A DNA stretch of 58,476 bases from Alloprevotella sp. (GTDB lineage Bacteria > Bacteroidota > Bacteroidia > Bacteroidales > Bacteroidaceae): positions 1-58,476 of the forward strand of contig JAFUXE010000003.1 of NCBI GenBank assembly GCA_017477205.1, read 5' to 3'. Positions 1-58,476 of this stretch are shown piece by piece. Every line of letters begins with the position of its first letter. The stretch's first letter is position 1. The translations under genes and the position numbers were made by a program. The notes beneath the pieces are model-generated. The model ran no database searches. It was given only the letters and a program-made list of their open reading frames with translations, and was not told where the DNA came from.

Positions 1-1
1 A

Positions 2-808
2 AACCCCGACCTGAAGCAGCGCACCGACATAGACCTCACTTTCAACTACAAATCCGACCGCTGGCTGCAACACCAGGAGCGGCAACTCTACGGCAATGCC
101 GGATGGCACTGTGCCGCGAATGCCATCTCTGTCAGTTACGTTTACGACAAACAGACGGGCGTGACCACCAGCCACCCCGTCAACGTGAGCGGCAACTGGA
201 AAGCCTGGCTCAATGTGGGCTATGTCACTCCGCTGGACAAGGCGCTTCGCCTGACACTCACCACCAACACGGCGGCCAACTACTACCACCTCGTTGACTT
301 CTCTGGGAGCAATCCCGCCGCCACACCCCTGCGCAACACCACACAAACCGCCGTGCTCAGTGAGACGCTTCGGTTAAACTACCGCTACCGGAAAGTAAAC
401 GTGGGTGTGAAAGGAAACACGGCCTGGAACCATGCTACCGCCAATCGCAACGATTTCGTGAATGCCAACACCTGGAACATCCACTACGGAGCCAACGCGG
501 TAATCGACCTGCCGTGGGCGTTCCAGTTCTCCACCGAACTGACCATGTTCACCCGTCGGGGCTACGAATCTTCCACAATGAACCGGGATGACTTGGTGTG
601 GAACGTGCGCCTCTCAAAGGCGTTCCTGAAGAATCGCCTAAACCTGATGCTTGATGCCTGGGACATCCTGGGCAACCTATCCAACGTCAACGCAGGCATT
701 GACAGCCGTAATCGCTGGGAATACTACACCAACGTCATCCCACGCTACGTCATGCTGCGCCTTGTGTATCGATTTGACAAGCAACCCAAAAAGCAACACA
801 TACAATAA
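2..808 (+). CDS. TonB-dependent receptor-type outer-membrane barrel, C-terminal part
   Basis: The reading frame is open from the left edge of the window, so the start lies outside. The 268 visible residues show alternating hydrophobic/polar strands rich in aromatic residues (for example VSYVYDKQTGV, LNYRYRKVNVGVKG) and end with the strand PRYVMLRLVYRFDKQPK, typical of the last strands of a Bacteroidota TonB-dependent receptor or a related TonB-independent barrel with a CarboxypepD_reg N-terminus. The run VWNVRLSKAFLKNRLNLMLDAWDILGN resembles the penultimate hairpin of such proteins. Without the plug domain the substrate cannot be named. The neighbour greA is convergent, so nothing downstream helps. 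The family call is an inference from the barrel pattern. Confidence 0.7.
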   Translation, partial: NPDLKQRTDIDLTFNYKSDRWLQHQERQLYGNAGWHCAANAISVSYVYDKQTGVTTSHPVNVSGNWKAWLNVGYVTPLDKALRLTLTTNTAANYYHLVDFSGSNPAATPLRNTTQTAVLSETLRLNYRYRKVNVGVKGNTAWNHATANRNDFVNANTWNIHYGANAVIDLPWAFQFSTELTMFTRRGYESSTMNRDDLVWNVRLSKAFLKNRLNLMLDAWDILGNLSNVNAGIDSRNRWEYYTNVIPRYVMLRLVYRFDKQPKKQHIQ

Positions 809-892
809 ATACCAACCTAAAGAACATTCTACTCCCCGCCCTCTGAAAATGCTCCGCGCCCTTGGCCTTCGGCGTATTTATGTAAGGCGGCG

Positions 893-1366
893 CTATAGGG
901 CGGTGGACTCCACGCTGTCAATGCGGAGGGAGAGCGTGCCGGAGGGGACGCGGACTTCCACCGTGTCGCCCGCCTTGTGGCCGAGCAGCGCCCGCGCGAT
1001 GGGCGACTTGATGGAGATTCTGCCCGCGCGGAGGTCGGCCTCGTGGGGGCTCACAACAACGTATTCCATACGCTCACCATTCCCGACGTTCGTCATGCCG
1101 ACACGGCTAAGCAGTTGCACGGCATCGCCACCGAGCAGGGCTGGGTCCACGACGCGGGCATGCGCCAACACGCGCTGCTTGAAGCGGATGCGGCCGAGCA
1201 GGCGTCCCTGCTCGCGCTTGGCGGCGTGGTATTCGAAGTTCTCGCTGAGGTCGCCCTGCGCACGGGCTTCGGCAATGGCGTCCGTCACGCGCGGCAACTC
1301 CACGCGCTCCAGCTGACGCAACTCGGCCACGAGGCGGTCGTAGCCTTCCTGGGACATGTACTCCAT
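893..1366 (-). CDS. greA: Transcription elongation factor GreA
   Basis: The 157-residue product has the usual GreA length. It begins MEYMSQEGYDRLVAELRQLE, the conserved start of the N-terminal antiparallel coiled coil that enters the RNA polymerase secondary channel and stimulates cleavage of backtracked RNA. The C-terminal half (ISIKSPIARALLGHKAGDTV and following strand) is the FKBP-like domain. I chose the ATG at 1366 because an upstream in-frame start would add 30 residues that read through the promoter region. A second ATG lies three codons inside. A TATCTTTG box on the minus strand (1444-1451) lies about 80 bp upstream. The gene stands alone. Confidence 0.95.
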   Translation of the reverse strand: MEYMSQEGYDRLVAELRQLERVELPRVTDAIAEARAQGDLSENFEYHAAKREQGRLLGRIRFKQRVLAHARVVDPALLGGDAVQLLSRVGMTNVGNGERMEYVVVSPHEADLRAGRISIKSPIARALLGHKAGDTVEVRVPSGTLSLRIDSVESTAL

Positions 1367-1443
1367 GGCGGAATCAATGAATCTGGGGGGACAAGCCTGT
1401 ATATAATATATTATTGTGTGCCTCCCGGTGCCGGGGGCGGCTG

Positions 1444-1451
1444 CAAAGATA
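1444..1451 (-). promoter_or_regulatory. Probable -7 box for greA
   Basis: On the minus strand the sequence reads TATCTTTG, matching the Bacteroidota -7 consensus TAnnTTTG. No clear -33 TTG was found at the expected spacing. Confidence 0.5.
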
Positions 1452-1526
1452 GACAAAAATGCCCGATACGCCCCGCCCGGGCAGGTTCATTTCGCACGAC
1501 GGGCGGAAAGAAAACGCGCAAAACGC

Positions 1527-1557
1527 TTTGCCGTCTCACAGTTTCCCGTTATCTTCG
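1527..1557 (+). promoter_or_regulatory. Probable promoter of the inositol-phosphate synthase gene
   Basis: TTTG at 1527-1530 is followed after 19 bp by TATCTTCG (1550-1557), a one-mismatch version of the Bacteroidota -33/-7 promoter. The ATG is about 60 bp downstream. Confidence 0.5.
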
Positions 1558-1619
1558 CCGCGCAAATATGCACCAAACGGCAAATTCATACAAACAATAA
1601 CATACAACAAAAAGAAGAA

Positions 1620-2933
1620 ATGAAACCTGCAGAAGGAAAACTGGGCGTCATGTGCGTCGGCCTCGGTGCCGTCACCACGACGTTCATTACGGGCGTGCTC
1701 ATGGCACGCAAGGGGCTGGCGAAACCCGTCGGCTCCATGACGCAATATGACAAGATCCGCGTAGGCCGCGGTAAAGACAAGAAGTATCTTCACTACAAGG
1801 ACATCGTGCCCCTGGCCGAACTGGACGACATGGTCTTCGCCGCCTGGGACGTCTATCCCGCCAACGCCTACGAGAGTGCACTCCACGCCGAGGTGCTCCG
1901 CGACCGCGACATCGAGCCCGTGGCAGACGAGCTGAAGCGCATCGTGCCCATGAAGGCCGCCTTCGACAAGAGCTACGCAGCCCGACTTGACGGCGACAAC
2001 GTAAAGGACTGCAAGACGCGCTGGGAAATGGTGGAGGCACTTCGCGAGGACATCCGCCGCTTCAAGGCAGAGAGTGGAGTGAACCGCATCGTCGTCATCT
2101 GGGCAGCCAGCACAGAGGTCTATGTGCCTGTGAACAAGGAAGTACACTACCGCCTGGCTGACCTCGAAGCCGCCATGAAGGCCGACGACCGCCAGAACGT
2201 GGCTCCCTCCATGTGCTACGCCTACGCAGCCTTGGCCGAAGGCGCTCCCTTCATTATGGGCGCGCCGAACACGACGGTCGATATCCCCGCCATGTGGGAA
2301 ATGGCCGAAAAGACCCGCATGCCCATTGCCGGCAAGGACTTCAAGACCGGGCAGACCCTCGTCAAGAGCGGCTTCGCACCCATCATCGGCACCCGCTGCC
2401 TCGGCCTCAACGGATGGTTCTCCACAAACATCCTCGGCAATCGCGACGGCCTCGTGCTGGACGAGCCCGCAAACTTCCGCACGAAGGAAGTCAGCAAGCT
2501 CTCCACGCTGGAAAGCATCCTCGTACCCGAGAACCAGCCCGACCTCTACGGACACGGCAACGACGAGGACACGCAGTACTACCACAAGGTGCGCATCAAC
2601 TACTATCCGCCGCGCAACGACAACAAGGAGGGCTGGGACAACATCGACATCTTCGGCTGGATGGGCTATCCGATGCAGATTAAGATCAACTTCCTCTGCC
2701 GCGACTCCATCCTTGCAGCCCCGCTATTGCTGGACCTCGTGCTGCTGAGCGACCTCGCCGCACGCGACGGGCGTTACGGCACGCAGCGTTTCCTCAGCTT
2801 CTTCCTCAAGAGCCCGATGCACGACTATACCGTCAACGAAGTGCCCGTGAACCACCTTTTCCAGCAATATACCATGCTGAAGAACGCCATTCGCGAGATG
2901 GGCGGTTACGAGGCTGACGAGGAAATCGACTGA
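1620..2933 (+). CDS. myo-Inositol-1-phosphate synthase
   Basis: The 437-residue protein matches the Inositol-3-phosphate synthase family, which converts glucose 6-phosphate to myo-inositol 1-phosphate with NAD+. The N-terminus carries a Rossmann motif, GVMCVGLGAVTTTFITGV; later come the conserved blocks FIMGAPNTTVDIPAMWE, the KDFKTGQTLVKS segment around the active-site lysines and GWMGYPMQIKINFLCRDS. In Bacteroidota this enzyme is the entry to inositol lipids (phosphatidylinositol, inositol sphingolipids), but no partner gene sits here. The ATG at 1620 gives the N-terminus expected for the family and follows an A-rich leader. It appears to be monocistronic. Confidence 0.93.
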   Translation: MKPAEGKLGVMCVGLGAVTTTFITGVLMARKGLAKPVGSMTQYDKIRVGRGKDKKYLHYKDIVPLAELDDMVFAAWDVYPANAYESALHAEVLRDRDIEPVADELKRIVPMKAAFDKSYAARLDGDNVKDCKTRWEMVEALREDIRRFKAESGVNRIVVIWAASTEVYVPVNKEVHYRLADLEAAMKADDRQNVAPSMCYAYAALAEGAPFIMGAPNTTVDIPAMWEMAEKTRMPIAGKDFKTGQTLVKSGFAPIIGTRCLGLNGWFSTNILGNRDGLVLDEPANFRTKEVSKLSTLESILVPENQPDLYGHGNDEDTQYYHKVRINYYPPRNDNKEGWDNIDIFGWMGYPMQIKINFLCRDSILAAPLLLDLVLLSDLAARDGRYGTQRFLSFFLKSPMHDYTVNEVPVNHLFQQYTMLKNAIREMGGYEADEEID

Positions 2934-3046
2934 TGGTTGTTCTGTAATAAAGCTGATTTATCGAACGTTTTCGTTCAGCCAGAAGAGCAAAGTGCTTGCA
3001 TTTTGCCTTGGCGAGAAAACGCAAGCCTGAAAGGAACATATCTGGT

Positions 3047-5722
3047 ATGAATAAGCCCCCTTCTTCCTCCGCACGGGGGAGGTTTTCATGGCTATACTTT
3101 AAGTCCCCTCGCGCGAGGGGACTTAAGGGGGCTTTTTTTATATTCCTACTATTCTTTTTTCCGCTGTTCGCCCTCGCCCAGAGCCTTGTGACAGGCACCG
3201 TGACGGATGCCAAGACGGGCGAGGTGCTGCCCTTCGTGAACGTGTACTACAGCGCCAACGACGGCACGCAGACAGGCATCAACGGCACCTACAAAATCCC
3301 CTTCCGCTCGCGGAAGCTCACCTTCTCCTACCCCGGCTACAAGCCCCAGAGCCTGAAGCTCAAGGCGGCGGGCACGCAGGACGTGAGCTTGGAGCCTGTG
3401 GAATATACGCAGCTGGAGGAAGCCGTCGTGACAGGAAAGAAGCAACGCTACTCCCGCAAGGACAACCCCGCCGTGGAGCTCATGCGCAAAGTCATTGCGG
3501 CAAAGAAGGCCAGCGACCTGAAGCGATACCCCTACTACAGCTTCGACAAATACCGCCGCCTGACGCTCGCCCTGAACGACGTCACCGACCGCATCCTCGA
3601 ACAGGGCAAATTCAGGAAGTTCCCCTTCCTCAAGGATCACGTGGAGACCTGCAACGAAACGGGCAAGCTCATCCTCCCCATCTCCGTGGACGAAACCGTC
3701 TCGCAGGAGATATTCCGCCAGACGCCGCGCTCGCTGAAAACCATCGTCAAGGGCAAGCGCAACACGGGGCTGAACGAGTTCTTCTACACCGGCGACATCC
3801 TCACGACCGTCATCGAGGACTGCTTCACGGACGTCAACATCTACGAGGACGAAGTGCGCCTCCTGCAATACCCCTTCAACAGCCCCATCTCCACGCATGC
3901 CGCCATCAACTTCTACCGCTTCTTCATCGTGGACACGGTGGAGGTGGGGGGCGTGCGCGCCATAGAAGTGAACTTCACGCCCAACAACCCCCAGGACTTC
4001 GGCTTCAGCGGAGCCCTCTGGGTGGCCGCAGACTCGACGTACCGCGTCCTTCGTGCCGACATGGGCATTCCCGGACGCTCTGACGTGAACTACGTGGAGA
4101 GCATGCGCATCATCCAGGAGTTCGGGCAGCTCCCCAGCGGCGACCAAGTGCTGACGAAGGACGACATGCTCGTACAGCTCAAGGTGACGGACTTCATGGC
4201 AAAGTTCATGGTGAAGCGCACGACGGAGTACAGCCACTTCTCCTTTGAGGAAATCCCGGAGAAAAGCTTCAAGTTCAAAGGCATGGAGAAGACACTTCCT
4301 GACGCCATGATGAAGGACGAAGCCTTCTGGGGCAACTACCGCAGCGACCCGCTCAGCGAGACGGAGGCAAAGATGGACCAGCTCGTCCACCAGCTGGAGA
4401 ACGTGAAAGGCTTCAAGCCCGTCCTCTGGGTGGCAAAAGCCTTCATCGAGAACTTCGTGGAGACGACCACCGACCCCCACACGCCCTCGAAGGTAGACCT
4501 CGGCCCCGTCAACACGACCATTTCCCAGAACTTCGTGGACGGCCTGCGCCTGCGCGCCTCCGCACAGACCACGGCGGCCCTGCACCCCAACATCTTCCTG
4601 CGCGGTTACGTGGCCTACGGCTTTGAGGACAAGCGCTTCAAGGGACTCGCCGAAGCCACCTACAGCTTCCTGCCGAAAGCATTCCTGCCGCGCGAGTTCC
4701 CCGTCCACAGCCTTACGCTCTCCTACAACAGCGACGTCATGTCGCCCGTGGACAAGTTCCTGCCCACGGACAAGGACAACGTGTTCACGTCCTTCAAGTG
4801 GACGACCGTCGACCACATGACGTACTACCAGACACTTCGCCTCCACTACGACCGCGAATGGGAGAACAACCTCCGCCTGCGCGCCACCCTTGCACGCCAT
4901 CGCTACGAGCCCACCGCCGCCCTCTTCTACCAGCCCCTGGACGGCACAGGCAGCCCCACCCGCGACGCCTCGCTGTGGCAGGGGAGCCTCGTCTCCAGCG
5001 AAGCCACCCTCTCCCTTGAATACCAGCCCCGCGCACGCTGGATCAACACGAAGCAACGCCGCTACAAGCCCAACATGGACAATCCCGTCTTCACGCTCTC
5101 GCACACCATCGGCATGCGGGGCGTGCTGGGCGGCGACTACAGCTTCCACCTCACGGAGGCCGGCGCGTACAAACGCTTCTGGCTGCGCTCATGGGGCAAG
5201 ATAGACGCGCAGCTGAAAGCCGGCGCACAATGGAGCCGCGTACCCTTCCCGCTGCTCATCATGCCCGCCGCGAACCTCTCCTACATCATGGAGGACAACA
5301 CGTTCAACCTCGTGGACAACATGGAGTTCCTCAACGACCGCTACGCCTCCCTGATGCTCAGCTGGGACATGAACGGCAAAATTTTCAACCGCGTCCCCCT
5401 CCTCAAGCGCCTGAAGTGGCGCGAATACCTGGGCTGCAACGCGCTCTGGGGCACCCTGACAGACAAGAACAACCCCTTCCTGGAAAAGAACGCGTCCGAC
5501 AGCCGCCTCTTCTACTTCCCCGGCCACTTCGACGGCAGCGGGCACTTCACGTTCCAAAGCGGCGTGATGGACGCCAAGAAGCCCTACGTGGAAGTCTTCG
5601 CCGGCGTGCACAACATTTTCAAGATCCTCCACGTGGAATACGTTCGCCGCCTGACCTACACCGGGGGCATCCCCGAAAACCGTCGCTGGGGCATACGCGG
5701 CATGCTACGCGTCACCTTCTGA
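3047..5722 (+). CDS. DUF5686 outer-membrane protein with CarboxypepD_reg-like N-terminal domain
   Basis: The 891-residue protein has an unusual N-terminus of about 28 polar residues, then a hydrophobic signal segment (GAFFIFLLFFFPLFALAQ), then a CarboxypepD_reg-like domain (VTGTVTDAKTGEVLPFVNVY), the conserved DUF5686 core and a long C-terminal beta-barrel ending in RRWGIRGMLRVTF, whose final aromatic is typical of outer-membrane insertion. DUF5686 proteins are common in Bacteroidota and have no settled function. The residues before the hydrophobic core are encoded by a palindromic repeat (3053-3134), so the native start of the gene seems to have been replaced or extended. No other in-frame ATG lies before the mature domain. 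The ATG at 3047 is therefore preferred; 2996 is a longer TTG alternative. Confidence 0.85.
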   Translation: MNKPPSSSARGRFSWLYFKSPRARGLKGAFFIFLLFFFPLFALAQSLVTGTVTDAKTGEVLPFVNVYYSANDGTQTGINGTYKIPFRSRKLTFSYPGYKPQSLKLKAAGTQDVSLEPVEYTQLEEAVVTGKKQRYSRKDNPAVELMRKVIAAKKASDLKRYPYYSFDKYRRLTLALNDVTDRILEQGKFRKFPFLKDHVETCNETGKLILPISVDETVSQEIFRQTPRSLKTIVKGKRNTGLNEFFYTGDILTTVIEDCFTDVNIYEDEVRLLQYPFNSPISTHAAINFYRFFIVDTVEVGGVRAIEVNFTPNNPQDFGFSGALWVAADSTYRVLRADMGIPGRSDVNYVESMRIIQEFGQLPSGDQVLTKDDMLVQLKVTDFMAKFMVKRTTEYSHFSFEEIPEKSFKFKGMEKTLPDAMMKDEAFWGNYRSDPLSETEAKMDQLVHQLENVKGFKPVLWVAKAFIENFVETTTDPHTPSKVDLGPVNTTISQNFVDGLRLRASAQTTAALHPNIFLRGYVAYGFEDKRFKGLAEATYSFLPKAFLPREFPVHSLTLSYNSDVMSPVDKFLPTDKDNVFTSFKWTTVDHMTYYQTLRLHYDREWENNLRLRATLARHRYEPTAALFYQPLDGTGSPTRDASLWQGSLVSSEATLSLEYQPRARWINTKQRRYKPNMDNPVFTLSHTIGMRGVLGGDYSFHLTEAGAYKRFWLRSWGKIDAQLKAGAQWSRVPFPLLIMPAANLSYIMEDNTFNLVDNMEFLNDRYASLMLSWDMNGKIFNRVPLLKRLKWREYLGCNALWGTLTDKNNPFLEKNASDSRLFYFPGHFDGSGHFTFQSGVMDAKKPYVEVFAGVHNIFKILHVEYVRRLTYTGGIPENRRWGIRGMLRVTF
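3053..3134. repeat. Cloverleaf-like palindromic repeat overlapping a coding start
   Basis: Outer arms AAGCCCCCTT (3053-3062) and AAGGGGGCTT (3125-3134) are perfect inverted repeats. They enclose a CCTCC/GGAGG hairpin (3066-3082) and a perfect 24-bp palindrome (3101-3124). The element is read in frame as the n-region of the DUF5686 protein. Confidence 0.85.
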
Positions 5723-5774
5723 CAAGCCTGTCGCGGGCGGAAGGTGCAACCACCCGAAACAAGGTGCAAAGATA

Positions 5775-5828
5775 TAAGTTCGTAAGTGCGTCCGTCCTTA
5801 TATATGTAAGGACGCACTTACGAACTTA
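5775..5828. terminator. Long perfect inverted repeat after the DUF5686 gene
   Basis: TAAGTTCGTAAGTGCGTCC (5775-5793) is exactly repeated in inverse at 5810-5828, with a 16-base AT-rich centre that can itself pair as TCCTTA/TAAGGA. It lies about 50 bp after the stop codon. There is no strong T tract, so it may be a processed hairpin or a palindromic repeat rather than a classical terminator. Confidence 0.55.
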
Positions 5829-6030
5829 AAAACTTTCTTCGGGCGGCGGGGGATTTATGCAGTTCCTGCTGATTCGCGCAACAAATTGATTCCTTGCTCT
5901 TTACAAGCAATAAAAACAAGAATCGCGCACCCTTTCTTTTTTGACAAACCGCCCGGAACAAGGTGCATCCGCGCCATTTTTTTCCGACCTCCGATTTACA
6001 CTCATGACGCTTGCCACGGGAACGTATCAA

Positions 6031-6160
6031 CGTGCGCACATCAATCAATCCGTGTGCGCATACCAATTAATCCGTGTGCGCACATCAATCAATCCGTATG
6101 CGCACACCAATCAATCCGTATGCGCACACCAATCAATCCGTATGCGCACACCAATCAATC
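6031..6160. repeat. 22-bp tandem array (six units)
   Basis: Six head-to-tail units of 20-22 bp, of the type CGTATGCGCACACCAATCAATC, run without spacers. The last three are identical. Earlier units contain the palindrome TGTGCGCACA. Confidence 0.95.
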
Positions 6161-6341
6161 AAGCTGCCTTGAAAAAATTTTTTTGTGCCTTGTAAATCTC
6201 TTTTTTTGTCCTATCGCCTTTCGTCCGTTTGCGCACAAAATGGCAGGAAATTCTGCACCCAACAGGGCCAAATGCACAGCTGCTTTCCGGACTCCTGCAA
6301 AATATAAGGCCGCAATTAGGGCTTCTTCCCAAAAAACTTCG

Positions 6342-6349
6342 TACTTTTG
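6342..6349 (+). promoter_or_regulatory. Probable -7 box of the DUF2723 operon
   Basis: TACTTTTG, followed by GCG, matches the Bacteroidota -7 consensus and lies 22 bp before the ATG at 6372. No clear -33 element is visible. Confidence 0.55.
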
Positions 6350-6371
6350 CGCCCAAATTATATATATAAAT

Positions 6372-9300
6372 ATGAAGAGATACAATCTGATAAACAACGT
6401 AACGGGATGGATTGTGTTCCTGATTGCGGCGGTCACGTACTGCCTCACGGTGGAACCCTCCGCAAGCTTTTGGGACTGTCCCGAGTTCACGACAACGGCT
6501 GCAAAGCTGGAAGTGGGGCACCCGCCCGGAGCACCATTCTTCATGCTTACGGGCAACCTGTTCACGCAGCTTACGGGCGATGCCACGCAGGCCGCTTACA
6601 TGGTGAACATCATGTCGGCCCTGCTCTCGGCCTTGTGCATCCTGTTCCTTTTCTGGACGATTACGCACCTGGCGCGCATGCTCATGACGCCTGACGGACG
6701 CGTCACGACGCTGGCCGACACGATTGTCGTCATGGCTGCTGGCGCCACGGGAGCCTTGGCATACACATGGAGCGACACCTTCTGGTTCTCTGCCGTGGAG
6801 AGTGAGGTGTACGCATATTCCTCGATGTTCACAGCCCTCGTGTTCTGGCTCATCCTGAAATGGGAAGACCATGCCGACGAGCCGCGTAGCGACCGCTACC
6901 TCGTACTCATCTTCTACCTCACGGGACTTAGCATCGGCGTCCACCTGCTGAACCTGCTCTGCCTGCCCGCCATCGCATTGGTGTACTGCTACAAGCGCTA
7001 TCCCAACGTCAGGCTGAAGGGTTCGCTCGTCGCGCTGGGCGTAGGCGTCCTGCTCGTCGCCAGCGTGCTCTACGGCGTTGTGCCGGGCATCGTGAAAGTG
7101 GGCGGCTGGTTTGAGCTCTTCTTCGTGAACTGGATGGAGATGCCCTTCAACACGGGCATGGTGGTGTATCTGCTGCTGCTCATCGCCGTGGTGGTTGCCG
7201 CCATCTGGAGCACGACTACGAAGAACCGCTTCCGCACGAACATCCTCTACGTACTCTCCGTAGCGCTGCTCGGCATCCCCTTCTTCGGAAAGGGAACCGC
7301 CTCCGTCATCATCGGCCTCCTGCTGCTTGCCGTCCTGGGCTATGCGCTCACCTACAAGCGCGAAAACGGCGAATACCTGCTGCGCAAGCGCCTGCTGAAC
7401 ACGTCGCTGCTCTGCATGCTGATGCTGATGATTGGCTACAGCACGTACGCCGTCATCGTCATCCGTTCCGAGGCCAACCCTCCCATGGACCAGGACTCAC
7501 CTGAGGACATCTTCTCGCTGGGTTCCTACCTGAACCGCGAGCAGTACGGCTCCGCACCGCTCTTCATGGGGCAGGCGTTCTCCTCGCAACCCATCGGCAC
7601 GAAGACGCGCGACGTATGGCACCGCGTCGAGAAGACGCACGAGGGCGAAGCCGACCGCTACGAGCCCGTCGAGGAGGTAGATGCCCTGGAGTATCCCTCC
7701 AAGCTGACCATGCTCTTCCCCCGCATGTACTCCGGCGCGTACGCACAGGCCTACGACGACTGGCTGGGCGGCGTGGACATGCGTTCCGTAGAGTTCGACT
7801 ACGAAGGACAAACGTATTACGGCGAGATGCCCTCGCAGCTGGACAACATCCGCTTCTTCCTCTCCTACCAGGTAAACTTCATGTACTGGCGCTACTTCAT
7901 GTGGAACTTCGCCGGACGCCAGAACGGCATCCAGAGCAACGGGGAGCGCGAGCACGGAAACTGGATTACGGGCATTCCGTTCATCGACAACATGGCCTAT
8001 GGCGACCAGAGCCTCCTGCCGGACGAGCTGAAGGAGGACAAGGGGCGCAACGTGTTCTACTGCCTGCCGCTGCTGCTCGGCTTGCTCGGCCTTTTCTGGC
8101 AAGCATTCCGCGGCGAACGCGGCGTGCGCCAGTTCTGGGTAGTGTTCTTCCTGTTCTTCATGACGGGACTGGCCATCGTGCTCTACCTCAACCAGACACC
8201 GCAACAGCCGCGTGAGCGCGACTACGCCTATGCGGGCTCGTTCTATGCCTTTGCCATCTGGATTGGCCTTGGCGTTGTGGCCCTGGCAGACCTGCTGAAG
8301 CGCATCAAGGCGCTGAAGGAAATTCCCGCTGCAGCCCTTGCCGCCGTCCTTGGCATTCTCGTCCCCCTGCAGATGGTGAGCCAGACGTGGGACGACCACG
8401 ACCGCAGCGGCCGCTACGCCTGCCGCGACTTTGGCCTCAACTACCTGAACACCATGCCCGAGACGCTGCGCGACGGCACGCCTGCAAATCCGATTATCTA
8501 CTCCAACGGCGACAACGACACCTTCCCGCTCTGGTACAACCAGGAGACGGAAGGCAAGCGCACGGACGCCCGCGTCTGCAACCTGGAGTATCTGAATACG
8601 GAATGGTACACGGACCAGATGGTGCGCCCGGCATACGACTCGCCTGCGCTGCCCATCGCCTGGGAACGCTACCAGTACGTGGACGACGGCAAACACAGCT
8701 TCTACCGCATCCGCAACGAGAAAGCACAGCTGGACGAGCTCAAGGCAAAGAATCCCGAAACCGACCCCTATGAGCTGCGCTACGTCATTGACAACTACGT
8801 CCGCACAAAGGGCTACTTCCCCACGGACTCCGTCGTGGTGCATGTCAACAAGGCGAACGTCATCAACCAAGGCATCACCATCCCCGACAGCGTGGAGATT
8901 CCCGAACAAATCTCCATCTCGCTGGCATGGGCCGCAGGACGAGGCGGACTCACACGCAGCCAAGTGATGATCTACGAGATGCTGGCGCGCAACGACTGGA
9001 AGCGCCCCATCTACATGTCCGCCACGTTGGGCTACAGCAACTACGCCGGTCTTCAGGACTACCTTGCCCTTGAAGGACTGGCCTACCGCATCACGCCCTT
9101 CAAGCGCGGCTATGGCTTCATCGACAGCGAGAAGATGTACGACAACATGATGAACCGCTTCGCCTACGGCAACGTTGCCCAGGAAGGCATCTTCCTCGAC
9201 GAGACGAACATGCGCATGTGCCTGACGCACCGCAACATGTTCACGCTCCTGGCACAGCAGTTGTTGCGCGAGGGCAAGAAGGAGAAGGCGCTTGAAGTGC

Positions 9301-9677
9301 TTCGAAAGAGCGCACAGGTGCTGCCGCCCACGACCGTGCCGTACGAGATGGTTGACACGGACCTTGCCAACCTTTGGTTCATGGCCGGCGACACGAAGCA
9401 CGCTGCCGTCATCGCCAAGGCCGTGGCACGCCAGAACGAGCAATACCTCACATGGCTCAACAGCCTCGGCGACAGTGCCGTCGAAGGCTACACCAAGTCT
9501 TGCAGCAAAGCCATGCGTGCCATCTATCAGGCCGTAGCCATCCTGCAAGACGGCAAAGACCCTGAAGCCAGCAAGTGGGAAGAACGCCTGAAGGCCATTC
9601 AGAACACATATTCCGGGCAACTCGGCATGCAAGTACTGCAACAGCAACTCATGCAGATGGAGTCCGAAGGCGAGTGA
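6372..9677 (+). CDS. DUF2723 / TMEM260-like multipass glycosyltransferase
   Basis: The 1101-residue protein starts MKRYNLINNVTGWIVFLIAA and carries the DUF2723 signature SFWDCPEFTTTAAKLEVGHP in the first luminal/periplasmic loop, followed by about a dozen hydrophobic segments up to roughly residue 680 and a soluble C-terminal part with helical repeats. The family includes eukaryotic TMEM260, a protein O-mannosyltransferase, and has the GT-C type of membrane topology; in Bacteroidota its members are common and are suspected sugar transferases acting across the inner membrane on lipid-linked donors. The N-terminal acidic residue of WDCPE would be the candidate catalytic site. The stop codon overlaps the start of the deacetylase gene, and glycosyltransferases follow, which fits a role in envelope glycan assembly. 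The donor and acceptor are unknown. Confidence 0.85.
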   Translation: MKRYNLINNVTGWIVFLIAAVTYCLTVEPSASFWDCPEFTTTAAKLEVGHPPGAPFFMLTGNLFTQLTGDATQAAYMVNIMSALLSALCILFLFWTITHLARMLMTPDGRVTTLADTIVVMAAGATGALAYTWSDTFWFSAVESEVYAYSSMFTALVFWLILKWEDHADEPRSDRYLVLIFYLTGLSIGVHLLNLLCLPAIALVYCYKRYPNVRLKGSLVALGVGVLLVASVLYGVVPGIVKVGGWFELFFVNWMEMPFNTGMVVYLLLLIAVVVAAIWSTTTKNRFRTNILYVLSVALLGIPFFGKGTASVIIGLLLLAVLGYALTYKRENGEYLLRKRLLNTSLLCMLMLMIGYSTYAVIVIRSEANPPMDQDSPEDIFSLGSYLNREQYGSAPLFMGQAFSSQPIGTKTRDVWHRVEKTHEGEADRYEPVEEVDALEYPSKLTMLFPRMYSGAYAQAYDDWLGGVDMRSVEFDYEGQTYYGEMPSQLDNIRFFLSYQVNFMYWRYFMWNFAGRQNGIQSNGEREHGNWITGIPFIDNMAYGDQSLLPDELKEDKGRNVFYCLPLLLGLLGLFWQAFRGERGVRQFWVVFFLFFMTGLAIVLYLNQTPQQPRERDYAYAGSFYAFAIWIGLGVVALADLLKRIKALKEIPAAALAAVLGILVPLQMVSQTWDDHDRSGRYACRDFGLNYLNTMPETLRDGTPANPIIYSNGDNDTFPLWYNQETEGKRTDARVCNLEYLNTEWYTDQMVRPAYDSPALPIAWERYQYVDDGKHSFYRIRNEKAQLDELKAKNPETDPYELRYVIDNYVRTKGYFPTDSVVVHVNKANVINQGITIPDSVEIPEQISISLAWAAGRGGLTRSQVMIYEMLARNDWKRPIYMSATLGYSNYAGLQDYLALEGLAYRITPFKRGYGFIDSEKMYDNMMNRFAYGNVAQEGIFLDETNMRMCLTHRNMFTLLAQQLLREGKKEKALEVLRKSAQVLPPTTVPYEMVDTDLANLWFMAGDTKHAAVIAKAVARQNEQYLTWLNSLGDSAVEGYTKSCSKAMRAIYQAVAILQDGKDPEASKWEERLKAIQNTYSGQLGMQVLQQQLMQMESEGE

Positions 9678-10285
9678 TGCTCATCGAACAACCTTCAAAG
9701 TTCCTGCGCTGGCTCTATCCGCACGCCCTGTGGCGCATGGACAGCAGTCAGCGCACGGTCTTTCTCACATTTGACGACGGCCCCATCCCCGAGGTGACCC
9801 CCTGGGTGCTATCGGTACTGGAACGCTACGGCATCCACGCCACGTTCTTCATGGTGGGCGACAACGTGCGCAAGTACCCCGATGTCTTTGAGCAAGTCCG
9901 CAAGGCCGGCCACTACATCGGCAATCACACGTTCAACCACCTTGGTTCCCTGCGCCACTCGCGTGCGGAATACATTCAGAACGTGGAACAGGCAAACGTG
10001 CTGCTGCACACGGACCTTTTCCGTCCGCCTCACGGCTGGATGCGTCCCAGCGTCTACCGCGCCGTGAGACGTTCGCACCGCATCGTCATGTGGGACCTCG
10101 TCACACGCGACTACTCACGCCTGCTCACAGCCGAAGACGTGTTCAACAACGTGCGACGCTACGCGAGAAACGGGAGCATCATCACTTTCCACGACTCGCT
10201 GAAAAGCTACGACAAGCTACGACTGGCACTCCCTCAGAGCATAGAATGGCTGCAAAAAGAAGGATACAGTTTCGGACTCCTATGA
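9677..10285 (+). CDS. Polysaccharide deacetylase (NodB-like)
   Basis: The 202-residue protein has the NodB fold signatures in order: FLTFDDGPIPEVTPWVLSVL (catalytic base and metal Asp), IGNHTFNHLGSL (two metal-binding His), FRPPHGWM and IITFHDS. Such enzymes remove N- or O-acetyl groups from glycans using a divalent metal. No signal peptide is seen; the first 20 residues (MLIEQPSKFLRWLYPHALWR) may associate with the membrane. The start overlaps the previous stop as TGATG, implying translational coupling with the DUF2723 gene, so it probably acts on the same glycan. Confidence 0.88.
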   Translation: MLIEQPSKFLRWLYPHALWRMDSSQRTVFLTFDDGPIPEVTPWVLSVLERYGIHATFFMVGDNVRKYPDVFEQVRKAGHYIGNHTFNHLGSLRHSRAEYIQNVEQANVLLHTDLFRPPHGWMRPSVYRAVRRSHRIVMWDLVTRDYSRLLTAEDVFNNVRRYARNGSIITFHDSLKSYDKLRLALPQSIEWLQKEGYSFGLL

Positions 10286-10363
10286 CGGATGCGGACAGGC
10301 ACATGCCGCAACCTCAGACCCCGTCACATTACCGCATAACAGTTCTAACATAAGGCAAAACTG

Positions 10364-11620
10364 ATGAAAATACTATTGGTGAACACCTCCGAACGCACAG
10401 GGGGAGCGGCAATAGCCTCCCTCCGCCTCATGCATGCGCTCAACAACAACGGCGTGCAGGCTAAAATGCTCGTGCGTGACAAACAGACGGAGAACCCCGA
10501 CGTGCTCCGCCTGCCCACTCACCGCATCCTCACACGGGCAAAGTTTTGCGCCGAAAGAGCGGAAATCTTTGCCAGCAACATGTTGCGGCGCGAAAACCTT
10601 TGGGCTGTGGACATCGCCACCCACGGAACGGACATCACGTTGCTCCCTGCTTTCCAAGAAGCAGACATCATCCATCTGAACTGGATCAATCAGGGAATGC
10701 TTTCGCTTTCCGGAATCCGCCGCATTGTGGAATCAGGAAAGCCCATTGTCTGGACGCTCCACGACATGTGGCCCTGCACGGGAATATGCCATCATGCCGA
10801 GAATTGCAGGGGCTGGCTCTCGTCCTGCGGAAACTGCCCGAAGCTGGCGCGCCCCGGCGACAACGACCTCTCCGCCCGCACATTCAACAGAAAACAACAG
10901 GCCTACAAGGACGGAGGCATCTGCTTCGTAGCATGCAGCCACTGGCTTGCCGACATCGCGCGCCGCGCACCATTGCTGCAAAGCCACCGCGTGGAGAGCA
11001 TACCGAACGCCATCGACACGCAATTCTACCAGCCTGGCAACAAAGCCGAGGCCCGCAAACGCTTGGGGCTGCCCACGGACAAACACCTCATGCTCTTTGT
11101 GGCCTATAAAGCCACGGACGAGCAGAAAGGCATCAACTATCTCATCGAAGCCACCCGCCTCATGGCGGAGAAACGCCCCGAATGGATAAAGAAACTGGGC
11201 GTCGTACCAGTCGGGAAGGAGGCCTCCACGCTGAAGGACGCCTTCGCCTGCCCCACCTACCCCATTGATTACGTGACAAGTCCTGAGAAGATGCGCGACC
11301 TCTACCGCGCCGCAGACCTCCTTGTGATGCCGACGCTCATGGACAACCTGCCCAACACCATCGTCGAGGCCATGTGCTGCGCACTCCCCTGCGTAGCCTT
11401 TAACATCGGGGGCCTGCCCCAAATGGTACAAAACGGCCTGAACGGTTTCCTTGCCCGCTACCGCGACGCTGAAGACTTCGCACGCCTTTCGTTGGAAACC
11501 CTCTTCAGCAGCAACTACCGCCACTTGGCTGAAGGTGCCCACCGCACCGCACAAGCCAGCTACAGCGAGGAAGTTGTGGCCGCACAATACATCAAGCTCT
11601 ACGAGAGCCTCCTGAAATGA
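10364..11620 (+). CDS. Glycosyltransferase family 4
   Basis: The 418-residue protein opens with MKILLVNTSERTGGAAIASLRL, the Rossmann start of GT-B enzymes. It has a conserved Cys-rich loop (TLHDMWPCTGICHH ... CGNCP) seen in WcaC-like capsule transferases. The C-terminal domain carries the donor-binding segment MPTLMDNLPNTIVEAMCCALP with the E-x7-E type pair. It likely transfers a nucleotide-sugar residue to a lipid-linked glycan at the cytoplasmic face. It is 78 bp from the deacetylase and overlaps the GT2 gene by four bases, so it belongs to the same transcription unit. Confidence 0.88.
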   Translation: MKILLVNTSERTGGAAIASLRLMHALNNNGVQAKMLVRDKQTENPDVLRLPTHRILTRAKFCAERAEIFASNMLRRENLWAVDIATHGTDITLLPAFQEADIIHLNWINQGMLSLSGIRRIVESGKPIVWTLHDMWPCTGICHHAENCRGWLSSCGNCPKLARPGDNDLSARTFNRKQQAYKDGGICFVACSHWLADIARRAPLLQSHRVESIPNAIDTQFYQPGNKAEARKRLGLPTDKHLMLFVAYKATDEQKGINYLIEATRLMAEKRPEWIKKLGVVPVGKEASTLKDAFACPTYPIDYVTSPEKMRDLYRAADLLVMPTLMDNLPNTIVEAMCCALPCVAFNIGGLPQMVQNGLNGFLARYRDAEDFARLSLETLFSSNYRHLAEGAHRTAQASYSEEVVAAQYIKLYESLLK

Positions 11621-12402
11621 AACAACCCATCAAATTCACCGTCGTCACAGTTACATACAATGCCGCTACGCTCATCGCACGCACGATAGAAAGCGTAGAA
11701 AGCCAGACCTATCCGGCCGTGGAGCATATCATCATCGACGGAAACTCCACCGACGAGACACTGGAGATGGTGCACCACTACATGGAACGCAACAGCGTGG
11801 CTGCCATCCCCCATGAAGTGAACTGCCTTTCCGAACCTGACAACGGCATCTACGACGCGATGAACAAAGCCCTCCACATGATGACAGGCCGCTTTGTGGT
11901 GTTCCTCAATGCGGGCGACACGCTCCATAGCCAGGACACGCTTGCGGAACTTGCAGTCCTGGCAGAAGCAGAGCCCCACATGCCAGCCGTCATCTATGGC
12001 GACACGAACCTCGTGGACCGCGAAGGCAACTTCCTTCGCCCTCGCCGTCTGGCTCCGCCGCAAGACCTTGACTGGCGCGATTTCAAACAAGGGATGCTGG
12101 TGTGCCACCAAGCATTTTATGCGCGCACAGACCTTGCCAAAGAGTTTCCCTACGACCTACGCTACCGCTTCTCTGCGGACTACGACTGGACGCTGCGCAT
12201 CATGCGTGCCGCCGAAGCACGTAGAGAGAGCATGCTCAACGCCCGGCGCGTCCTGGCCGACTATCTCAGCGAAGGCGCCACCACGCAAAACCACCGCCGC
12301 AGCCTTTGGGAGCGTCTGCGCATCATGGGACGCCACTTCGGATGGTTCACGACCATCGGCGAACATCTTTGGTTTATAATACGTGCCGTCATAAAACGAT
12401 GA
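11617..12402 (+). CDS. Glycosyltransferase family 2
   Basis: The 261-residue GT-A protein begins with KFTVVTVTYNAATLIARTIE and has IIIDGNSTDETLE and the metal-binding-type block FLNAGDTL in place of a DxD. The segment SEPDNGIYDAMNKAL is typical of the WcaA/WcaE-like subgroup that builds capsule or exopolysaccharide repeats. The start overlaps the GT4 stop (ATGA), and its own stop overlaps recX in the same way. It probably adds one sugar to the glycan handled by the neighbouring genes; the linkage cannot be deduced. Confidence 0.88.
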   Translation: MKQPIKFTVVTVTYNAATLIARTIESVESQTYPAVEHIIIDGNSTDETLEMVHHYMERNSVAAIPHEVNCLSEPDNGIYDAMNKALHMMTGRFVVFLNAGDTLHSQDTLAELAVLAEAEPHMPAVIYGDTNLVDREGNFLRPRRLAPPQDLDWRDFKQGMLVCHQAFYARTDLAKEFPYDLRYRFSADYDWTLRIMRAAEARRESMLNARRVLADYLSEGATTQNHRRSLWERLRIMGRHFGWFTTIGEHLWFIIRAVIKR

Positions 12403-12866
12403 AAGAGCTCACGCCTGAAAACCTTTACGCCTGGGCTACGACACGCTGCGCACGCAGCGAATGTAGCCGAGGGGAAATGGAACGCAAGATGCGGGAAAAG
12501 GGTGCTGCTGCCGAAGTTGCCCGCGCGATAGCCGACCGCTTGGAGGCTGAGGGTTACGTGGACGACGTCCGCTTTGCACGAGCATTCGTCCACGACCGAA
12601 CGCTCTACGAACGCTGGGGACGGATGAAGACGCGACAGGCATTACTCCTTCGCGGAGTGAGTTCCGCAATCGCCAACGAAGCGCTCCAAAGTATTGACGA
12701 AGAGCAATACGTCGAAACATTGCGCGGACTTCTTGCATCCAAGGCACGTACCCTGCGCGCAAATAGTCCCCTGCAACGCCGCCAAAAACTCATGCGCTTT
12801 GCTGCCTCAAGGGGTTTTGAAGCCCATCTCATCATGGATAATCTGCCCGAGAGCGATGAAGAATAA
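12399..12866 (+). CDS. recX: Regulatory protein RecX
   Basis: The 155-residue protein is built of three-helix repeats typical of RecX (YAWATTRCARSECSRGEMERKM, ADRLEAEGYVDDVRFARAFVHDR, the second repeat with the conserved YVDDxRFA). RecX binds along RecA filaments and limits recombination. The ATG at 12399 overlaps the stop of the GT2 gene and starts MKELTPENLYAWA, fitting the family. Its place at the end of a glycan operon is unusual in function but common as a translational-coupling arrangement; recA is not in the window. Confidence 0.87.
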   Translation: MKELTPENLYAWATTRCARSECSRGEMERKMREKGAAAEVARAIADRLEAEGYVDDVRFARAFVHDRTLYERWGRMKTRQALLLRGVSSAIANEALQSIDEEQYVETLRGLLASKARTLRANSPLQRRQKLMRFAASRGFEAHLIMDNLPESDEE

Positions 12867-12908
12867 AACCTTTTTTAGTATTTTCGCACACATAAAACTT
12901 TAAGCATC

Positions 12909-13382
12909 ATGGATAAAGTAGATCATTTGGACCTCAAGATTTTAAGCATCATCTCCGACAACGCGCGTATCCCGTTTAAAGATGTCGCTGCTGAATGCGG
13001 CGTTTCCCGTGCCGCCATCCACCAGCGCGTCAGCCGCATGGCGGAGTCCGGTATCATCAAGGGAAGCACCTATCTGGTAAATCCCAAGAGCATTGGTTAC
13101 AGTACATGCACCTACATCGGCATCAGCCTTGAGAGAAGTTCCGTCTATCGTAAAGTGGCAGAGGAACTGGCACAGATTCCTGAAATCGTGGAGTGTCACT
13201 ATACTACAGGACACTTCGGCATGCTCGTAAAGCTCTATTGTCAGGACAACGACCACCTCTTCGAACTGCTGACAAAGAAGATACAGGTCATTGAGGGCGT
13301 CACCTCCACCGAAACGCTCATCTCCCTGGAGCAGACCATCAACCGCAACATCCCCATCAACCTTGAGAACACCAACTGCTAA
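12909..13382 (+). CDS. Lrp/AsnC family transcriptional regulator
   Basis: The 157-residue protein starts with DHLDLKILSIISDNARIPFK and has the winged-helix recognition region VAAECGVSRAAIHQRVSRM, then a linker and an AsnC-type ligand-binding RAM domain (about residues 70-145, with ECHYTTGHFGMLVKLYC). Such proteins form octamers and respond to amino acids. Forty bases separate it from recX; a weak box TATTTTCG lies at 12879-12886. Its ligand and targets are not evident; the following genes include peptidases, so amino-acid supply is a possible theme. Confidence 0.9.
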   Translation: MDKVDHLDLKILSIISDNARIPFKDVAAECGVSRAAIHQRVSRMAESGIIKGSTYLVNPKSIGYSTCTYIGISLERSSVYRKVAEELAQIPEIVECHYTTGHFGMLVKLYCQDNDHLFELLTKKIQVIEGVTSTETLISLEQTINRNIPINLENTNC

Positions 13383-13393
13383 GACCTTCCGAC

Positions 13394-13687
13394 ATGAACT
13401 TTGAAGGATTGCTCACGGGCCTTTGCACCTTTCTCATCATCGGCCTCTGCCACCCCCTCGTCATCAAGGCGGAATACCACTTCGGCACACGCCCTTGGTG
13501 GCTCTTCCTGTTGGGCGGGCTGGCAGGTGCCATCGGTGCACTTTTCATTGAAAGCAACTTCTGGAGCTGCCTTTCCGCCATCACGGGCTTTTCCCTGCTT
13601 TGGGGCATCGGCGAGCTTTTCGAGCAGAAACGGCGCGTAGAGCGCGGCTGGTTTCCGAAAAAACCTAAGAAGAAAGAAAACTCATGA
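13394..13687 (+). CDS. DUF4491 small membrane protein
   Basis: The 97-residue protein has three hydrophobic segments (around residues 5-22, 36-53 and 59-74) and a basic tail ending KKPKKKENS. The blocks LIIGLCHPLVIKAEYHFGTR, IESNFWS and GIGELFEQKRRVERGWFPK match the DUF4491 family, found almost only in Bacteroidota and of unknown function. It starts 11 bp after the Lrp gene and overlaps the next gene by four bases. Confidence 0.85.
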   Translation: MNFEGLLTGLCTFLIIGLCHPLVIKAEYHFGTRPWWLFLLGGLAGAIGALFIESNFWSCLSAITGFSLLWGIGELFEQKRRVERGWFPKKPKKKENS

Positions 13688-15447
13688 ACTACGATATCCA
13701 CGCCGACTATACGGCACTCGTCAACCACTTCCCAAACCATTCCACGCGTCCGCTCATCGGACTCACGGGAAACTTCGGCGAGAAAGGTTGCGAACTGGCA
13801 GAAGCCTACACCTACAGCATTGAGGCGGCAGGCGGCATCCCCGTTGTGATTCCCGCCAGCGAAAGCATGCCCATGCTGCTTTCCCTCCTCGACCGCCTGG
13901 ACGGCATCGTCCTGACAGGGGGGGCCGACATCAACCCGCTCTTCATGGGCGAGGAGCCGATGCCTGCCCTTGGGAACATCAACAGCCGCCGCGACCGTGG
14001 CGAGCTGCTCCTCACACGTCTGGCCTACGACCGGCAAATGCCGCTGTTCGGCATCTGCCGCGGCATACAGACGCTGGCCATCGCCTTGGGCGGCAAGGTG
14101 CATCAGGATCTCCGCACATGCCTACCCGATACCGACCATCTCCTGAAGCATTCTCAAAATGCACCGCGCCATACGGCCACCCACTATGTACAGGCTGAGG
14201 AAGGCTCCATCGTCGGCAAAGTCCTCGGCGAGTGCATTGCCGTAAACTCCTTCCACCATCAAGCCGTCAGCGAGCCCGGCGACAAGCTGCGTGTGACGGC
14301 GCGCAGCACCGACGGCGTCATAGAAGCCGTGGAGAGCGCGGAGAAAAAAACCGTCCTCGGCGTGCAATGGCATCCCGAGAGCTTTCTGCCGGCAGGCGAC
14401 AAGTCCATGCTTCCGCTCTTCCGCTGGTTTGTGGAAGAGTGCGAAAGCTATCGCCGCGCCGTGGAGGCTCATCGCGACATCCTCACGCTCGACTCCCACG
14501 TGGACACGCCCATGCTCTTCGACCAGGGCATCATGTTCGACCACCGTGGCGACATCGGCCGCGTTGACCTCCACCGCCTCAGCGAAGGCCGCATGGACGC
14601 CGTCGTCATGGCTGCCTACATCCGCCAGGAAGAGCGCACGGATGAAGGCCTGAAAGCCGCCACCGCGAAAGCCGACCACCTGCTCCAGGGCATACGCGAC
14701 ATGGTGGAGCTCACGAAGGGAGCCCAGATAGCACTGACGCCGAAGGACGCCTACCGCCTGAAAAACATTGGCAAGAAGGCCGTGTTCCTCGGCATTGAGA
14801 ACGGCTACGCCCTTGGCCGTGACCTTGCCAACGTGGAACGCTACCGGCGCATGGGTGTCACCTACCTGACGCTCTGCCACAATGGTGACAACGACGTCTG
14901 CGACTCGGCCATGAAATCTACGCGTGAATGGGGCGGCCTGAGCCCCTTCGGCCGTGACGTCGTCCGCGAGATGAACCGCACGGGCATGATGGTGGACCTT
15001 TCCCACGCTGCGGAGAGCACCTTCTACGACGTCCTTGAAGAGACGCAGCTGCCCGTGTGCTGCTCCCACTCATCAAGCCGCGCGTGCTGCGACCATCCCC
15101 GCAACCTGACCGACGACCAACTACGCGCACTGGCCGCCAACGGCGGCGTGGCGCAGGGCACGTTCTACCCCGGCTTCCTGCGCACCGACGGCAGCGCCAC
15201 CATCGACGATGCCGTGCGCCATATCATGCACATGATAGACGTGGCCGGCATTGACCACGTGGGCATAGGCTCCGACTACGACGGCGACGGCGGCGTCCCC
15301 GGCCTCAACTCCGAGGCGGAGATGCTGAACCTCACGCGCCGCCTCATTGCCGAAGGTCTCAACACGACGCAACTGCGCAAACTATGGAGCGGCAACTTCA
15401 TGCGCGTCATGAGCCAAGTGCAATATAAAGGCGAAGTGAAATTCTGA
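13684..15447 (+). CDS. Fusion of class-I glutamine amidotransferase (peptidase C26) and M19 dipeptidase
   Basis: The 587-residue protein holds two enzymes. Residues about 22-255 are a PuuD/peptidase C26-like amidotransferase with TGGADINP, nucleophile Cys125 in FGICRGIQ and the His230/Glu232 pair in QWHPESF, which would hydrolyse gamma-glutamyl bonds. Residues about 265-587 are a renal-dipeptidase-like M19 domain with zinc ligands His272 and Asp274 (DSHVDTP), the bridging Glu in IENGYALG, DLSHAAEST, CSHSSSR and GIGSDYDGDGG. All catalytic residues appear present in both halves. There is no signal peptide, so it is probably cytoplasmic. Together the halves could take off a gamma-glutamyl group and then split the remaining dipeptide, as in glutathione breakdown; this is an inference. 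Confidence 0.88.
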   Translation: MNYDIHADYTALVNHFPNHSTRPLIGLTGNFGEKGCELAEAYTYSIEAAGGIPVVIPASESMPMLLSLLDRLDGIVLTGGADINPLFMGEEPMPALGNINSRRDRGELLLTRLAYDRQMPLFGICRGIQTLAIALGGKVHQDLRTCLPDTDHLLKHSQNAPRHTATHYVQAEEGSIVGKVLGECIAVNSFHHQAVSEPGDKLRVTARSTDGVIEAVESAEKKTVLGVQWHPESFLPAGDKSMLPLFRWFVEECESYRRAVEAHRDILTLDSHVDTPMLFDQGIMFDHRGDIGRVDLHRLSEGRMDAVVMAAYIRQEERTDEGLKAATAKADHLLQGIRDMVELTKGAQIALTPKDAYRLKNIGKKAVFLGIENGYALGRDLANVERYRRMGVTYLTLCHNGDNDVCDSAMKSTREWGGLSPFGRDVVREMNRTGMMVDLSHAAESTFYDVLEETQLPVCCSHSSSRACCDHPRNLTDDQLRALAANGGVAQGTFYPGFLRTDGSATIDDAVRHIMHMIDVAGIDHVGIGSDYDGDGGVPGLNSEAEMLNLTRRLIAEGLNTTQLRKLWSGNFMRVMSQVQYKGEVKF

Positions 15448-15469
15448 ACCACCTTTTTTCGTAAAATAA

Positions 15470-16483
15470 ATGCAACCAACCATTATGCAACAACGACATA
15501 CTCCTATCATCCTTCTTCTGGTTGTCGCAGCCACGCTGCTGTTCTCCTGCAAGAAAGGGCAGAACACGCCAACCGACACGACGGTGGATTCCACCGCACT
15601 CGTTCCGCTGACCTTTGACGCCGACAGCGCCATGCGCCACATTGAAGCACAGTGCCAATGGGGCCCGCGCACGCCGGGCAGCGAGGCCCACGACCGCTGT
15701 GCCGACTACATCGCCGCGGCCTTCCGTGCCTACGGCCTTGAAGTCAGCTTTCAGCGCGTCACCCTCCAAGGATGGGACGGCAAAAGCTTTCCTTGCGTGA
15801 ACATCACAGCCTCCTACAAGCCCGACCTGAAGGAGCGCGTTGTCATCTGCTCCCACTGGGAGAGCCGTCCCTGGGCAGACAACGATGCCGACTCCGCGAA
15901 ACACCATCAGCCCGTCATGGCCGCTAACGACGGTGCCAGCGGCGTTGCCGTGATGCTGGAGATTGCACGCCAGATCCGACAACTCAACCCGGCCGTCGGC
16001 GTGGACTTCGTATGCTTTGACATGGAGGACTACGGTGCGCCCTACTGGGGGAAAGGTGCCGACGACGGCTCTGACTGGTGCCTCGGCAGCCAGTATTGGT
16101 CTGCCAACCTCCCTGAAGGCTATCGCCCGCGCTATGGAATCCTGCTTGACATGGTGGGCGGTGCCGACACGTATTTCCGCTACGAATACCACTCACGCCA
16201 GTATGCGCAGGACATCGTTGCTCGCCTGTGGAGCTGTGCCGTCTCTGAGGAGGCGCGCGAGGTATTCCGCCACGAGGACGGCACGGCCACTATGGACGAC
16301 CACATCCCCATGAACCGCATCGCCCACATCCCCACCATTGACGTCATCGGCGAAACGGGACATGGTTTCTCCTCCACGTGGCATACCACGCAGGACGTCC
16401 CTGAGAACATCTCCCGCCGACACCTGAAGGCCGTAGGGCAGACGCTGTTGCAAATGCTCTACGAGGAAGAAGGAGAACGTTAA
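15470..16483 (+). CDS. M28 family metallopeptidase / glutaminyl cyclase-like lipoprotein
   Basis: The 337-residue protein starts with a lipoprotein signal (TPIILLLVVAATLLFSC, lipobox LFSC with Cys27), so it should be membrane-anchored in the periplasm or at the outer membrane. The zinc-peptidase fold shows the ligands in HWESRPWAD, MAANDGASGVAV, FDMEDYG, DMVGGADTYF and STWHTTQD. The sequence is closest in style to Bacteroidota M28 proteins related to glutaminyl-peptide cyclotransferases, so it either trims peptides or cyclises N-terminal Gln on exported proteins. A second ATG at 15485 would shorten the n-region. It lies 22 bp after the fused peptidase gene. Confidence 0.85.
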   Translation: MQPTIMQQRHTPIILLLVVAATLLFSCKKGQNTPTDTTVDSTALVPLTFDADSAMRHIEAQCQWGPRTPGSEAHDRCADYIAAAFRAYGLEVSFQRVTLQGWDGKSFPCVNITASYKPDLKERVVICSHWESRPWADNDADSAKHHQPVMAANDGASGVAVMLEIARQIRQLNPAVGVDFVCFDMEDYGAPYWGKGADDGSDWCLGSQYWSANLPEGYRPRYGILLDMVGGADTYFRYEYHSRQYAQDIVARLWSCAVSEEAREVFRHEDGTATMDDHIPMNRIAHIPTIDVIGETGHGFSSTWHTTQDVPENISRRHLKAVGQTLLQMLYEEEGER

Positions 16484-16511
16484 CAGAAACTCCCCCTAAT
16501 CAGTTTTTTCA

Positions 16512-16937
16512 ATGAAAACCATCAACGAGATACAAGACGAAATCATTGAGGAGTTTGAACCCCTCGAAGACTGGATGGACCGCTACCAGATGCTTATTGA
16601 CATGGGCAGCGACCTCCCCACCCTTCCCGACGAGCTGAAAACGGAGCAAAACCTCATCGACGGTTGCCAAAGCCGCGTGTGGCTTGTCTGCGACGACGGC
16701 GACGACGGTCGCCTCACCTTCCGCGCCGAGAGCGACGCCCTCATCGTGCGCGGCATCGTTGCCCTCCTGCTGCGTATATTCTCCGGCCAGCGTACCGCCG
16801 ACATCCTTGCTGCCGACCTCTACTTCATCTCCCGCATTGGCCTCAGCGACCATCTCTCCCCAACGCGTGCCAACGGCCTTCTCGCCATGGTGAAGCAAAT
16901 CCGCGCCTACGCCCTTGCCATGCAAGCCACAGCATAA
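16512..16937 (+). CDS. sufE: SufE-like cysteine desulfurase activator
   Basis: The 141-residue protein has the family length and the motif NLIDGCQSRVWL with the sulfur-accepting Cys52. The C-terminal segment ISRIGLSDHLSPTRANGLLA is also typical. SufE takes persulfide sulfur from SufS and hands it to the SufBCD scaffold for Fe-S assembly. The suf operon itself is not here. It lies 28 bp after the M28 peptidase gene and 13 bp before ogt. Confidence 0.93.
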   Translation: MKTINEIQDEIIEEFEPLEDWMDRYQMLIDMGSDLPTLPDELKTEQNLIDGCQSRVWLVCDDGDDGRLTFRAESDALIVRGIVALLLRIFSGQRTADILAADLYFISRIGLSDHLSPTRANGLLAMVKQIRAYALAMQATA

Positions 16938-16950
16938 CTTCCTTTGAGTT

Positions 16951-17484
16951 ATGAAAAGGAAGCTACGAGAGGAGCGGCACCGATACGTGACATACCACGG
17001 CACATACTCATCCCCGCAGGGAACCCTGACGCTGGAAAGCGATGGGGAACACCTCTGCGGGCTTCGTTTTAGCTCCGATGCTGATGCGTCAGGCGGCAAG
17101 GCGTGCCGCACCGACTGTCCTCCCGCAGTCTTTGAGGTAGTGCACCGCTGGCTGGACACATACTTTGCCGGCCACGAGCCCGGCACACTCCCGCCCCTCC
17201 GCCTCGCAGGAACGGACTTTCAGCAACGCGTGTGGCAGGAGTTGCTCACCATCCCCTTCGGACAAACCGTCAGCTATGGCGAACTGGCCCGCCGCATCGG
17301 CTGCCGCTCGGCAAGAGCCGTGGGCGGTGCTGTCCACCGCAACCCCATCGCCATCATCGTTCCCTGCCATCGCGTGGTGGGTACCGACGGTTCCCTCACC
17401 GGCTACGCCTACGGCATCGGGCGAAAGCGTCAACTGCTGGAGATGGAGAACGACGCAGCCTTCCATCCCCTAAACGGGGGATAG
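16951..17484 (+). CDS. ogt: Methylated-DNA-protein-cysteine methyltransferase
   Basis: The 177-residue protein has the complete C-terminal alkyltransferase domain: FQQRVWQELLTIPFGQTVSY, GCRSARAVGGAVHRNP (DNA-binding helix with the arginine finger) and the acceptor motif PCHRVVG with Cys139. It removes alkyl groups from O6-methylguanine in a suicidal reaction. The N-terminal domain is short, as in Ogt-type enzymes. It is followed by vsr, a second enzyme acting on damaged bases. Confidence 0.92.
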   Translation: MKRKLREERHRYVTYHGTYSSPQGTLTLESDGEHLCGLRFSSDADASGGKACRTDCPPAVFEVVHRWLDTYFAGHEPGTLPPLRLAGTDFQQRVWQELLTIPFGQTVSYGELARRIGCRSARAVGGAVHRNPIAIIVPCHRVVGTDGSLTGYAYGIGRKRQLLEMENDAAFHPLNGG

Positions 17485-17549
17485 CCCAAGTACGCCGCAA
17501 GAACGTTACCGACAGACAAAACAGTAGTTAATTGTTAAGAACAGAAGCA

Positions 17550-18167
17550 ATGGATAAGCTCACAGTTCAACAGCGACATGCCAACATGGCGGCAATTCGG
17601 TCGAAGGGAACGAAGCCTGAGATGGTGGTGCGTCGCGGGCTGTGGAAGCGAGGATTCCGGTATAGGCTGAACCACAAGCGGTTGCCGGGACATCCAGACT
17701 TGGTGCTTCGCAAATATCGGACGTGCATCTTCGTGAACGGGTGCTTCTGGCACGGGCATAGGAGCCTCACCCCCGTCCCCAAGCCTCACCCCCTAACCCC
17801 CTCTCCAAAAGTCGAGGGGGAAGCCTACGGCGGCGAGGGGAGTGAATACATCTTAACAGATTCGGCGTGTTGCAAGATCCCGAAGACGAACCGCGAGTTT
17901 TGGGTCAACAAGATAAGGCGGAACAAGGAACGCGACTTGAGGGTTCAGTGCGAACTGGCGTCCCTGGGCTGGCACTCCATCACCATCTGGGAGTGCGAGC
18001 TGACGCCGAAGATGCGGGAGAAGACGCTGGACGCCTTGGCCTATACGCTCAACAAGATATTCCTGCAAGACCACAGCATCCGGCGATACGAAGTCCCCGT
18101 AGATGCGCCCATGATGGCGGCAGAGGACAGCCCCGAATACAATCATCATGATGTACAACCACAATAG
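17550..18167 (+). CDS. vsr: Very short patch repair (Vsr) endonuclease with an in-frame repeat insertion
   Basis: The 205-residue protein matches Vsr: start MDKLTVQQRHANMAAIRSKG, catalytic region LPGHPDLVLRKYRTCIFVNG, CFWHGH, then CKIPKTNREFWVNKIRRN and LGWHSITIWECEL. Vsr nicks at T:G mismatches made by deamination of 5-methylcytosine in Dcm-type sites. Family members are usually about 140-160 residues; here about 30 residues (roughly 72-104, Pro/Gly/Glu-rich) split the zinc-binding loop between HGH and the next Cys. They are encoded by a palindromic repeat (17763-17848). The C-terminal tail from about residue 180 is also longer than usual. No cytosine methyltransferase gene is adjacent. Whether the enzyme is active is uncertain. 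Confidence 0.85.
   Translation: MDKLTVQQRHANMAAIRSKGTKPEMVVRRGLWKRGFRYRLNHKRLPGHPDLVLRKYRTCIFVNGCFWHGHRSLTPVPKPHPLTPSPKVEGEAYGGEGSEYILTDSACCKIPKTNREFWVNKIRRNKERDLRVQCELASLGWHSITIWECELTPKMREKTLDALAYTLNKIFLQDHSIRRYEVPVDAPMMAAEDSPEYNHHDVQPQ
17763..17848. repeat. Palindromic repeat inserted in frame in vsr
   Basis: CCCCCTC (17797-17803) pairs with GAGGGGG (17814-17820) around a short loop, within a C-rich then G-rich stretch of the widespread type CCTCACCCCCTAACCCCC. Its outer arms are imperfect (about 17765-17780 and 17831-17844). It keeps the reading frame of vsr. Confidence 0.8.
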
Positions 18168-18172
18168 ACAGA

Positions 18173-18682
18173 ATGGATAAGGATATGGATTTCCTGGAAC
18201 TCGTAAAAAACAGATACAGCTGCAGGGCATATAAGCCCGCCAGCGTGGAACAAGAGAAACTGGACTACATCCTCGAAAGTGTGCGTCTCGCACCCTCCGC
18301 CTGCAACAAGCAGCCCTGGAGGTTTCAGATTGTCAGCAGCGAAGATGAACGCGCGAAGGTGCAACAGTGCTATGACAGGGAGTGGTTCAAGACGGCACCC
18401 GTGTATATCGTCGCCTCCCTCCGCCACGACGAGGAATGGGTGCGTTCTGACGGCAAGCGGCACGGGGACATTGATGTTGCCATCGCCGTAGAGCATCTCT
18501 GCCTCGCTGCCACGGCACAAGGCCTTGCCACCTGCTGGGTGTGCAACTTCGACGCGCCTCTTTACAAAAAACTGTTTTCCCTCCCTGCTGACGAAGAGCC
18601 TATCGCCTTTATCCCCCTTGGCTACCCCGCCGACGCGCCGAAGGAAAAGCTGCGCAAGCCCCTCGCGGAAATTGTGAGGTAA
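18173..18682 (+). CDS. Nitroreductase family protein
   Basis: The 169-residue protein has the FMN-binding nitroreductase fold: FLELVKNRYSCRAYKP (FMN phosphate-binding RxSxRxY motif), LAPSACNKQPWRFQIV and, near the C-terminus, GLATCWVCNFD and PIAFIPLGYPADAPKEK. It is short for the family, as in the Bacteroidota subgroup that reduces nitro compounds or quinones with NAD(P)H. An ATG at 18185 is an equally good start. It begins five bases after vsr and ends the transcription unit, with a terminator hairpin at 18705. Confidence 0.87.
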   Translation: MDKDMDFLELVKNRYSCRAYKPASVEQEKLDYILESVRLAPSACNKQPWRFQIVSSEDERAKVQQCYDREWFKTAPVYIVASLRHDEEWVRSDGKRHGDIDVAIAVEHLCLAATAQGLATCWVCNFDAPLYKKLFSLPADEEPIAFIPLGYPADAPKEKLRKPLAEIVR

Positions 18683-18704
18683 GGCAAGACTCGATACAAA
18701 AAAG

Positions 18705-18744
18705 GGAGGGGATGCCTGTGATTGCATCCTCTCCTCTGCTTTTG
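18705..18744 (+). terminator. Terminator after the nitroreductase gene
   Basis: GGAGGGGATGC (18705-18715) pairs with GCATCCTCTCC (18724-18734) with one G-T wobble, followed by TCTGCTTTT. It ends five bases before the left attachment site of the integrated element. Confidence 0.7.
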
Positions 18745-18749
18745 CCTTA

Positions 18750-18761
18750 GTACCCAGAGCC
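18750..18761. other. Left attachment site (attL core)
   Basis: GTACCCAGAGCC is identical to the 3' terminal bases of tRNA-Leu at the other end of the element. The bases beyond it on either side differ from those at the right end. Confidence 0.85.
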
Positions 18762-18854
18762 AATACAAAACCCAGAAAATAAAGGAAAATAAAAGAATTA
18801 AAAAGCATTGATTTACAGGGTTTTTCTTGTTTATTGCCTCCCTTTGATAGGATA

Positions 18855-18900
18855 AAGGTGTACTATTTTATGTTAATTAGTACACCTTATAGTACACCTT
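18855..18900. promoter_or_regulatory. Left-end repeats, probable integrase/excisionase arm sites
   Basis: AAGGTGTACT (18855-18864) is the inverse of AGTACACCTT, which follows twice at 18879-18888 and 18891-18900. The same decamer occurs near the right end, so these look like arm-type recombination sites, about 95-140 bp inside attL. Confidence 0.65.
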
Positions 18901-18914
18901 TGGAAAAAAAGTTA

Positions 18915-18922
18915 TATCTTTG
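18915..18922 (+). promoter_or_regulatory. Probable -7 box for the integrase gene
   Basis: TATCTTTG lies 35 bp before the integrase ATG. It directly follows the arm-site repeats, so binding there could repress the gene. Confidence 0.5.
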
Positions 18923-18957
18923 CACCAACAAAGGAAACCAAAAGAATATAGTAAGTT

Positions 18958-20202
18958 ATGGCAAAGTTAGAAAACAAGAGCAAAGACAACCCCAGACTTG
19001 AACAGCGGTTGTTAGCAGATGGGCAAATAAGCCTCTATCTGGAGTATTATTTGGGCAGGGAAAGTGAGCCTGTATTAGATGAGTTTGGTGAGCCTGTATT
19101 GTATGAGAGTGGCAAGATGGCAGGAACACCCAAATACAAGGTTAGGCATATAAGGAGAAAAGAAAACCTCAACCTTTATTTGGTGGCTACCCCCAGAACC
19201 CCTATTGATAGGCAGCACAACAAAGAAACCTTGCAACTTGCAAAGAAAATCAGACAGGAAAGGGAGCAGGAACTATTAGAGAGTAGTGAGGGCTACAGGC
19301 TAAAGAAAGACCGCCAAATAAACTTTCTGGATTACTTCCAAACCTATATTGACAATTACACCAAGAAAGATATTAGGATGGTGCAAATAGCCCTACAGCG
19401 GTTTAAGGACTTTTTGAACGATACCCCAGAGTACACCAAGTTTGCAAAGAGCATAAAGCCAGAGCAACTAAACAAAGATATGATGGTGGCTTTTACAGAA
19501 TACCTACAAAGTAGGAGTATTGGGGAGGGTGCAAAAAGCATTTATCAGCGTTTCAAGAAAGTAATAAAGTTTGCTATTGAGCATGATGTGATGATTAAGA
19601 ACCCTTGCACAGGGGTTGTTATTAAGGTTGATGACCAGATTTTGAGAAAAGATGTGCTTTCTCTGGATGAGGAACAAGCCTTGATAAACACCCACTATGA
19701 TGGGGAAAAACCCAATATTAGGAGGGCTTTTATAATGTGCCTGTATTGTGGTTTACGCTTTTGTGATGTGAAAGAGCTTACTTTTGCCAATGTGGACTTT
19801 GCTAATAAGTTGCTAAAGTTTGAGCAGAACAAGACAAAGGGGCACTCTGCCAACAGCGGTGTTATTATCCCCCTCAATGATGGATTGTTGAGGCTTATAG
19901 GAGAGCCAACAGAGAGCCAGACCAAAGACAGCCTTATATTTCCCCTACCAAGTTATGAAATGTGTCTTAAAGCCCTCAAAAGATGGGTTAAGAGAGCAGG
20001 AATTAACAAGCATATAAGTTGGCATTGTGCCAGACATTCTTTTGCCGTTAATATCCTCAACAATGGGGCAAATATAAAGACGGTGGCAAGCCTGTTGGGG
20101 CATTCTGGATTAAAGCACACAGAGAAATACACCAGAGCAATAGACAGACTGAAAGAGGATGCAATAAACAGTTTGCCAACTTTGGAGGTTACTAACTTTT
20201 AA
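18958..20202 (+). CDS. Tyrosine recombinase / integrase
   Basis: The 414-residue protein has three parts: an N-terminal arm-binding domain (about 1-110), a SAM-like core-binding domain (about 115-215, FLDYFQTYIDNYTKKDIRM) and a catalytic domain with the tetrad Arg in LYCGLRFCDVKELTF, HCARHSFAVNIL (His-x-x-Arg), GHSGLKHTEKY and nucleophile Tyr near residue 391. It should integrate and excise the element by strand exchange at GTACCCAGAGCC in tRNA-Leu. The type is that of Bacteroidota conjugative and mobilizable elements. Codon use is AT-rich compared with the flanking chromosome, a sign of transfer. Confidence 0.95.
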   Translation: MAKLENKSKDNPRLEQRLLADGQISLYLEYYLGRESEPVLDEFGEPVLYESGKMAGTPKYKVRHIRRKENLNLYLVATPRTPIDRQHNKETLQLAKKIRQEREQELLESSEGYRLKKDRQINFLDYFQTYIDNYTKKDIRMVQIALQRFKDFLNDTPEYTKFAKSIKPEQLNKDMMVAFTEYLQSRSIGEGAKSIYQRFKKVIKFAIEHDVMIKNPCTGVVIKVDDQILRKDVLSLDEEQALINTHYDGEKPNIRRAFIMCLYCGLRFCDVKELTFANVDFANKLLKFEQNKTKGHSANSGVIIPLNDGLLRLIGEPTESQTKDSLIFPLPSYEMCLKALKRWVKRAGINKHISWHCARHSFAVNILNNGANIKTVASLLGHSGLKHTEKYTRAIDRLKEDAINSLPTLEVTNF

Positions 20203-20217
20203 TGGAGGGTTGATGCT

Positions 20218-20403
20218 ATGAGTATAGATTGCTCAAATAATACTTGCAATAATGGATGGCAAAATAATGGCATTATTATAAATAGCGATGATGTGATATT
20301 AGCCTTAACCCAAACCATACAGAGGCAAGCCGGGCTAATTGAAACACTTACAAGCAGAATTATAGAGTTACAAAATAAATTGTTGCAATATGATGGTAAA
20401 TGA
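20218..20403 (+). CDS. Small coiled-coil hypothetical protein of the element
   Basis: The 61-residue product begins MSIDCSNNTCNNGWQNNG, rich in Asn and Cys, and ends with a heptad-like helix (LALTQTIQRQAGLIETLTSRI). It starts 15 bp after the integrase stop and overlaps the next gene by 14 bases, so it is likely translated with it. I do not recognise a family. Size and low complexity leave some doubt that it is a real gene, but its exact packing between two genes supports it. Confidence 0.5.
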   Translation: MSIDCSNNTCNNGWQNNGIIINSDDVILALTQTIQRQAGLIETLTSRIIELQNKLLQYDGK

Positions 20404-21046
20404 GTTTATAGAAAAAGTGGCAGACGGTGAAATTAACGACATTGACATAAGACGGTTTTTTGGTGGCTTATCAGATTTTGACAAATCGGGTTTGCTGGAA
20501 GATATGTTTATAGAAAGTTTGGCAGATGGGATAAGCGCACATAATGATGAAGGGCGGAGATTGGCAGATGCAATAAATATGCTTTGTGGGGTTTTTGAAT
20601 GGCGTTATGATAATGTGGAGAAAAAATACATTTATGAACCAAAACAGGGACCAGAGCAAGCAAACAACGGACAAACAACGGATGCCCAGAGCCTCAACCC
20701 AGAGCCTCAACAGATGGAATTAAAAGACCTGTTGCCAGAGAAACTAAAGGCAGATGAGGCGGTTAAAGTGTTCCAAAAGGCAATTGATGCCCAATTGATA
20801 ACCAACAGCCCAGAGGGGTTAAAACGGAACGATACAAAGCAACTATTGGCATACTTTGCCACAAAAGTAAGTGAAAAGTTTAGCCTTACAACCAGGCTTG
20901 ATAAGGATGGCAACAAAACAACAGCGTGGAAACCCTTTGAAACCTTGTTTAATGAGAAAGGATTGAAAGGGGCAAAACAAAATTGGATGAGGCTAAACAC
21001 TAAATTTGAGCCTACAGGATTTGAGAAAGTGGATGCCTTGTTTTAG
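20390..21046 (+). CDS. Hypothetical protein of the element
   Basis: The 218-residue protein is acidic in its first 85 residues (EFIEKVADGEINDIDIRRFF, repeated Asp/Glu), has a Gln/Asn-rich linker (about 88-110) and a basic C-terminal domain (about 112-218) with LLAYFATKVSEKF and EKGLKGAKQNWMRLN. A second ATG follows the first directly. I do not recognise a named domain; the C-terminal block is of a kind I associate with proteins of Bacteroidota mobile elements, possibly DNA-binding. A terminator hairpin closes the int-to-here unit at 21084. Confidence 0.7.
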   Translation: MMVNEFIEKVADGEINDIDIRRFFGGLSDFDKSGLLEDMFIESLADGISAHNDEGRRLADAINMLCGVFEWRYDNVEKKYIYEPKQGPEQANNGQTTDAQSLNPEPQQMELKDLLPEKLKADEAVKVFQKAIDAQLITNSPEGLKRNDTKQLLAYFATKVSEKFSLTTRLDKDGNKTTAWKPFETLFNEKGLKGAKQNWMRLNTKFEPTGFEKVDALF

Positions 21047-21083
21047 AGCCTCAACACACCCAACACACCCAACCACACCCAAC

Positions 21084-21113
21084 CACACCGATATAACAAC
21101 GGTGTGTTTTTTT
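21084..21113 (+). terminator. Terminator inside the element
   Basis: CACACCG (21084-21090) pairs with CGGTGTG (21100-21106), followed by seven T. Just upstream (21051-21083) lie short direct repeats of the type CAACACACC. Confidence 0.85.
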
Positions 21114-21162
21114 GTGGATTATCCTTTGTTACTTTGCACTTGCTTTCAAGATGGTGGGATAA

Positions 21163-21220
21163 GTATAGCAAGCCCTACCAGATAGGGAGCAGGGCAAATA
21201 AGGGGTGGACTTGCTAACAC
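21163..21220. other. Structured leader before the excisionase-like gene
   Basis: AGCAAG (near 21168) and CTTGCT (near 21211) are inverted repeats enclosing CCCTACC and GGTGG, which can extend the stem. The stretch could be a regulatory leader or the double-strand origin used by the Rep protein; it has no coding potential. Confidence 0.35.
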
Positions 21221-21256
21221 CCTCTGACAGCCAAAACCCTCTAAAATAATAAAGCG

Positions 21257-21547
21257 ATGCCAGAGGAATTGAAACAGGTGGCAGACCTTATAACTGCCAA
21301 CACTATCTTTTGCACAAAAGAGGTGCTAACAAGCGATGAGGCAGCACGATATTTGGGTATATCCAAATCCTACCTCTACAAACTGACAATGAAACAGCAG
21401 ATACCCCACTACAAACCGATGGGAAAGATGTGCTATTTCAACCGTGTGGAGTTGGAAAGTTGGCTACAGAGCAACAGAGTTGCAACAGCCGATGAGATAA
21501 GCCAACAGGCACAAACCTATTGTATGAAGAAAGGAGGCAAGCGATGA
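21257..21547 (+). CDS. Excisionase-family helix-turn-helix protein
   Basis: The 96-residue protein carries a MerR/excisionase-type winged helix-turn-helix of the HTH_17 class at about residues 22-75: VLTSDEAARYLGISKSYLYK, followed by MKQQIPHYKPMGKMCYFNRVELESWL. In Bacteroidota elements such proteins help the integrase excise the element and often regulate neighbouring genes. Its last codons overlap the next gene as ATGA, so it is the first gene of the replication unit. Confidence 0.88.
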   Translation: MPEELKQVADLITANTIFCTKEVLTSDEAARYLGISKSYLYKLTMKQQIPHYKPMGKMCYFNRVELESWLQSNRVATADEISQQAQTYCMKKGGKR

Positions 21548-22077
21548 ACACCCCCAATGTACGCTATTATGCCAAGATGGTGAACACCACCCAGAAAGGC
21601 AAGAAAACCCCCAAGTACACGATTACAGCCCAAGCAGGGTATTACCCACCAATGGAACAATTGAGGGGCAGGGATGGGCAAATTTCAATGAACCTAACGG
21701 AAAAGTTGAAAGAGGGGGATAATGTACCCTCTATGAGGTTGCAAGCCAAAAACAGCCTCAACTTTACAGGGCTTAAAGATTACTTCCAAGATGGCAAGTT
21801 GAGTGGGTTTGCCTATGGCTACCCTCTGAATAAACAGACCTACAGCAAGGATGAGAAACCCAACCCTTTCTTTGAATACAAACAGGATGGCTTTCTTTTC
21901 TTGATAGAGCAGGATGAGAAAGACCCAACCAACCTAACACCCACCTCTATAGAGTTGGTTGTTTTGGAGGGTGCAAAGGTGCTTATTAGTGCCTATTGCA
22001 AGCAACTTGTTATGGGTGGCTTTGATGAGGCTTTACAGGCTTTGAGGGAGCAAGCCCAGAAAAGGAGTGCCTTATAA
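21544..22077 (+). CDS. Unknown protein between the excisionase-like and Rep genes
   Basis: The 178-residue protein starts MNTPNVRYYAKMVNTTQKGK with a basic N-terminus (several Lys through residue 25) and continues with alternating strand-like segments (YTITAQAGYYPPMEQL, FLFLIEQDEKD, IELVVLEGAKVLISAY), an all-beta look with a C-terminal helix. No cysteine cluster, signal peptide or membrane segment is seen. I cannot assign a family. Its place directly before a II/X-type Rep gene is where filamentous phages keep a single-strand-binding protein, so that role is a possibility, without sequence proof. The start overlaps the previous stop. Confidence 0.75.
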   Translation: MNTPNVRYYAKMVNTTQKGKKTPKYTITAQAGYYPPMEQLRGRDGQISMNLTEKLKEGDNVPSMRLQAKNSLNFTGLKDYFQDGKLSGFAYGYPLNKQTYSKDEKPNPFFEYKQDGFLFLIEQDEKDPTNLTPTSIELVVLEGAKVLISAYCKQLVMGGFDEALQALREQAQKRSAL

Positions 22078-22110
22078 TAATATGTAGTTTGTGGGCAAAA
22101 ATTGGTAACA
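22072..22110 (+). promoter_or_regulatory. Repeated control motif before the Rep gene
   Basis: TTATAATA (22072-22079) and TTGGTAACA (22102-22110) stand 30 bp apart, start to start. The same pair with the same spacing occurs before the last gene of the element (23071-23109), so it is probably a promoter/operator unit. Confidence 0.6.
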
Positions 22111-22120
22111 CTCCACACCG

Positions 22121-23065
22121 ATGTATGACAAAGTAAAACTCTGGATTGATAGGGCAATAGTTGGGGAGCAATACCCCACTATTGCAAACTATCTGGATAG
22201 TGCCAAACAGGAAACAGACCTACAGACCGGGGAGGTTAAGACGTTTGGCAGTTTGGAGGGTTTGAAAGTGTCTATCTTTGTGGGTGGGTTGTCTGTTGTG
22301 GGGAGTTTGCCAAAATATCTGTATGGCAGCAATGTTTACCCTCTGGATAGGCACACAACAGCCCGCGCAATAGAAAAGATTGGGGATGCCTTGCACATAA
22401 AGATTGGGCAAGCAGCGGTTACAGGTGTTGAGTTTGGCACAAACTTTCTAATGATGCACCAAGTGCCAGATTACCTTGCAAAGTTGGGCAATATGCCCAG
22501 ATTGAGCCGATACCACTTTGAACCCTCAACCCTGTATTATAAGGGAACAGGCAAGCAGCAGCCCAAAGTGTTTGCTTTCTATGATAAGATGGCAGATGCA
22601 ACAGCCAAAGGGATGGAGTACCCAGAGGATATGAAAGGGGCAAACCTGTTGAAATATGAAATGAGGTTGAACGGCAGACTACCCCAACAATTAGGAGTGC
22701 CAGAGGTTACAGCCTCAACCCTTGCACAAACACCCTTTTACAGGATGATGGTTAAACGCTACCAAGATAGTTACTTTTCAATATCCAAGCAGACCCAAAT
22801 TAAAACCAATGTTATGAGTGAGATAAAGACCGTTTCAGATGCTTTCAACGTGTTTGTTGCACGATTGATAAGCCAGACAGACCAAACCCAGATAGGGGGC
22901 TTTCTGGATGAGTTGAAAGAGGCAAGTGTTCTTGATGATAGAAAGAACTACAGCCGACTAAAGAAGAAAATCCAAGAGGTTGCCACAAAAGCCAATATTA
23001 CCGTGTCCGATGAGTTAATGAAAGAGTTGGATGATGAGATAAGGAATTGTGGGGCTTATGTGTGA
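22121..23065 (+). CDS. Rolling-circle-type replication protein, phage II/X-like
   Basis: The 314-residue protein resembles the phage/plasmid replication protein II/X family (Phage_CRI), named for filamentous-phage gene II. The supporting blocks are an N-terminal strand MYDKVKLWID, the motif VFAFYDKMADA, then LLKYEMRLNGRLPQQLGVPE, the conserved E-x-R segment, followed by a helical C-terminal part. Such proteins nick the double-strand origin and start rolling-circle replication of circular DNA. In an integrated element it would copy the excised circle. Family call is from motif order; I could not check for all catalytic residues. Confidence 0.78.
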   Translation: MYDKVKLWIDRAIVGEQYPTIANYLDSAKQETDLQTGEVKTFGSLEGLKVSIFVGGLSVVGSLPKYLYGSNVYPLDRHTTARAIEKIGDALHIKIGQAAVTGVEFGTNFLMMHQVPDYLAKLGNMPRLSRYHFEPSTLYYKGTGKQQPKVFAFYDKMADATAKGMEYPEDMKGANLLKYEMRLNGRLPQQLGVPEVTASTLAQTPFYRMMVKRYQDSYFSISKQTQIKTNVMSEIKTVSDAFNVFVARLISQTDQTQIGGFLDELKEASVLDDRKNYSRLKKKIQEVATKANITVSDELMKELDDEIRNCGAYV

Positions 23066-23070
23066 TTGTC

Positions 23071-23109
23071 TTATAATAAAGTGTATGTTGTTACCAACTT
23101 TTGGTAACA
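23071..23109 (+). promoter_or_regulatory. Second copy of the control motif with a palindrome
   Basis: TTATAATA (23071-23078) and TTGGTAACA (23101-23109) repeat the pair upstream of rep. Here TGTTACCAA (23089-23097) makes a 21-bp palindrome with TTGGTAACA around CTT, a likely dimeric-protein binding site. Confidence 0.65.
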
Positions 23110-23132
23110 TTCTAAAGTAGATTAAAGTAGAT

Positions 23133-23432
23133 ATGGGCAGAGCAAAAGGAACTCCAAAGACAGGTGGCAGAGCAAAAGGTACACCAAACAAGATAACAGG
23201 AACATTGAAAGACTTTGTTTCTGGACTGATTGAAGAGAACCGGGAACAGATGCAGAAAGACTTGCAAGCACTGAGCTCCAAAGATAGGCTTTTAGTGTTG
23301 GAGAGGTTTTTGCAGTACGTCTTGCCCAAGCAACAAGCGATAACGGCCGATATGTCGGTAGAAAGACAACCAAGAGGCATTACACCCGATGAGGCCAGAG
23401 CCTTTTTGGAGCGATTAGAAAATGAGTATTAG
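23133..23432 (+). CDS. Small basic protein with duplicated GRAKGTP motif
   Basis: The 99-residue protein begins with two copies of GRAKGTP separated by KTG (residues 2-8 and 12-18), then NKITGTLKDFVSGL, a charged helical region and a C-terminal helix (DEARAFLERLENEY). The GRPKGxxNK-type N-terminus occurs in many Bacteroidota phage and mobile-element proteins (DUF5681-like), some of which are suspected small terminase subunits. AT-hook-like DNA binding is plausible. No firm function. It is the last gene before the right end. Confidence 0.7.
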   Translation: MGRAKGTPKTGGRAKGTPNKITGTLKDFVSGLIEENREQMQKDLQALSSKDRLLVLERFLQYVLPKQQAITADMSVERQPRGITPDEARAFLERLENEY

Positions 23433-23737
23433 CTCATATATTCACCTTCATGTGCAGGTGTGGCAGTCTGTGATAGATAGCTACACCTTTTTTCAAAAAG
23501 AGCCTCAACCATATAGGAAACCAAATATATTTTGTACCTTTGCAACGGCTTTGCAAAAAGCCAACTATATTTTTTTGGTTGGGGTGTTGTGTAGTGATAC
23601 ACTTGCACCCCTTTTTGATGAGGCTTGAACCACCCCAAAAGTACACCTATATGTTGAAAAGTACACTTTTAGTACACCTTGAAAAAGAAAAATCCCCTGT
23701 AAATACTTGATTTACAGAGGATTGCTTTTTGAACCTT
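23433..23737. other. Non-coding right end of the integrated element
   Basis: No convincing gene is seen. It holds a box TACCTTTG (23535-23542) followed by GCAACGGCTTTGC (a GCAA..TTGC dyad), three AGTACAC-type repeats (23640-23680) and a hairpin, CTGTAAAT/ATTTACAG, at about 23698-23718, next to attR. Confidence 0.65.
23640..23680. promoter_or_regulatory. Right-end repeats, probable arm sites
   Basis: AGTACACCTA (23640), AGTACACTTT (23660) and AGTACACCTT (23671) are direct copies of the decamer found at the left end. They lie about 60-100 bp inside attR. Confidence 0.65.
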
Positions 23738-23749
23738 GTACCCAGAGCC
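23738..23749. other. Right attachment site (attR core)
   Basis: GTACCCAGAGCC forms the 3' acceptor end of tRNA-Leu on the minus strand and is identical to attL. The tRNA is therefore intact after integration. Confidence 0.88.
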
Positions 23750-23820
23750 GGGGTCGAACCGGCACGGGTTGCCCCACTGGTGTTTGAGACCAGCGCGTCT
23801 ACCGATTCCGCCATCTGGGC
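23739..23820 (-). tRNA. tRNA-Leu (anticodon CAA)
   Basis: On the minus strand the gene reads from GCCCAGATGGCGGAATCGGT to the acceptor TCTGGGTA. The acceptor stem GCCCAGA/TCTGGGT pairs with one G-T, the T-loop GGTTCGACCCC is present, and the anticodon loop CTCAAAC within CTGGT/ACCAG gives CAA. A short variable arm and D-loop fit a class-II tRNA of 82 bases. CCA is not encoded. Its 3' end is the integration site of the element. Confidence 0.95.
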
Positions 23821-23834
23821 TACTTTTGCGGCTG

Positions 23835-23866
23835 CAAAGGTAGTGCGCGACGGCGAATTTGCCAAG
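23835..23866 (-). promoter_or_regulatory. Promoter of tRNA-Leu
   Basis: On the minus strand CTTG (23863-23866) is followed after 20 bp by TACCTTTG (23835-23842). The mature 5' end is about 15 bp further. Confidence 0.7.
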
Positions 23867-23915
23867 AATTTGTGTTTTTTTTTATCCGATGCGGTGCTTG
23901 GCGGGCGATATTTCG

Positions 23916-23923
23916 TACTTTTG
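23916..23923 (+). promoter_or_regulatory. Probable -7 box before the nucleoside-recognition gene
   Basis: TACTTTTG followed by CGG lies 22 bp before the ATG. No TTG was found at the usual distance. Confidence 0.5.
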
Positions 23924-23945
23924 CGGACATAAAACAAAAGTAGAA

Positions 23946-25178
23946 ATGGTACTAAACTATATCTGGATAGCTTTTTTCCTGATAGCCTTTGTTATTGCAT
24001 TGGTGAAACTGGTGTTCCTGGGCGACTTCGAAGTGTTTCCCGCCATCATGAACTCCACGTTCGAGACAGCGAAGACAGGTTTTGAAATCTCCATCGGCCT
24101 CACAGGCGTGCTCTCGCTGTGGCTCGGTGTGATGAAAGTGGGCGAAAGGGGAGGCGTCGTGAACGTACTGGCACGGGGACTGACGCCGCTCTTCTCGAAA
24201 CTCTTTCCCGACATCCCAAAGGGGCACCCCGTCTATGGCAACATCTTCATGAACATCGCCGCTAACATGCTGGGCCTTGACAACGCCGCCACGCCGCTCG
24301 GCCTGAAGGCGATGGAAGGTCTGCAAGAGCTGAACACGAAGAAGGACACGGCCTCGAACCCGATGATCATGTTCCTCGTGCTGAACACGAGCGGGTTGAC
24401 GCTGATTCCCGTTTCCATCATGACGTACCGCTTCCAGCAGGGCGCGGCCAACCCGACGGATATCTTCGTACCCATCCTCATTGCCACGTTCGCGGCCACG
24501 CTTGTGGGCATCATCGTCACGAGTCTCTACCAGCGCATAAATCTCTTCTCGCGCACGCTGCTGCTCACGCTGGGCGGCGCCTCGCTCCTCGTGGCTGCGA
24601 TGTGCTGGGGATTCAGCCAGATGGACGCCTGGATGATGGACGTCGTTGGGAGTAGCGTCGCCAACGTGATGCTCTTCAGCATCATCATCCTGTTCATTCT
24701 GGCCGGCATGCGAAAGAAGGTGAATGTCTATGACACCTTCATCGAGGGAGCCAAAGAAGGCTTCGACACGGCGGTGCGCATTATTCCGTACCTCATCGCC
24801 ATCCTCGTCTCCATCGGCGTGTTCCGCGCGGCGGGTGCCATGGACTGGCTCGTTGACGGTATCGCATGGTTGGTAGCACAGACGGGAATGGACTCCGACT
24901 GGGTGGCAGCCCTGCCGACGGCACTCATGAAGCCCCTCTCGGGTAGCGGGGCGCGCGGCATGATGGTCGATGCCATGACCACCTACGGCGCGGACTCCTT
25001 CGTGGGGCGCCTGGCCTGCATCTTCCAGGGCTCTACTGACACAACATTCTACATCCTTGCCGTCTATTTCGGAGCCGTGGGCATCCGCAAGACGCGCCAC
25101 GCCGTCGCCTGCGGTCTGCTGGCCGACCTGGCGGGAATACTTGCCGCCATTGGCGTCTGCTATCTGTTCTTCTCCTAA
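23946..25178 (+). CDS. SpmA-SpmB-like membrane protein with two nucleoside-recognition (Gate) domains
   Basis: The 410-residue protein is almost wholly hydrophobic with about ten transmembrane segments. Residues 1-190 match the SpmA-type half (FETAKTGFEISIGLTGVLSL, NMLGLDNAATPLGLKAM) and residues about 215-410 the SpmB-type half (GAKEGFDTAVRIIPYLIAIL, MKPLSGSGARGMMVDAMTTY, STDTTFYILAVYFGAVGI). Both halves are Gate (nucleoside-recognition) domains; the two genes are separate in spore formers and fused in many Bacteroidota. Transport function is likely but the substrate is unknown. The ATG at 23946 follows a -7 box. Confidence 0.9.
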   Translation: MVLNYIWIAFFLIAFVIALVKLVFLGDFEVFPAIMNSTFETAKTGFEISIGLTGVLSLWLGVMKVGERGGVVNVLARGLTPLFSKLFPDIPKGHPVYGNIFMNIAANMLGLDNAATPLGLKAMEGLQELNTKKDTASNPMIMFLVLNTSGLTLIPVSIMTYRFQQGAANPTDIFVPILIATFAATLVGIIVTSLYQRINLFSRTLLLTLGGASLLVAAMCWGFSQMDAWMMDVVGSSVANVMLFSIIILFILAGMRKKVNVYDTFIEGAKEGFDTAVRIIPYLIAILVSIGVFRAAGAMDWLVDGIAWLVAQTGMDSDWVAALPTALMKPLSGSGARGMMVDAMTTYGADSFVGRLACIFQGSTDTTFYILAVYFGAVGIRKTRHAVACGLLADLAGILAAIGVCYLFFS

Positions 25179-25218
25179 GACCTCCTAATCGCCATAGTTC
25201 CCTTAACGACAACCACGA

Positions 25219-26667
25219 ATGAACCTGAAATCTCTCGCAAAAGACACCGCCATATACGGCCTTTCAAGCATAGTCGGCCGCTTCCTGAACTACCTGCTCG
25301 TGCCGCTCTACACGCATTACATGCCGAAGGAGTCCGGCGACTACGGCGTCAGCACGAACATCTACGCCTATACCGCCCTCATCCTCGTACTCCTCACCTT
25401 CGGCATGGAGACATCGCTCTTCCGCTTCGCCAACGACGAGCGCGAAAAGCCCGACACGGTATTCTCAACCGCTATGGCCGTCGTCGTTCCGCTGACGGCG
25501 GTGTTCCTCCTGCTGCTCTTCGGCTTCATAAGCCCCATCAGCGGAACCTTGGGCTACGCGGCAAATCCGGAATACCTGCTGATGATGGGCGTGGTCGTAG
25601 CTCTCGACGCCTTGCAGGCTATCCCCTTCAGCTATCTGCGATTCCAGAAGCGCGCCGTGCGCTTTGCCGCGCTGAAGCTGCTGTTCATCGTGCTGAACAT
25701 CGGCCTCAACCTCATCTATTTCGTGCTTCTCGGGAAGACTTCCGTGTTCTACGTCTTCTTCATCAACCTGCTCTGCACAAGTTTCATTACGCTCTTCTTC
25801 ATCCCCGACCTTTTCCGCATCCGCTGGAGCTTCGACGGTCGCCTGCTTCGCAGGATTCTCTCCTACTCTTGGCCCATCCTGATTCTCGGCATTGCCGGCA
25901 TCCTGAACCAGGTGGCCGACAAGATTATCTTCCCACTGGTATATCCCGACGAAGCACAGGCAAACGTTCAGCTTGGCATCTACGGAGCCTGCGTGAAGAT
26001 AGCGATGATAATGGCGATGATAACGCAGGCCTTCCGCTATGCCTACGAGCCTATCGTCTTCGCAAAGTCCAAGGATGCCGACAAAGCGGAGTACTACGCT
26101 TCCGCGATGAAGTTCTTCATCATTTTCACGCTCCTGGCATTCCTCTGCGTCGTCGGCTGGATGCCCCTCTTGCAGCACATCATTGGCGAAGCATACCGCG
26201 AGGGGCTCGGCGTTGTGCCCATCGTCATGGCAGCAGAGATTATGATGGGCATCTACTTCAACCTCTCCTTCTGGTACAAGCTCATTGACAAGACCATCTA
26301 CGGAGCCTGGTTCTCACTGGCAGGTTGCATCGTTCTCTTTGCCGTAAACATCCTGCTCATCCCCACCTGCGGCTACTGGGCCTGCGCTTGGGCTGGCGTC
26401 GCAGGCTACGGCACAGCCATGATGCTCTCCTACTTCGTCGGGCAACGCAAGAATCCCATCCCCTACCCCATGAAGAGCATCGCCGCCTACGTCGCTGTCG
26501 CCGCCCTGTTCTTCCTGCTCATGACAGTCATGCCCAAGGATTGGCCAGCATGGCTCCGCATCTCGCTGAACACGCTCCTCATCCTTGCCTTCGTCGCACA
26601 CATCATCTATCACGACCTTCCGCTCCGCAACCTCCCCGTTGTGGGAAAATACTTCAAGCGAAGATAA
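25219..26667 (+). CDS. Oligosaccharide flippase of the MOP (Wzx/RfbX-like) superfamily
   Basis: The 482-residue protein has about fourteen hydrophobic segments. The N-terminus KDTAIYGLSSIVGRFLNYLL with PLYTHYMPKESGDYGVSTNI is typical of the polysaccharide_synt family, which flips lipid-linked oligosaccharides across the inner membrane. The first amphipathic helix and the charged loop VFAKSKDADKAEYYASAM also fit. No sugar transferase gene is beside it, but it could serve the glycan genes at 6.4-12.4 kb. Confidence 0.9.
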   Translation: MNLKSLAKDTAIYGLSSIVGRFLNYLLVPLYTHYMPKESGDYGVSTNIYAYTALILVLLTFGMETSLFRFANDEREKPDTVFSTAMAVVVPLTAVFLLLLFGFISPISGTLGYAANPEYLLMMGVVVALDALQAIPFSYLRFQKRAVRFAALKLLFIVLNIGLNLIYFVLLGKTSVFYVFFINLLCTSFITLFFIPDLFRIRWSFDGRLLRRILSYSWPILILGIAGILNQVADKIIFPLVYPDEAQANVQLGIYGACVKIAMIMAMITQAFRYAYEPIVFAKSKDADKAEYYASAMKFFIIFTLLAFLCVVGWMPLLQHIIGEAYREGLGVVPIVMAAEIMMGIYFNLSFWYKLIDKTIYGAWFSLAGCIVLFAVNILLIPTCGYWACAWAGVAGYGTAMMLSYFVGQRKNPIPYPMKSIAAYVAVAALFFLLMTVMPKDWPAWLRISLNTLLILAFVAHIIYHDLPLRNLPVVGKYFKRR

Positions 26668-26745
26668 TTCAGAATACTCAGAGAACTCAGAGAACTCCGA
26701 ACACTTCGAGCCCTCCCAATCCTCCCAATAAACTCCCAACCTCCC
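26668..26745. repeat. Short direct repeats between flippase and peptidase genes
   Basis: The gap holds repeated phrases of about nine bases (ACTCAGAGA, ACTCAGAGA, ACTCCGAAC) followed by CTCCCAATC, CTCCCAATA and CTCCCAACC. It is low-complexity DNA without a recognisable promoter. Confidence 0.6.
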
Positions 26746-27957
26746 TTGCACCACCAACTCCCCAACGGCCTGCGCATCATCTGCCAACAGAATAGTTCCG
26801 ACGTCGTCTATTGCGGCTACGTCATCGCCGCCGGTACGCGCGATGAGGAGCCGCAGGACACCGGCATGGCGCACTTCCTGGAGCACATGAGCTTCAAGGG
26901 CACGGAGCGCCGCCGCGCCTACCACATCAACAACTACCTCGAACGCGTGGGCGGCGACCTCAACGCTTTCACCAACAAGCAGGAAACCGTTTACCACGCC
27001 ACCGTCCTGCGCCGCGACTTCCCCCGCGCCGCCGAGCTCCTGACGGACATCGTCTTCCACAGCCTCTATCCGCAGCGAGAGATAGACCGCGAGGTGGAAG
27101 TCATCTGCGACGAAATCGACAGCTACCAGGACTCCCCCTCCGAACTTATCTTCGACGAGTTCGAGGCCATGCTCTTCGAGGGCCATCCCCTGGGGCGCGA
27201 CATCCTCGGCCGCAAGGAACGCCTGCGGCAGTACCGCACGGAAGATGCGCGCCGCTACGCCGACCGCTACTACCGCGCCTCGAACGCCACCTTCTTTCTC
27301 TACGGCAACGTGGACTTCCAGCGCGTCGTGCGACGTCTGGAACGCCTGACGGCCGACCTCCCTGCCGCTCCTGTCCTGCGCCGTGACATTCCCCTCCCCG
27401 CCTACCGCCCGCAGACGCGCGAGGTACATCGCGACACCCACCAGGCACACGTCATCGTGGGCGCCCGTGCCGTCGGCGGTTGCGACGAGCGCCGCTTCGC
27501 CCTCAGCCTCCTGAACAACATCCTCGGCGGTCCCGGCATGAACTCCCGGCTGACGGCAAGCCTCCGCGAGCGCGCAGGACTCGTCTATACCGTTGACTCC
27601 TACCTCTACGTCTATCCCGACACCGGCGTCTGGGAGACATACTTCGGCTGCGACAAGGCCGACGTCGCGCGTTGCCTCCGTATGGTGGAGCGCGAACTGC
27701 GCCGTCTCGCGGACGCACCCCTCTCCCCCGCCGCCCTCTCCGCTGCCAAGCAGCAGCTCATCGGACAGATGGGCATCGGTGCCGACAACAACGAGAACTT
27801 CGCCCTCACCCTCGGCAAGACCTTTGCCCACTACGCCGTTGCCTACGACCCCGCAGAAACGGCACGCCGCATCCAAGCCCTCACGGCGCAGCAGCTTCAG
27901 GCTGCCGCCGCCGACTTCTTCCGCCCCGACCGCCTCACTACCTTAGTCTATAAATAA
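26746..27957 (+). CDS. M16 family zinc peptidase
   Basis: The 403-residue protein carries the inverted zinc motif HxxEH in [13 protein letters not shown], the downstream Glu in [17 protein letters not shown], and the second, inactive half-domain from about residue 210 ([40 protein letters not shown] with the substrate-binding R..Y pair). This is the single-chain size of bacterial PqqL/mitochondrial-processing-type M16B peptidases. There is no signal peptide, so it is cytoplasmic as written. The start is TTG at 26746 with no in-frame ATG nearby. It overlaps the Nudix gene by one base. Confidence 0.9.
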
Positions 27958-28499
27958 TGCATCCCCTCGCCACCTTCCACTACTGCCCGCGCTGTGGCTC
28001 CTCGCATTTCGCGGAGCACGATGCCCGCGCCAAGCGTTGCGCTGACTGCGGCTTCACCTACTATGCCAACGCCTCCGCCTCCACCGTTGCCGTCATTCTG
28101 CGCCCCTCCCCTGTGGGCGGTGATGCACAGGAACTTCTCGTCGCTCGCCGCGCCTACGAACCCGCACGCGGCACCCTCGACCTCCCCGGCGGCTTCGTGG
28201 ATCCCGGTGAGACCGCCGAGGCAGGCGTCGTGCGCGAAGTGCGCGAGGAAACCGGCGCCGAGGCCACCGTGCGCGAACTCCTCTTCACCATCCCCAACGC
28301 CTATCCCTATAGCGGCCACGTCGTCCACACCTGCGACCTCTTCTTCCGCGTTGACATCCCCGCTGATGCCTCCCTCCATGCCCTCGACGATGCCGCTGAC
28401 CTCTTCTGGCTCCCCCTCGCCGACGTGCGTCCCGAGCATTTCGGCCTCAACTCCATCCGCCAAGGCGTGGAGCGCCTCCTGCACCTCCTGCGCGAATAG
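27957..28499 (+). CDS. Nudix hydrolase with N-terminal zinc ribbon
   Basis: The 180-residue protein begins with a zinc ribbon, YCPRCGSS ... [11 protein letters not shown], then the Nudix fold with the complete box [20 protein letters not shown] followed by ETGAEA. The zinc ribbon plus Nudix layout is that of NudC-like and related enzymes that cleave nucleoside diphosphate derivatives such as NADH or ADP-ribose. It is shorter than full NudC, so the substrate is left open. The start is coupled to the M16 gene. Confidence 0.9.
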
Positions 28500-28628
28500 T
28501 CCTTGTAAGCAGCCGCCATCCAGGACCACAATAGTTATATACGTACATGCGCGCACGCACGCGAAGGCGGCAGGAAGGCGACAGTAAGATTATTCCTGCA
28601 ATAATTTCTTCTATTTCAAAACAATTCC
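28500..28628. other. Gap between the Nudix gene and the ncRNA promoter
   Basis: GCCGCC (about 28510) and GGCGGC (about 28566) are inverted but no T tract follows. Nothing else is seen. Confidence 0.4.
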
Positions 28629-28636
28629 TATATTTG
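28629..28636 (+). promoter_or_regulatory. -7 box of a candidate non-coding RNA
   Basis: TATATTTG fits the Bacteroidota -7 consensus. TTTC at 28605-28608, 20 bp upstream, is one base from the TTTG -33 element. A perfect hairpin GCGCACAA/TTGTGCGC (28639-28662) followed by seven T begins at the expected start point. Confidence 0.5.
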
Positions 28637-28642
28637 CCGCGC

Positions 28643-29057
28643 ACAATGGTGACGTTGTGCGCACATTTTTTTGCTCAATCGCCTATCGAATCACCACCTC
28701 GAAACGAAGAACGAGCAAAAGCAACGGGCTGCCTTGTAGCCGTTGTAACCAATATCCACTGAGGCTTGCGCATAAACTGCGTGGGCTTTCCCATAGGGTA
28801 TTGGAGGTTTGTGGTGAACCTGATAGGCGTATGGTGAAGACCTACGCTTTTTTCGTGCCCTCCAGTGTGCGTTTAGCAAAGGTTTCCCAATTGCACCAGC
28901 CACCTCGGACCTTCGTCCCTCGGGGCTGACGTACGCTGCGAGGCTCAGTGAAGTTTTTTCTCCGAAAAAAACTTAGAGATTGTTAGTTAGTGTATTAAAA
29001 AGTTTTTGATCTCTAAGATGGAGGGCGGCGCCGTGAGGTGACGCCCTCCGAGTTTTT
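28643..29057 (+). ncRNA. Candidate structured non-coding RNA, unidentified
   Basis: The region between the box at 28629 and a strong terminator at 29020-29057 lacks protein-like frames but is dense in hairpins: TTTTGCTC/GAGCAAAA (about 28669-28719), CAACGG/CCGTTG near 28730, CCAATA/TATTGG (about 28750-28806) enclosing GCGCA/TGCGT and CCC/GGG, GCGTA-GGT/ACC-TACGC (about 28828-28848), CAGCC/GGCTG enclosing GGAC-CTTC-GTCC (about 28899-28930), AAGTTTTTT/AAAAAACTT (28951-28974) and CTTAGAGAT/ATCTCTAAG (28972-29017). The last two overlap and exclude each other. I tested by eye for tmRNA, RNase P RNA and SRP RNA landmarks and found none; 6S RNA cannot be excluded. The exact 5' end is a guess from the promoter. 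Confidence 0.55.
29020..29057 (+). terminator. Rho-independent terminator of the ncRNA candidate
   Basis: GGAGGGCG (29020-29027) pairs with CGCCCTCC (29042-29049), followed by GAGTTTTTA. Confidence 0.88.
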
Positions 29058-29130
29058 ATTGTATCGTAACGAGGAAGGAGAACTGTACGTACAAAGCCCG
29101 GCATATCTTTACGAGCTTATGATACAATAA
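29056..29130. repeat. 14-base inverted repeat with a 47-base centre
   Basis: TTATTGTATCGTAA (29056-29069) and TTATGATACAATAA (29117-29130) pair with one wobble. The centre contains the palindrome TGTACGTACA. It lies just before the 3' end of nfeD and may end its transcript. Confidence 0.6.
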
Positions 29131-29141
29131 AGGGGGGTGCC

Positions 29142-29612
29142 CTACGCTTTGGGCTCTACGAGGATGAGGGCGTCCTGCACGGCGGTGACGACGATGGGGG
29201 TGCCTTCATCGATGAAGTTTCCCGTACTTTTCACCTCGACGGTCTTGCCGTCGATGACGGCATTGCCGATGAGGGCGAGGCGCGTGAGGGCGCGGCCCTC
29301 CTGTCCCGGCTGCACGGAGAGCTGTGCGGCAGTGGCGTTGGTGGAGTCGATGTTGGCCTTGAGTGCCATCTTCTCAAGGGTGCGCGCACGGCTGAGCCAC
29401 CAGATGAGGAGCAGGACGGCGGCGGTGGAGACGAGGAGCGTCACGGTGGCGGTGAAATTGTCGTAGTAGAAGTACACCAGGGAGTCGGCGAGGACGACGC
29501 AGAGGGTGGCGGCGATGCCCGCGATGCCGAAGCCGGGCGTCACGAATACTTCAATGGCGAAGAGCAGCAGGGCGATGCCTGCAATGATGAGGATGAGTAA
29601 GAGTGGTTCCAT
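29142..29612 (-). CDS. NfeD-like membrane protein
   Basis: The 156-residue protein has three hydrophobic segments (residues 4-25, 29-48, 55-74) and a soluble C-terminal OB-fold-like domain (about 95-156, ending VVTAVQDALILVEPKA). The motif EVFVTPGFGIAGIAA is the NfeD signature. NfeD proteins partner with stomatin/flotillin-like membrane proteins in membrane organisation, but no partner is adjacent. It is the third gene of the frr-rsgA unit, 52 bp after rsgA. Confidence 0.88.
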   Translation of the reverse strand: MEPLLLILIIAGIALLLFAIEVFVTPGFGIAGIAATLCVVLADSLVYFYYDNFTATVTLLVSTAAVLLLIWWLSRARTLEKMALKANIDSTNATAAQLSVQPGQEGRALTRLALIGNAVIDGKTVEVKSTGNFIDEGTPIVVTAVQDALILVEPKA

Positions 29613-29664
29613 TTTAGCGCGGGCAGGTTTTGTTATACATTATTCATTAGAGTAATCAGGAGAA

Positions 29665-30597
29665 TTAGAGAGGAGTGCGGTACTTGCCCTCTTCTTCGTC
29701 CTCAAGCATGGAGAGGTATGAGGCGTAGCGCGAAGCGGCAATCTGGCCGCATTCAAGGGCGTGCTGCACGGCGCAGCCGGGCTCGTGGGTATGCGTACAG
29801 TTGTCGAAGCGGCACTCGCGGGAGGTGTGGAAGATTTCGGGGAAGTAGTGCGCAATTTCCTCACGCGCCATGTTGAAGGTACCGAATCCCTTTATCCCTG
29901 GAATGTCGATGAGGCTTCCGCCCTCGGGCAGGGGAAACAGTTCGCTGAACGTCGTGGTGTGCATGCCCGTCTGGTGAGCCTCGGAAATCTCCGCCGTACG
30001 CACGTTAGCCGTCGGTATCAAGGCGTTGAGAAGGGTGGACTTCCCGACGCCGGAGTTGCCGGCTATCAGTGTGCGTTTCCCGCGCAGGTATTCGCGCAGC
30101 GGGGAGAGCGTAGCAGCGTCCAGTGCCGAAATCTCGAACACCTCGTAGCCTATGCGGCGGTACATCTCTGCCAGCGCGGCCTGTTCCTGCCGCTCGGCGG
30201 GGTTGAGCAGGTCGGTCTTGTTGAAGGCGATGGCCGCAGCCACGCGGTAGGCTTCTGCCGAGGCGAGGCAGCGGTCCATGAACGTCGTCGAGGTCTCGGG
30301 TCGCCGCAGCGTTGCCACGAGCAGGCAGGCATCAACGTTGGCGGCCAGTATATGGCTCTGCTTGGAAAGGTTCGAGGCGCGCCGCACGATGAAGTTGCGC
30401 CGCTCCTCGATTTCCGTGATGAAGGCCGACGTGCCGTCGCGGACGATATGCACGCGGTCGCCCACGGCAACGGGGTTCGTGCTGCGTATGCCGCGCAGGC
30501 GAAAGTTTCCCTTCACCTTGCAGGGGACGCGCTCCCCGTCGTCCGTCAGCACATCATACCAGCTGCCGGTGCTGCGCACGACGAGCCCCCAAATCAT
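29665..30597 (-). CDS. rsgA: Small ribosomal subunit biogenesis GTPase RsgA
   Basis: The 310-residue protein has an N-terminal OB fold (MIWGLVVRSTGSWYDVLTDD) and a circularly permuted GTPase domain in the order G4 (AFNKTDLLN), G1 (IAGNSGVGKSTLLNALIP), G3 (DIPGIKGFG), and a C-terminal zinc site (CRFDNCTHTHEPGCAV). RsgA acts in late maturation of the 30S subunit. The ATG at 30597 overlaps the stop of frr and gives the usual N-terminus; a longer frame upstream is only frr read in another frame. Confidence 0.95.
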   Translation of the reverse strand: MIWGLVVRSTGSWYDVLTDDGERVPCKVKGNFRLRGIRSTNPVAVGDRVHIVRDGTSAFITEIEERRNFIVRRASNLSKQSHILAANVDACLLVATLRRPETSTTFMDRCLASAEAYRVAAAIAFNKTDLLNPAERQEQAALAEMYRRIGYEVFEISALDAATLSPLREYLRGKRTLIAGNSGVGKSTLLNALIPTANVRTAEISEAHQTGMHTTTFSELFPLPEGGSLIDIPGIKGFGTFNMAREEIAHYFPEIFHTSRECRFDNCTHTHEPGCAVQHALECGQIAASRYASYLSMLEDEEEGKYRTPL

Positions 30598-31154
30598 ACG
30601 GTCATGATTTCCTTGTTCTTCTCCTCCAGGATGCGCTCTATCTCCTTGATCTTCTTGTCGTGAATCTTCTGGAGTTCTTCTTCGGCATCCTTGCGGCTGT
30701 CCTCGGAGAGTCCTTCCTTCTCGGCCTTCTTCAGTTTGTCGATGCCGTCGCGGCGGGCGTTGCGGATGGCCATCTTCGTCTCCTCGGCTTCCTTTCCGCA
30801 CTGCTTCGTGAGCAGCTTACGGCGCTCCTCGGTGAGGGGCGGAATGGAAAGGCGGATGATTTCGCCGTTGTTCTCGGGCATGATGCCGACTTCGGAGTCG
30901 ATGATAGCCTTCTCGATGGGTCGGAACATGGATTTGTCCCAGGGCTTGATGGCGATGGTGCGCGCGTCGGGCGTCGTCACGGAAGCCACGGCGTTGAGGC
31001 CCATCATGGAGCCGTAGGAGTTCACGCGGATGGCATCGAGGATGTGTACGTTAGCCTTTCCGGCACGGATTGTGGCGAGCTTCTCTTCCAGATGGAGGAC
31101 GCTCATGTCCATCTTTTCCTCGCAGTCGGCGAGGCACTGTTTTACGTCAAACAT
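30594..31154 (-). CDS. frr: Ribosome recycling factor
   Basis: The 186-residue protein has the family length. It starts MFDVKQCLADCEEKMDMSVL and contains RAGKANVHILDAIRVNSYGS and the conserved IRLSIPPLTEERRKLLTKQ, then the long C-terminal helix EELQKIHDKKIKEIERILEE. With EF-G it splits post-termination ribosomes. It is the first gene of the frr-rsgA-nfeD unit. Its promoter is at 31190-31221. Confidence 0.96.
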   Translation of the reverse strand: MFDVKQCLADCEEKMDMSVLHLEEKLATIRAGKANVHILDAIRVNSYGSMMGLNAVASVTTPDARTIAIKPWDKSMFRPIEKAIIDSEVGIMPENNGEIIRLSIPPLTEERRKLLTKQCGKEAEETKMAIRNARRDGIDKLKKAEKEGLSEDSRKDAEEELQKIHDKKIKEIERILEEKNKEIMTV

Positions 31155-31189
31155 GGTATAGCTTGTTTTGAGAATTATACTTTCCAGCG

Positions 31190-31221
31190 CGAAAGTATGG
31201 AAAAACTTCGGATTTCGCAAA
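31190..31221 (-). promoter_or_regulatory. Promoter of frr
   Basis: On the minus strand TTTG (31218-31221) is followed after 20 bp by TACTTTCG (31190-31197), one mismatch from consensus. Confidence 0.6.
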
Positions 31222-31260
31222 CATCGCCGTGCGAAATGTGCTTTTTTCGTCGCGGACGCC

Positions 31261-33747
31261 TCAAATCGGGTCCACGTCGAAATGGATGAGCACGCGGCGG
31301 TAGGGTTCCATGCCGAGCGTGATGTCGCGCGCCGCGAGGAGCGTGCGGCGCACGCCGGAGGCGGGCAGGTCGGGGCGCACTTTCAGGAGCAGGCGGCGCA
31401 GGTAGAGCGTCTGCACGCGGGCCACGGCGGGACGGTCGGGCCCCAGGAGCTCCTCCTCGGGGAAGTGGGGCCGCAGCAAGGCTGCAAACTGCGCGGCGGC
31501 GGCGGCGCAGATGCGCTCGTCGCTGTGGCGCAGCGTAATCTCAATGAGGCGGACGAAAGGCGGGTAGCCAAATGCGCGGCGCTCCGCCATCTGTCCGCGA
31601 TAGAGTGCCGTGTAGTCTCCGCGCACCACCTGTTCCACGACGCCGAGTGCCGCCTGCCGCGTCTGCAAGATGACAAGGCCGCGCTTGCCCCTGCGCCCGG
31701 CACGCCCGGCCACCTGCGACATCATCTGGAAGGCGCGTTCGTAGGCACGGAAGTCGGGCTTGTTGAGCAGCTGGTCGGCATTCAGGATGCCCACCACGCT
31801 GACGCGGGCAAAGTCCAGGCCTTTCGTCACCATCTGCGTGCCGATAAGGATGTCCGTCCTGCCTGCGGCGAAGTCGTCCAGGATGGCGTCGTAGCCGTTG
31901 CGGGTGCGCGTGGTGTCGAGGTCCATGCGGGCGGTGCGTGCCGCGGGGAACACGGCGTGTACCGCAGCCTCTATCTTCTCCGTGCCATAGCCCACGTCGC
32001 GCAGTTCCGTGTCCTCGCACTGCGGGCACTGCTTCGGCACAGGATAGGATGCGCCGCAGTAGTGGCAGACGAGGCGTCCCTCGCGCTGGTGGAAGGTGAG
32101 GGGCACGTCGCAGCGCGTACAGCGCGGCGACCATCCGCACGTGCGGCACTCCAGCACGGGACTGTAGCCGCGGCGGTTCTGGAAGAGGATAATCTGTTCG
32201 CGGTTCTCCAGCGCACGCTGCATGGCTTCCCGCAGGCGCGGCGAGAAGGGCGTGGGCATCAGGCGCTTGCGCTTCAGCTCCGCCACATCCTCCACGACGA
32301 TTTCGGGCATCGCCACGTCGCCGTAGCGCGTCGTCATCTCCACGAGGCCGTAGCGTCCTGTCTGCGCGTTGTGGTAGGTCTCCAGGGAGGGCGTCGCCGT
32401 ACCGAGCAGCACCTTTGCCCCGTACATGCGCGCCAGGACGAGGGCCGTGTCACGGGCGTTGTAGCGCGGCGCAGGCTCCTGTTGCTTGTAGGACGTCTCG
32501 TGCTCCTCGTCCACGATGACGAGTCCGAGCTTCTGATAAGGAAGGAACAGTGCCGAGCGTGCCCCGAGGATGAGGGGGAAGGGCGCATCGCCGAGCTGGC
32601 GTTTCCATAGCTCCACGCGCTCGGCGTCGGGGAACTTGGAATGATAGACGCCCATGCCGTCGCCGAAGACGCGGCCCAGTCGGCCTGTGATTTGCGTGGT
32701 CAGCGCAATCTCGGGCAAGAGGTAGAGTACCTGCTCACCGCGGGCGAGGGTTTCCTTGATGAGGCGGATGAAGACCTCCGTCTTGCCGCTCGACGTAACG
32801 CCGTGGAGCAGGCAGACGTCCTTCTCGCGGAAGATGCCGCGCACCGCCTCCAAGGCCTGCTCCTGCTGGGGGTTCAGCTGCTTCTGCAGGCTCTCGGGCA
32901 TGGCCTTCGGTGCCCGCAGGCGCGCCACCTCGAAGGCGTAGGTTTCCAGGATGCCACGGGCGCGCAGGGCCGTCAGTGCGGCCTCGCTGCCGTCGCGGTG
33001 CTCCATGAGCTCGCGCTTCGAGACCTCGCGCCGCAGCCCTTCGTTTCCCGTTGTCAGGACGGCACTCTCCCCGCTCATGTCCAGGAAGGCCAGCAACAGG
33101 CTTTCCTGACGCGGCGCACGACCGAGCGTGGGCAGCAGGGCGTTCAGCGCCGACGCGCTGCGGTAGGCCTCAGCCAGGCGCACATGGGTCTCCGTGCGCG
33201 GCCTGTAGAGGCGTTCCATGCGTTCCTCCACGCGTGCCGCACCGCGCTCCATGAGGCGGCGCACCAGCACGTGGACGCTCTTGACGCCCATTGCCTTGCG
33301 CAGGGCATCGAGGTTCTGCGCCTTGTCCGGGGAGAGGACGGTGAAGAGGATGCGCTCGCGTTCGGAGAGCGTCTCGGGTTCGGAGAAGTCGGGGTTGCGC
33401 AGGACGCCGGTCTCGCTTTCCAGGCGGAGACCCGCAGGCAGAGCGGCCTTCATCACCTCCCCCTGCGTACACATATAATAATTGGCCATCCACTGCCACA
33501 GCTGCACCTGTCGCGGCACCAGCAGCGGCTCGGCATCGACAATCTCGCGGACGTCCTTCAGCTCGAAGCCGCCCCCGGGTGCCTCGTCGTGCAGGCGCAC
33601 CACGATGCCGGAATATACCTTCGTGCGTCCCAGCGGCACGAGCACACGACTGCCCACCCGTACGTCTGCCGCCAACATGGGCGGCAGCGTATAGGTCAGC
33701 GTCCCGCCCAGGGCGAGCGGAAGCAGCACGTCAGCGTATCGGGACAT
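31261..33747 (-). CDS. priA: Primosomal protein N' (PriA helicase)
   Basis: The 828-residue protein has the N-terminal 3'-DNA-binding domain (YADVLLPLALGGTLTYTLPP), Walker A HGVTSSGKTEVFIRL, Walker B/DExH VDEEHETSYKQ, motif III LLGTATPSLE, a zinc-binding insertion with eight Cys (CRTCGWSPRCTRCD ... CHYCGA ... CPQCED) and helicase motifs V-VI (GTQMVTKGLDF, QVAGRAGRRGKRG). It reloads the replisome at stalled forks. The ATG at 33747 is preferred to a GTG three codons upstream. It lies 24 bp after asd in the same direction and is probably cotranscribed. Confidence 0.95.
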   Translation of the reverse strand: MSRYADVLLPLALGGTLTYTLPPMLAADVRVGSRVLVPLGRTKVYSGIVVRLHDEAPGGGFELKDVREIVDAEPLLVPRQVQLWQWMANYYMCTQGEVMKAALPAGLRLESETGVLRNPDFSEPETLSERERILFTVLSPDKAQNLDALRKAMGVKSVHVLVRRLMERGAARVEERMERLYRPRTETHVRLAEAYRSASALNALLPTLGRAPRQESLLLAFLDMSGESAVLTTGNEGLRREVSKRELMEHRDGSEAALTALRARGILETYAFEVARLRAPKAMPESLQKQLNPQQEQALEAVRGIFREKDVCLLHGVTSSGKTEVFIRLIKETLARGEQVLYLLPEIALTTQITGRLGRVFGDGMGVYHSKFPDAERVELWKRQLGDAPFPLILGARSALFLPYQKLGLVIVDEEHETSYKQQEPAPRYNARDTALVLARMYGAKVLLGTATPSLETYHNAQTGRYGLVEMTTRYGDVAMPEIVVEDVAELKRKRLMPTPFSPRLREAMQRALENREQIILFQNRRGYSPVLECRTCGWSPRCTRCDVPLTFHQREGRLVCHYCGASYPVPKQCPQCEDTELRDVGYGTEKIEAAVHAVFPAARTARMDLDTTRTRNGYDAILDDFAAGRTDILIGTQMVTKGLDFARVSVVGILNADQLLNKPDFRAYERAFQMMSQVAGRAGRRGKRGLVILQTRQAALGVVEQVVRGDYTALYRGQMAERRAFGYPPFVRLIEITLRHSDERICAAAAAQFAALLRPHFPEEELLGPDRPAVARVQTLYLRRLLLKVRPDLPASGVRRTLLAARDITLGMEPYRRVLIHFDVDPI

Positions 33748-33771
33748 ACCTTGCACGGAGTTGTTTACGGT

Positions 33772-34785
33772 TCAGGCGGGCAGGTTGCCTGCGCGGAGGA
33801 GGTATTCCGCAATCTGCACGGCATTCAGGGCCGCGCCCTTGCGAATCTGGTCGCCCGTGAGCCAGAAGGAAAGGCCGTTGGGGCTGGCGAGGTCCTTGCG
33901 CACGCGGCCCACATAGACATCGTCAAGGCCTGCCGTGAAGAGCGGCATGGGGTACTTCCCGGCCTGGGGCTCGTCCACGAGTGTCACGCCCTCGGCGGCG
34001 GCGATGGCCTGGCGGGCTTCCTCCACGCTGAGGGGGCGCTCCGTCTCCACCCATACGGCCTCGCTGTGGCTGCGGAGCGAAGGTACACGCACGCACGTGG
34101 CGCTGACGTTGACGTCGGAGTGCATGATCTTCTTCGTCTCGAAGAACATCTTCTTTTCCTCCTTCGTATAGTCGTCGTCCATGAATACGTCCACCTGCGG
34201 TATCATGTTGAAGGCCAGCTGGTGGGGGAACTTCTTGACCGTGACTTCCTCGCCCGCCAGCACCTGGCGGCACTGCGTCATGAGTTCGTCGATGGCCACC
34301 TGCCCGGCACCGCTTGCGGCCTGATAGGTGCTGACGCGCACCGTGCGGATGTGGCTCAGGGCCTCCAGGGCCTTGAGGACCACGACGAGCATGATGGTCG
34401 TGCAGTTGGGATTGGCGATGACGCCGCGCGGACGCACTAGGGCATCCTCGGCGTTGCACTCCGGGACGACGAGGGGTACGTCCTCGTCCATGCGGAAGGC
34501 GCTGCTGTTGTCAATCATGACGGCGCCGTGCTTCGTGATGGTCTCCAGGAACTCCTTCGAGGTTCCCGCACCGGCGCTGGCAAAGGCCACGTCCACGCCG
34601 CGGAAGTCGTCGTTGTGCTGGAGAAGCTTCACGGTGCAGGGCTTGCCGCGAAAGGTGTACGTCCTTCCTGCACTGCGCTCAGAGCCGAAGAGCAGGAGTT
34701 CATCTACAGGGAAGTTCCGTTCTGTGAGGACACGCAGAAATTCTTGTCCTACGGCGCCACTTGCGCCTACAATAGCTACTTTCAT
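33772..34785 (-). CDS. asd: Aspartate-semialdehyde dehydrogenase
   Basis: The 337-residue protein has the NADP-binding start [20 protein letters not shown], the active-site Cys128 in NPNCTTIML, and the C-terminal block [15 protein letters not shown] with the catalytic His region. It reduces aspartyl phosphate to the semialdehyde, the branch point to lysine/diaminopimelate, methionine and threonine. Length and motifs are complete. It is first of a two-gene unit with priA; a TACTTTTG box lies on the minus strand at 34812-34819. Confidence 0.95.
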
Positions 34786-34811
34786 AAGGTGAAGATGTGT
34801 TTAAATCGCCG

Positions 34812-34819
34812 CAAAAGTA
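34812..34819 (-). promoter_or_regulatory. Probable -7 box of asd
   Basis: The minus strand reads TACTTTTG 27 bp before the ATG. The divergent antiporter gene starts about 50 bp away, so both promoters share this gap. Confidence 0.5.
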
Positions 34820-34867
34820 TCACTTTCAAGCCAAACATGCCGCACAAGTCCCAATTTTTTCTTTCCT

Positions 34868-36943
34868 TTGCAGCGCGAAAACCATTCTCTGACCGTGCAT
34901 CTTCCCGTCAGCGATCCCACCTGGATCTTCTTCATCGTCCTGGGCATCATCCTCTTTGCGCCGATGCTCTTCGAGCGGCTCCGCATCCCTTCGATTGCGG
35001 GTCTCATCCTGGCGGGTTTGCTCGTAGGCCCCCACGGCTTCCACCTCCTTGACCGCGACGCAAGCTTCGAGCTTTTCGGCAAGGTGGGCATCTACTACAT
35101 CATGTTCCTCGCCTCCCTGGAGATGAACATGCAGGACGTCCGCCAGACGCGGGGCAAGGCCGTGGGCTTCGGTCTCCTTTCCTTTGCCATCCCCATCCTG
35201 CTGGGGTGCGTGGCGAACAGCGTGCTGCTCCACTACGCCTTCCTGGCCTCGCTGCTGATGGCTTCCATGTACGCTTCCCACACGCTCATCTCCTACCCCA
35301 TCGTCCTGCGCTACGGCCTTGCGCGGCGCCAGAGCGTCACGATGGCCGTGGGCGGCACCGTCGTGGCCGACACGCTGACGCTGCTCGTGCTGGCGGTTGT
35401 CAGCGAGACGTTCACGGGCGGTGAGCTGACGCTGGGCTTCTGGCTCTGGCTGCTGCTGAAGCTTGTGCTCATCGGCACGGTCATCATCGTGTTCTTCCCC
35501 CGCGCTGCGCGCTTCTTCTTCAAGCGCTACAACGACGGCGTCGTCCAGTACATCTTCGTGCTGAGCCTCGTCTTCCTCGGCGCGGGCCTGATGGAGTTCG
35601 TGGGCATGGAGGGCATCCTGGGTGCCTTCCTCGTGGGCATCGTCCTGAACCGCAGCATCCCGGCCACAAGTCCGCTGATGAACCACATCGAGTTCATCGG
35701 CAACGCCATCTTCATCCCCTACTTCCTCATCGGCGTGGGCATGCTGGTGGACATGCAGTCCCTCTTTGACATCCACGCCCTGGAGGTGGCCGGCGTGATG
35801 ATTCTGGTAGGCACGCTGGGCAAATGGCTCGCCGCGCGCTCGGCGCAGGCCATCTACCACCTCTCGCCGCGCGACGGCACGCTGCTCTTCGGCCTGACGA
35901 ACACGCGCGCTGCCGCCACGCTGGCCATCGTCATCGTGGGCAACAGCATCCTCCTGCCCGACGGCTCGCGCCTGCTGGGGGAGGCCGTGCTGAACGGCGC
36001 GATGATCCTCATCCTCTTCAGCTGCATCGTCGGCAGCTTCGTCACGGAGCGCACGGCGCGCAGCCTGGCCAGCAAGCCCGAGGCGGAGTCCCGCGAGCGC
36101 AAGCCTGCCTACCGCGAGAAGGACGACCGCATCGTCATCGCCCTGAGCAATCCCGCCACGGTGGACACGCTGGTGAACTTCGCCCTGATGGTGCGGCGCC
36201 CCATGTCCACGGCTCCCCTCTCCGCCATCAACATCGTCCTTGAGCAAAGCGAGGAGCCGCAGGCACAGGGCAGCGACATCCTCGAGAAGGCCGCGCGCAT
36301 TGCCGCCGCAGCACACGTCAGGATGCAGACGCACAGCCGCTGGAGCGTGAACGTCGTCAGCGGCCTCTCCCACAGCATGAAGGAGCTGGACGCCACGGAC
36401 CTCATCATCGGCCTGCACAGCCGCCAGAAGATATTCGAGTCCTTCTACGGGAAAATAGCAACGGACCTCATCGATGCCGTGAACCGCCAGATCATCGTCT
36501 ATCGCTCCGACATCCCCGTCAACACGCTGCGGCGCATCCACCTCGTCGTGCCCAGGAAGGCAGAGTACGAGCCGGGCTTCCGCCACTGGGCGGACCGCAT
36601 CGCGCGCCTGTCCTCGCAGCTGGGCTGCATGGTGGATGTCTATGGCGCGGAGAACTCGCTCACGGCGCTGCGCGAGCACTGGGAGCACTTCCACCCCAGC
36701 CTCCTCTGCGACCTCCACGAATACAACTCCTGGAACGACTACTTCAGCATCGCCAACCGCATGCACCAGGACCACCTCGTCGTCTTCGTCATGGCGCGGC
36801 CGGGCAGCATCTCCTACCACAACTACTTCCAGCGCCTGCCGGACCAGTTCGAGCGCTACTTCTCCCAGCGCAGCATTGCCATCATCCTGCCCGACCAGTT
36901 CCGCGGCACCATCGGCAAGACGTCCGTACTCATCAGCAAATAA
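34868..36943 (+). CDS. Cation/proton antiporter (CPA2/KefB-like) with C-terminal Usp-like domains
   Basis: The 691-residue protein has about twelve membrane segments in its first 400 residues (LFERLRIPSIAGLILAGLLV, GKVGIYYIMFLASLEMNMQD, MASMYASHTLISYPIVLRYG, GILGAFLVGIVLNRSIP). This is the Na+/H+-exchanger fold of CPA2 transporters. The C-terminal cytoplasmic part (about 420-690) reads like two universal-stress-protein-type domains (DDRIVIALSNPATVDTLVNF, LIDAVNRQIIVYRSDIPVNT), likely regulatory. The start is uncertain: no in-frame ATG exists near; TTG at 34868 and GTG at 34895 are the choices. Ion specificity cannot be told. Confidence 0.88.
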   Translation: MQRENHSLTVHLPVSDPTWIFFIVLGIILFAPMLFERLRIPSIAGLILAGLLVGPHGFHLLDRDASFELFGKVGIYYIMFLASLEMNMQDVRQTRGKAVGFGLLSFAIPILLGCVANSVLLHYAFLASLLMASMYASHTLISYPIVLRYGLARRQSVTMAVGGTVVADTLTLLVLAVVSETFTGGELTLGFWLWLLLKLVLIGTVIIVFFPRAARFFFKRYNDGVVQYIFVLSLVFLGAGLMEFVGMEGILGAFLVGIVLNRSIPATSPLMNHIEFIGNAIFIPYFLIGVGMLVDMQSLFDIHALEVAGVMILVGTLGKWLAARSAQAIYHLSPRDGTLLFGLTNTRAAATLAIVIVGNSILLPDGSRLLGEAVLNGAMILILFSCIVGSFVTERTARSLASKPEAESRERKPAYREKDDRIVIALSNPATVDTLVNFALMVRRPMSTAPLSAINIVLEQSEEPQAQGSDILEKAARIAAAAHVRMQTHSRWSVNVVSGLSHSMKELDATDLIIGLHSRQKIFESFYGKIATDLIDAVNRQIIVYRSDIPVNTLRRIHLVVPRKAEYEPGFRHWADRIARLSSQLGCMVDVYGAENSLTALREHWEHFHPSLLCDLHEYNSWNDYFSIANRMHQDHLVVFVMARPGSISYHNYFQRLPDQFERYFSQRSIAIILPDQFRGTIGKTSVLISK

Positions 36944-36995
36944 GCCCCCCTACGGATACATATATTTATTCACCAACCAATACACAAACGCAACA

Positions 36996-37517
36996 ATGAA
37001 AAAATTATTCAGCCTCCTCGGCCTCGCTCTTGTGCTGATGGCCGCAGCTCCTGCCATGGCGCAGGCACAGAACGTAGAGAAAAGCCTCGAAGGCAAGTGG
37101 AAAATCAGCATCGAGGAAGAGGTCACACTCGTCATCACGCTGAAAGAAGCCGGCGCGCTGCAGTTCGGCATCATGGCCACGCCCGAAGACCTTGACGGTC
37201 CCATCGTTGTCAGCATGGGCGGCACGTGGGGCTTCACGCCCAATCCCGAAGGCCCCGGCCTCGGCGTCCTGAGCCTTGAGCCCAGCGCAGAAGACTTTGA
37301 CTTCGAGTATCTTGGCAACAACTCAGAAATAAAAGCCTTCTTCGCCATGCTGACACCCGACCAGCTCAAGGAAATGGGTGGAGCGCTGACGGAGGAACTC
37401 GATGCAAAGAACGTCATCGTGCTCGAGGTCACGGACGAGACCCTCACCGTGAAGGGCGTTTCGGACGAGGAGGACGAAGAAGAGCAGGAACCCAGAGTGT
37501 TCGAGCGCGTCAAGTAA
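36996..37517 (+). CDS. Exported lipocalin-like protein of unknown function
   Basis: The 173-residue protein starts with a clear signal peptide (MKKLFSLLGLALVLMAAAPA, cleavage near AQAQN). The mature part is a series of beta strands (GKWKISIEEEVTLVITLKEA, GALQFGIMATP) and an acidic C-terminus, DEEDEEEQEP. The GKW start of the first strand suggests a lipocalin-like or calycin fold, as in Bacteroidota DUF4923/DUF5004-type proteins, but I do not assign a family. It stands alone 52 bp after the antiporter gene and is followed by two hairpins. Confidence 0.75.
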   Translation: MKKLFSLLGLALVLMAAAPAMAQAQNVEKSLEGKWKISIEEEVTLVITLKEAGALQFGIMATPEDLDGPIVVSMGGTWGFTPNPEGPGLGVLSLEPSAEDFDFEYLGNNSEIKAFFAMLTPDQLKEMGGALTEELDAKNVIVLEVTDETLTVKGVSDEEDEEEQEPRVFERVK

Positions 37518-37530
37518 GCCGCACCACGCA

Positions 37531-37604
37531 AATGCCAGCCCCGTGCTGGCATTCCCCACAACATCATAGCAGCGGGGATGTGCCTTTTTCGGCACATCCC
37601 CGCT
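37531..37604. terminator. Double hairpin between convergent genes
   Basis: AATGCCAGC/GCTGGCATT (37531-37553) is followed by a perfect 14-bp stem AGCGGGGATGTGCC/GGCACATCCCCGCT (37571-37604) with a T-rich loop. It can end transcripts from both sides. Confidence 0.75.
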
Positions 37605-37672
37605 GTCGTTGCAATTTTACGGATTCCTTTTCAAATCCGCAAGGGAAAGGGGAGGGAAATGTGGCGGGGCGG

Positions 37673-38329
37673 CTACTCTCCGCCCTCGGAAGCGGGAGCG
37701 GGTGCGCGGAGGATGTAGAGCGTGTGGGAACGGGAGCCCTGCGTGTCGAGGGGCGATGCGGGGTCGCTGGCGAGGCGGCGCAGTTCGCGCTGCGCGGAGG
37801 AGCGGCTGAGCCCCGTGAGGTAGGCGTAGGCGGAGACGCTCATCGTGTGCCGGCGCCCGAGGTAGTCCACGGCGGCGGCGAGGCGCTCCCCGAGGGTTTC
37901 GATGCGCGGGGACGTCTCGCGGTCGCGGGGCATCAGGCGCTCAAGGGAGGCGGCGGAGCGGGTGCGGGCCACGAGGCCCTTGTCCGGCGTGAAGTTGATG
38001 CTGCCCACCTCCACGCTGCGGCCCGTGCGGCGACCCGTGGAGCCGTCCTCCTCCTCGCGCTCGAAGTCGCGCATCACCTGCAGCGAGGCGCGGAAGCGTC
38101 CCAGGCCCTCGATGCAGACGGTCTTGCCGAGCGCCATCTGCCATGCCATCTCCTCCACCAGCGCCGTCACGGCGCCGCAGACGTCGCCGCGCGTGAACGT
38201 GGAGGCGTCCGCTATTTTCCTTGCCATCTTGTCCAGGGAGACCTCGCCCGTGCTGAGCATCTGCGGGTACATGCGGCCGCCGACGGCGTTCATCTCGTCG
38301 GGCAGCCTGCGCATTACGAATTTTGCCAT
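37673..38329 (-). CDS. HU-like DNA-binding protein with extra C-terminal winged-helix-like domain
   Basis: The 218-residue protein begins MAKFVMRRLPDEMNAVGGRM, then an HU-like fold at about residues 25-130 (STFTRGDVCGAVTALVEEMA, ALGKTVCIEGLGRFRASLQV), the arrangement of the Bacteroidota 'HU family/viral histone-like' proteins. Unlike ordinary HU it continues with about 75 residues (IETLGERLAAAVDYLGRRHT, LTGLSRSSAQRELRRLAS) that look like a winged helix-turn-helix, so it may be a sequence-specific architectural protein. The ATG at 38329 follows a good promoter. The divergent upstream DNA is filled by 21- and 22-bp arrays. Confidence 0.82.
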   Translation of the reverse strand: MAKFVMRRLPDEMNAVGGRMYPQMLSTGEVSLDKMARKIADASTFTRGDVCGAVTALVEEMAWQMALGKTVCIEGLGRFRASLQVMRDFEREEEDGSTGRRTGRSVEVGSINFTPDKGLVARTRSAASLERLMPRDRETSPRIETLGERLAAAVDYLGRRHTMSVSAYAYLTGLSRSSAQRELRRLASDPASPLDTQGSRSHTLYILRAPAPASEGGE

Positions 38330-38358
38330 AGTGCTTCTCGGTTTTGTGTATTGCGCAA

Positions 38359-38390
38359 CAAAGGTACGACAGTCCCGGGAAAAGGGCAAG
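38359..38390 (-). promoter_or_regulatory. Promoter of the HU-like gene
   Basis: On the minus strand CTTG (38387-38390) and TACCTTTG (38359-38366) are 20 bp apart; the ATG follows after 29 bp. Confidence 0.7.
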
Positions 38391-38428
38391 AGAATGCGGG
38401 GAAAAAGCATCGAAAGTGCGCTCTTTTC

Positions 38429-38512
38429 TATAAACCACGTCCTGATTTATACAAATCACGTCCTGATTTCTATAAATCACGTCCTGATTTTTGTAAATCA
38501 CGTCGTGGTTTA
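38429..38512. repeat. 21-bp tandem array (four units)
   Basis: Units of the type TATAAATCACGTCCTGATTT plus one base run at 38429, 38450, 38471 and 38492. Each contains the dyad AAATCA-CGTCC-TGATTT. The region has no gene. Confidence 0.93.
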
Positions 38513-38522
38513 TAGAATACGG

Positions 38523-38742
38523 GGCACTCACGGAGCCTTTTCACGGCACTTTCGAGGCGTTTTTCCGGCACTGACGCGGCGTTTTCACGGCACTGACGCG
38601 GCGTTTTCACGGCACCGACGAGGCGTTTTCACGGCATCAACGAGGCGGCAACGTGCCTTTAAAGAGGCAAATCATCGCCTCCGGGAGGGCGGCGACGTGC
38701 CTCCGGAGGGGCCGGACTGCGCCCTCGCGCAGGCGCAGCGGC
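38523..38742. repeat. 22-bp phased array (ten units, six clearly similar)
   Basis: Units begin every 22 bp from 38523 (GGCACTGACGCGGCG type). The first six are clearly related; the next four (from 38655) diverge strongly but keep the GCC start and the 22-bp phase. It fills most of the HU-like/DUF6242 divergent gap. Confidence 0.85.
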
Positions 38743-38796
38743 GGGGGCGCGGGAGCGTTAGAATGTGTTAACGGCGTGTGAGAAAACGTGAAATTG

Positions 38797-38828
38797 TTTG
38801 GCTCTTTGGCCGACTTGTCGTATTTTTG
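38797..38828 (+). promoter_or_regulatory. Promoter of the DUF6242 lipoprotein gene
   Basis: TTTG (38797-38800), 20 bp, then TATTTTTG (38821-38828): the best consensus match in the window. The ATG is 29 bp downstream. Confidence 0.78.
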
Positions 38829-38857
38829 CGCCTTGTATTTGACATCGGACCACACAA

Positions 38858-40228
38858 ATGAATAAAAATATATTCGGGACAGCGCTCCTCCTGCTCTGCA
38901 CCACCCTCTTCGCCGGCAGTTGTGCCGGCAGCGACGACAACACGTACGAAACCTCCGGAAGCTGCATCATCACGGCCGTACAGCTGGGCTCGCTGGTGCG
39001 CACCCTGCACACGACGGCCGCCGACGGCTCGGACAGCACGTACACCGTCACCGTGCAAGGCACCGACTACCCCCTCACCATAGACCAGCTGCGAGGCACC
39101 ATCTGCAACCTTGACTCCCTGCCCGTGGGCACGGACGTCAGCCGCACGGTGCTGGCCACGCTCACGGCCTCCGGCAGCGTATCCATCAAGTCGCTCGCAA
39201 CGGGCGAGGACACGCTCTTCGTGGCCTCGGACAGCACGGACTTCTCCCAGACCCGCTTCGTCACCGCCTACGCCACCGACGGCGTCTCGCGCCGCACCTA
39301 TGCCGTGGAGCTCCGCGTGCACCGGGAGTGGGCCGACTCCACGACGTGGACCCTCGGCGGCCGCCATGAGGCGCTTGAGACGCTGAGCGCCGGCAGCGGC
39401 TGCGTGGAGGACGGCGTGCTGCACGCCTTCGCCCGCCTGGCCCAGGGCCCTGCGCACCTGACGACGCCCGCCCTTTCGCCGGGCAGCGGCTGGAGCGTAC
39501 AGGCCGTCGGCAACGGGAACCTCGACGTGCGCTCCGTGCGCCGCATGGGCAGCAAGTGGTACGCCCTGGCAGCGGGGCAGCTCGTGGCCAGCGACAACGG
39601 CAGCGACTGGAGCAGCGAGGGCCTGCAGGCAACGAGCTACACCGCCCTCGCGGCAGCGGCCACGGCCTCCGGCATCCTCGTGGCCACGGACGGCGAGAAC
39701 TTCTTCAGCAGCACCGACGGCGGGGCCAGCTGGACGCAGGACGAGCGCGAAAGCGGCGCCCTGCCCCAGGCCGGCATCAGCGGCACCGTCCTGACCTCGG
39801 AGGCAGACCCCACGCTGGAGCGCGCCTACGTCATCGGCACACGCGACGGACAGACGGAACTCTGGTGCCGCACGCTGGACTCCACGGGACGCAGCAGCCA
39901 GCCCTGGATGCACATCACGACAAGCCGCGACGCTGACAAGGCCTGCCCCCTCCTCGACAACTACACCCTCCTGCCCTACGACGGCGGACTGCTCCTCCTG
40001 GGCGAAGCCGCCGGCGACCTCTCCGTGCCCGTCGTCAGCTACGACGGCGGCCGCACGTGGCAGCGCAACGTGCTGAAGCGTCCCGCCGCAGCCTCCGCGA
40101 AGGCCGTCTGCGCCGCCGCCGGCACAGGCGGACAGGTATACCTCCTGCTGGGCGGCGAGGGACAGCTCTGGTACGGGCACGTCAACCGCCTCGGATGGCG
40201 CGACATCCCGACCGCCTTCAGGAAATAA
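38858..40228 (+). CDS. DUF6242 lipoprotein with BNR/sialidase-like repeats
   Basis: The 456-residue protein has a lipoprotein signal (FGTALLLLCTTLFAGSC, Cys22). An N-terminal beta domain (about 35-150, with YPLTIDQLRGTICNLDSLPV) matches DUF6242, and residues about 160-456 form repeated blades with Asp-box-like phrases (SDNGSDWSSEG, STDGGASWTQDE, SYDGGRTWQRN). It is therefore a surface or periplasmic propeller protein; the ligand is unknown. It is first in a run leading to the DUF6089, uppS and bamA genes. Confidence 0.85.
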   Translation: MNKNIFGTALLLLCTTLFAGSCAGSDDNTYETSGSCIITAVQLGSLVRTLHTTAADGSDSTYTVTVQGTDYPLTIDQLRGTICNLDSLPVGTDVSRTVLATLTASGSVSIKSLATGEDTLFVASDSTDFSQTRFVTAYATDGVSRRTYAVELRVHREWADSTTWTLGGRHEALETLSAGSGCVEDGVLHAFARLAQGPAHLTTPALSPGSGWSVQAVGNGNLDVRSVRRMGSKWYALAAGQLVASDNGSDWSSEGLQATSYTALAAAATASGILVATDGENFFSSTDGGASWTQDERESGALPQAGISGTVLTSEADPTLERAYVIGTRDGQTELWCRTLDSTGRSSQPWMHITTSRDADKACPLLDNYTLLPYDGGLLLLGEAAGDLSVPVVSYDGGRTWQRNVLKRPAAASAKAVCAAAGTGGQVYLLLGGEGQLWYGHVNRLGWRDIPTAFRK

Positions 40229-40296
40229 AAGCGCATCTGGCAGGACAGACAAACGACACACGCTTCAAGAACCATACGCAAAGAACCAGCCGCCCC

Positions 40297-40986
40297 GTGA
40301 GACTCCGCCTCCTCCTCCCCGCACTCCTCCTGGCTGCCGCCAGCGCGCTGCACGCCCAGGAAGACACCTTCTACCGCCTTGAGCTGGGCGGCAGCCTGGG
40401 GGCAGGCTTCTCCCTGAACGACCTGAACTCCCGCTTCCTCGGCTCGCCGGACATCGCCATCGGCGGCACGGCGCGCTTCCCGCTGAATCCGCGCATGGCC
40501 GTCAAGACGCGGCTCTCATACCTCGGCCTCAGCGGCAAGACGGCCCTGGACGGCGACTTCTACCCCGCCGACGTGAACGCCTCCGGCCCCGACCGCCTGC
40601 AATACAAGATGAGCGGCGGCCTCGTGGACCTGACGGGGCTGTTCGAACTGCACTTCCTCCCCTACGGATGGGCGCAGGGCTTCCAGGGGCACAAGCGCAT
40701 CACGCCCTACGTGCAGGCCGGCCTCGGCTTCACGTACGCCACGCCCGGCAAGGCCTTCTGCGCCAACATCCCCCTCGGCGTGGGCGTGAAATGGAAAATC
40801 CGCGAGCGCCTGAACCTCTCCCTGGACTGGACGTTCCACTTCACGGCCAGCGACAAGCTGGACGGCCTGGAGGCGCCCCACGGCATCAAGTCCTCAGAGT
40901 TCCGCAACAAGGACCACTACAGCCTGACCCTCGTCAGCCTGACCTACGACCTCTCGCCGCGATGCCCCACATGCAACAAAGACTAA
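40297..40986 (+). CDS. DUF6089-like outer-membrane beta-barrel protein
   Basis: The 229-residue protein starts with GTG and a signal peptide ([20 protein letters not shown]). The mature chain is a porin-like barrel ([77 protein letters not shown]). In Bacteroidota a DUF6089 gene regularly stands just before uppS and bamA, as here, so it probably has a role in outer-membrane assembly. Earlier in-frame starts would read through the previous gene. Five bases separate it from uppS. Confidence 0.85.
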
Positions 40987-40990
40987 CACC

Positions 40991-41733
<743 letters not shown>

Positions 41734-41737
<4 letters not shown>

Positions 41738-44406
41738 AGCCGCAAGGCATGCCCGCCATCACACAGAGACCAAATATGACCACACGACTTTTCAAGATGA
41801 TGCAACTGGCCGTCGCCGCGACACTCTGCGCCGCAGCGGCCTTTGCCCAGAACGTGAGAGTGAAGCCCAATATCAAGTACGGCAGCGAGGAGAAGTACAT
41901 CCTCGGCGGCCTGCGGGTGGACGACGTCACCGGCTTTGAGAACGAACTCCTCGTCAGCATCTCAGGCCTCTCCGTAGGACAGGAGTACGAAATCCCGGGC
42001 GCGGACATGACCGACGTGCTGCGACGCTACTGGTCGCAGAAGCTCTTCTCCGACGTCAGCATCGAGGCTGACAGCATCGTGGGCAACCGCATCTTCCTGC
42101 ACATCGCCCTCAAGGCACAGCCGCGCATCTCCGCCATCAACTACGAAGGCGTCAAGAAGTCCGAGCGAAAGGACCTTGAAGCATCGCTCGGCCTCATGAC
42201 GGGCAGCCAGATTACCCCCGACCTCATAGACCGCGCCAAGCAAATCACGCGACGCCACTTCGAGGACAAGGGCTACAAGAACATGCAGGTGGACATCCAG
42301 CAGCGCGAGGACGTCACGAAGGAGAACGCCGTGCTCGTGGACGTCATCATCTCCAAGAACCAGCGCATCAAGGTGCAGAACATCTACATCGCAGGCGTCA
42401 CGGAGAAGGAGGCACGCAAGCTGAAGCGCGCCATGAAGAAAACGCACGAGCGCTCGCTCGTGAACTTCTTCCGCTCAAAGAAGTTCCTGCCGGAGAAGTA
42501 CGAGGAGGACAAGGGCTTCGTCATCGACCGCATGAACGGATGGGGCTACCGCGACGCCCTCGTCACGCGGGACAGCGTGGCAACCATCGACGATGAGCAC
42601 GTGGACATCTACCTCGACGTCTATAAAGGCAAGCGCTACTACGTCCGCAACATCGAATGGGTGGGCAACACGGTCTATCCCACCGCAGGCCTGGAGCAGA
42701 CGCTGCAGATGAAGCGCGGCGACGTCTATAACCAGAAGCTGCTCAACGAGCGCCTGTTCACCGACGACGACGCCATCCACAACGCTTACTACAACAACGG
42801 CTACGTCTTCAGCCGCCTGGACCCGGTGGAGACGAACATCGTGGGCGACAGCGTGGACCTGGAAATCCGCATCCGCGAAGGACAGCAGGCCACCTTCAAC
42901 CGCATCAACATCACGGGCAACGACCGCGTCTATGAAAACGTCATCCGCCGCGAGCTGCGCACGAAGCCCGGCGACCTCTTCTCGATGGAGGCCATCAAGC
43001 GCTCCGTCATGGAAATAGGACAGATGCAGCAGTTTGACGTCGAAGCCCTCGGCAACGCCCTGAACCGCAGCATCAAGCCCGACGAGGAGAACGGCACCGT
43101 GGACATCACGTACCCGCTGACGTCGAAGGGCGGCGACCAGTTCCAGATTTCCGCCGGATGGGGCCCCACCGGCATCGTCGGCACCATCGGCGTGAAGTTC
43201 ACGAACTTCTCCATGCAGAACCTCTTCGCACGCGGAGGCAAGCGCAAGGGATTCCTCCCGCAGGGCGACGGGCAGACGCTCTCCATCAACGCACAGACGA
43301 ACGGAACCTACTACCAGAGCTACTCCCTCTCCTTCCTCGACCCGTGGTTCGGAGGCAAGCGCCCCAACCAGTTCTCCGTGGGCCTGTTCTACAACAAGCA
43401 GACGGACGTGAACTCCCGCTACTACAGCAACTCGTACATGCAGAACTACTACCAGTCCATGTACTACGGCTACTACGGCTCCAACAGCAGCTACTACAAC
43501 TACACGAACTACTACGACCCCGACAAATACGTGAAGATGCTGGGACTGAGCATCGGCTTCGGCAAGCGCCTGCGCTGGCCGGACGACCACTTCTCCCTCA
43601 CGGCCGAGCTTTCCTACACGCGCTACATGCTGAAGTCCTGGCAGTACTTCCTCATCTCGGACGGCAACTGCAACAACTTCAACCTCACGCTCTCGCTGAA
43701 CCGCAGCTCCGTTGACAACATGTTCTATCCCCGCTCCGGCACGGAATTCACGTTCTCCCTGACGGCCACACCGCCCTACTCCCTCTGGGACGGCAAGGAC
43801 TACAAGAACCTGGCCACGGACTACAAGAGCGCAAACTACCGCCAGGAATCGCAGGAGAAGTACCGCTGGATTGAATACAACAAGTGGAAGTTCAAGCTGC
43901 GCACCTTCACGGCACTGGCCAACGTTGCCAAGGCGCCCGTGCTGATGACGCGCATGGAATTTGGCATACTGGGCTCCTACAACCGCTACAAGCAGTCGCC
44001 CTTCGAGGCCTACTACGTAGGCGGTGACGGCATGTCGGGCTACAGCTACGGCTACGCAACGGAAACCATCGGCCTGCGCGGCTATGAAAACGGCTCGCTG
44101 GCAGGCCTGCACGGCGACAATGCCTACGCCTACAGCCGCATGACGATGGAGCTGCGCTACCCCCTGATGCTGGAAGGACAGACGAACATCTTCGCCCTGG
44201 CCTTCATCGAGGGCGGCAACGCATGGCAGCAGGTGAAGAAGTTCAACCCCTTCGACATGAAGCGCTCCGCAGGTGCCGGCGTGCGCCTCATGCTGCCGAT
44301 GATAGGCATGCTGGGCATCGACTGGGCATACGGCTTCCAGCGCTACATCAACGGCGAAAAGGCCGGCGGCTCGCAGATACACTTCATCCTCAACCAGGAG
44401 TTCTAA
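41734..44406 (+). CDS. bamA: Outer-membrane assembly factor BamA
   Basis: The 890-residue protein has a signal segment ([18 protein letters not shown]), then five POTRA-like repeats (about 50-450; [79 protein letters not shown]) and a C-terminal barrel ending HFILNQEF with terminal Phe. BamA inserts beta-barrel proteins into the outer membrane. Around residues 560-600 is a Tyr/Asn/Ser-rich loop ([18 protein letters not shown]). ATG at 41734 overlaps uppS; ATG at 41776 gives a more ordinary signal peptide and may be the true start. Confidence 0.95.
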
Positions 44407-44490
44407 GATTTAAGCATTGACCATTATTAAACTTTCCGGAAGGAGTTGAATCAAATAGAACAAATCCGAACAATCAAAACCGTAATAAGT

Positions 44491-45003
44491 ATGAAAAAGT
44501 TAATCATCCTTGCGGCCCTGGCATTCAGCGCATGCTTTGCCTCCGCACAGAAGTTCGCCCTTGTGGACATGGAATACATCATGAGCAACATTCCCGCCTA
44601 CGAACGTGCGAACGAGCAGCTCAACCAGACTTCGAAGAAGTGGCAGGCAGAGGTGGAAGCCCTGGACACGGAAGCCCAGAACCTCTACAAGGCCTACCAG
44701 AACGAGGCCGTCTTCCTCTCCGACACCCAGAAGAAGGTGCGCGAACAGGCCATCGTGGACAAGGAGAAAGAAGCCAGCGAGCTCAAGAAAAAGTACTTCG
44801 GTCCCGAAGGTGAACTCTTCAAGAAGCGTGAAAGCCTCATCCAGCCCATTCAGGACGAGGTCTATAACGCCATCAAGAGCGTTGCCGACAGCAAGGGTTT
44901 CCAGCTCATCATGGACCGCGCATCGGACACGAGCGGCATCATCTTCGCCTCCCCCGCCATCGACATCTCCAACGAAGTGCTCTCACGCCTCGGATACAAC
45001 TAA
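44491..45003 (+). CDS. OmpH/Skp-like periplasmic chaperone 1
   Basis: The 170-residue protein has a signal peptide (MKKLIILAALAFSACFASAQ) followed by FALVDMEYIMSNIPAYERAN, the OmpH signature, and a long charged coiled-coil region (about 45-135) before a C-terminal segment, GFQLIMDRASDTSGIIFASP. Skp forms a jellyfish-like trimer that holds unfolded outer-membrane proteins. It follows bamA by 84 bp, the usual Bacteroidota order. The start at 44491 gives the signal peptide. Confidence 0.93.
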   Translation: MKKLIILAALAFSACFASAQKFALVDMEYIMSNIPAYERANEQLNQTSKKWQAEVEALDTEAQNLYKAYQNEAVFLSDTQKKVREQAIVDKEKEASELKKKYFGPEGELFKKRESLIQPIQDEVYNAIKSVADSKGFQLIMDRASDTSGIIFASPAIDISNEVLSRLGYN

Positions 45004-45035
45004 ACAAAACACATAACAACACACACTAAAAGCAA

Positions 45036-45554
45036 ATGAAAAAGTTCATCCTCGCGGTGCTTCTCACCGCACCCCTCAGCCTCATGGCACAAATGAAGGT
45101 AGGCCACTATGACCTGCAGGCCGTCGTTCAGGACCTCCCCGCCTACAAGACCGCACAGTCTGAACTCGAAGCCCTCGGAAAGACCTACGAGAGCAACCTG
45201 GAGGACATGCAGAAGGAGTACAACACGAAGCTCCAGAAGTACCAGTCCGAAATCAACGAGCAGACGCCGAAGAACATGGTGGAACGCGCCCAGAAAGACC
45301 TGGAGGAAATGCAGAAGAAGATTGAAACGGCTGCACAGGACAACCAGCGCGCCTTTCAGGAGAGCATGCAGCAGAAGCTGTCGCCCATCTTCCAGAAAGT
45401 GAACGACGCCGTGGCCGCCGTGGCTAAAGAAGGTGGCTACATCTACCTGCTCGACCCGGGCACGATGCAGACGTCGCAGGCCACGAACTTCTACGTGAAT
45501 CCCACGATGAGCGAAGACGTGACGGCTAAGATCAAGGCAAGGCTCGGCCTCTGA
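45036..45554 (+). CDS. OmpH/Skp-like periplasmic chaperone 2
   Basis: The 172-residue paralogue of the preceding gene has a signal peptide (MKKFILAVLLTAPLSLMAQ), the start MKVGHYDLQAVVQDLPAYKT, a coiled coil at about 40-125 (LEEMQKKIETAAQDNQRAFQ) and a C-terminal GGYIYLLDPGTMQTSQATN. The paired copies suggest that each serves different client proteins, or that they form mixed trimers; this is an inference. It lies 32 bp after the first copy and is followed by a terminator. Confidence 0.93.
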   Translation: MKKFILAVLLTAPLSLMAQMKVGHYDLQAVVQDLPAYKTAQSELEALGKTYESNLEDMQKEYNTKLQKYQSEINEQTPKNMVERAQKDLEEMQKKIETAAQDNQRAFQESMQQKLSPIFQKVNDAVAAVAKEGGYIYLLDPGTMQTSQATNFYVNPTMSEDVTAKIKARLGL

Positions 45555-45574
45555 TACCCCGTTCCATACACAAT

Positions 45575-45606
45575 AATATCCCGTTGCGCGCGCGTAACGG
45601 GATATT
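45575..45606 (+). terminator. Terminator of the uppS-bamA-skp run
   Basis: AATATCCCGTT (45575-45585) pairs perfectly with AACGGGATATT (45596-45606) around a GCGCGC loop. Confidence 0.75.
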
Positions 45607-45649
45607 GTATCTTTACTCCGCCGTTTCGGCACTCACGCAACTTAAAGAT

Positions 45650-48580
45650 ATGAAGACAAGAACCTTAAGCAATGCCTTAGCACTCCTCTTCTGCCTCCTG
45701 ACTGCAATGCCGCTCATGGCACAGCAGGCCGCACACCGCGTACAGGGCTGGCGTATATACAAGACTGACACGACGTGCATAGAGCTCGTATCGTTCCCGA
45801 TAGGCGACCCCAGCGCCATCTGCGTGGAGGACTCGCTGCCCGGGCTGACGCTGCGCGGCGCCGTATGCACGGGGCAGCACTACCTGCTCATTGACAGCGA
45901 AGACGGCCTGCTCCCCACGCGCTTCATGCGCTACGACGTGGAGCGCCGGCGCACAGATACGATACGCACGTACCACATCACGGAGAGCGAGGCCGGATTC
46001 ATCATCCTGGACATGGCCTACGACGCGACGGAGGACAAGGTTTACGTCCTTGCCTTTGACATCTCGGCCACGACAGAAGAAGAGGGCAACAACCTGGACG
46101 AGCCCCTGCGCCTCTACACCTTGGACCCTCAGACGGGGAAATGCACATACATCAGCGAGGAGAACGACATCTACCTCATCGCCATTGACGTGGACAAGAA
46201 CGGACAGATGTACGCACTGGCAGCAGACGGCTCGGTATGGGACGTGGACAAGCACACCTTCAACATCGGCGAACCTGTACAGACGGCACCGATGAAATCG
46301 CCCTCAAGCCTGCAAAGCATCGCCTTCGACCACAGCGACGGGCTTCTCTACTGGTGCGGATTCTCCGAAACCGACATGGGCTTCCTGGGCATCTTCGACA
46401 TGCAAGGCTCGGGCGTGACGGCATACCGCGACCTGGGCCGCGTGGGGGAGGACTCTGAAATCATCGGCGCCCGCATCATTGACAGTCCCCTGGCACGGAC
46501 AGCTCCCGCCGCCCCGACAGACGCCGTGGCAACAGCATTGGCAAACGGTGCGGAAAGGGCCCGCCTCACGTGGGTGATGCCGACGACGGACCTGGACGGC
46601 AACGCCCTTACAGGCGAACTTGGCGTTGACATATACCGCAACGATGCGCACGCCGTGCGACTGGACGGCCTGAGCGCAGGACAGGCAGCAAGCTGGATGG
46701 ACGGTGCAGCACAGGGCATGATAGAATACAGAATCGTGCCGCGCAACAGCGCCGGAAGCGGATGCGCCGCCTATGCCGACAGCATCTTTGCCGGCATTGA
46801 CCGCCCGGGAATGCCCGCTCACATCAGCGCGGCAAAAGAGGCCGGGACGGACAACATCGTACTCACCTGGGAGGCTCCGGAAACGGGTATGCACAACGGA
46901 TGGTACGACGCTTCGCAACTCAGCTACAGCATACGGCGACAGCCGGACGGCACGACGATGGCAGAAGGACTGACGGAATGCACCTTCACGGACAGGACCA
47001 TCACCGAGCCCCACGCCTACTTCTACGAAATCACCGCCCGCACGGCGGCCGGAGAAGGACCTGCGGGAACATCGCCGGTCATCGCCGCAGGCGGCTCAAT
47101 GGCTCTTCCCTACACATGCGACTTCAGCACAAGCGAGGCCGTGAGGTACTGGACCGTCAACAATGCGGACAACGACCAGCACACATGGGGCGTTTCGCGC
47201 AACTACAACGACGACAGGTATTCCTACATGCGCTATTTCTCCGAGGACGACCTGGATCCCGAATCTGCGGCCGACGACTGGCTCATATCGCCCGCCCTGT
47301 CCTTTGAGGCCGGCAAGCACTACCGCGTCAGCTGGCAGCTGCGCACGCTGGGCGTGCTATATCCCGTGGACTACGAGGTAGCCGTCGGCACGGCTCCCAC
47401 GCCGGAGGCCATGAACGACTATATCTACACGCGCTATCACGAGACAAACAACGGCAGCTTCGGCTTTGAGGACAAGCAGGCCATCTTCACCTTCCCCGCA
47501 ACCGCGGAGGGGCACGTGGCCTTCCACATGCAGAACCTTTCCTCCGCACACATCACGAAAGTGCGCGTGGAGGAAGTCCTGCCCATCGACCTTGAAGTCA
47601 TAGATTTCAAGGCACCGGAACTGGAAAGCATGGAGAAAGCTGCCGAGTTCAGCGTCACAGTCCGCAATAACGGGTACGAGGAAGTGACAGGCTATCAGGT
47701 GCGACTGACAGACGAGAACGGAGCGATGCGCGAGTATGTTCCCGTCAGGGAGCCCCTGCAGCCGGGAGACACGTACACGGTCGTCATACAATGGAAGCCC
47801 AACAGGGACGGCACATATGCCGTCGGGGCCGAAGTGGTAGCCAACGGCGACGCTGACAGCAGCAACAACAAGGCGGAAGCCGTAAACGTGACGTTCAACA
47901 AAGCCGCCCAGTGGTATGACTTCACCACAGGAAAGACGCCTACGCGTACTTCCCCCTTCTTCCTTGAAGAGCCGTTCGGATTCTCGCAGACCATCTACAC
48001 AAAGGAGAACATCGGCGCGCAGGCAGGCTATATCAGTGCCATAAAATACTACTACAGCAGCGCCATCGTCACCACCGTCAATCCTTTTGACGTCACGCTG
48101 TACCTGGCAAACACAAACGACGTGGACTTCGACGACAGTGCACCGCGTGCGCAGGCTATGGAGGACTTCACGCAGGTTTTCCAGGGAAAAGTGAGCGTCA
48201 CGGAAAGCTCCGGCAGCGTCACCATCTTGTTTGACAAGCCATTCAAATACGAAGGCGGCTCGCTGAACGTCATGGTATTCACGGAGAGCGACAACAGCGG
48301 ACAGTACCTCAACTGGTGGTGCTACTATAAGAGCACGGAAGAAGTGATGCACACAATCTACTATGGCGGCACGCACAAATTCAACTTCATAGACGCGCTC
48401 ACAACTTCCATTGAAATGCCCAACGCATCCTTCTACTGCTCGGAAGCTACGGGTATTGAGGCGCCCCTGAACGCCGGCAAGGCGGATGCGCCCCTCTATG
48501 ACCTGCAGGGACGCCGCCTGCAAACGCCTCCCGCCCGTGGCCTGTACCTGCAAGGAGAGCGCAAGATTCTGAAGCCATAG
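45650..48580 (+). CDS. Large secreted multidomain adhesin-like protein
   Basis: The 976-residue protein has a signal peptide (ALALLFCLLTAMPLMAQQ), a propeller-like N-terminal part (about 30-300), two fibronectin type III domains (about 305-500; YRIVPRNSAGSG, YEITARTAAGEGP), a choice-of-anchor/cleaved-adhesin domain (about 505-660; ALPYTCDFSTSEAVRYWTVN, ADDWLISPALSFEAGKHYRV), a CARDB-like domain (about 665-765) and a further beta domain. The end, YDLQGRRLQTPPARGLYLQG followed by a basic tail, is the short C-terminal signature common in Prevotella-like secreted proteins, perhaps a type IX secretion signal. It is probably cell-surface; ligand unknown. Confidence 0.82.
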   Translation: MKTRTLSNALALLFCLLTAMPLMAQQAAHRVQGWRIYKTDTTCIELVSFPIGDPSAICVEDSLPGLTLRGAVCTGQHYLLIDSEDGLLPTRFMRYDVERRRTDTIRTYHITESEAGFIILDMAYDATEDKVYVLAFDISATTEEEGNNLDEPLRLYTLDPQTGKCTYISEENDIYLIAIDVDKNGQMYALAADGSVWDVDKHTFNIGEPVQTAPMKSPSSLQSIAFDHSDGLLYWCGFSETDMGFLGIFDMQGSGVTAYRDLGRVGEDSEIIGARIIDSPLARTAPAAPTDAVATALANGAERARLTWVMPTTDLDGNALTGELGVDIYRNDAHAVRLDGLSAGQAASWMDGAAQGMIEYRIVPRNSAGSGCAAYADSIFAGIDRPGMPAHISAAKEAGTDNIVLTWEAPETGMHNGWYDASQLSYSIRRQPDGTTMAEGLTECTFTDRTITEPHAYFYEITARTAAGEGPAGTSPVIAAGGSMALPYTCDFSTSEAVRYWTVNNADNDQHTWGVSRNYNDDRYSYMRYFSEDDLDPESAADDWLISPALSFEAGKHYRVSWQLRTLGVLYPVDYEVAVGTAPTPEAMNDYIYTRYHETNNGSFGFEDKQAIFTFPATAEGHVAFHMQNLSSAHITKVRVEEVLPIDLEVIDFKAPELESMEKAAEFSVTVRNNGYEEVTGYQVRLTDENGAMREYVPVREPLQPGDTYTVVIQWKPNRDGTYAVGAEVVANGDADSSNNKAEAVNVTFNKAAQWYDFTTGKTPTRTSPFFLEEPFGFSQTIYTKENIGAQAGYISAIKYYYSSAIVTTVNPFDVTLYLANTNDVDFDDSAPRAQAMEDFTQVFQGKVSVTESSGSVTILFDKPFKYEGGSLNVMVFTESDNSGQYLNWWCYYKSTEEVMHTIYYGGTHKFNFIDALTTSIEMPNASFYCSEATGIEAPLNAGKADAPLYDLQGRRLQTPPARGLYLQGERKILKP

Positions 48581-48589
48581 CGAAATCCG

Positions 48590-48655
48590 TCACGAGGCAG
48601 CGCGCGTATCCTTACAAGGCGTTGCGCATATCCTCACAAGGCGTTGCAATAGCAT
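48590..48655. repeat. 22-bp tandem array (three units)
   Basis: Three units start at 48590, 48612 and 48634, of the type TTACAAGGCGTTGCGCATAT plus two bases, immediately after the adhesin-like gene. Confidence 0.88.
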
Positions 48656-48693
48656 ACCATCGAACGGACAAACGCCATCAGCATCTAAAACAC

Positions 48694-48727
48694 AAAGCCC
48701 CCGCATCACGAGGATGCGGGGGCTTTT
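48694..48727. terminator. Bidirectional terminator between the adhesin-like gene and rpsJ
   Basis: AAAGCCCCCGCATC (48694-48707) pairs with GATGCGGGGGCTTT (48713-48726). A-tract and T-tract flanks suit both directions. Confidence 0.88.
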
Positions 48728-48771
48728 ATTGTATGTCGGCCGAAGGAACCTTGCCCTCGGCACGGCATGTC

Positions 48772-49077
48772 CTACACCTTAATTTCCACCTCGACGCCGC
48801 AGGGCAGTTCGAGTTTCATCAGCGCATCGACGGTCTTGGCTGTGCTGCTGTAGATGTCGATGAGGCGCTTGTAGGTGGACACCTGGAACTGTTCACGGCT
48901 CTTCTTGTTAACGAAGGTGGAACGGTTTACGGTGATGATGCGCTTGCGTGTGGGAAGGGGTATCGGACCGCTTACGACGGCGCCGGTGGCCTTCACGTTC
49001 TTCACGATCTTCTCTGCGGACTTCTCCACGAGAGTGTGGTCGTAGCTTTTCAGCTTGATGCGAATCTTTTGACTCAT
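48772..49077 (-). CDS. rpsJ: 30S ribosomal protein S10
   Basis: The 101-residue protein reads [20 protein letters not shown], then [20 protein letters not shown] and [20 protein letters not shown], the S10 sequence throughout. S10 belongs to the 30S head and also acts in antitermination as NusE. It is the last gene of the rpsL-rpsG-fusA-rpsJ unit; a terminator follows instead of rplC, so the S10 cluster is detached here. Confidence 0.97.
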
Positions 49078-49161
49078 TGTTGTAGGATGTTTTGTTGATT
49101 GATATTTTGAAAAGGTGGGGCGGCTTAAGAGTCATTCGCTAAGCCGTCCCGAAGGTTTGCC

Positions 49162-51282
49162 TTATTTCACAAGGTCCACACGGCCGTTGACCTCCTCCAG
49201 CACGGCACGTGCGATGCTGGCAGAGAGCGGAGCGTGATGGTCGTACTGCATGGAGCTCGTGGCACGGCCGGAGGTGATGGTACGCAGCGTCGTCACGTAG
49301 CCGAACATCTCTGCGAGGGGCACCTTGGCCTTGATGATGCGACCGCCGGAGCGTCCGCTTTCCATGCCTTCCACCTGTCCGCGACGCTTGTTCAGGTCGC
49401 CGATGACGTCACCCATGTTCTCTTCGGGCGTAACTACCTCCAGAGCCATGATGGGCTCCATGAGAACAGGATGAGCCTTTGCGCAGGCGTTCTTGTAGGC
49501 GTTGAGGGCTGCCACCTCGAAGGAGAGCTGGTCGGAGTCCACGGGGTGGAACGAACCGTCAAGCAGTTCTACCTTGAGGCTGTCAAGGGGATAGCCACCG
49601 AGCACACCGCTCTTCATGGCATTCTCGAAGCCCTTCTGTACGCTGGGAATGTATTCCTTGGGAATGTTACCGCCAGATACGGAGTTGATGAACTGCAGAC
49701 CGCCTTCCTTGTAGTCATCATCAACGGGACCAACATTGACGATGATGTCTGCGAACTTACCGCGACCACCGGTCTGCTTCTTGTAAACCTCGCGGAGGTT
49801 GACGGTCTCGGTGATGGCTTCCTTGTAGTTCACCTGGGGCTTACCCTGGTTGCACTCTACCTTGAACTCGCGCTTCAGACGGTCAATGATGATGTCGAGG
49901 TGAAGCTCACCCATACCGCTGATGACGGTCTGGCCGCTCTGCTCGTCCGTGCGAACCGTGAAGGTGGGGTCTTCCTCTGCCAGCTTGGCAAGGCCGACGG
50001 AAAGCTTGTCCATATCCTTCTGCGTCTTGGGCTCAACGGCAATGGAGATTACCGTGTCGGGGAAGTCCATAGACTCCAGAACGATGGGAGCATCCTCGTC
50101 GCAAAGCGTGTCGCCCGTGCGGATGTCCTTGAAGCCTACAGCTGCACCGATGTCACCAGCCTCGATGACTTCCTCGGGATTCTGGTGGTTGGAGTGCATC
50201 TGGAAGAGGCGGCTTACGCGCTCCTTCTTTCCGCTGCGGGTGTTGTAGATATAGGAACCAGCCTCAATCTTACCGGAATAAACGCGGAAGAAGGTGAGAC
50301 GGCCAACGTAGGGGTCGGTGGCAATCTTGAATGCGAGTGCAGAGGTCTTCTCCTCCACGCTGGGCTTGCGGCTTACCTCCTCACCGGAGTCGGGATCTGT
50401 ACCGATAACGGCGGGTGTGTCCAGAGGACTAGGCAGGAACATGCAGACATAGTCAAGCAGATACTGCACACCTTTGTTCTTAAAGCTGGAGCCGCAGGTC
50501 ATGGGGACGATATCCATCGAAAGCGTACCCTTGCGGATTGCGGCGATAATCTCTTCATTCGTGAGACTGTCGGGATTGTCGAAGAACTTCTCCATGAGCG
50601 CTTCGTCGCATTCGGCAGCGGTTTCGAGCATTTTGCCGCGCCACTCCTCGGCTTCTGCCTGAAGTTCTGCGGGAATCTCTTCAACGCTGTAGTCTGCGCC
50701 CATCGTCTCGTCGTGCCAGTAGATGGCCTTCATCTGGATGAGGTCAACGATGCCCTTGAACTTCTCCTCGGCACCGATGGGGATAGCCACAACGCAGGGA
50801 TTTGCGCCGAGGATGTCCTTCATCTGGCGTACTACCTCGAAGAAGTCTGCACCGCTACGGTCCATCTTGTTGACGTAGGCGATACGGGGGACATTATATT
50901 TGTCAGCCTGACGCCATACGGTCTCGGACTGGGGCTGCACACCGCCTACTGCGCAGTAGGTGGCAACGGCGCCGTCGAGCACGCGCAAGGAACGCTCCAC
51001 TTCGGCCGTGAAGTCCACGTGCCCCGGAGTGTCAATCAGGTTGAACTTATAGGTCTTATCGTTCCACTTCCAGTAGCAGGTTGTAGCAGCAGACGTGATA
51101 GTGATACCGCGCTCCTGCTCCTGTGCCATCCAGTCCATGGTTGCAGCACCTTCATGTACTTCGCCAATCTTGTGTGTCTTACCGGTGTAGAAAAGGATGC
51201 GCTCGGAAGTGGTCGTCTTACCGGCGTCAATGTGGGCCATGATGCCGATATTACGAGTGAGATGCAAGTCGTGTTTTGCCAT
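49162..51282 (-). CDS. fusA: Elongation factor G
   Basis: The 706-residue protein has the complete EF-G layout: P-loop [20 protein letters not shown], switch region with [41 protein letters not shown], the domain II-III boundary, and domains IV-V ([40 protein letters not shown]). It drives translocation and, with the recycling factor, ribosome splitting. It lies 84 bp before rpsJ and 141 bp after rpsG; the latter gap holds inverted repeats. Confidence 0.97.
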
Positions 51283-51300
51283 TAATGTTGTTTGTTATGA

Positions 51301-51405
51301 TTTCACGAATTACACGGATTACACGAATTATCTTTCTTTTCACGGATGCTCAAACGCAGTCTTGATGCTCGCAATTCGTGAAAAACATAATTCGTATAAT
51401 CCGTG
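51301..51405. repeat. Nested inverted repeats between rpsG and fusA
   Basis: TTTCACGAATT (51301-51311) pairs with AATTCGTGAAA (51373-51383), and CACGGATTACACGAATTAT (51313-51331) pairs with 51387-51405 with one mismatch. The pairs are interleaved. The motif ACACGAATTACACGGATT type is a recurrent intergenic repeat in Bacteroidota. Confidence 0.75.
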
Positions 51406-51423
51406 AATGGGTGGAATAATTGA

Positions 51424-51900
51424 TTAGAATCTGAAGTGTGCGAAGGCGCGGTTTGCCTCGGCCATGCGGTGCATGTCCTCCTTACGCTTGAAGGCACCGC
51501 CCTGTTCGTTGTAAGCGTCCATGATTTCAGCCGCGAGCTTGTCGGCCATCGTCTTACCGCCGCGTTTGCGGGCGTAGCCGATCATGTTCTTCATGGAGAC
51601 GGACTCCTTACGGTCGGGGCGAATCTCCGTGGGCACCTGGAAGGTGGCACCACCGATACGGCGGCTCTTTACTTCCACCTGCGGCGTAATCTTGTCGAGC
51701 GCGGTCTTCCAGATCTCGAGGGGGGACTGCTCGTTGTCTTTCATCTTTTCACCAACGATTTCGAGGCTCTTGTAGAAGATTTCATAGGAGAGATTCTTCT
51801 TGCCATCGTACATCAGGTGGTTCACAAACTTGGAAACTTTCTGGTCTCCGAAGACGGGATCCGGGAGGATGACCCTCTTTTTAGGCTTAGCTTTTCTCAT
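51424..51900 (-). CDS. rpsG: 30S ribosomal protein S7
   Basis: The 158-residue protein has the S7 blocks [60 protein letters not shown] and the C-terminal [13 protein letters not shown]7 nucleates the 30S head by binding 16S rRNA. It lies between rpsL and fusA, as in most bacteria. Confidence 0.97.
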
Positions 51901-51983
51901 TTGTTTTGTTCAGTTGTTTTGAGGCTGCTTGGAAGTTCTTCAATCCGGAGGGGGATTTACTCAACCTTTCTGCTAACCGATTT

Positions 51984-52364
51984 TTACTTCTTTTGCTTAG
52001 GACGTTTTGCTCCGTACTTGGAACGACGCTGCGTGCGGTTGGCCACACCGGCGGTATCAAGCGTACCGCGGATGATGTGGTAGCGCACACCGGGGAGGTC
52101 CTTCACACGGCCGCCACGCACGAGCACGATGCTGTGCTCCTGGAGGTTGTGGCCTTCGCCGGGGATGTAGGAGTTCACTTCCTTTGAGTTTGTCAGGCGG
52201 ACACGCGCCACCTTACGCATGGCAGAATTCGGCTTTTTGGGCGTGGTCGTATAGACACGCACGCACACTCCGCGTCGCTGGGGACAGGAGTCAAGCGCCG
52301 GCGACTTGCTCTTTTCGGTAGTCACCGCTCTGCCTTTTCTCACTAACTGTTGGATTGTAGGCAT
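51984..52364 (-). CDS. rpsL: 30S ribosomal protein S12
   Basis: The 126-residue protein begins [20 protein letters not shown] and has [20 protein letters not shown] and [20 protein letters not shown], the S12 decoding-site loops. The lysines of PKKPNS (residues 43-44) and VKDLPG are the wild-type residues at streptomycin-resistance positions. The ATG at 52364 gives the standard start; a longer frame reads into the leader. Confidence 0.97.
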
Positions 52365-52446
52365 TTTGTTGTTTTTTAATTGTTTATATAGTATTTTTGT
52401 ATATTTTCTTTCCTTCGCGAAAGCGCACAATACGCCTTAGCGGGTG

Positions 52447-52478
52447 CAAAAGTATAAAAAACAAACGGAAGGGACAAC
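52447..52478 (-). promoter_or_regulatory. Promoter of the rpsL operon
   Basis: On the minus strand GTTG (52475-52478) is followed after 20 bp by TACTTTTG (52447-52454), about 80 bp before the ATG. Confidence 0.6.
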
Positions 52479-52513
52479 ATTTCCCGCGCTTTTTCTTGGA
52501 ATATGCCGCAAAG

Positions 52514-52547
52514 TTTGTGCAAAGCTCGCAGATTTTGTTTATCTTTG
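52514..52547 (+). promoter_or_regulatory. Promoter of the sulfatase gene
   Basis: TTTG (52514-52517), 22 bp, then TATCTTTG (52540-52547). The ATG is 57 bp downstream. Confidence 0.6.
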
Positions 52548-52604
52548 TCGGCAGATATGGATGCGCATCTTATGCGACTACACAATAATAATATATAAGG
52601 ACAA

Positions 52605-54182
52605 ATGAAAGACCACATTCGACATTGGACGCCGCTGCTGGCAGGCGTGGCGCTTGCGAGTGGCGTCTGGGCGGAAAAGCGCCCGAACATCGTCATGTTC
52701 CTCGTGGACGACATGGGATGGCAGGAGACCAGCGTGCCCTTCTGGCAGGAGGAGACGCCCCTGAACCGCCGCTACCGCACGCCAAACATGGAACGTCTGG
52801 CACAGATGGGCGTGAAGTTCACGCAGGCCTACGCCTGCGCCATCAGCTCGCCCTCGCGCTGCAGCCTGATGAGCGGCATGAATGCAGCCCGCCACCGCGT
52901 GACAAACTGGACCATGTACTACAACGACGAGACGGATGCCGACGGAGGCATGCTTGAACTGCCGAAATGGAACGTGAACGGCATACAGCCCGCCAAAGGC
53001 ATCACGGAGCACGACAGGCAGCGCGCCACGCCCATCACGTCGCTCCCACAAATCCTGCACGACAACGGATACTACACCATCCACTGCGGCAAGGCACACT
53101 TCGGAGCCGTGGGGACGGCTGGCGAGGATCCGCTGAACTTCGGCTTCGACGTGAATATCGCGGGAGGCGCCAACGGTTGTCCGGCCAGCTATCTGGCACA
53201 GGACAACTACGGAAGCGGAGCCTACCACGTGAAAGGGCTGGAGGAATACTACGCGAAAGGCACATTCCTCACGGAAGCCCTCACGCTGGAAGCCATCAAA
53301 GCCCTGCAAAAGCCTATTGAGGAGAAGCAGCCCTTCTATCTCTACATGTCGCACTACGCCATCCATACGCCATACAACCCCGACTCGCGCTTCACGCGCA
53401 ACTACATGGGAAGCGACGGAACGGGTGTATTCGACGAGCAGCTGCAAGCTCCCCTGAACCGGGAGGAGATAAACCACGCTGCCCTCATCGAAGGCATGGA
53501 CAAGAGCCTTGGCGACCTGATGGACTTTCTGCAAAGCCAGCCGGACGTCGCCAGGAACACGATTATCCTTTTCATGTCGGACAACGGAGGACAAGGCATC
53601 CACGTGCGGCAGGGACGCGAGAACTTCGACCAGAACTATCCCGCACGCGCGGGCAAAGGCTCGGCTTATCAGGGGGGCGTACACGAGCCCATGATTGTCT
53701 ATTGGCCGGGCGTGACGCAGCGCGGGACGGAGAACGACAACAAAGTGATGATTGAGGATTTCTTTCCCACGATATTGGAGATGGCGGGCGTGAAACGCTA
53801 CCGTACGGAACAGACGGTGGACGGAAAGAGCTTCGTAAACCTGCTGAGGAAACCTGCGAAGCATCGCGACCGCACGCTCGTGTGGCACTATCCGAACGCA
53901 TGGACGGAAGGCGTGACGCACGACGAAGGCTACGGAGCGTACTCGGCCGTCATGGTCGGACAGATGCACCTCATCTATTTCTGGGACACGGGTGAGCTGC
54001 GCCTCTACGACTGCGCCTCTGACATAGGAGAACGCAACAACCTCGCAGAGAGCCGCCCCGAGAAGGTGGCCGAACTTGCCCGCCTCCTGACCCGCGAGCT
54101 GCAACGCATGGACGCACAACGTCCCACCCTGAAGGCTACGGGCACGCTCGCACCCTGGCCGGAAGAGCGCATCAAGCCATAA
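52605..54182 (+). CDS. S-type sulfatase, probably exported
   Basis: The 525-residue protein has a signal-like start (LLAGVALASGVWAEKRPN), the metal-binding block NIVMFLVDDMGWQE and the sulfatase signature SSPSR with Ser81 in the position converted to formylglycine, followed by CSLMSG. Later metal/active-site segments include HCGKAHFG, FYLYMSHYAIHTPY and LFMSDNGGQGIH. Ser-type sulfatases need a radical-SAM maturase (anSME), which is not in the window. The substrate is probably a sulfated host or plant glycan; no lyase or SusCD genes are adjacent. It has a clear promoter and terminator of its own. Confidence 0.92.
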   Translation: MKDHIRHWTPLLAGVALASGVWAEKRPNIVMFLVDDMGWQETSVPFWQEETPLNRRYRTPNMERLAQMGVKFTQAYACAISSPSRCSLMSGMNAARHRVTNWTMYYNDETDADGGMLELPKWNVNGIQPAKGITEHDRQRATPITSLPQILHDNGYYTIHCGKAHFGAVGTAGEDPLNFGFDVNIAGGANGCPASYLAQDNYGSGAYHVKGLEEYYAKGTFLTEALTLEAIKALQKPIEEKQPFYLYMSHYAIHTPYNPDSRFTRNYMGSDGTGVFDEQLQAPLNREEINHAALIEGMDKSLGDLMDFLQSQPDVARNTIILFMSDNGGQGIHVRQGRENFDQNYPARAGKGSAYQGGVHEPMIVYWPGVTQRGTENDNKVMIEDFFPTILEMAGVKRYRTEQTVDGKSFVNLLRKPAKHRDRTLVWHYPNAWTEGVTHDEGYGAYSAVMVGQMHLIYFWDTGELRLYDCASDIGERNNLAESRPEKVAELARLLTRELQRMDAQRPTLKATGTLAPWPEERIKP

Positions 54183-54276
54183 GCCTACCGCTTCAAAACA
54201 AGGGAACACCTCTACCGTCAGCTTACGGCAGGCCGAAAGAACCTCCTCCGAGAACACAGAGGCTACCACTTCCCCA

Positions 54277-54330
54277 AAACGACAAGGCATCTCGTTTCAT
54301 TTTCGAGCCTTGTCGTTTCTTTTTTATGCC
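54277..54330 (+). terminator. Terminator of the sulfatase gene
   Basis: AAACGACAAGGC (54277-54288) pairs with GCCTTGTCGTTT (54307-54318), with CTCG/CGAG inside, followed by CTTTTTTAT. Confidence 0.85.
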
Positions 54331-54409
54331 TTTAAAATCCCGCAAGATGCCTTGATAATTCCACGAGATGCCTTGAAAATCCTGCAAGGTGCCTTAATGG
54401 GACTTCATC
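54326..54409. repeat. 21-bp tandem array (three units and a partial)
   Basis: Units start at 54326, 54347, 54368 and 54389, of the type ATGCCTTGAAAATCCTGCAA plus G. The dyad CCTTG...CAAGG is visible in the third. It lies directly behind the sulfatase terminator. Confidence 0.9.
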
Positions 54410-54423
54410 GGGCAGCATGAAAA

Positions 54424-54450
54424 AATCCGGGCGGCGATGCCGTCCGGATT
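54424..54450 (-). terminator. Terminator of the second OmpA-like gene
   Basis: AATCCGG (54424-54430) pairs with CCGGATT (54444-54450), with CGGC/GCCG inside; A residues before it give a T tract on the minus strand. Confidence 0.75.
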
Positions 54451-54475
54451 ATTAGGGATGAATGAAAAGAAGTGA

Positions 54476-55654
54476 TTACTTCAGATCCATCGTGCAGATG
54501 CTTACGCGGTTCCATTCGGGCTCGCTGAACATCTCGGAGATACCGTTGCCGGCAGCGTCGATGCGGCTTTCAGCAATACCGTACTTCTTCACGAGAACGT
54601 TCTTCACAGCCTGTGCGCGGTTCTCAGCGAGGCGGATGTTGAGCTTTTCGGGACCGTCCTTGGAAGCGTAGCCGCGAACGACAACCTTGCTGTCAGCGTG
54701 GTTCTTCAGGTAGGAAGCAACGCGCTCAACGCTGGGAAGCTGGTTTGCGGGGATGACGCTCTTGCCAATCTGGAAGTAAACAGCCGTTTCGAGGGCGTTG
54801 GTGCTCTTGCCTTCAACCACCTTCTCAACGATCTTCTCTACTACCTGGGGCTTGCGGTTGCGGAGGTCGTTAACCTCGTCTTCGAGAGCGCTGATGCGGC
54901 TGTCGCGATCGGCAACTTCACCACGGAGGGCGTTGATGCGTGCGTTCAGGCCGTCAACTTCTGCCTGGTCGTAGGGACGAACCTTCGTGAAGTAGTGCTC
55001 GCCGTTGCTGCTCTTGAAGTGGTAGGTCAGACCTGCACGGAGCTCGATGGCGGAAGCGTTCACGTTCCAGTGTGCACCGCTGGGATACGTATGAGTACCG
55101 GGGTAGAACTGGCCGTCGAGGTTGTAAACGATGGCGGGCTTCAGAGCGAATGTCCAAGCCTTCTTGGCACCGAGGTTGAACAGGAGGTTCAGACCGAACT
55201 TGCTCGTCAGGTAGTTGTAGTCATTAGTGCGAGTCTCCACGTTGCCACGGGGATCAGCCTCTGTGTGGTGAACGAGATCGTTTGCAATGCCCATACCGGC
55301 AACACCTTCGAGCTCGAAGAAGCGGGGCTTGCCCTTGTAACCGCAGAAGAGGTTCGTCAGGTTTACCTTGTTCAGCCAGCTTACGTTAATCTGGTCGATA
55401 ACGTTACGGCTGGGAGTCGTGTTCACGTTGGCTTCGCCTTCTACAGCTACACCAAAGACCGGAGAAATCTGCTTCGTAACTTCGAGACCGAAGTTGGGGC
55501 GGCAGCTCTTCCAGAATGCGTGGTGAGTGGTCGGAGTGATAGCACCGCCGTTCACGCCAATGGACCAGTTGTCGAAGAACTTGTGTCCTTCATACTGTGC
55601 ACTTGCAGTGAATGCGAAAGCACCCAGAGCAAGGATGGTAAATAGTTTACGCAT
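54476..55654 (-). CDS. OmpA family outer-membrane protein, copy 2
   Basis: The 392-residue protein has a signal peptide (MRKLFTILALGAFAFTASAQ), an N-terminal beta-barrel (about 21-235; NWSIGVNGGAITPTTHHAFW, IELRAGLTYHFKSSNGEHYF), a coiled coil (about 240-285; INALRGEVADRDSRISALED) with a Lys/Glu/Val linker (VEKIVEKVVEGK) and a C-terminal OmpA peptidoglycan-binding domain (about 290-385; VVVRGYASKDGPEKLNIRLA ENRAQAVK). This is the layout of Porphyromonas-type trimeric OmpA proteins that link outer membrane and peptidoglycan. It is a tandem copy of the gene at 55899-57095, with its own promoter and terminator. Confidence 0.92.
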   Translation of the reverse strand: MRKLFTILALGAFAFTASAQYEGHKFFDNWSIGVNGGAITPTTHHAFWKSCRPNFGLEVTKQISPVFGVAVEGEANVNTTPSRNVIDQINVSWLNKVNLTNLFCGYKGKPRFFELEGVAGMGIANDLVHHTEADPRGNVETRTNDYNYLTSKFGLNLLFNLGAKKAWTFALKPAIVYNLDGQFYPGTHTYPSGAHWNVNASAIELRAGLTYHFKSSNGEHYFTKVRPYDQAEVDGLNARINALRGEVADRDSRISALEDEVNDLRNRKPQVVEKIVEKVVEGKSTNALETAVYFQIGKSVIPANQLPSVERVASYLKNHADSKVVVRGYASKDGPEKLNIRLAENRAQAVKNVLVKKYGIAESRIDAAGNGISEMFSEPEWNRVSICTMDLK

Positions 55655-55720
55655 AGTTTTATTTAATTAATTAATTAAAAAATTGGTTTCTCTCAAATGA
55701 GTTTCGCCTATTTTGCGCGG

Positions 55721-55753
55721 CAAAAATACAATAAAATCCAAACTACAAGCAAC
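55721..55753 (-). promoter_or_regulatory. Promoter of OmpA-like copy 2
   Basis: On the minus strand TATTTTTG lies at 55721-55728, with GTTG 21 bp further upstream (55750-55753). Confidence 0.5.
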
Positions 55754-55837
55754 TTTTTTTAACTTTTTTACTTCCCGACATGTTTTTTAAGCTTTGGAAC
55801 CCTCGTTTTTTGCACACTCGGCTTTGACTTCGTGCAT

Positions 55838-55874
55838 AAAAAGTCCGGACTGCAAGTGCGGCCCGGACCTTTTT
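55838..55874 (-). terminator. Terminator of OmpA-like copy 1
   Basis: AAAAAGTCCGG (55838-55848) pairs with CCGGACCTTTTT (55863-55874). Confidence 0.8.
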
Positions 55875-55898
55875 ATGAGTGAGAGAAACAATTGTTTC

Positions 55899-57095
55899 TT
55901 ACTTCTCTTCCATCGTGCAGATGCTTACGCGATTCCACTCAGCCTCGCTGAACATCTCGGAGATACCGTTGCCGGCAGCGTCGATGCGGCTTTCAGCAAC
56001 ACCGTACTTCTTCACGAGGAGGTTCTTCACAGCCTGTGCGCGGTTCTCAGCAAGACGAACGTTGAGCTCTTCGGGACCGTCCTTGGAAGCATAGCCGCGG
56101 ATGACAACCTTGCTGTCAGCGTGGTTCTTCAGGTAAGCAGCTACGCGCTCAACGCTGGGCAGCTGGCTTGCGGGAATGACGCTCTTGCCAATCTGGAAGT
56201 AAACAGCCGTTTCGAGGGCGTTGGTGCTCTTGCCTTCAACCACCTTCTCGACAATCTTCTCTACCACCTGGGGCTTGCGGTTGCGGAGGTCGTTAACCTC
56301 GTTCTCAAGGTCGCTGATGCGGCTGTCGCGATCGGCAACTTCACCACGGAGGGCATTGATGCGTGCGTTCAGGCCGTCAACTTCTGCCTGGTCGTAGGGA
56401 CGAACCTTCGTGAAGTAGTGCTCGCCGTTGCTGCTCTTGAAGTGGTAGGTCAGACCTGCGCGGAGCTCGATGGCGGAAGCGTTCACGTTCCAGTGAGCAC
56501 CGCTGGGATACGTCTGAACACCGGGGAAGAACTCACCGTCGAGGTTATAGACGATGGCGGGCTTCAGAGCAAACGTCCATGCCTTCTTGGCACCGAGGTT
56601 GAACAGGAGGTTCAGACCGAACTTGCTCGTCAGGTAGCTGTAGTCGTCCGTTGTCTCGTCGTTGAGGTTCACACCAGGCGCAACAAGCTGCGTGATGTCC
56701 TGCGTGCTGGGCACGAAGTCGTTGGCAATACCAATACCTGCAACTGCTTCGAGTTCGAAGAAGCGGGGCTTGCCCTTGTAACCGCAGAAGAGGTTCGTCA
56801 GGTTCACCTTGTTCAGCCAGCTTACGTTGAGCTGATCAATGGCGTTCCAGCTGGGAGTGGTGTTTACGTTAGCCTCACCTTCAACGGCAACTGCAAAGAC
56901 CGGAGAAATCTGCTTCGTGAGTTCGAGACCAAAGTTCGGACGGCAGCTCTTCCAGAATGCGTGGTGAGTGGTCGGAGTGATAGCACCACCGTTTACACCC
57001 AGAGACCAGTTGTCGAAGAACTTGTGGCCTTCGTACTGTGCACTTGCGCCCAGCGTCATTGCGCCGAGAGCGAGAATTGTAAATAGTTTACGCAT
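55899..57095 (-). CDS. OmpA family outer-membrane protein, copy 1
   Basis: The 398-residue protein shares the signal peptide, barrel, coiled coil and OmpA domain with copy 2, and long blocks are identical (for example KSCRPNFGLE, NALRGEVADRDSRIS, YFQIGKSVIP). The main differences are an external loop around residues 130-155 (VPSTQDITQLVAPGVNLNDE against HTEADPRGNVETRTNDY in copy 2) and scattered substitutions. The identical stretches suggest recent duplication or gene conversion. As the first of the two genes it has its own promoter (57164). Confidence 0.92.
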   Translation of the reverse strand: MRKLFTILALGAMTLGASAQYEGHKFFDNWSLGVNGGAITPTTHHAFWKSCRPNFGLELTKQISPVFAVAVEGEANVNTTPSWNAIDQLNVSWLNKVNLTNLFCGYKGKPRFFELEAVAGIGIANDFVPSTQDITQLVAPGVNLNDETTDDYSYLTSKFGLNLLFNLGAKKAWTFALKPAIVYNLDGEFFPGVQTYPSGAHWNVNASAIELRAGLTYHFKSSNGEHYFTKVRPYDQAEVDGLNARINALRGEVADRDSRISDLENEVNDLRNRKPQVVEKIVEKVVEGKSTNALETAVYFQIGKSVIPASQLPSVERVAAYLKNHADSKVVIRGYASKDGPEELNVRLAENRAQAVKNLLVKKYGVAESRIDAAGNGISEMFSEAEWNRVSICTMEEK

Positions 57096-57163
57096 AGTTT
57101 TTTATTGAATTAAACAATGAATGAATTGATTTCTTTCGTTTGCCTCTATCGCATATTTTGGCG

Positions 57164-57196
57164 CAAAAGTACAACAAAAACCGAACAGCGTGCAAG
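57164..57196 (-). promoter_or_regulatory. Promoter of OmpA-like copy 1
   Basis: On the minus strand CTTG (57193-57196) is followed after 21 bp by TACTTTTG (57164-57171), with the start codon about 70 bp further. Confidence 0.6.
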
Positions 57197-57251
57197 TTTT
57201 TGTTTGTTTTTTTGCCTTTATAGCGGTTGGAATGAAGAAAATATGCGCTTT

Positions 57252-57284
57252 TTTGGCTTGTCCGCAGCAAAAACACTACCTTTG
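57252..57284 (+). promoter_or_regulatory. Promoter of the DUF3467 gene
   Basis: TTTG (57252-57255), 21 bp, then TACCTTTG (57277-57284); the ATG is 70 bp downstream. Confidence 0.65.
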
Positions 57285-57353
57285 CAGGCGTGTCCGAACG
57301 GCAAATCCCTCTCGGACGCACGGCACAAAGACATCACAAAACCTCAGACCAAC

Positions 57354-57683
57354 ATGGATAATCAGAAGAAACCACAGGAGAACGGCCTCCAGATTGAACT
57401 TACGCCGCAGGTGGCGGAAGGAAAGTACACGAACCTGGCACTTTTGAGCCACTCGCACGCTGAATTCATCATGGATTTCGCGCGCGTAATGCCGGGCATG
57501 CCCAAGGCACCGGTTGTTTCACGCCTCATCCTGGCTCCGGAACACGCCAAGCGTCTGCTCATCGCCCTTCAGGACAACATCATGAAGTACGAACGGCAGT
57601 TTGGGGCCATCGTCCTGCCCGAACAACAGGGCGGAGGCGGTCGCACCGCAACCCCCTTCGGCATGCCGGAAGGCAAAGCATAA
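57354..57683 (+). CDS. DUF3467 protein
   Basis: The 109-residue protein matches DUF3467: EGKYTNLALLSHSHAEFIMD, FARVMPGMPKAPVVSRLILA and PEHAKRLLIALQDNIMKYE, a small conserved Bacteroidota family of unknown function. The Gly-rich tail (QQGGGGRTATPFGMPEGKA) is likely flexible. The ATG at 57354 gives the family start MDNQKKPQENGLQIELTPQ; upstream in-frame codons run through the promoter. It has its own promoter and terminator. Confidence 0.9.
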   Translation: MDNQKKPQENGLQIELTPQVAEGKYTNLALLSHSHAEFIMDFARVMPGMPKAPVVSRLILAPEHAKRLLIALQDNIMKYERQFGAIVLPEQQGGGGRTATPFGMPEGKA

Positions 57684-57700
57684 TCACAAGGGAAGAACAC

Positions 57701-57740
57701 AAGAGAAAGGCGCGCCGCAATGCGGTGTGCCTTTCTCTTT
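57701..57740 (+). terminator. Terminator of the DUF3467 gene
   Basis: AAGAGAAAGGC (57701-57711) pairs with GCCTTTCTCTT (57729-57739), with CCGC/GCGG inside. Confidence 0.85.
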
Positions 57741-57766
57741 GGAGCCTACTCCGACCCTCCTTCTGG

Positions 57767-57892
57767 AGGTGTGCGCACATCTCCATCTGAGGTAAGCGCA
57801 AAGCTCAACTCAAGGTAAGCGCACACCTCAGCTCAAGGTAAGCGCACACCTCACAACGAGGTAAGCGCACACCTCAAATTGAGGTAAGCGCA
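57767..57892. repeat. 23-bp tandem array (five units and a partial)
   Basis: Units start at 57767, 57790, 57813, 57836, 57859 and 57882 (partial), of the type AGGTAAGCGCACACCTCA plus five variable bases. The dyad GAGGT-AAGCGCAC-ACCTC is visible. It lies between the convergent DUF3467 and ndk genes. Confidence 0.95.
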
Positions 57893-57903
57893 GGGCATAA
57901 AAA

Positions 57904-57932
57904 ACAGGTGCCCGACACCATCGGACACCTGT
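57904..57932 (-). terminator. Terminator of ndk
   Basis: ACAGGTG (57904-57910) pairs with CACCTGT (57926-57932), with CCGA/TCGG inside; the A tract before it is a T tract on the minus strand. Confidence 0.8.
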
Positions 57933-57957
57933 AGCTGAATAGGGCACCTGCGAAGGC

Positions 57958-58425
57958 TTACTGCTCGTCGCAAGCGTAGGTAAAGCTGTTCGTACAAGCC
58001 TTCCACACCAGGATTTCTTCCGGCTTGAAGAAACGGTGAAGTTCTGCAACAGCCGTTTCGGGGCCGTCGCTGGCGTGGACGATGTTCTCCTGGAAGGACA
58101 TGGAGTAGCTGCCGCGAATGGTGCCGGGAGCTGCTGCGCGGCCGTTCGTGGGACCGGCAAGGGTGCGCACGACTTCAATGGCGTCAACGCCCTCCCAGCA
58201 CATGGCTACTACAGGAGCTGCCATCATGGAGTCCTTGACACGCTGGAAGAAAGGCTTCTCGGCAAGGTGGGCATAGTGTTCAGAAAGGATGCGGTCGTCC
58301 AACTGCATCATCTTGAGACCACAAAGGTGCAGGCCCTTGCGCTCGAAGATTGAGATAATCTCTCCCACCAGACCTCGCTGCAAGGTGCCGGGCTTGAGGA
58401 GAACGAGAGTTTTTTCTGTTGCCAT
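57958..58425 (-). CDS. ndk: Nucleoside diphosphate kinase
   Basis: The 155-residue protein starts MATEKTLVLLKPGTLQRGLV and has ERKGLHLCGLKMMQLDD and the active-site block NIVHASDGPETAVAE with phosphorylated His117. It moves the gamma phosphate from ATP to nucleoside diphosphates. It carries a few extra residues in EKPFFQRVKDSMMAAPV as seen in Bacteroidota forms. The ATG at 58425 is chosen; a longer frame would only add codons from the heptamer repeat. Confidence 0.96.
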   Translation of the reverse strand: MATEKTLVLLKPGTLQRGLVGEIISIFERKGLHLCGLKMMQLDDRILSEHYAHLAEKPFFQRVKDSMMAAPVVAMCWEGVDAIEVVRTLAGPTNGRAAAPGTIRGSYSMSFQENIVHASDGPETAVAELHRFFKPEEILVWKACTNSFTYACDEQ

Positions 58426-58437
58426 AGTATAGTTTTT

Positions 58438-58476
58438 TAGTGACGAGTGACGAGTGACGAGTGACAAGTGACAAGT
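58438..58476. repeat. 7-bp tandem repeat upstream of ndk, cut by the window edge
   Basis: Repeats of GTGACGA changing to GTGACAA run from about 58440 to the end of the window. On the ndk strand they read as CACTCGT units. The array may continue outside. Confidence 0.85.

What the first reader, a model, noticed from the sequence alone, without database searches (positions are those of the whole stretch)
18750..23749. A 5-kb integrative element joining a tRNA-Leu integrase to a filamentous-phage-like Rep
The sequence shows exact 12-bp att repeats, intact tRNA-Leu, an integrase, an excisionase-like gene and a II/X-like Rep, all on one strand in AT-rich DNA. There is no relaxase (unlike NBU-type mobilizable units), no morphogenesis ATPase and no capsid gene. 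The best reading is a satellite-like or plasmid-like unit that excises, replicates as a circle and relies on another element for transfer or packaging. The combination with the 178-residue protein and the GRAKGTP protein is not one I recognise as described.
Basis: partly seen in the sequence, partly recalled or inferred. Interest (0 to 1): 0.8.

Follow-up and report, generated by a model that had tools for sequence, protein, structure and literature searches.

The report
Tiny phage-satellite-like element in Bacteroidales
A 5,000-letter block of DNA sitting in a leucine-tRNA gene of a Bacteroidales bacterium looks like a stripped-down parasite of bacterial viruses: it can probably cut itself out, copy itself as a circle and use a packaging protein of its own to ride in another virus's shell, and I found no earlier description of such parasites in this group.

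Summary
A 4,988-bp island (41.6% GC in ~60% GC DNA) lies between exact 12-bp repeats, one being the 3' end of an intact tRNA-Leu(caa), with int, excisionase-type HTH, a PF05144 (G2P-type) Rep and small genes on one strand.

It belongs to a family. I fetched 18 relatives; counting the window, 15 of 19 are bounded by exact repeats at tRNA-Leu/Glu/Arg, tmRNA or another gene end, and short flank matches indicate 3 empty sites for one member. The order int–p218–xis–p177–rep is mostly kept; the 3' slot varies.

The new point is that slot. The "GRAKGTP" protein (p99) belongs to a family followed by the terminase large subunit gene in 60 of 88 viral contigs, i.e. in the small-terminase (TerS) position. 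Other members carry unrelated TerS-like genes there (phrog_309, 4e-27; weaker, 9e-5), one with a tape-measure-like gene. No relaxase or capsid gene was found. Best reading: a minimal PICI-like satellite of tailed phages, not an inovirus or NBU-type unit, probably rolling-circle replicated and packaged by a helper. Helper, excision and packaging are not shown, and the phage genes most like this p99 are not next to TerL.

The parts
18750..18761 (+). attL core, 12 bp, outer end of the element
   Evidence: exact repeat
18856..18899 (.). left cluster of three arm-type sites (AGTACACCT; one inverted)
   Evidence: binding by integrase is inference
18958..20202 (+). tyrosine integrase, 414 aa, with Arm-DNA-bind_5 and SAM-like domains
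   Evidence: Pfam PF00589 1.1e-22, PF13102 9e-15, PF17293 1.2e-7
20218..20403 (+). 61-aa ORF; among the 18 relatives a match only in L001
20390..21046 (+). p218: variable N-terminus, C-terminal part shared with many relatives; function unknown
   Evidence: single-linkage cluster of 16 ORFs over the 19 loci; no Pfam match
21257..21547 (+). excisionase-type HTH protein, 96 aa
   Evidence: TIGR01764 5.2e-12, PF12728 1.3e-14
21544..22077 (+). p177: beta-rich protein found just upstream of rep in 18 of 19 loci (not L013); 957 homologues; no fold match
22073..22109 (+). upstream copy of a repeat flanking rep (TATAATAA, start-to-start 29 nt, TTGGTAAC); candidate rolling-circle origin or operator
   Evidence: function inferred
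22121..23065 (+). Rep, G2P-type replication initiator, 314 aa
   Evidence: PF05144 3.4e-7; invariant Y154, K156 and E180 over 26 sequences
23072..23108 (+). downstream copy of the rep-flanking repeat, with full dyad GTTACCAACTTTTGGTAAC
23133..23432 (+). p99 (GRAKGTP protein): member of a family found in the small-terminase position next to TerL; putative TerS
23640..23679 (.). right cluster of three arm-type sites
23738..23749 (+). attR core, 12 bp, inside the tRNA-Leu 3' end
23738..23820 (-). tRNA-Leu(caa), intact, integration target
   Evidence: ARAGORN

Best explanation
A minimal, PICI-like satellite of tailed phages. Shown: it is a bounded insertion at tRNA-Leu, one of a family with the same gene backbone, and it carries int, an excisionase-type gene, a rolling-circle-type Rep and a gene of a family that stands in the TerS position in phages. 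Inferred: a helper phage or stress triggers Int plus the excisionase-type protein to excise a 4,988-bp circle; Rep nicks an origin (candidate: the repeats flanking rep) and makes rolling-circle concatemers; p99 acts as an alternative TerS that brings the helper's large terminase onto satellite DNA, so that headfuls of concatemer fill helper capsids; the DNA then reintegrates at tRNA-Leu in the next cell.
For: Same backbone in most, and exact att repeats in 15, of 19 loci. Three unrelated TerS-like genes in the same 3' slot, together 11 of 19 loci: p99 type in 8; L003/L004 type in 2 (L003: phrog_3218 terminase small subunit 9.3e-5; L004 only by clustering with it); L018 in 1 (phrog_309 4e-27, with tblastn matches to annotated phage TerS genes and to a gene just upstream of TerL in Streptococcus satellite phage Javan259). 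L018 also carries a tape-measure-like gene (1.2e-11) inside its 28-bp att repeats. p99 family: the next large gene is TerL for 60 of 88 p99-like ORFs in viral contigs, 53 overlapping by 4-71 nt, against 38 of 768 other small ORFs in the same loci; Pfam names Terminase_3 in 28 and Terminase_6N in 24 of those 60 next genes. A p99 homologue also abuts or overlaps a Terminase_3 gene in L105/L106. In Bacteroidales p99 recurs downstream of integrases in elements with different replication genes; in L092 int, p218, xis, p177 and p99 are kept while rep is absent and other genes stand in its place.
Against: The viral p99 relatives most like this one (L184, L185, L188-L193, 36-48% identity; L186, L187 gave no scored ORF) and those in Bacteroides phages BF1-TP2, BKO1-TP3 and BS-TP4 are not next to TerL; several stand near an integrase. 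7 of 19 family loci show no recognisable TerS after rep (L006, L007, L009, L011, L012, L013, L016; in L006 only p99 was looked for), L009 having no predicted ORF there; L017 cannot be judged. No structural match supports p99 as TerS (pLDDT 74). There is no divergent repressor as in classical PICIs. No helper, circle or packaged DNA was seen; the one junction scan of viral contigs found nothing, and only 3 viral contigs gave this Rep.
Confidence: 0.68

Rival explanations
1. A mobilizable element (IME): Rep doubles as a relaxase, as MOBT proteins related to Rep_trans do, and a resident conjugative element moves the circle; p99 is an accessory DNA-binding protein.
For: tRNA-Leu integration and the small size recall NBU-type units (recalled). 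[quoted passage not shown]
Against: Rep matches PF05144 and no relaxase family. No conjugation or coupling gene in 50 non-core ORFs of 14 bounded elements (Pfam). Does not explain three kinds of TerS-like gene in the 3' slot.
Confidence: 0.12
2. An integrative plasmid: excises and replicates by rolling circle but has no dedicated transfer route; p99 serves maintenance or regulation.
For: L009 is bounded (19-bp repeat) with core genes and no ORF predicted after rep. The phage relatives most like this p99 stand apart from TerL.
Against: The TerS-like genes of L018 and L003, the tape-measure-like gene of L018, and the phage position of the p99 family.
Confidence: 0.13
3. A satellite of a filamentous phage: G2P-type Rep makes single strands extruded by a helper inovirus.
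For: PF05144 is the G2P (filamentous phage replication protein) family.
Against: No coat or Zot-type gene found in the element or in 50 non-core ORFs of 14 elements; no PHROG match for Rep and no tblastn match at E<=0.1 among 50,697 phage records; a double-strand packaging gene is unneeded in this model.
Confidence: 0.05
4. A dead remnant of a prophage or satellite.
For: Small size; no activity shown.
Against: All seven ORFs open, att ends exact, Rep and p177 conserved over hundreds of homologues, empty sites indicated for a relative.
Confidence: 0.02

Closest known systems
PICIs (phage-inducible chromosomal islands; SaPI type)
   Same: Int, excisionase, own replication gene, small terminase, no capsid or lysis genes, integration at a fixed site (general plan recalled; terS as a packaging-redirecting gene: PMC10803314 passages)
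   Different: About 5 kb, all genes on one strand without divergent repressor, G2P-type Rep instead of a primase, Bacteroidales host; [quoted passage not shown]
PICMI (minimalist islands of Vibrionaceae)
   Same: Small (PICMI115 6,110 bp), few genes; reported as rolling-circle replicated and packaged as concatemer (abstract and passages)
   Different: PICMI sits next to fis, uses AlpA and a primase, and no terS homologue was identified in it
Inoviruses (filamentous phages)
   Same: Replication protein domain PF05144
   Different: No coat or Zot gene found; Rep unmatched in PHROGs and phage records
NBU-type mobilizable units of Bacteroides
   Same: Small, tRNA-Leu integration (recalled)
   Different: No mobilization protein found

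Membership tests
PICI | Site-specific integration between direct repeats | tested here: met
   12-bp exact repeats at tRNA-Leu; repeats in 15 of 19 family loci
PICI | Integrase and excisionase/AlpA-type gene | tested here: met
   PF00589, TIGR01764
PICI | Own replication module | tested here: met
   PF05144 Rep; activity not tested
PICI | Gene redirecting packaging, e.g. terS | tested here: inconclusive
   p99 family is in TerS position for 60 of 88 ORFs in viral contigs, but the closest phage relatives are not; clear TerS in relative L018
PICI | Divergent regulatory region with repressor | tested here: not met
   All element genes on +. Hence not filed as a member, only as working like one
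PICI | Induction by and packaging in a helper phage | not testable with these tools
   Needs experiment
PICMI | Integration next to fis | tested here: not met
   tRNA-Leu
PICMI | AlpA and primase core | tested here: not met
   Neither found among the seven proteins
Inovirus | Coat protein and Zot-type morphogenesis ATPase | tested here: not met
   No such match
NBU/IME | Relaxase/mobilization protein | tested here: not met
   No relaxase family in seven proteins or, in Pfam, in 50 non-core ORFs of 14 elements

The most novel reading that the evidence does not exclude
A lineage of satellites of tailed phages in Bacteroidota, so far undescribed, that couples a filamentous-phage-type rolling-circle Rep to an exchangeable small terminase: the Rep makes concatemers, the TerS diverts a helper's headful motor, and whole replication and TerS modules are swapped between elements on one int-xis backbone.
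Probability: 0.5. Interest if true: 0.82.

Novelty: new variant of a known kind. Interest (0 to 1): 0.68.

Why it matters
[quoted passage not shown] In the listings of searches (open-licence PMC papers only) I saw no title or abstract on satellites of tailed phages in Bacteroidota; most listed papers were not opened. Bacteroidales are major gut and rumen bacteria. A recognisable 5-kb family (957 p177 and 910 Rep homologues at E<=0.001) gives markers to look for phage-borne gene transfer there, and would be among the small elements with a packaging gene of their own. It also suggests why such elements are missed: they mostly carry no hallmark virus gene, and the one-protein scan of 2.9 million viral contigs gave this Rep in only 3.
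Full report
1. Observation. The element runs from 18750 to 23749: exact 12-bp repeats, the right one being the 3' end of an intact tRNA-Leu(caa) on the minus strand. GC is 0.416 inside and 0.583/0.610 in the 10 kb on either side. The excised circle would be 4,988 bp. Six arm-type sites AGTACAC[C/T]T occur in the 58-kb window, all six at the two ends of the element, as expected for an integrase with an arm-binding domain (PF17293). Seven ORFs, all on +: integrase, 61 aa, p218, excisionase-type HTH, p177, Rep, p99.

2. Family. The Rep found 15 loci in genome contigs and 3 in viral contigs. With the window that makes 19 loci, of which L003 and L004 are near-identical. In 15 of 19 an exact repeat of 12-28 bp bounds the element: at tRNA-Leu (caa or taa), tRNA-Glu (L012), tRNA-Arg (L002), the 5' end of the tmRNA gene (L016), or the end of a gene I recognise as nqrF from recall (L018). 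In L010 no tRNA was called, but its 14-bp repeat has the sequence of the tRNA-Leu ends of L004 and L007. In L002 and L010 a longer repeat not at a tRNA end was also found. L006 starts inside the element; L013 and L014 gave no repeat at a tRNA; L017 was not put through. The order int-p218-xis-p177-rep is kept in most. Cluster sizes over the 19 loci are: rep 19, p177 18, int 18 (two in L017), p218 16, xis 15 (mechanical ORFs, some hidden by overlap). L013 has Rep only. Bounded elements are 4.5-8.1 kb. The integrases of L016 and L018 are only about 27% identical to that of the window, so integration modules are exchanged too.

3. Mobility. For L015 the left flank and the tRNA side are contiguous in G525, G496 and G540: matches of 59-101 nt at 81-85% identity, the 15-nt core included, run up to the tRNA side; 3 of 19 relatives compared. 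The stretch is short, so this indicates rather than proves an empty site, and it is for a family member, not for the window. The window's right-flank gene was in 92 of 101 genomes, but in the 30 fetched loci no tRNA-Leu or left-flank gene was near. The window's own genome is not held.

4. The 3' slot. Between rep and the att end the family differs. Eight loci have a p99 homologue (window, L001, L002, L005, L008, L010, L014, L015). L003/L004 have a 161-aa HTH protein; that of L003 matches terminase small subunit families (phrog_3218 9.3e-5, phrog_2538 3.4e-4), L004 is counted through clustering with it. L018 has a 175-aa protein matching phrog_309, terminase small subunit, at 4e-27. tblastn ties it to 298 phage records, several annotated as terminase small subunit, and to a gene in Streptococcus satellite phage Javan259 that lies directly before that record's terminase large subunit. 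L018 also has a 735-aa tape-measure-like protein (phrog_25241 1.2e-11); both lie inside a 28-bp repeat (788-815, 8901-8928). That is 11 of 19. Seven have no recognisable TerS after rep (L006, L007, L009, L011, L012, L013, L016; slot proteins of L007, L011, L012 and L016 were put to PHROGs, that of L006 was not, L013 has a restriction-modification pair there); in L017 the contig ends 279 nt after rep.

5. What p99 is. Sequence libraries name nothing of weight for p99 itself. Its profile (A1, 64 sequences) matches genes directly before the large terminase in Enterobacter phage MII_001 (1.9e-10), phage ctnlZ23 (2.1e-9) and loci L105/L106 (4e-14); the L105 neighbour is Terminase_3 at 2.6e-22. Scans of viral contigs with A1 and with the p99 of L094 gave 80 and 47 loci (the first list was cut at 80 of 240, itself from a capped scan). 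Of these 127 loci, 88 have an ORF passing the A1 profile at 1e-3. For 60 of the 88 the next same-strand gene of at least 200 aa (starting within 600 nt) is TerL by a profile seeded from four TerL genes; 53 overlap by 4-71 nt, 7 have gaps of 3-469 nt. Of the other 28, 4 have another gene there and 24 none. In the same 88 loci 38 of 768 other ORFs of 60-190 aa are followed by TerL. Pfam, run on all 60 next genes, names Terminase_3 in 28 and Terminase_6N in 24 (one protein can match both; any others rest on my profile). So the family is a small-terminase family by position.

6. Against this. The 28 p99-like ORFs not before TerL include those viral relatives most like the window's p99 (L184, L185, L188-L193; L186 and L187 did not yield a scored ORF). 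The p99-like genes of Bacteroides phages BF1-TP2, BKO1-TP3 and BS-TP4 also stand near an integrase, with no TerL annotated beside them. BF1-TP2 has its TerL-like gene about 19 kb away. So p99 may be a TerS that has moved, or a TerS-derived protein with another task. AF2 gave a low-confidence helical model without match.

7. Wider setting. In 393 genomes of the order of Marseilla massiliensis (Bacteroidales) the Rep occurs in 15 at 1e-5 and p99 in 25 at 1e-6. Of 29 p99 places I fetched 28. Eight lie 25-400 nt downstream of a Rep of this family; two lie before TerL (apparently the same prophage in two genomes); twelve lie downstream of an integrase on the same strand without this Rep; six show none of these (one of them with a xis-type gene), some on short contigs. 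Among ten candidate replication proteins of such elements Pfam names D5_N/DUF5906 helicase-primase types (L097, L099), BT4734-like (L100; with PriCT in L108), DUF6371 (L097) and Lin1244-type (L096); four gave nothing (L094, L095, L103, L107). L092 keeps int, p218, xis, p177 and p99 but lacks this Rep and has other genes, among them one of 275 aa, in its place. So p99 marks the end of many small int elements, the arrangement expected of PICI-like satellites with exchangeable replication.

8. Rep and possible origin. Rep is PF05144 (3.4e-7) and has no PHROG match, no phage match by tblastn, and one distant plasmid match. Over 26 sequences Y154, K156 and E180 are among the invariant residues. A repeat, TATAATAA with TTGGTAA (TTTGTAAC in L011, L012) starting 28-29 nt on, stands just upstream of rep in 13 and within 60 nt downstream in 10 of 18 loci examined; downstream copies in L006 and L015 have one half altered, that of L017 lies 133 nt off, and L013 and L014 have neither copy. 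It could be a double-strand origin or an operator; I favour the origin, as inference.

9. Transfer or virion genes. From 68 non-core ORFs of 14 bounded elements I took 49, leaving out short or antisense ORFs, and added window p99: 50 in all. Pfam at 1e-3 gave only HTH domains, one lipocalin-like and one viral-peptidase-like match. PHROGs at 1e-3 gave, as named functions, terminase small subunit, tail tape measure and one endolysin label; the tape-measure and endolysin labels fall on the same L018 protein; the other families have no named function.

10. Mechanism. Shown: bounded insertion, family, gene content, TerS-family position. Inferred: excision by Int and the HTH protein; rolling-circle concatemers by Rep; diversion of a helper's large terminase by p99; headful packaging of about helper-genome length; reintegration. 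PICMI115 (6,110 bp, reported as rolling-circle replicated and packaged as an eight-copy concatemer, without identified terS; PMC10803314, abstract and passages) shows that an element of this size can travel that way, and how members without a visible TerS, such as L009, could still work.

11. Novelty. PMC10803314 places PICIs in many Firmicutes and Gammaproteobacteria (passage). PMC12946183 reports lateral transduction in Bacteroidales and names PICIs, in the passages I saw, only for Staphylococcus and the other groups listed there. PMC12324425 (abstract) describes marine elements, integrated in archaea, without known hallmark genes. In PMC8530359 and PMC11389934 I saw passages only and nothing like this. 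The listings of searches showed no title or abstract on satellites of tailed phages in Bacteroidota; the other listed papers were not opened, and the library lacks most subscription papers. I therefore call it a new variant of a known kind: it works like a PICI, but the divergent repressor was looked for and is absent, and packaging is untested, so I do not file it as a PICI.

Noticed in passing
17532-18167: ORF resembling a very-short-patch repair endonuclease (recalled from sequence, not searched) with an in-frame low-complexity palindromic stretch near 17765-17840 that looks like an inserted short repeat.
   Followed up: no
L019 (7001-7297), L020, L021, L184, L185, L188: p99-like genes standing alone near the integrase of phages (L019-L021 are Bacteroides phages), away from TerL: second TerS, decoy or anti-satellite gene?
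   Followed up: partly
L013:6781-10672: A Rep homologue without int, xis or p177, followed by a type II methyltransferase and restriction enzyme pair (PADLOC 2.4e-91, 5.4e-88) before tRNA-Glu.
   Followed up: partly
L088:10726-13283: Beside a distant Rep with int: a cytosine methyltransferase and a MzaB-like protein (7.7e-63), possible defence cargo.
   Followed up: no
L311 (NZ_OY725790.1 49598-62173): A Parabacteroides 'plasmid' record of 278 kb carries an int-HTH-Rep element near an aspartate kinase gene; the record looks more like a piece of chromosome.
   Followed up: no
L016:1359-8005: A family member bounded by a 27-bp repeat at the 5' end of the tmRNA gene, with several small ORFs on the opposite strand after rep.
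   Followed up: partly
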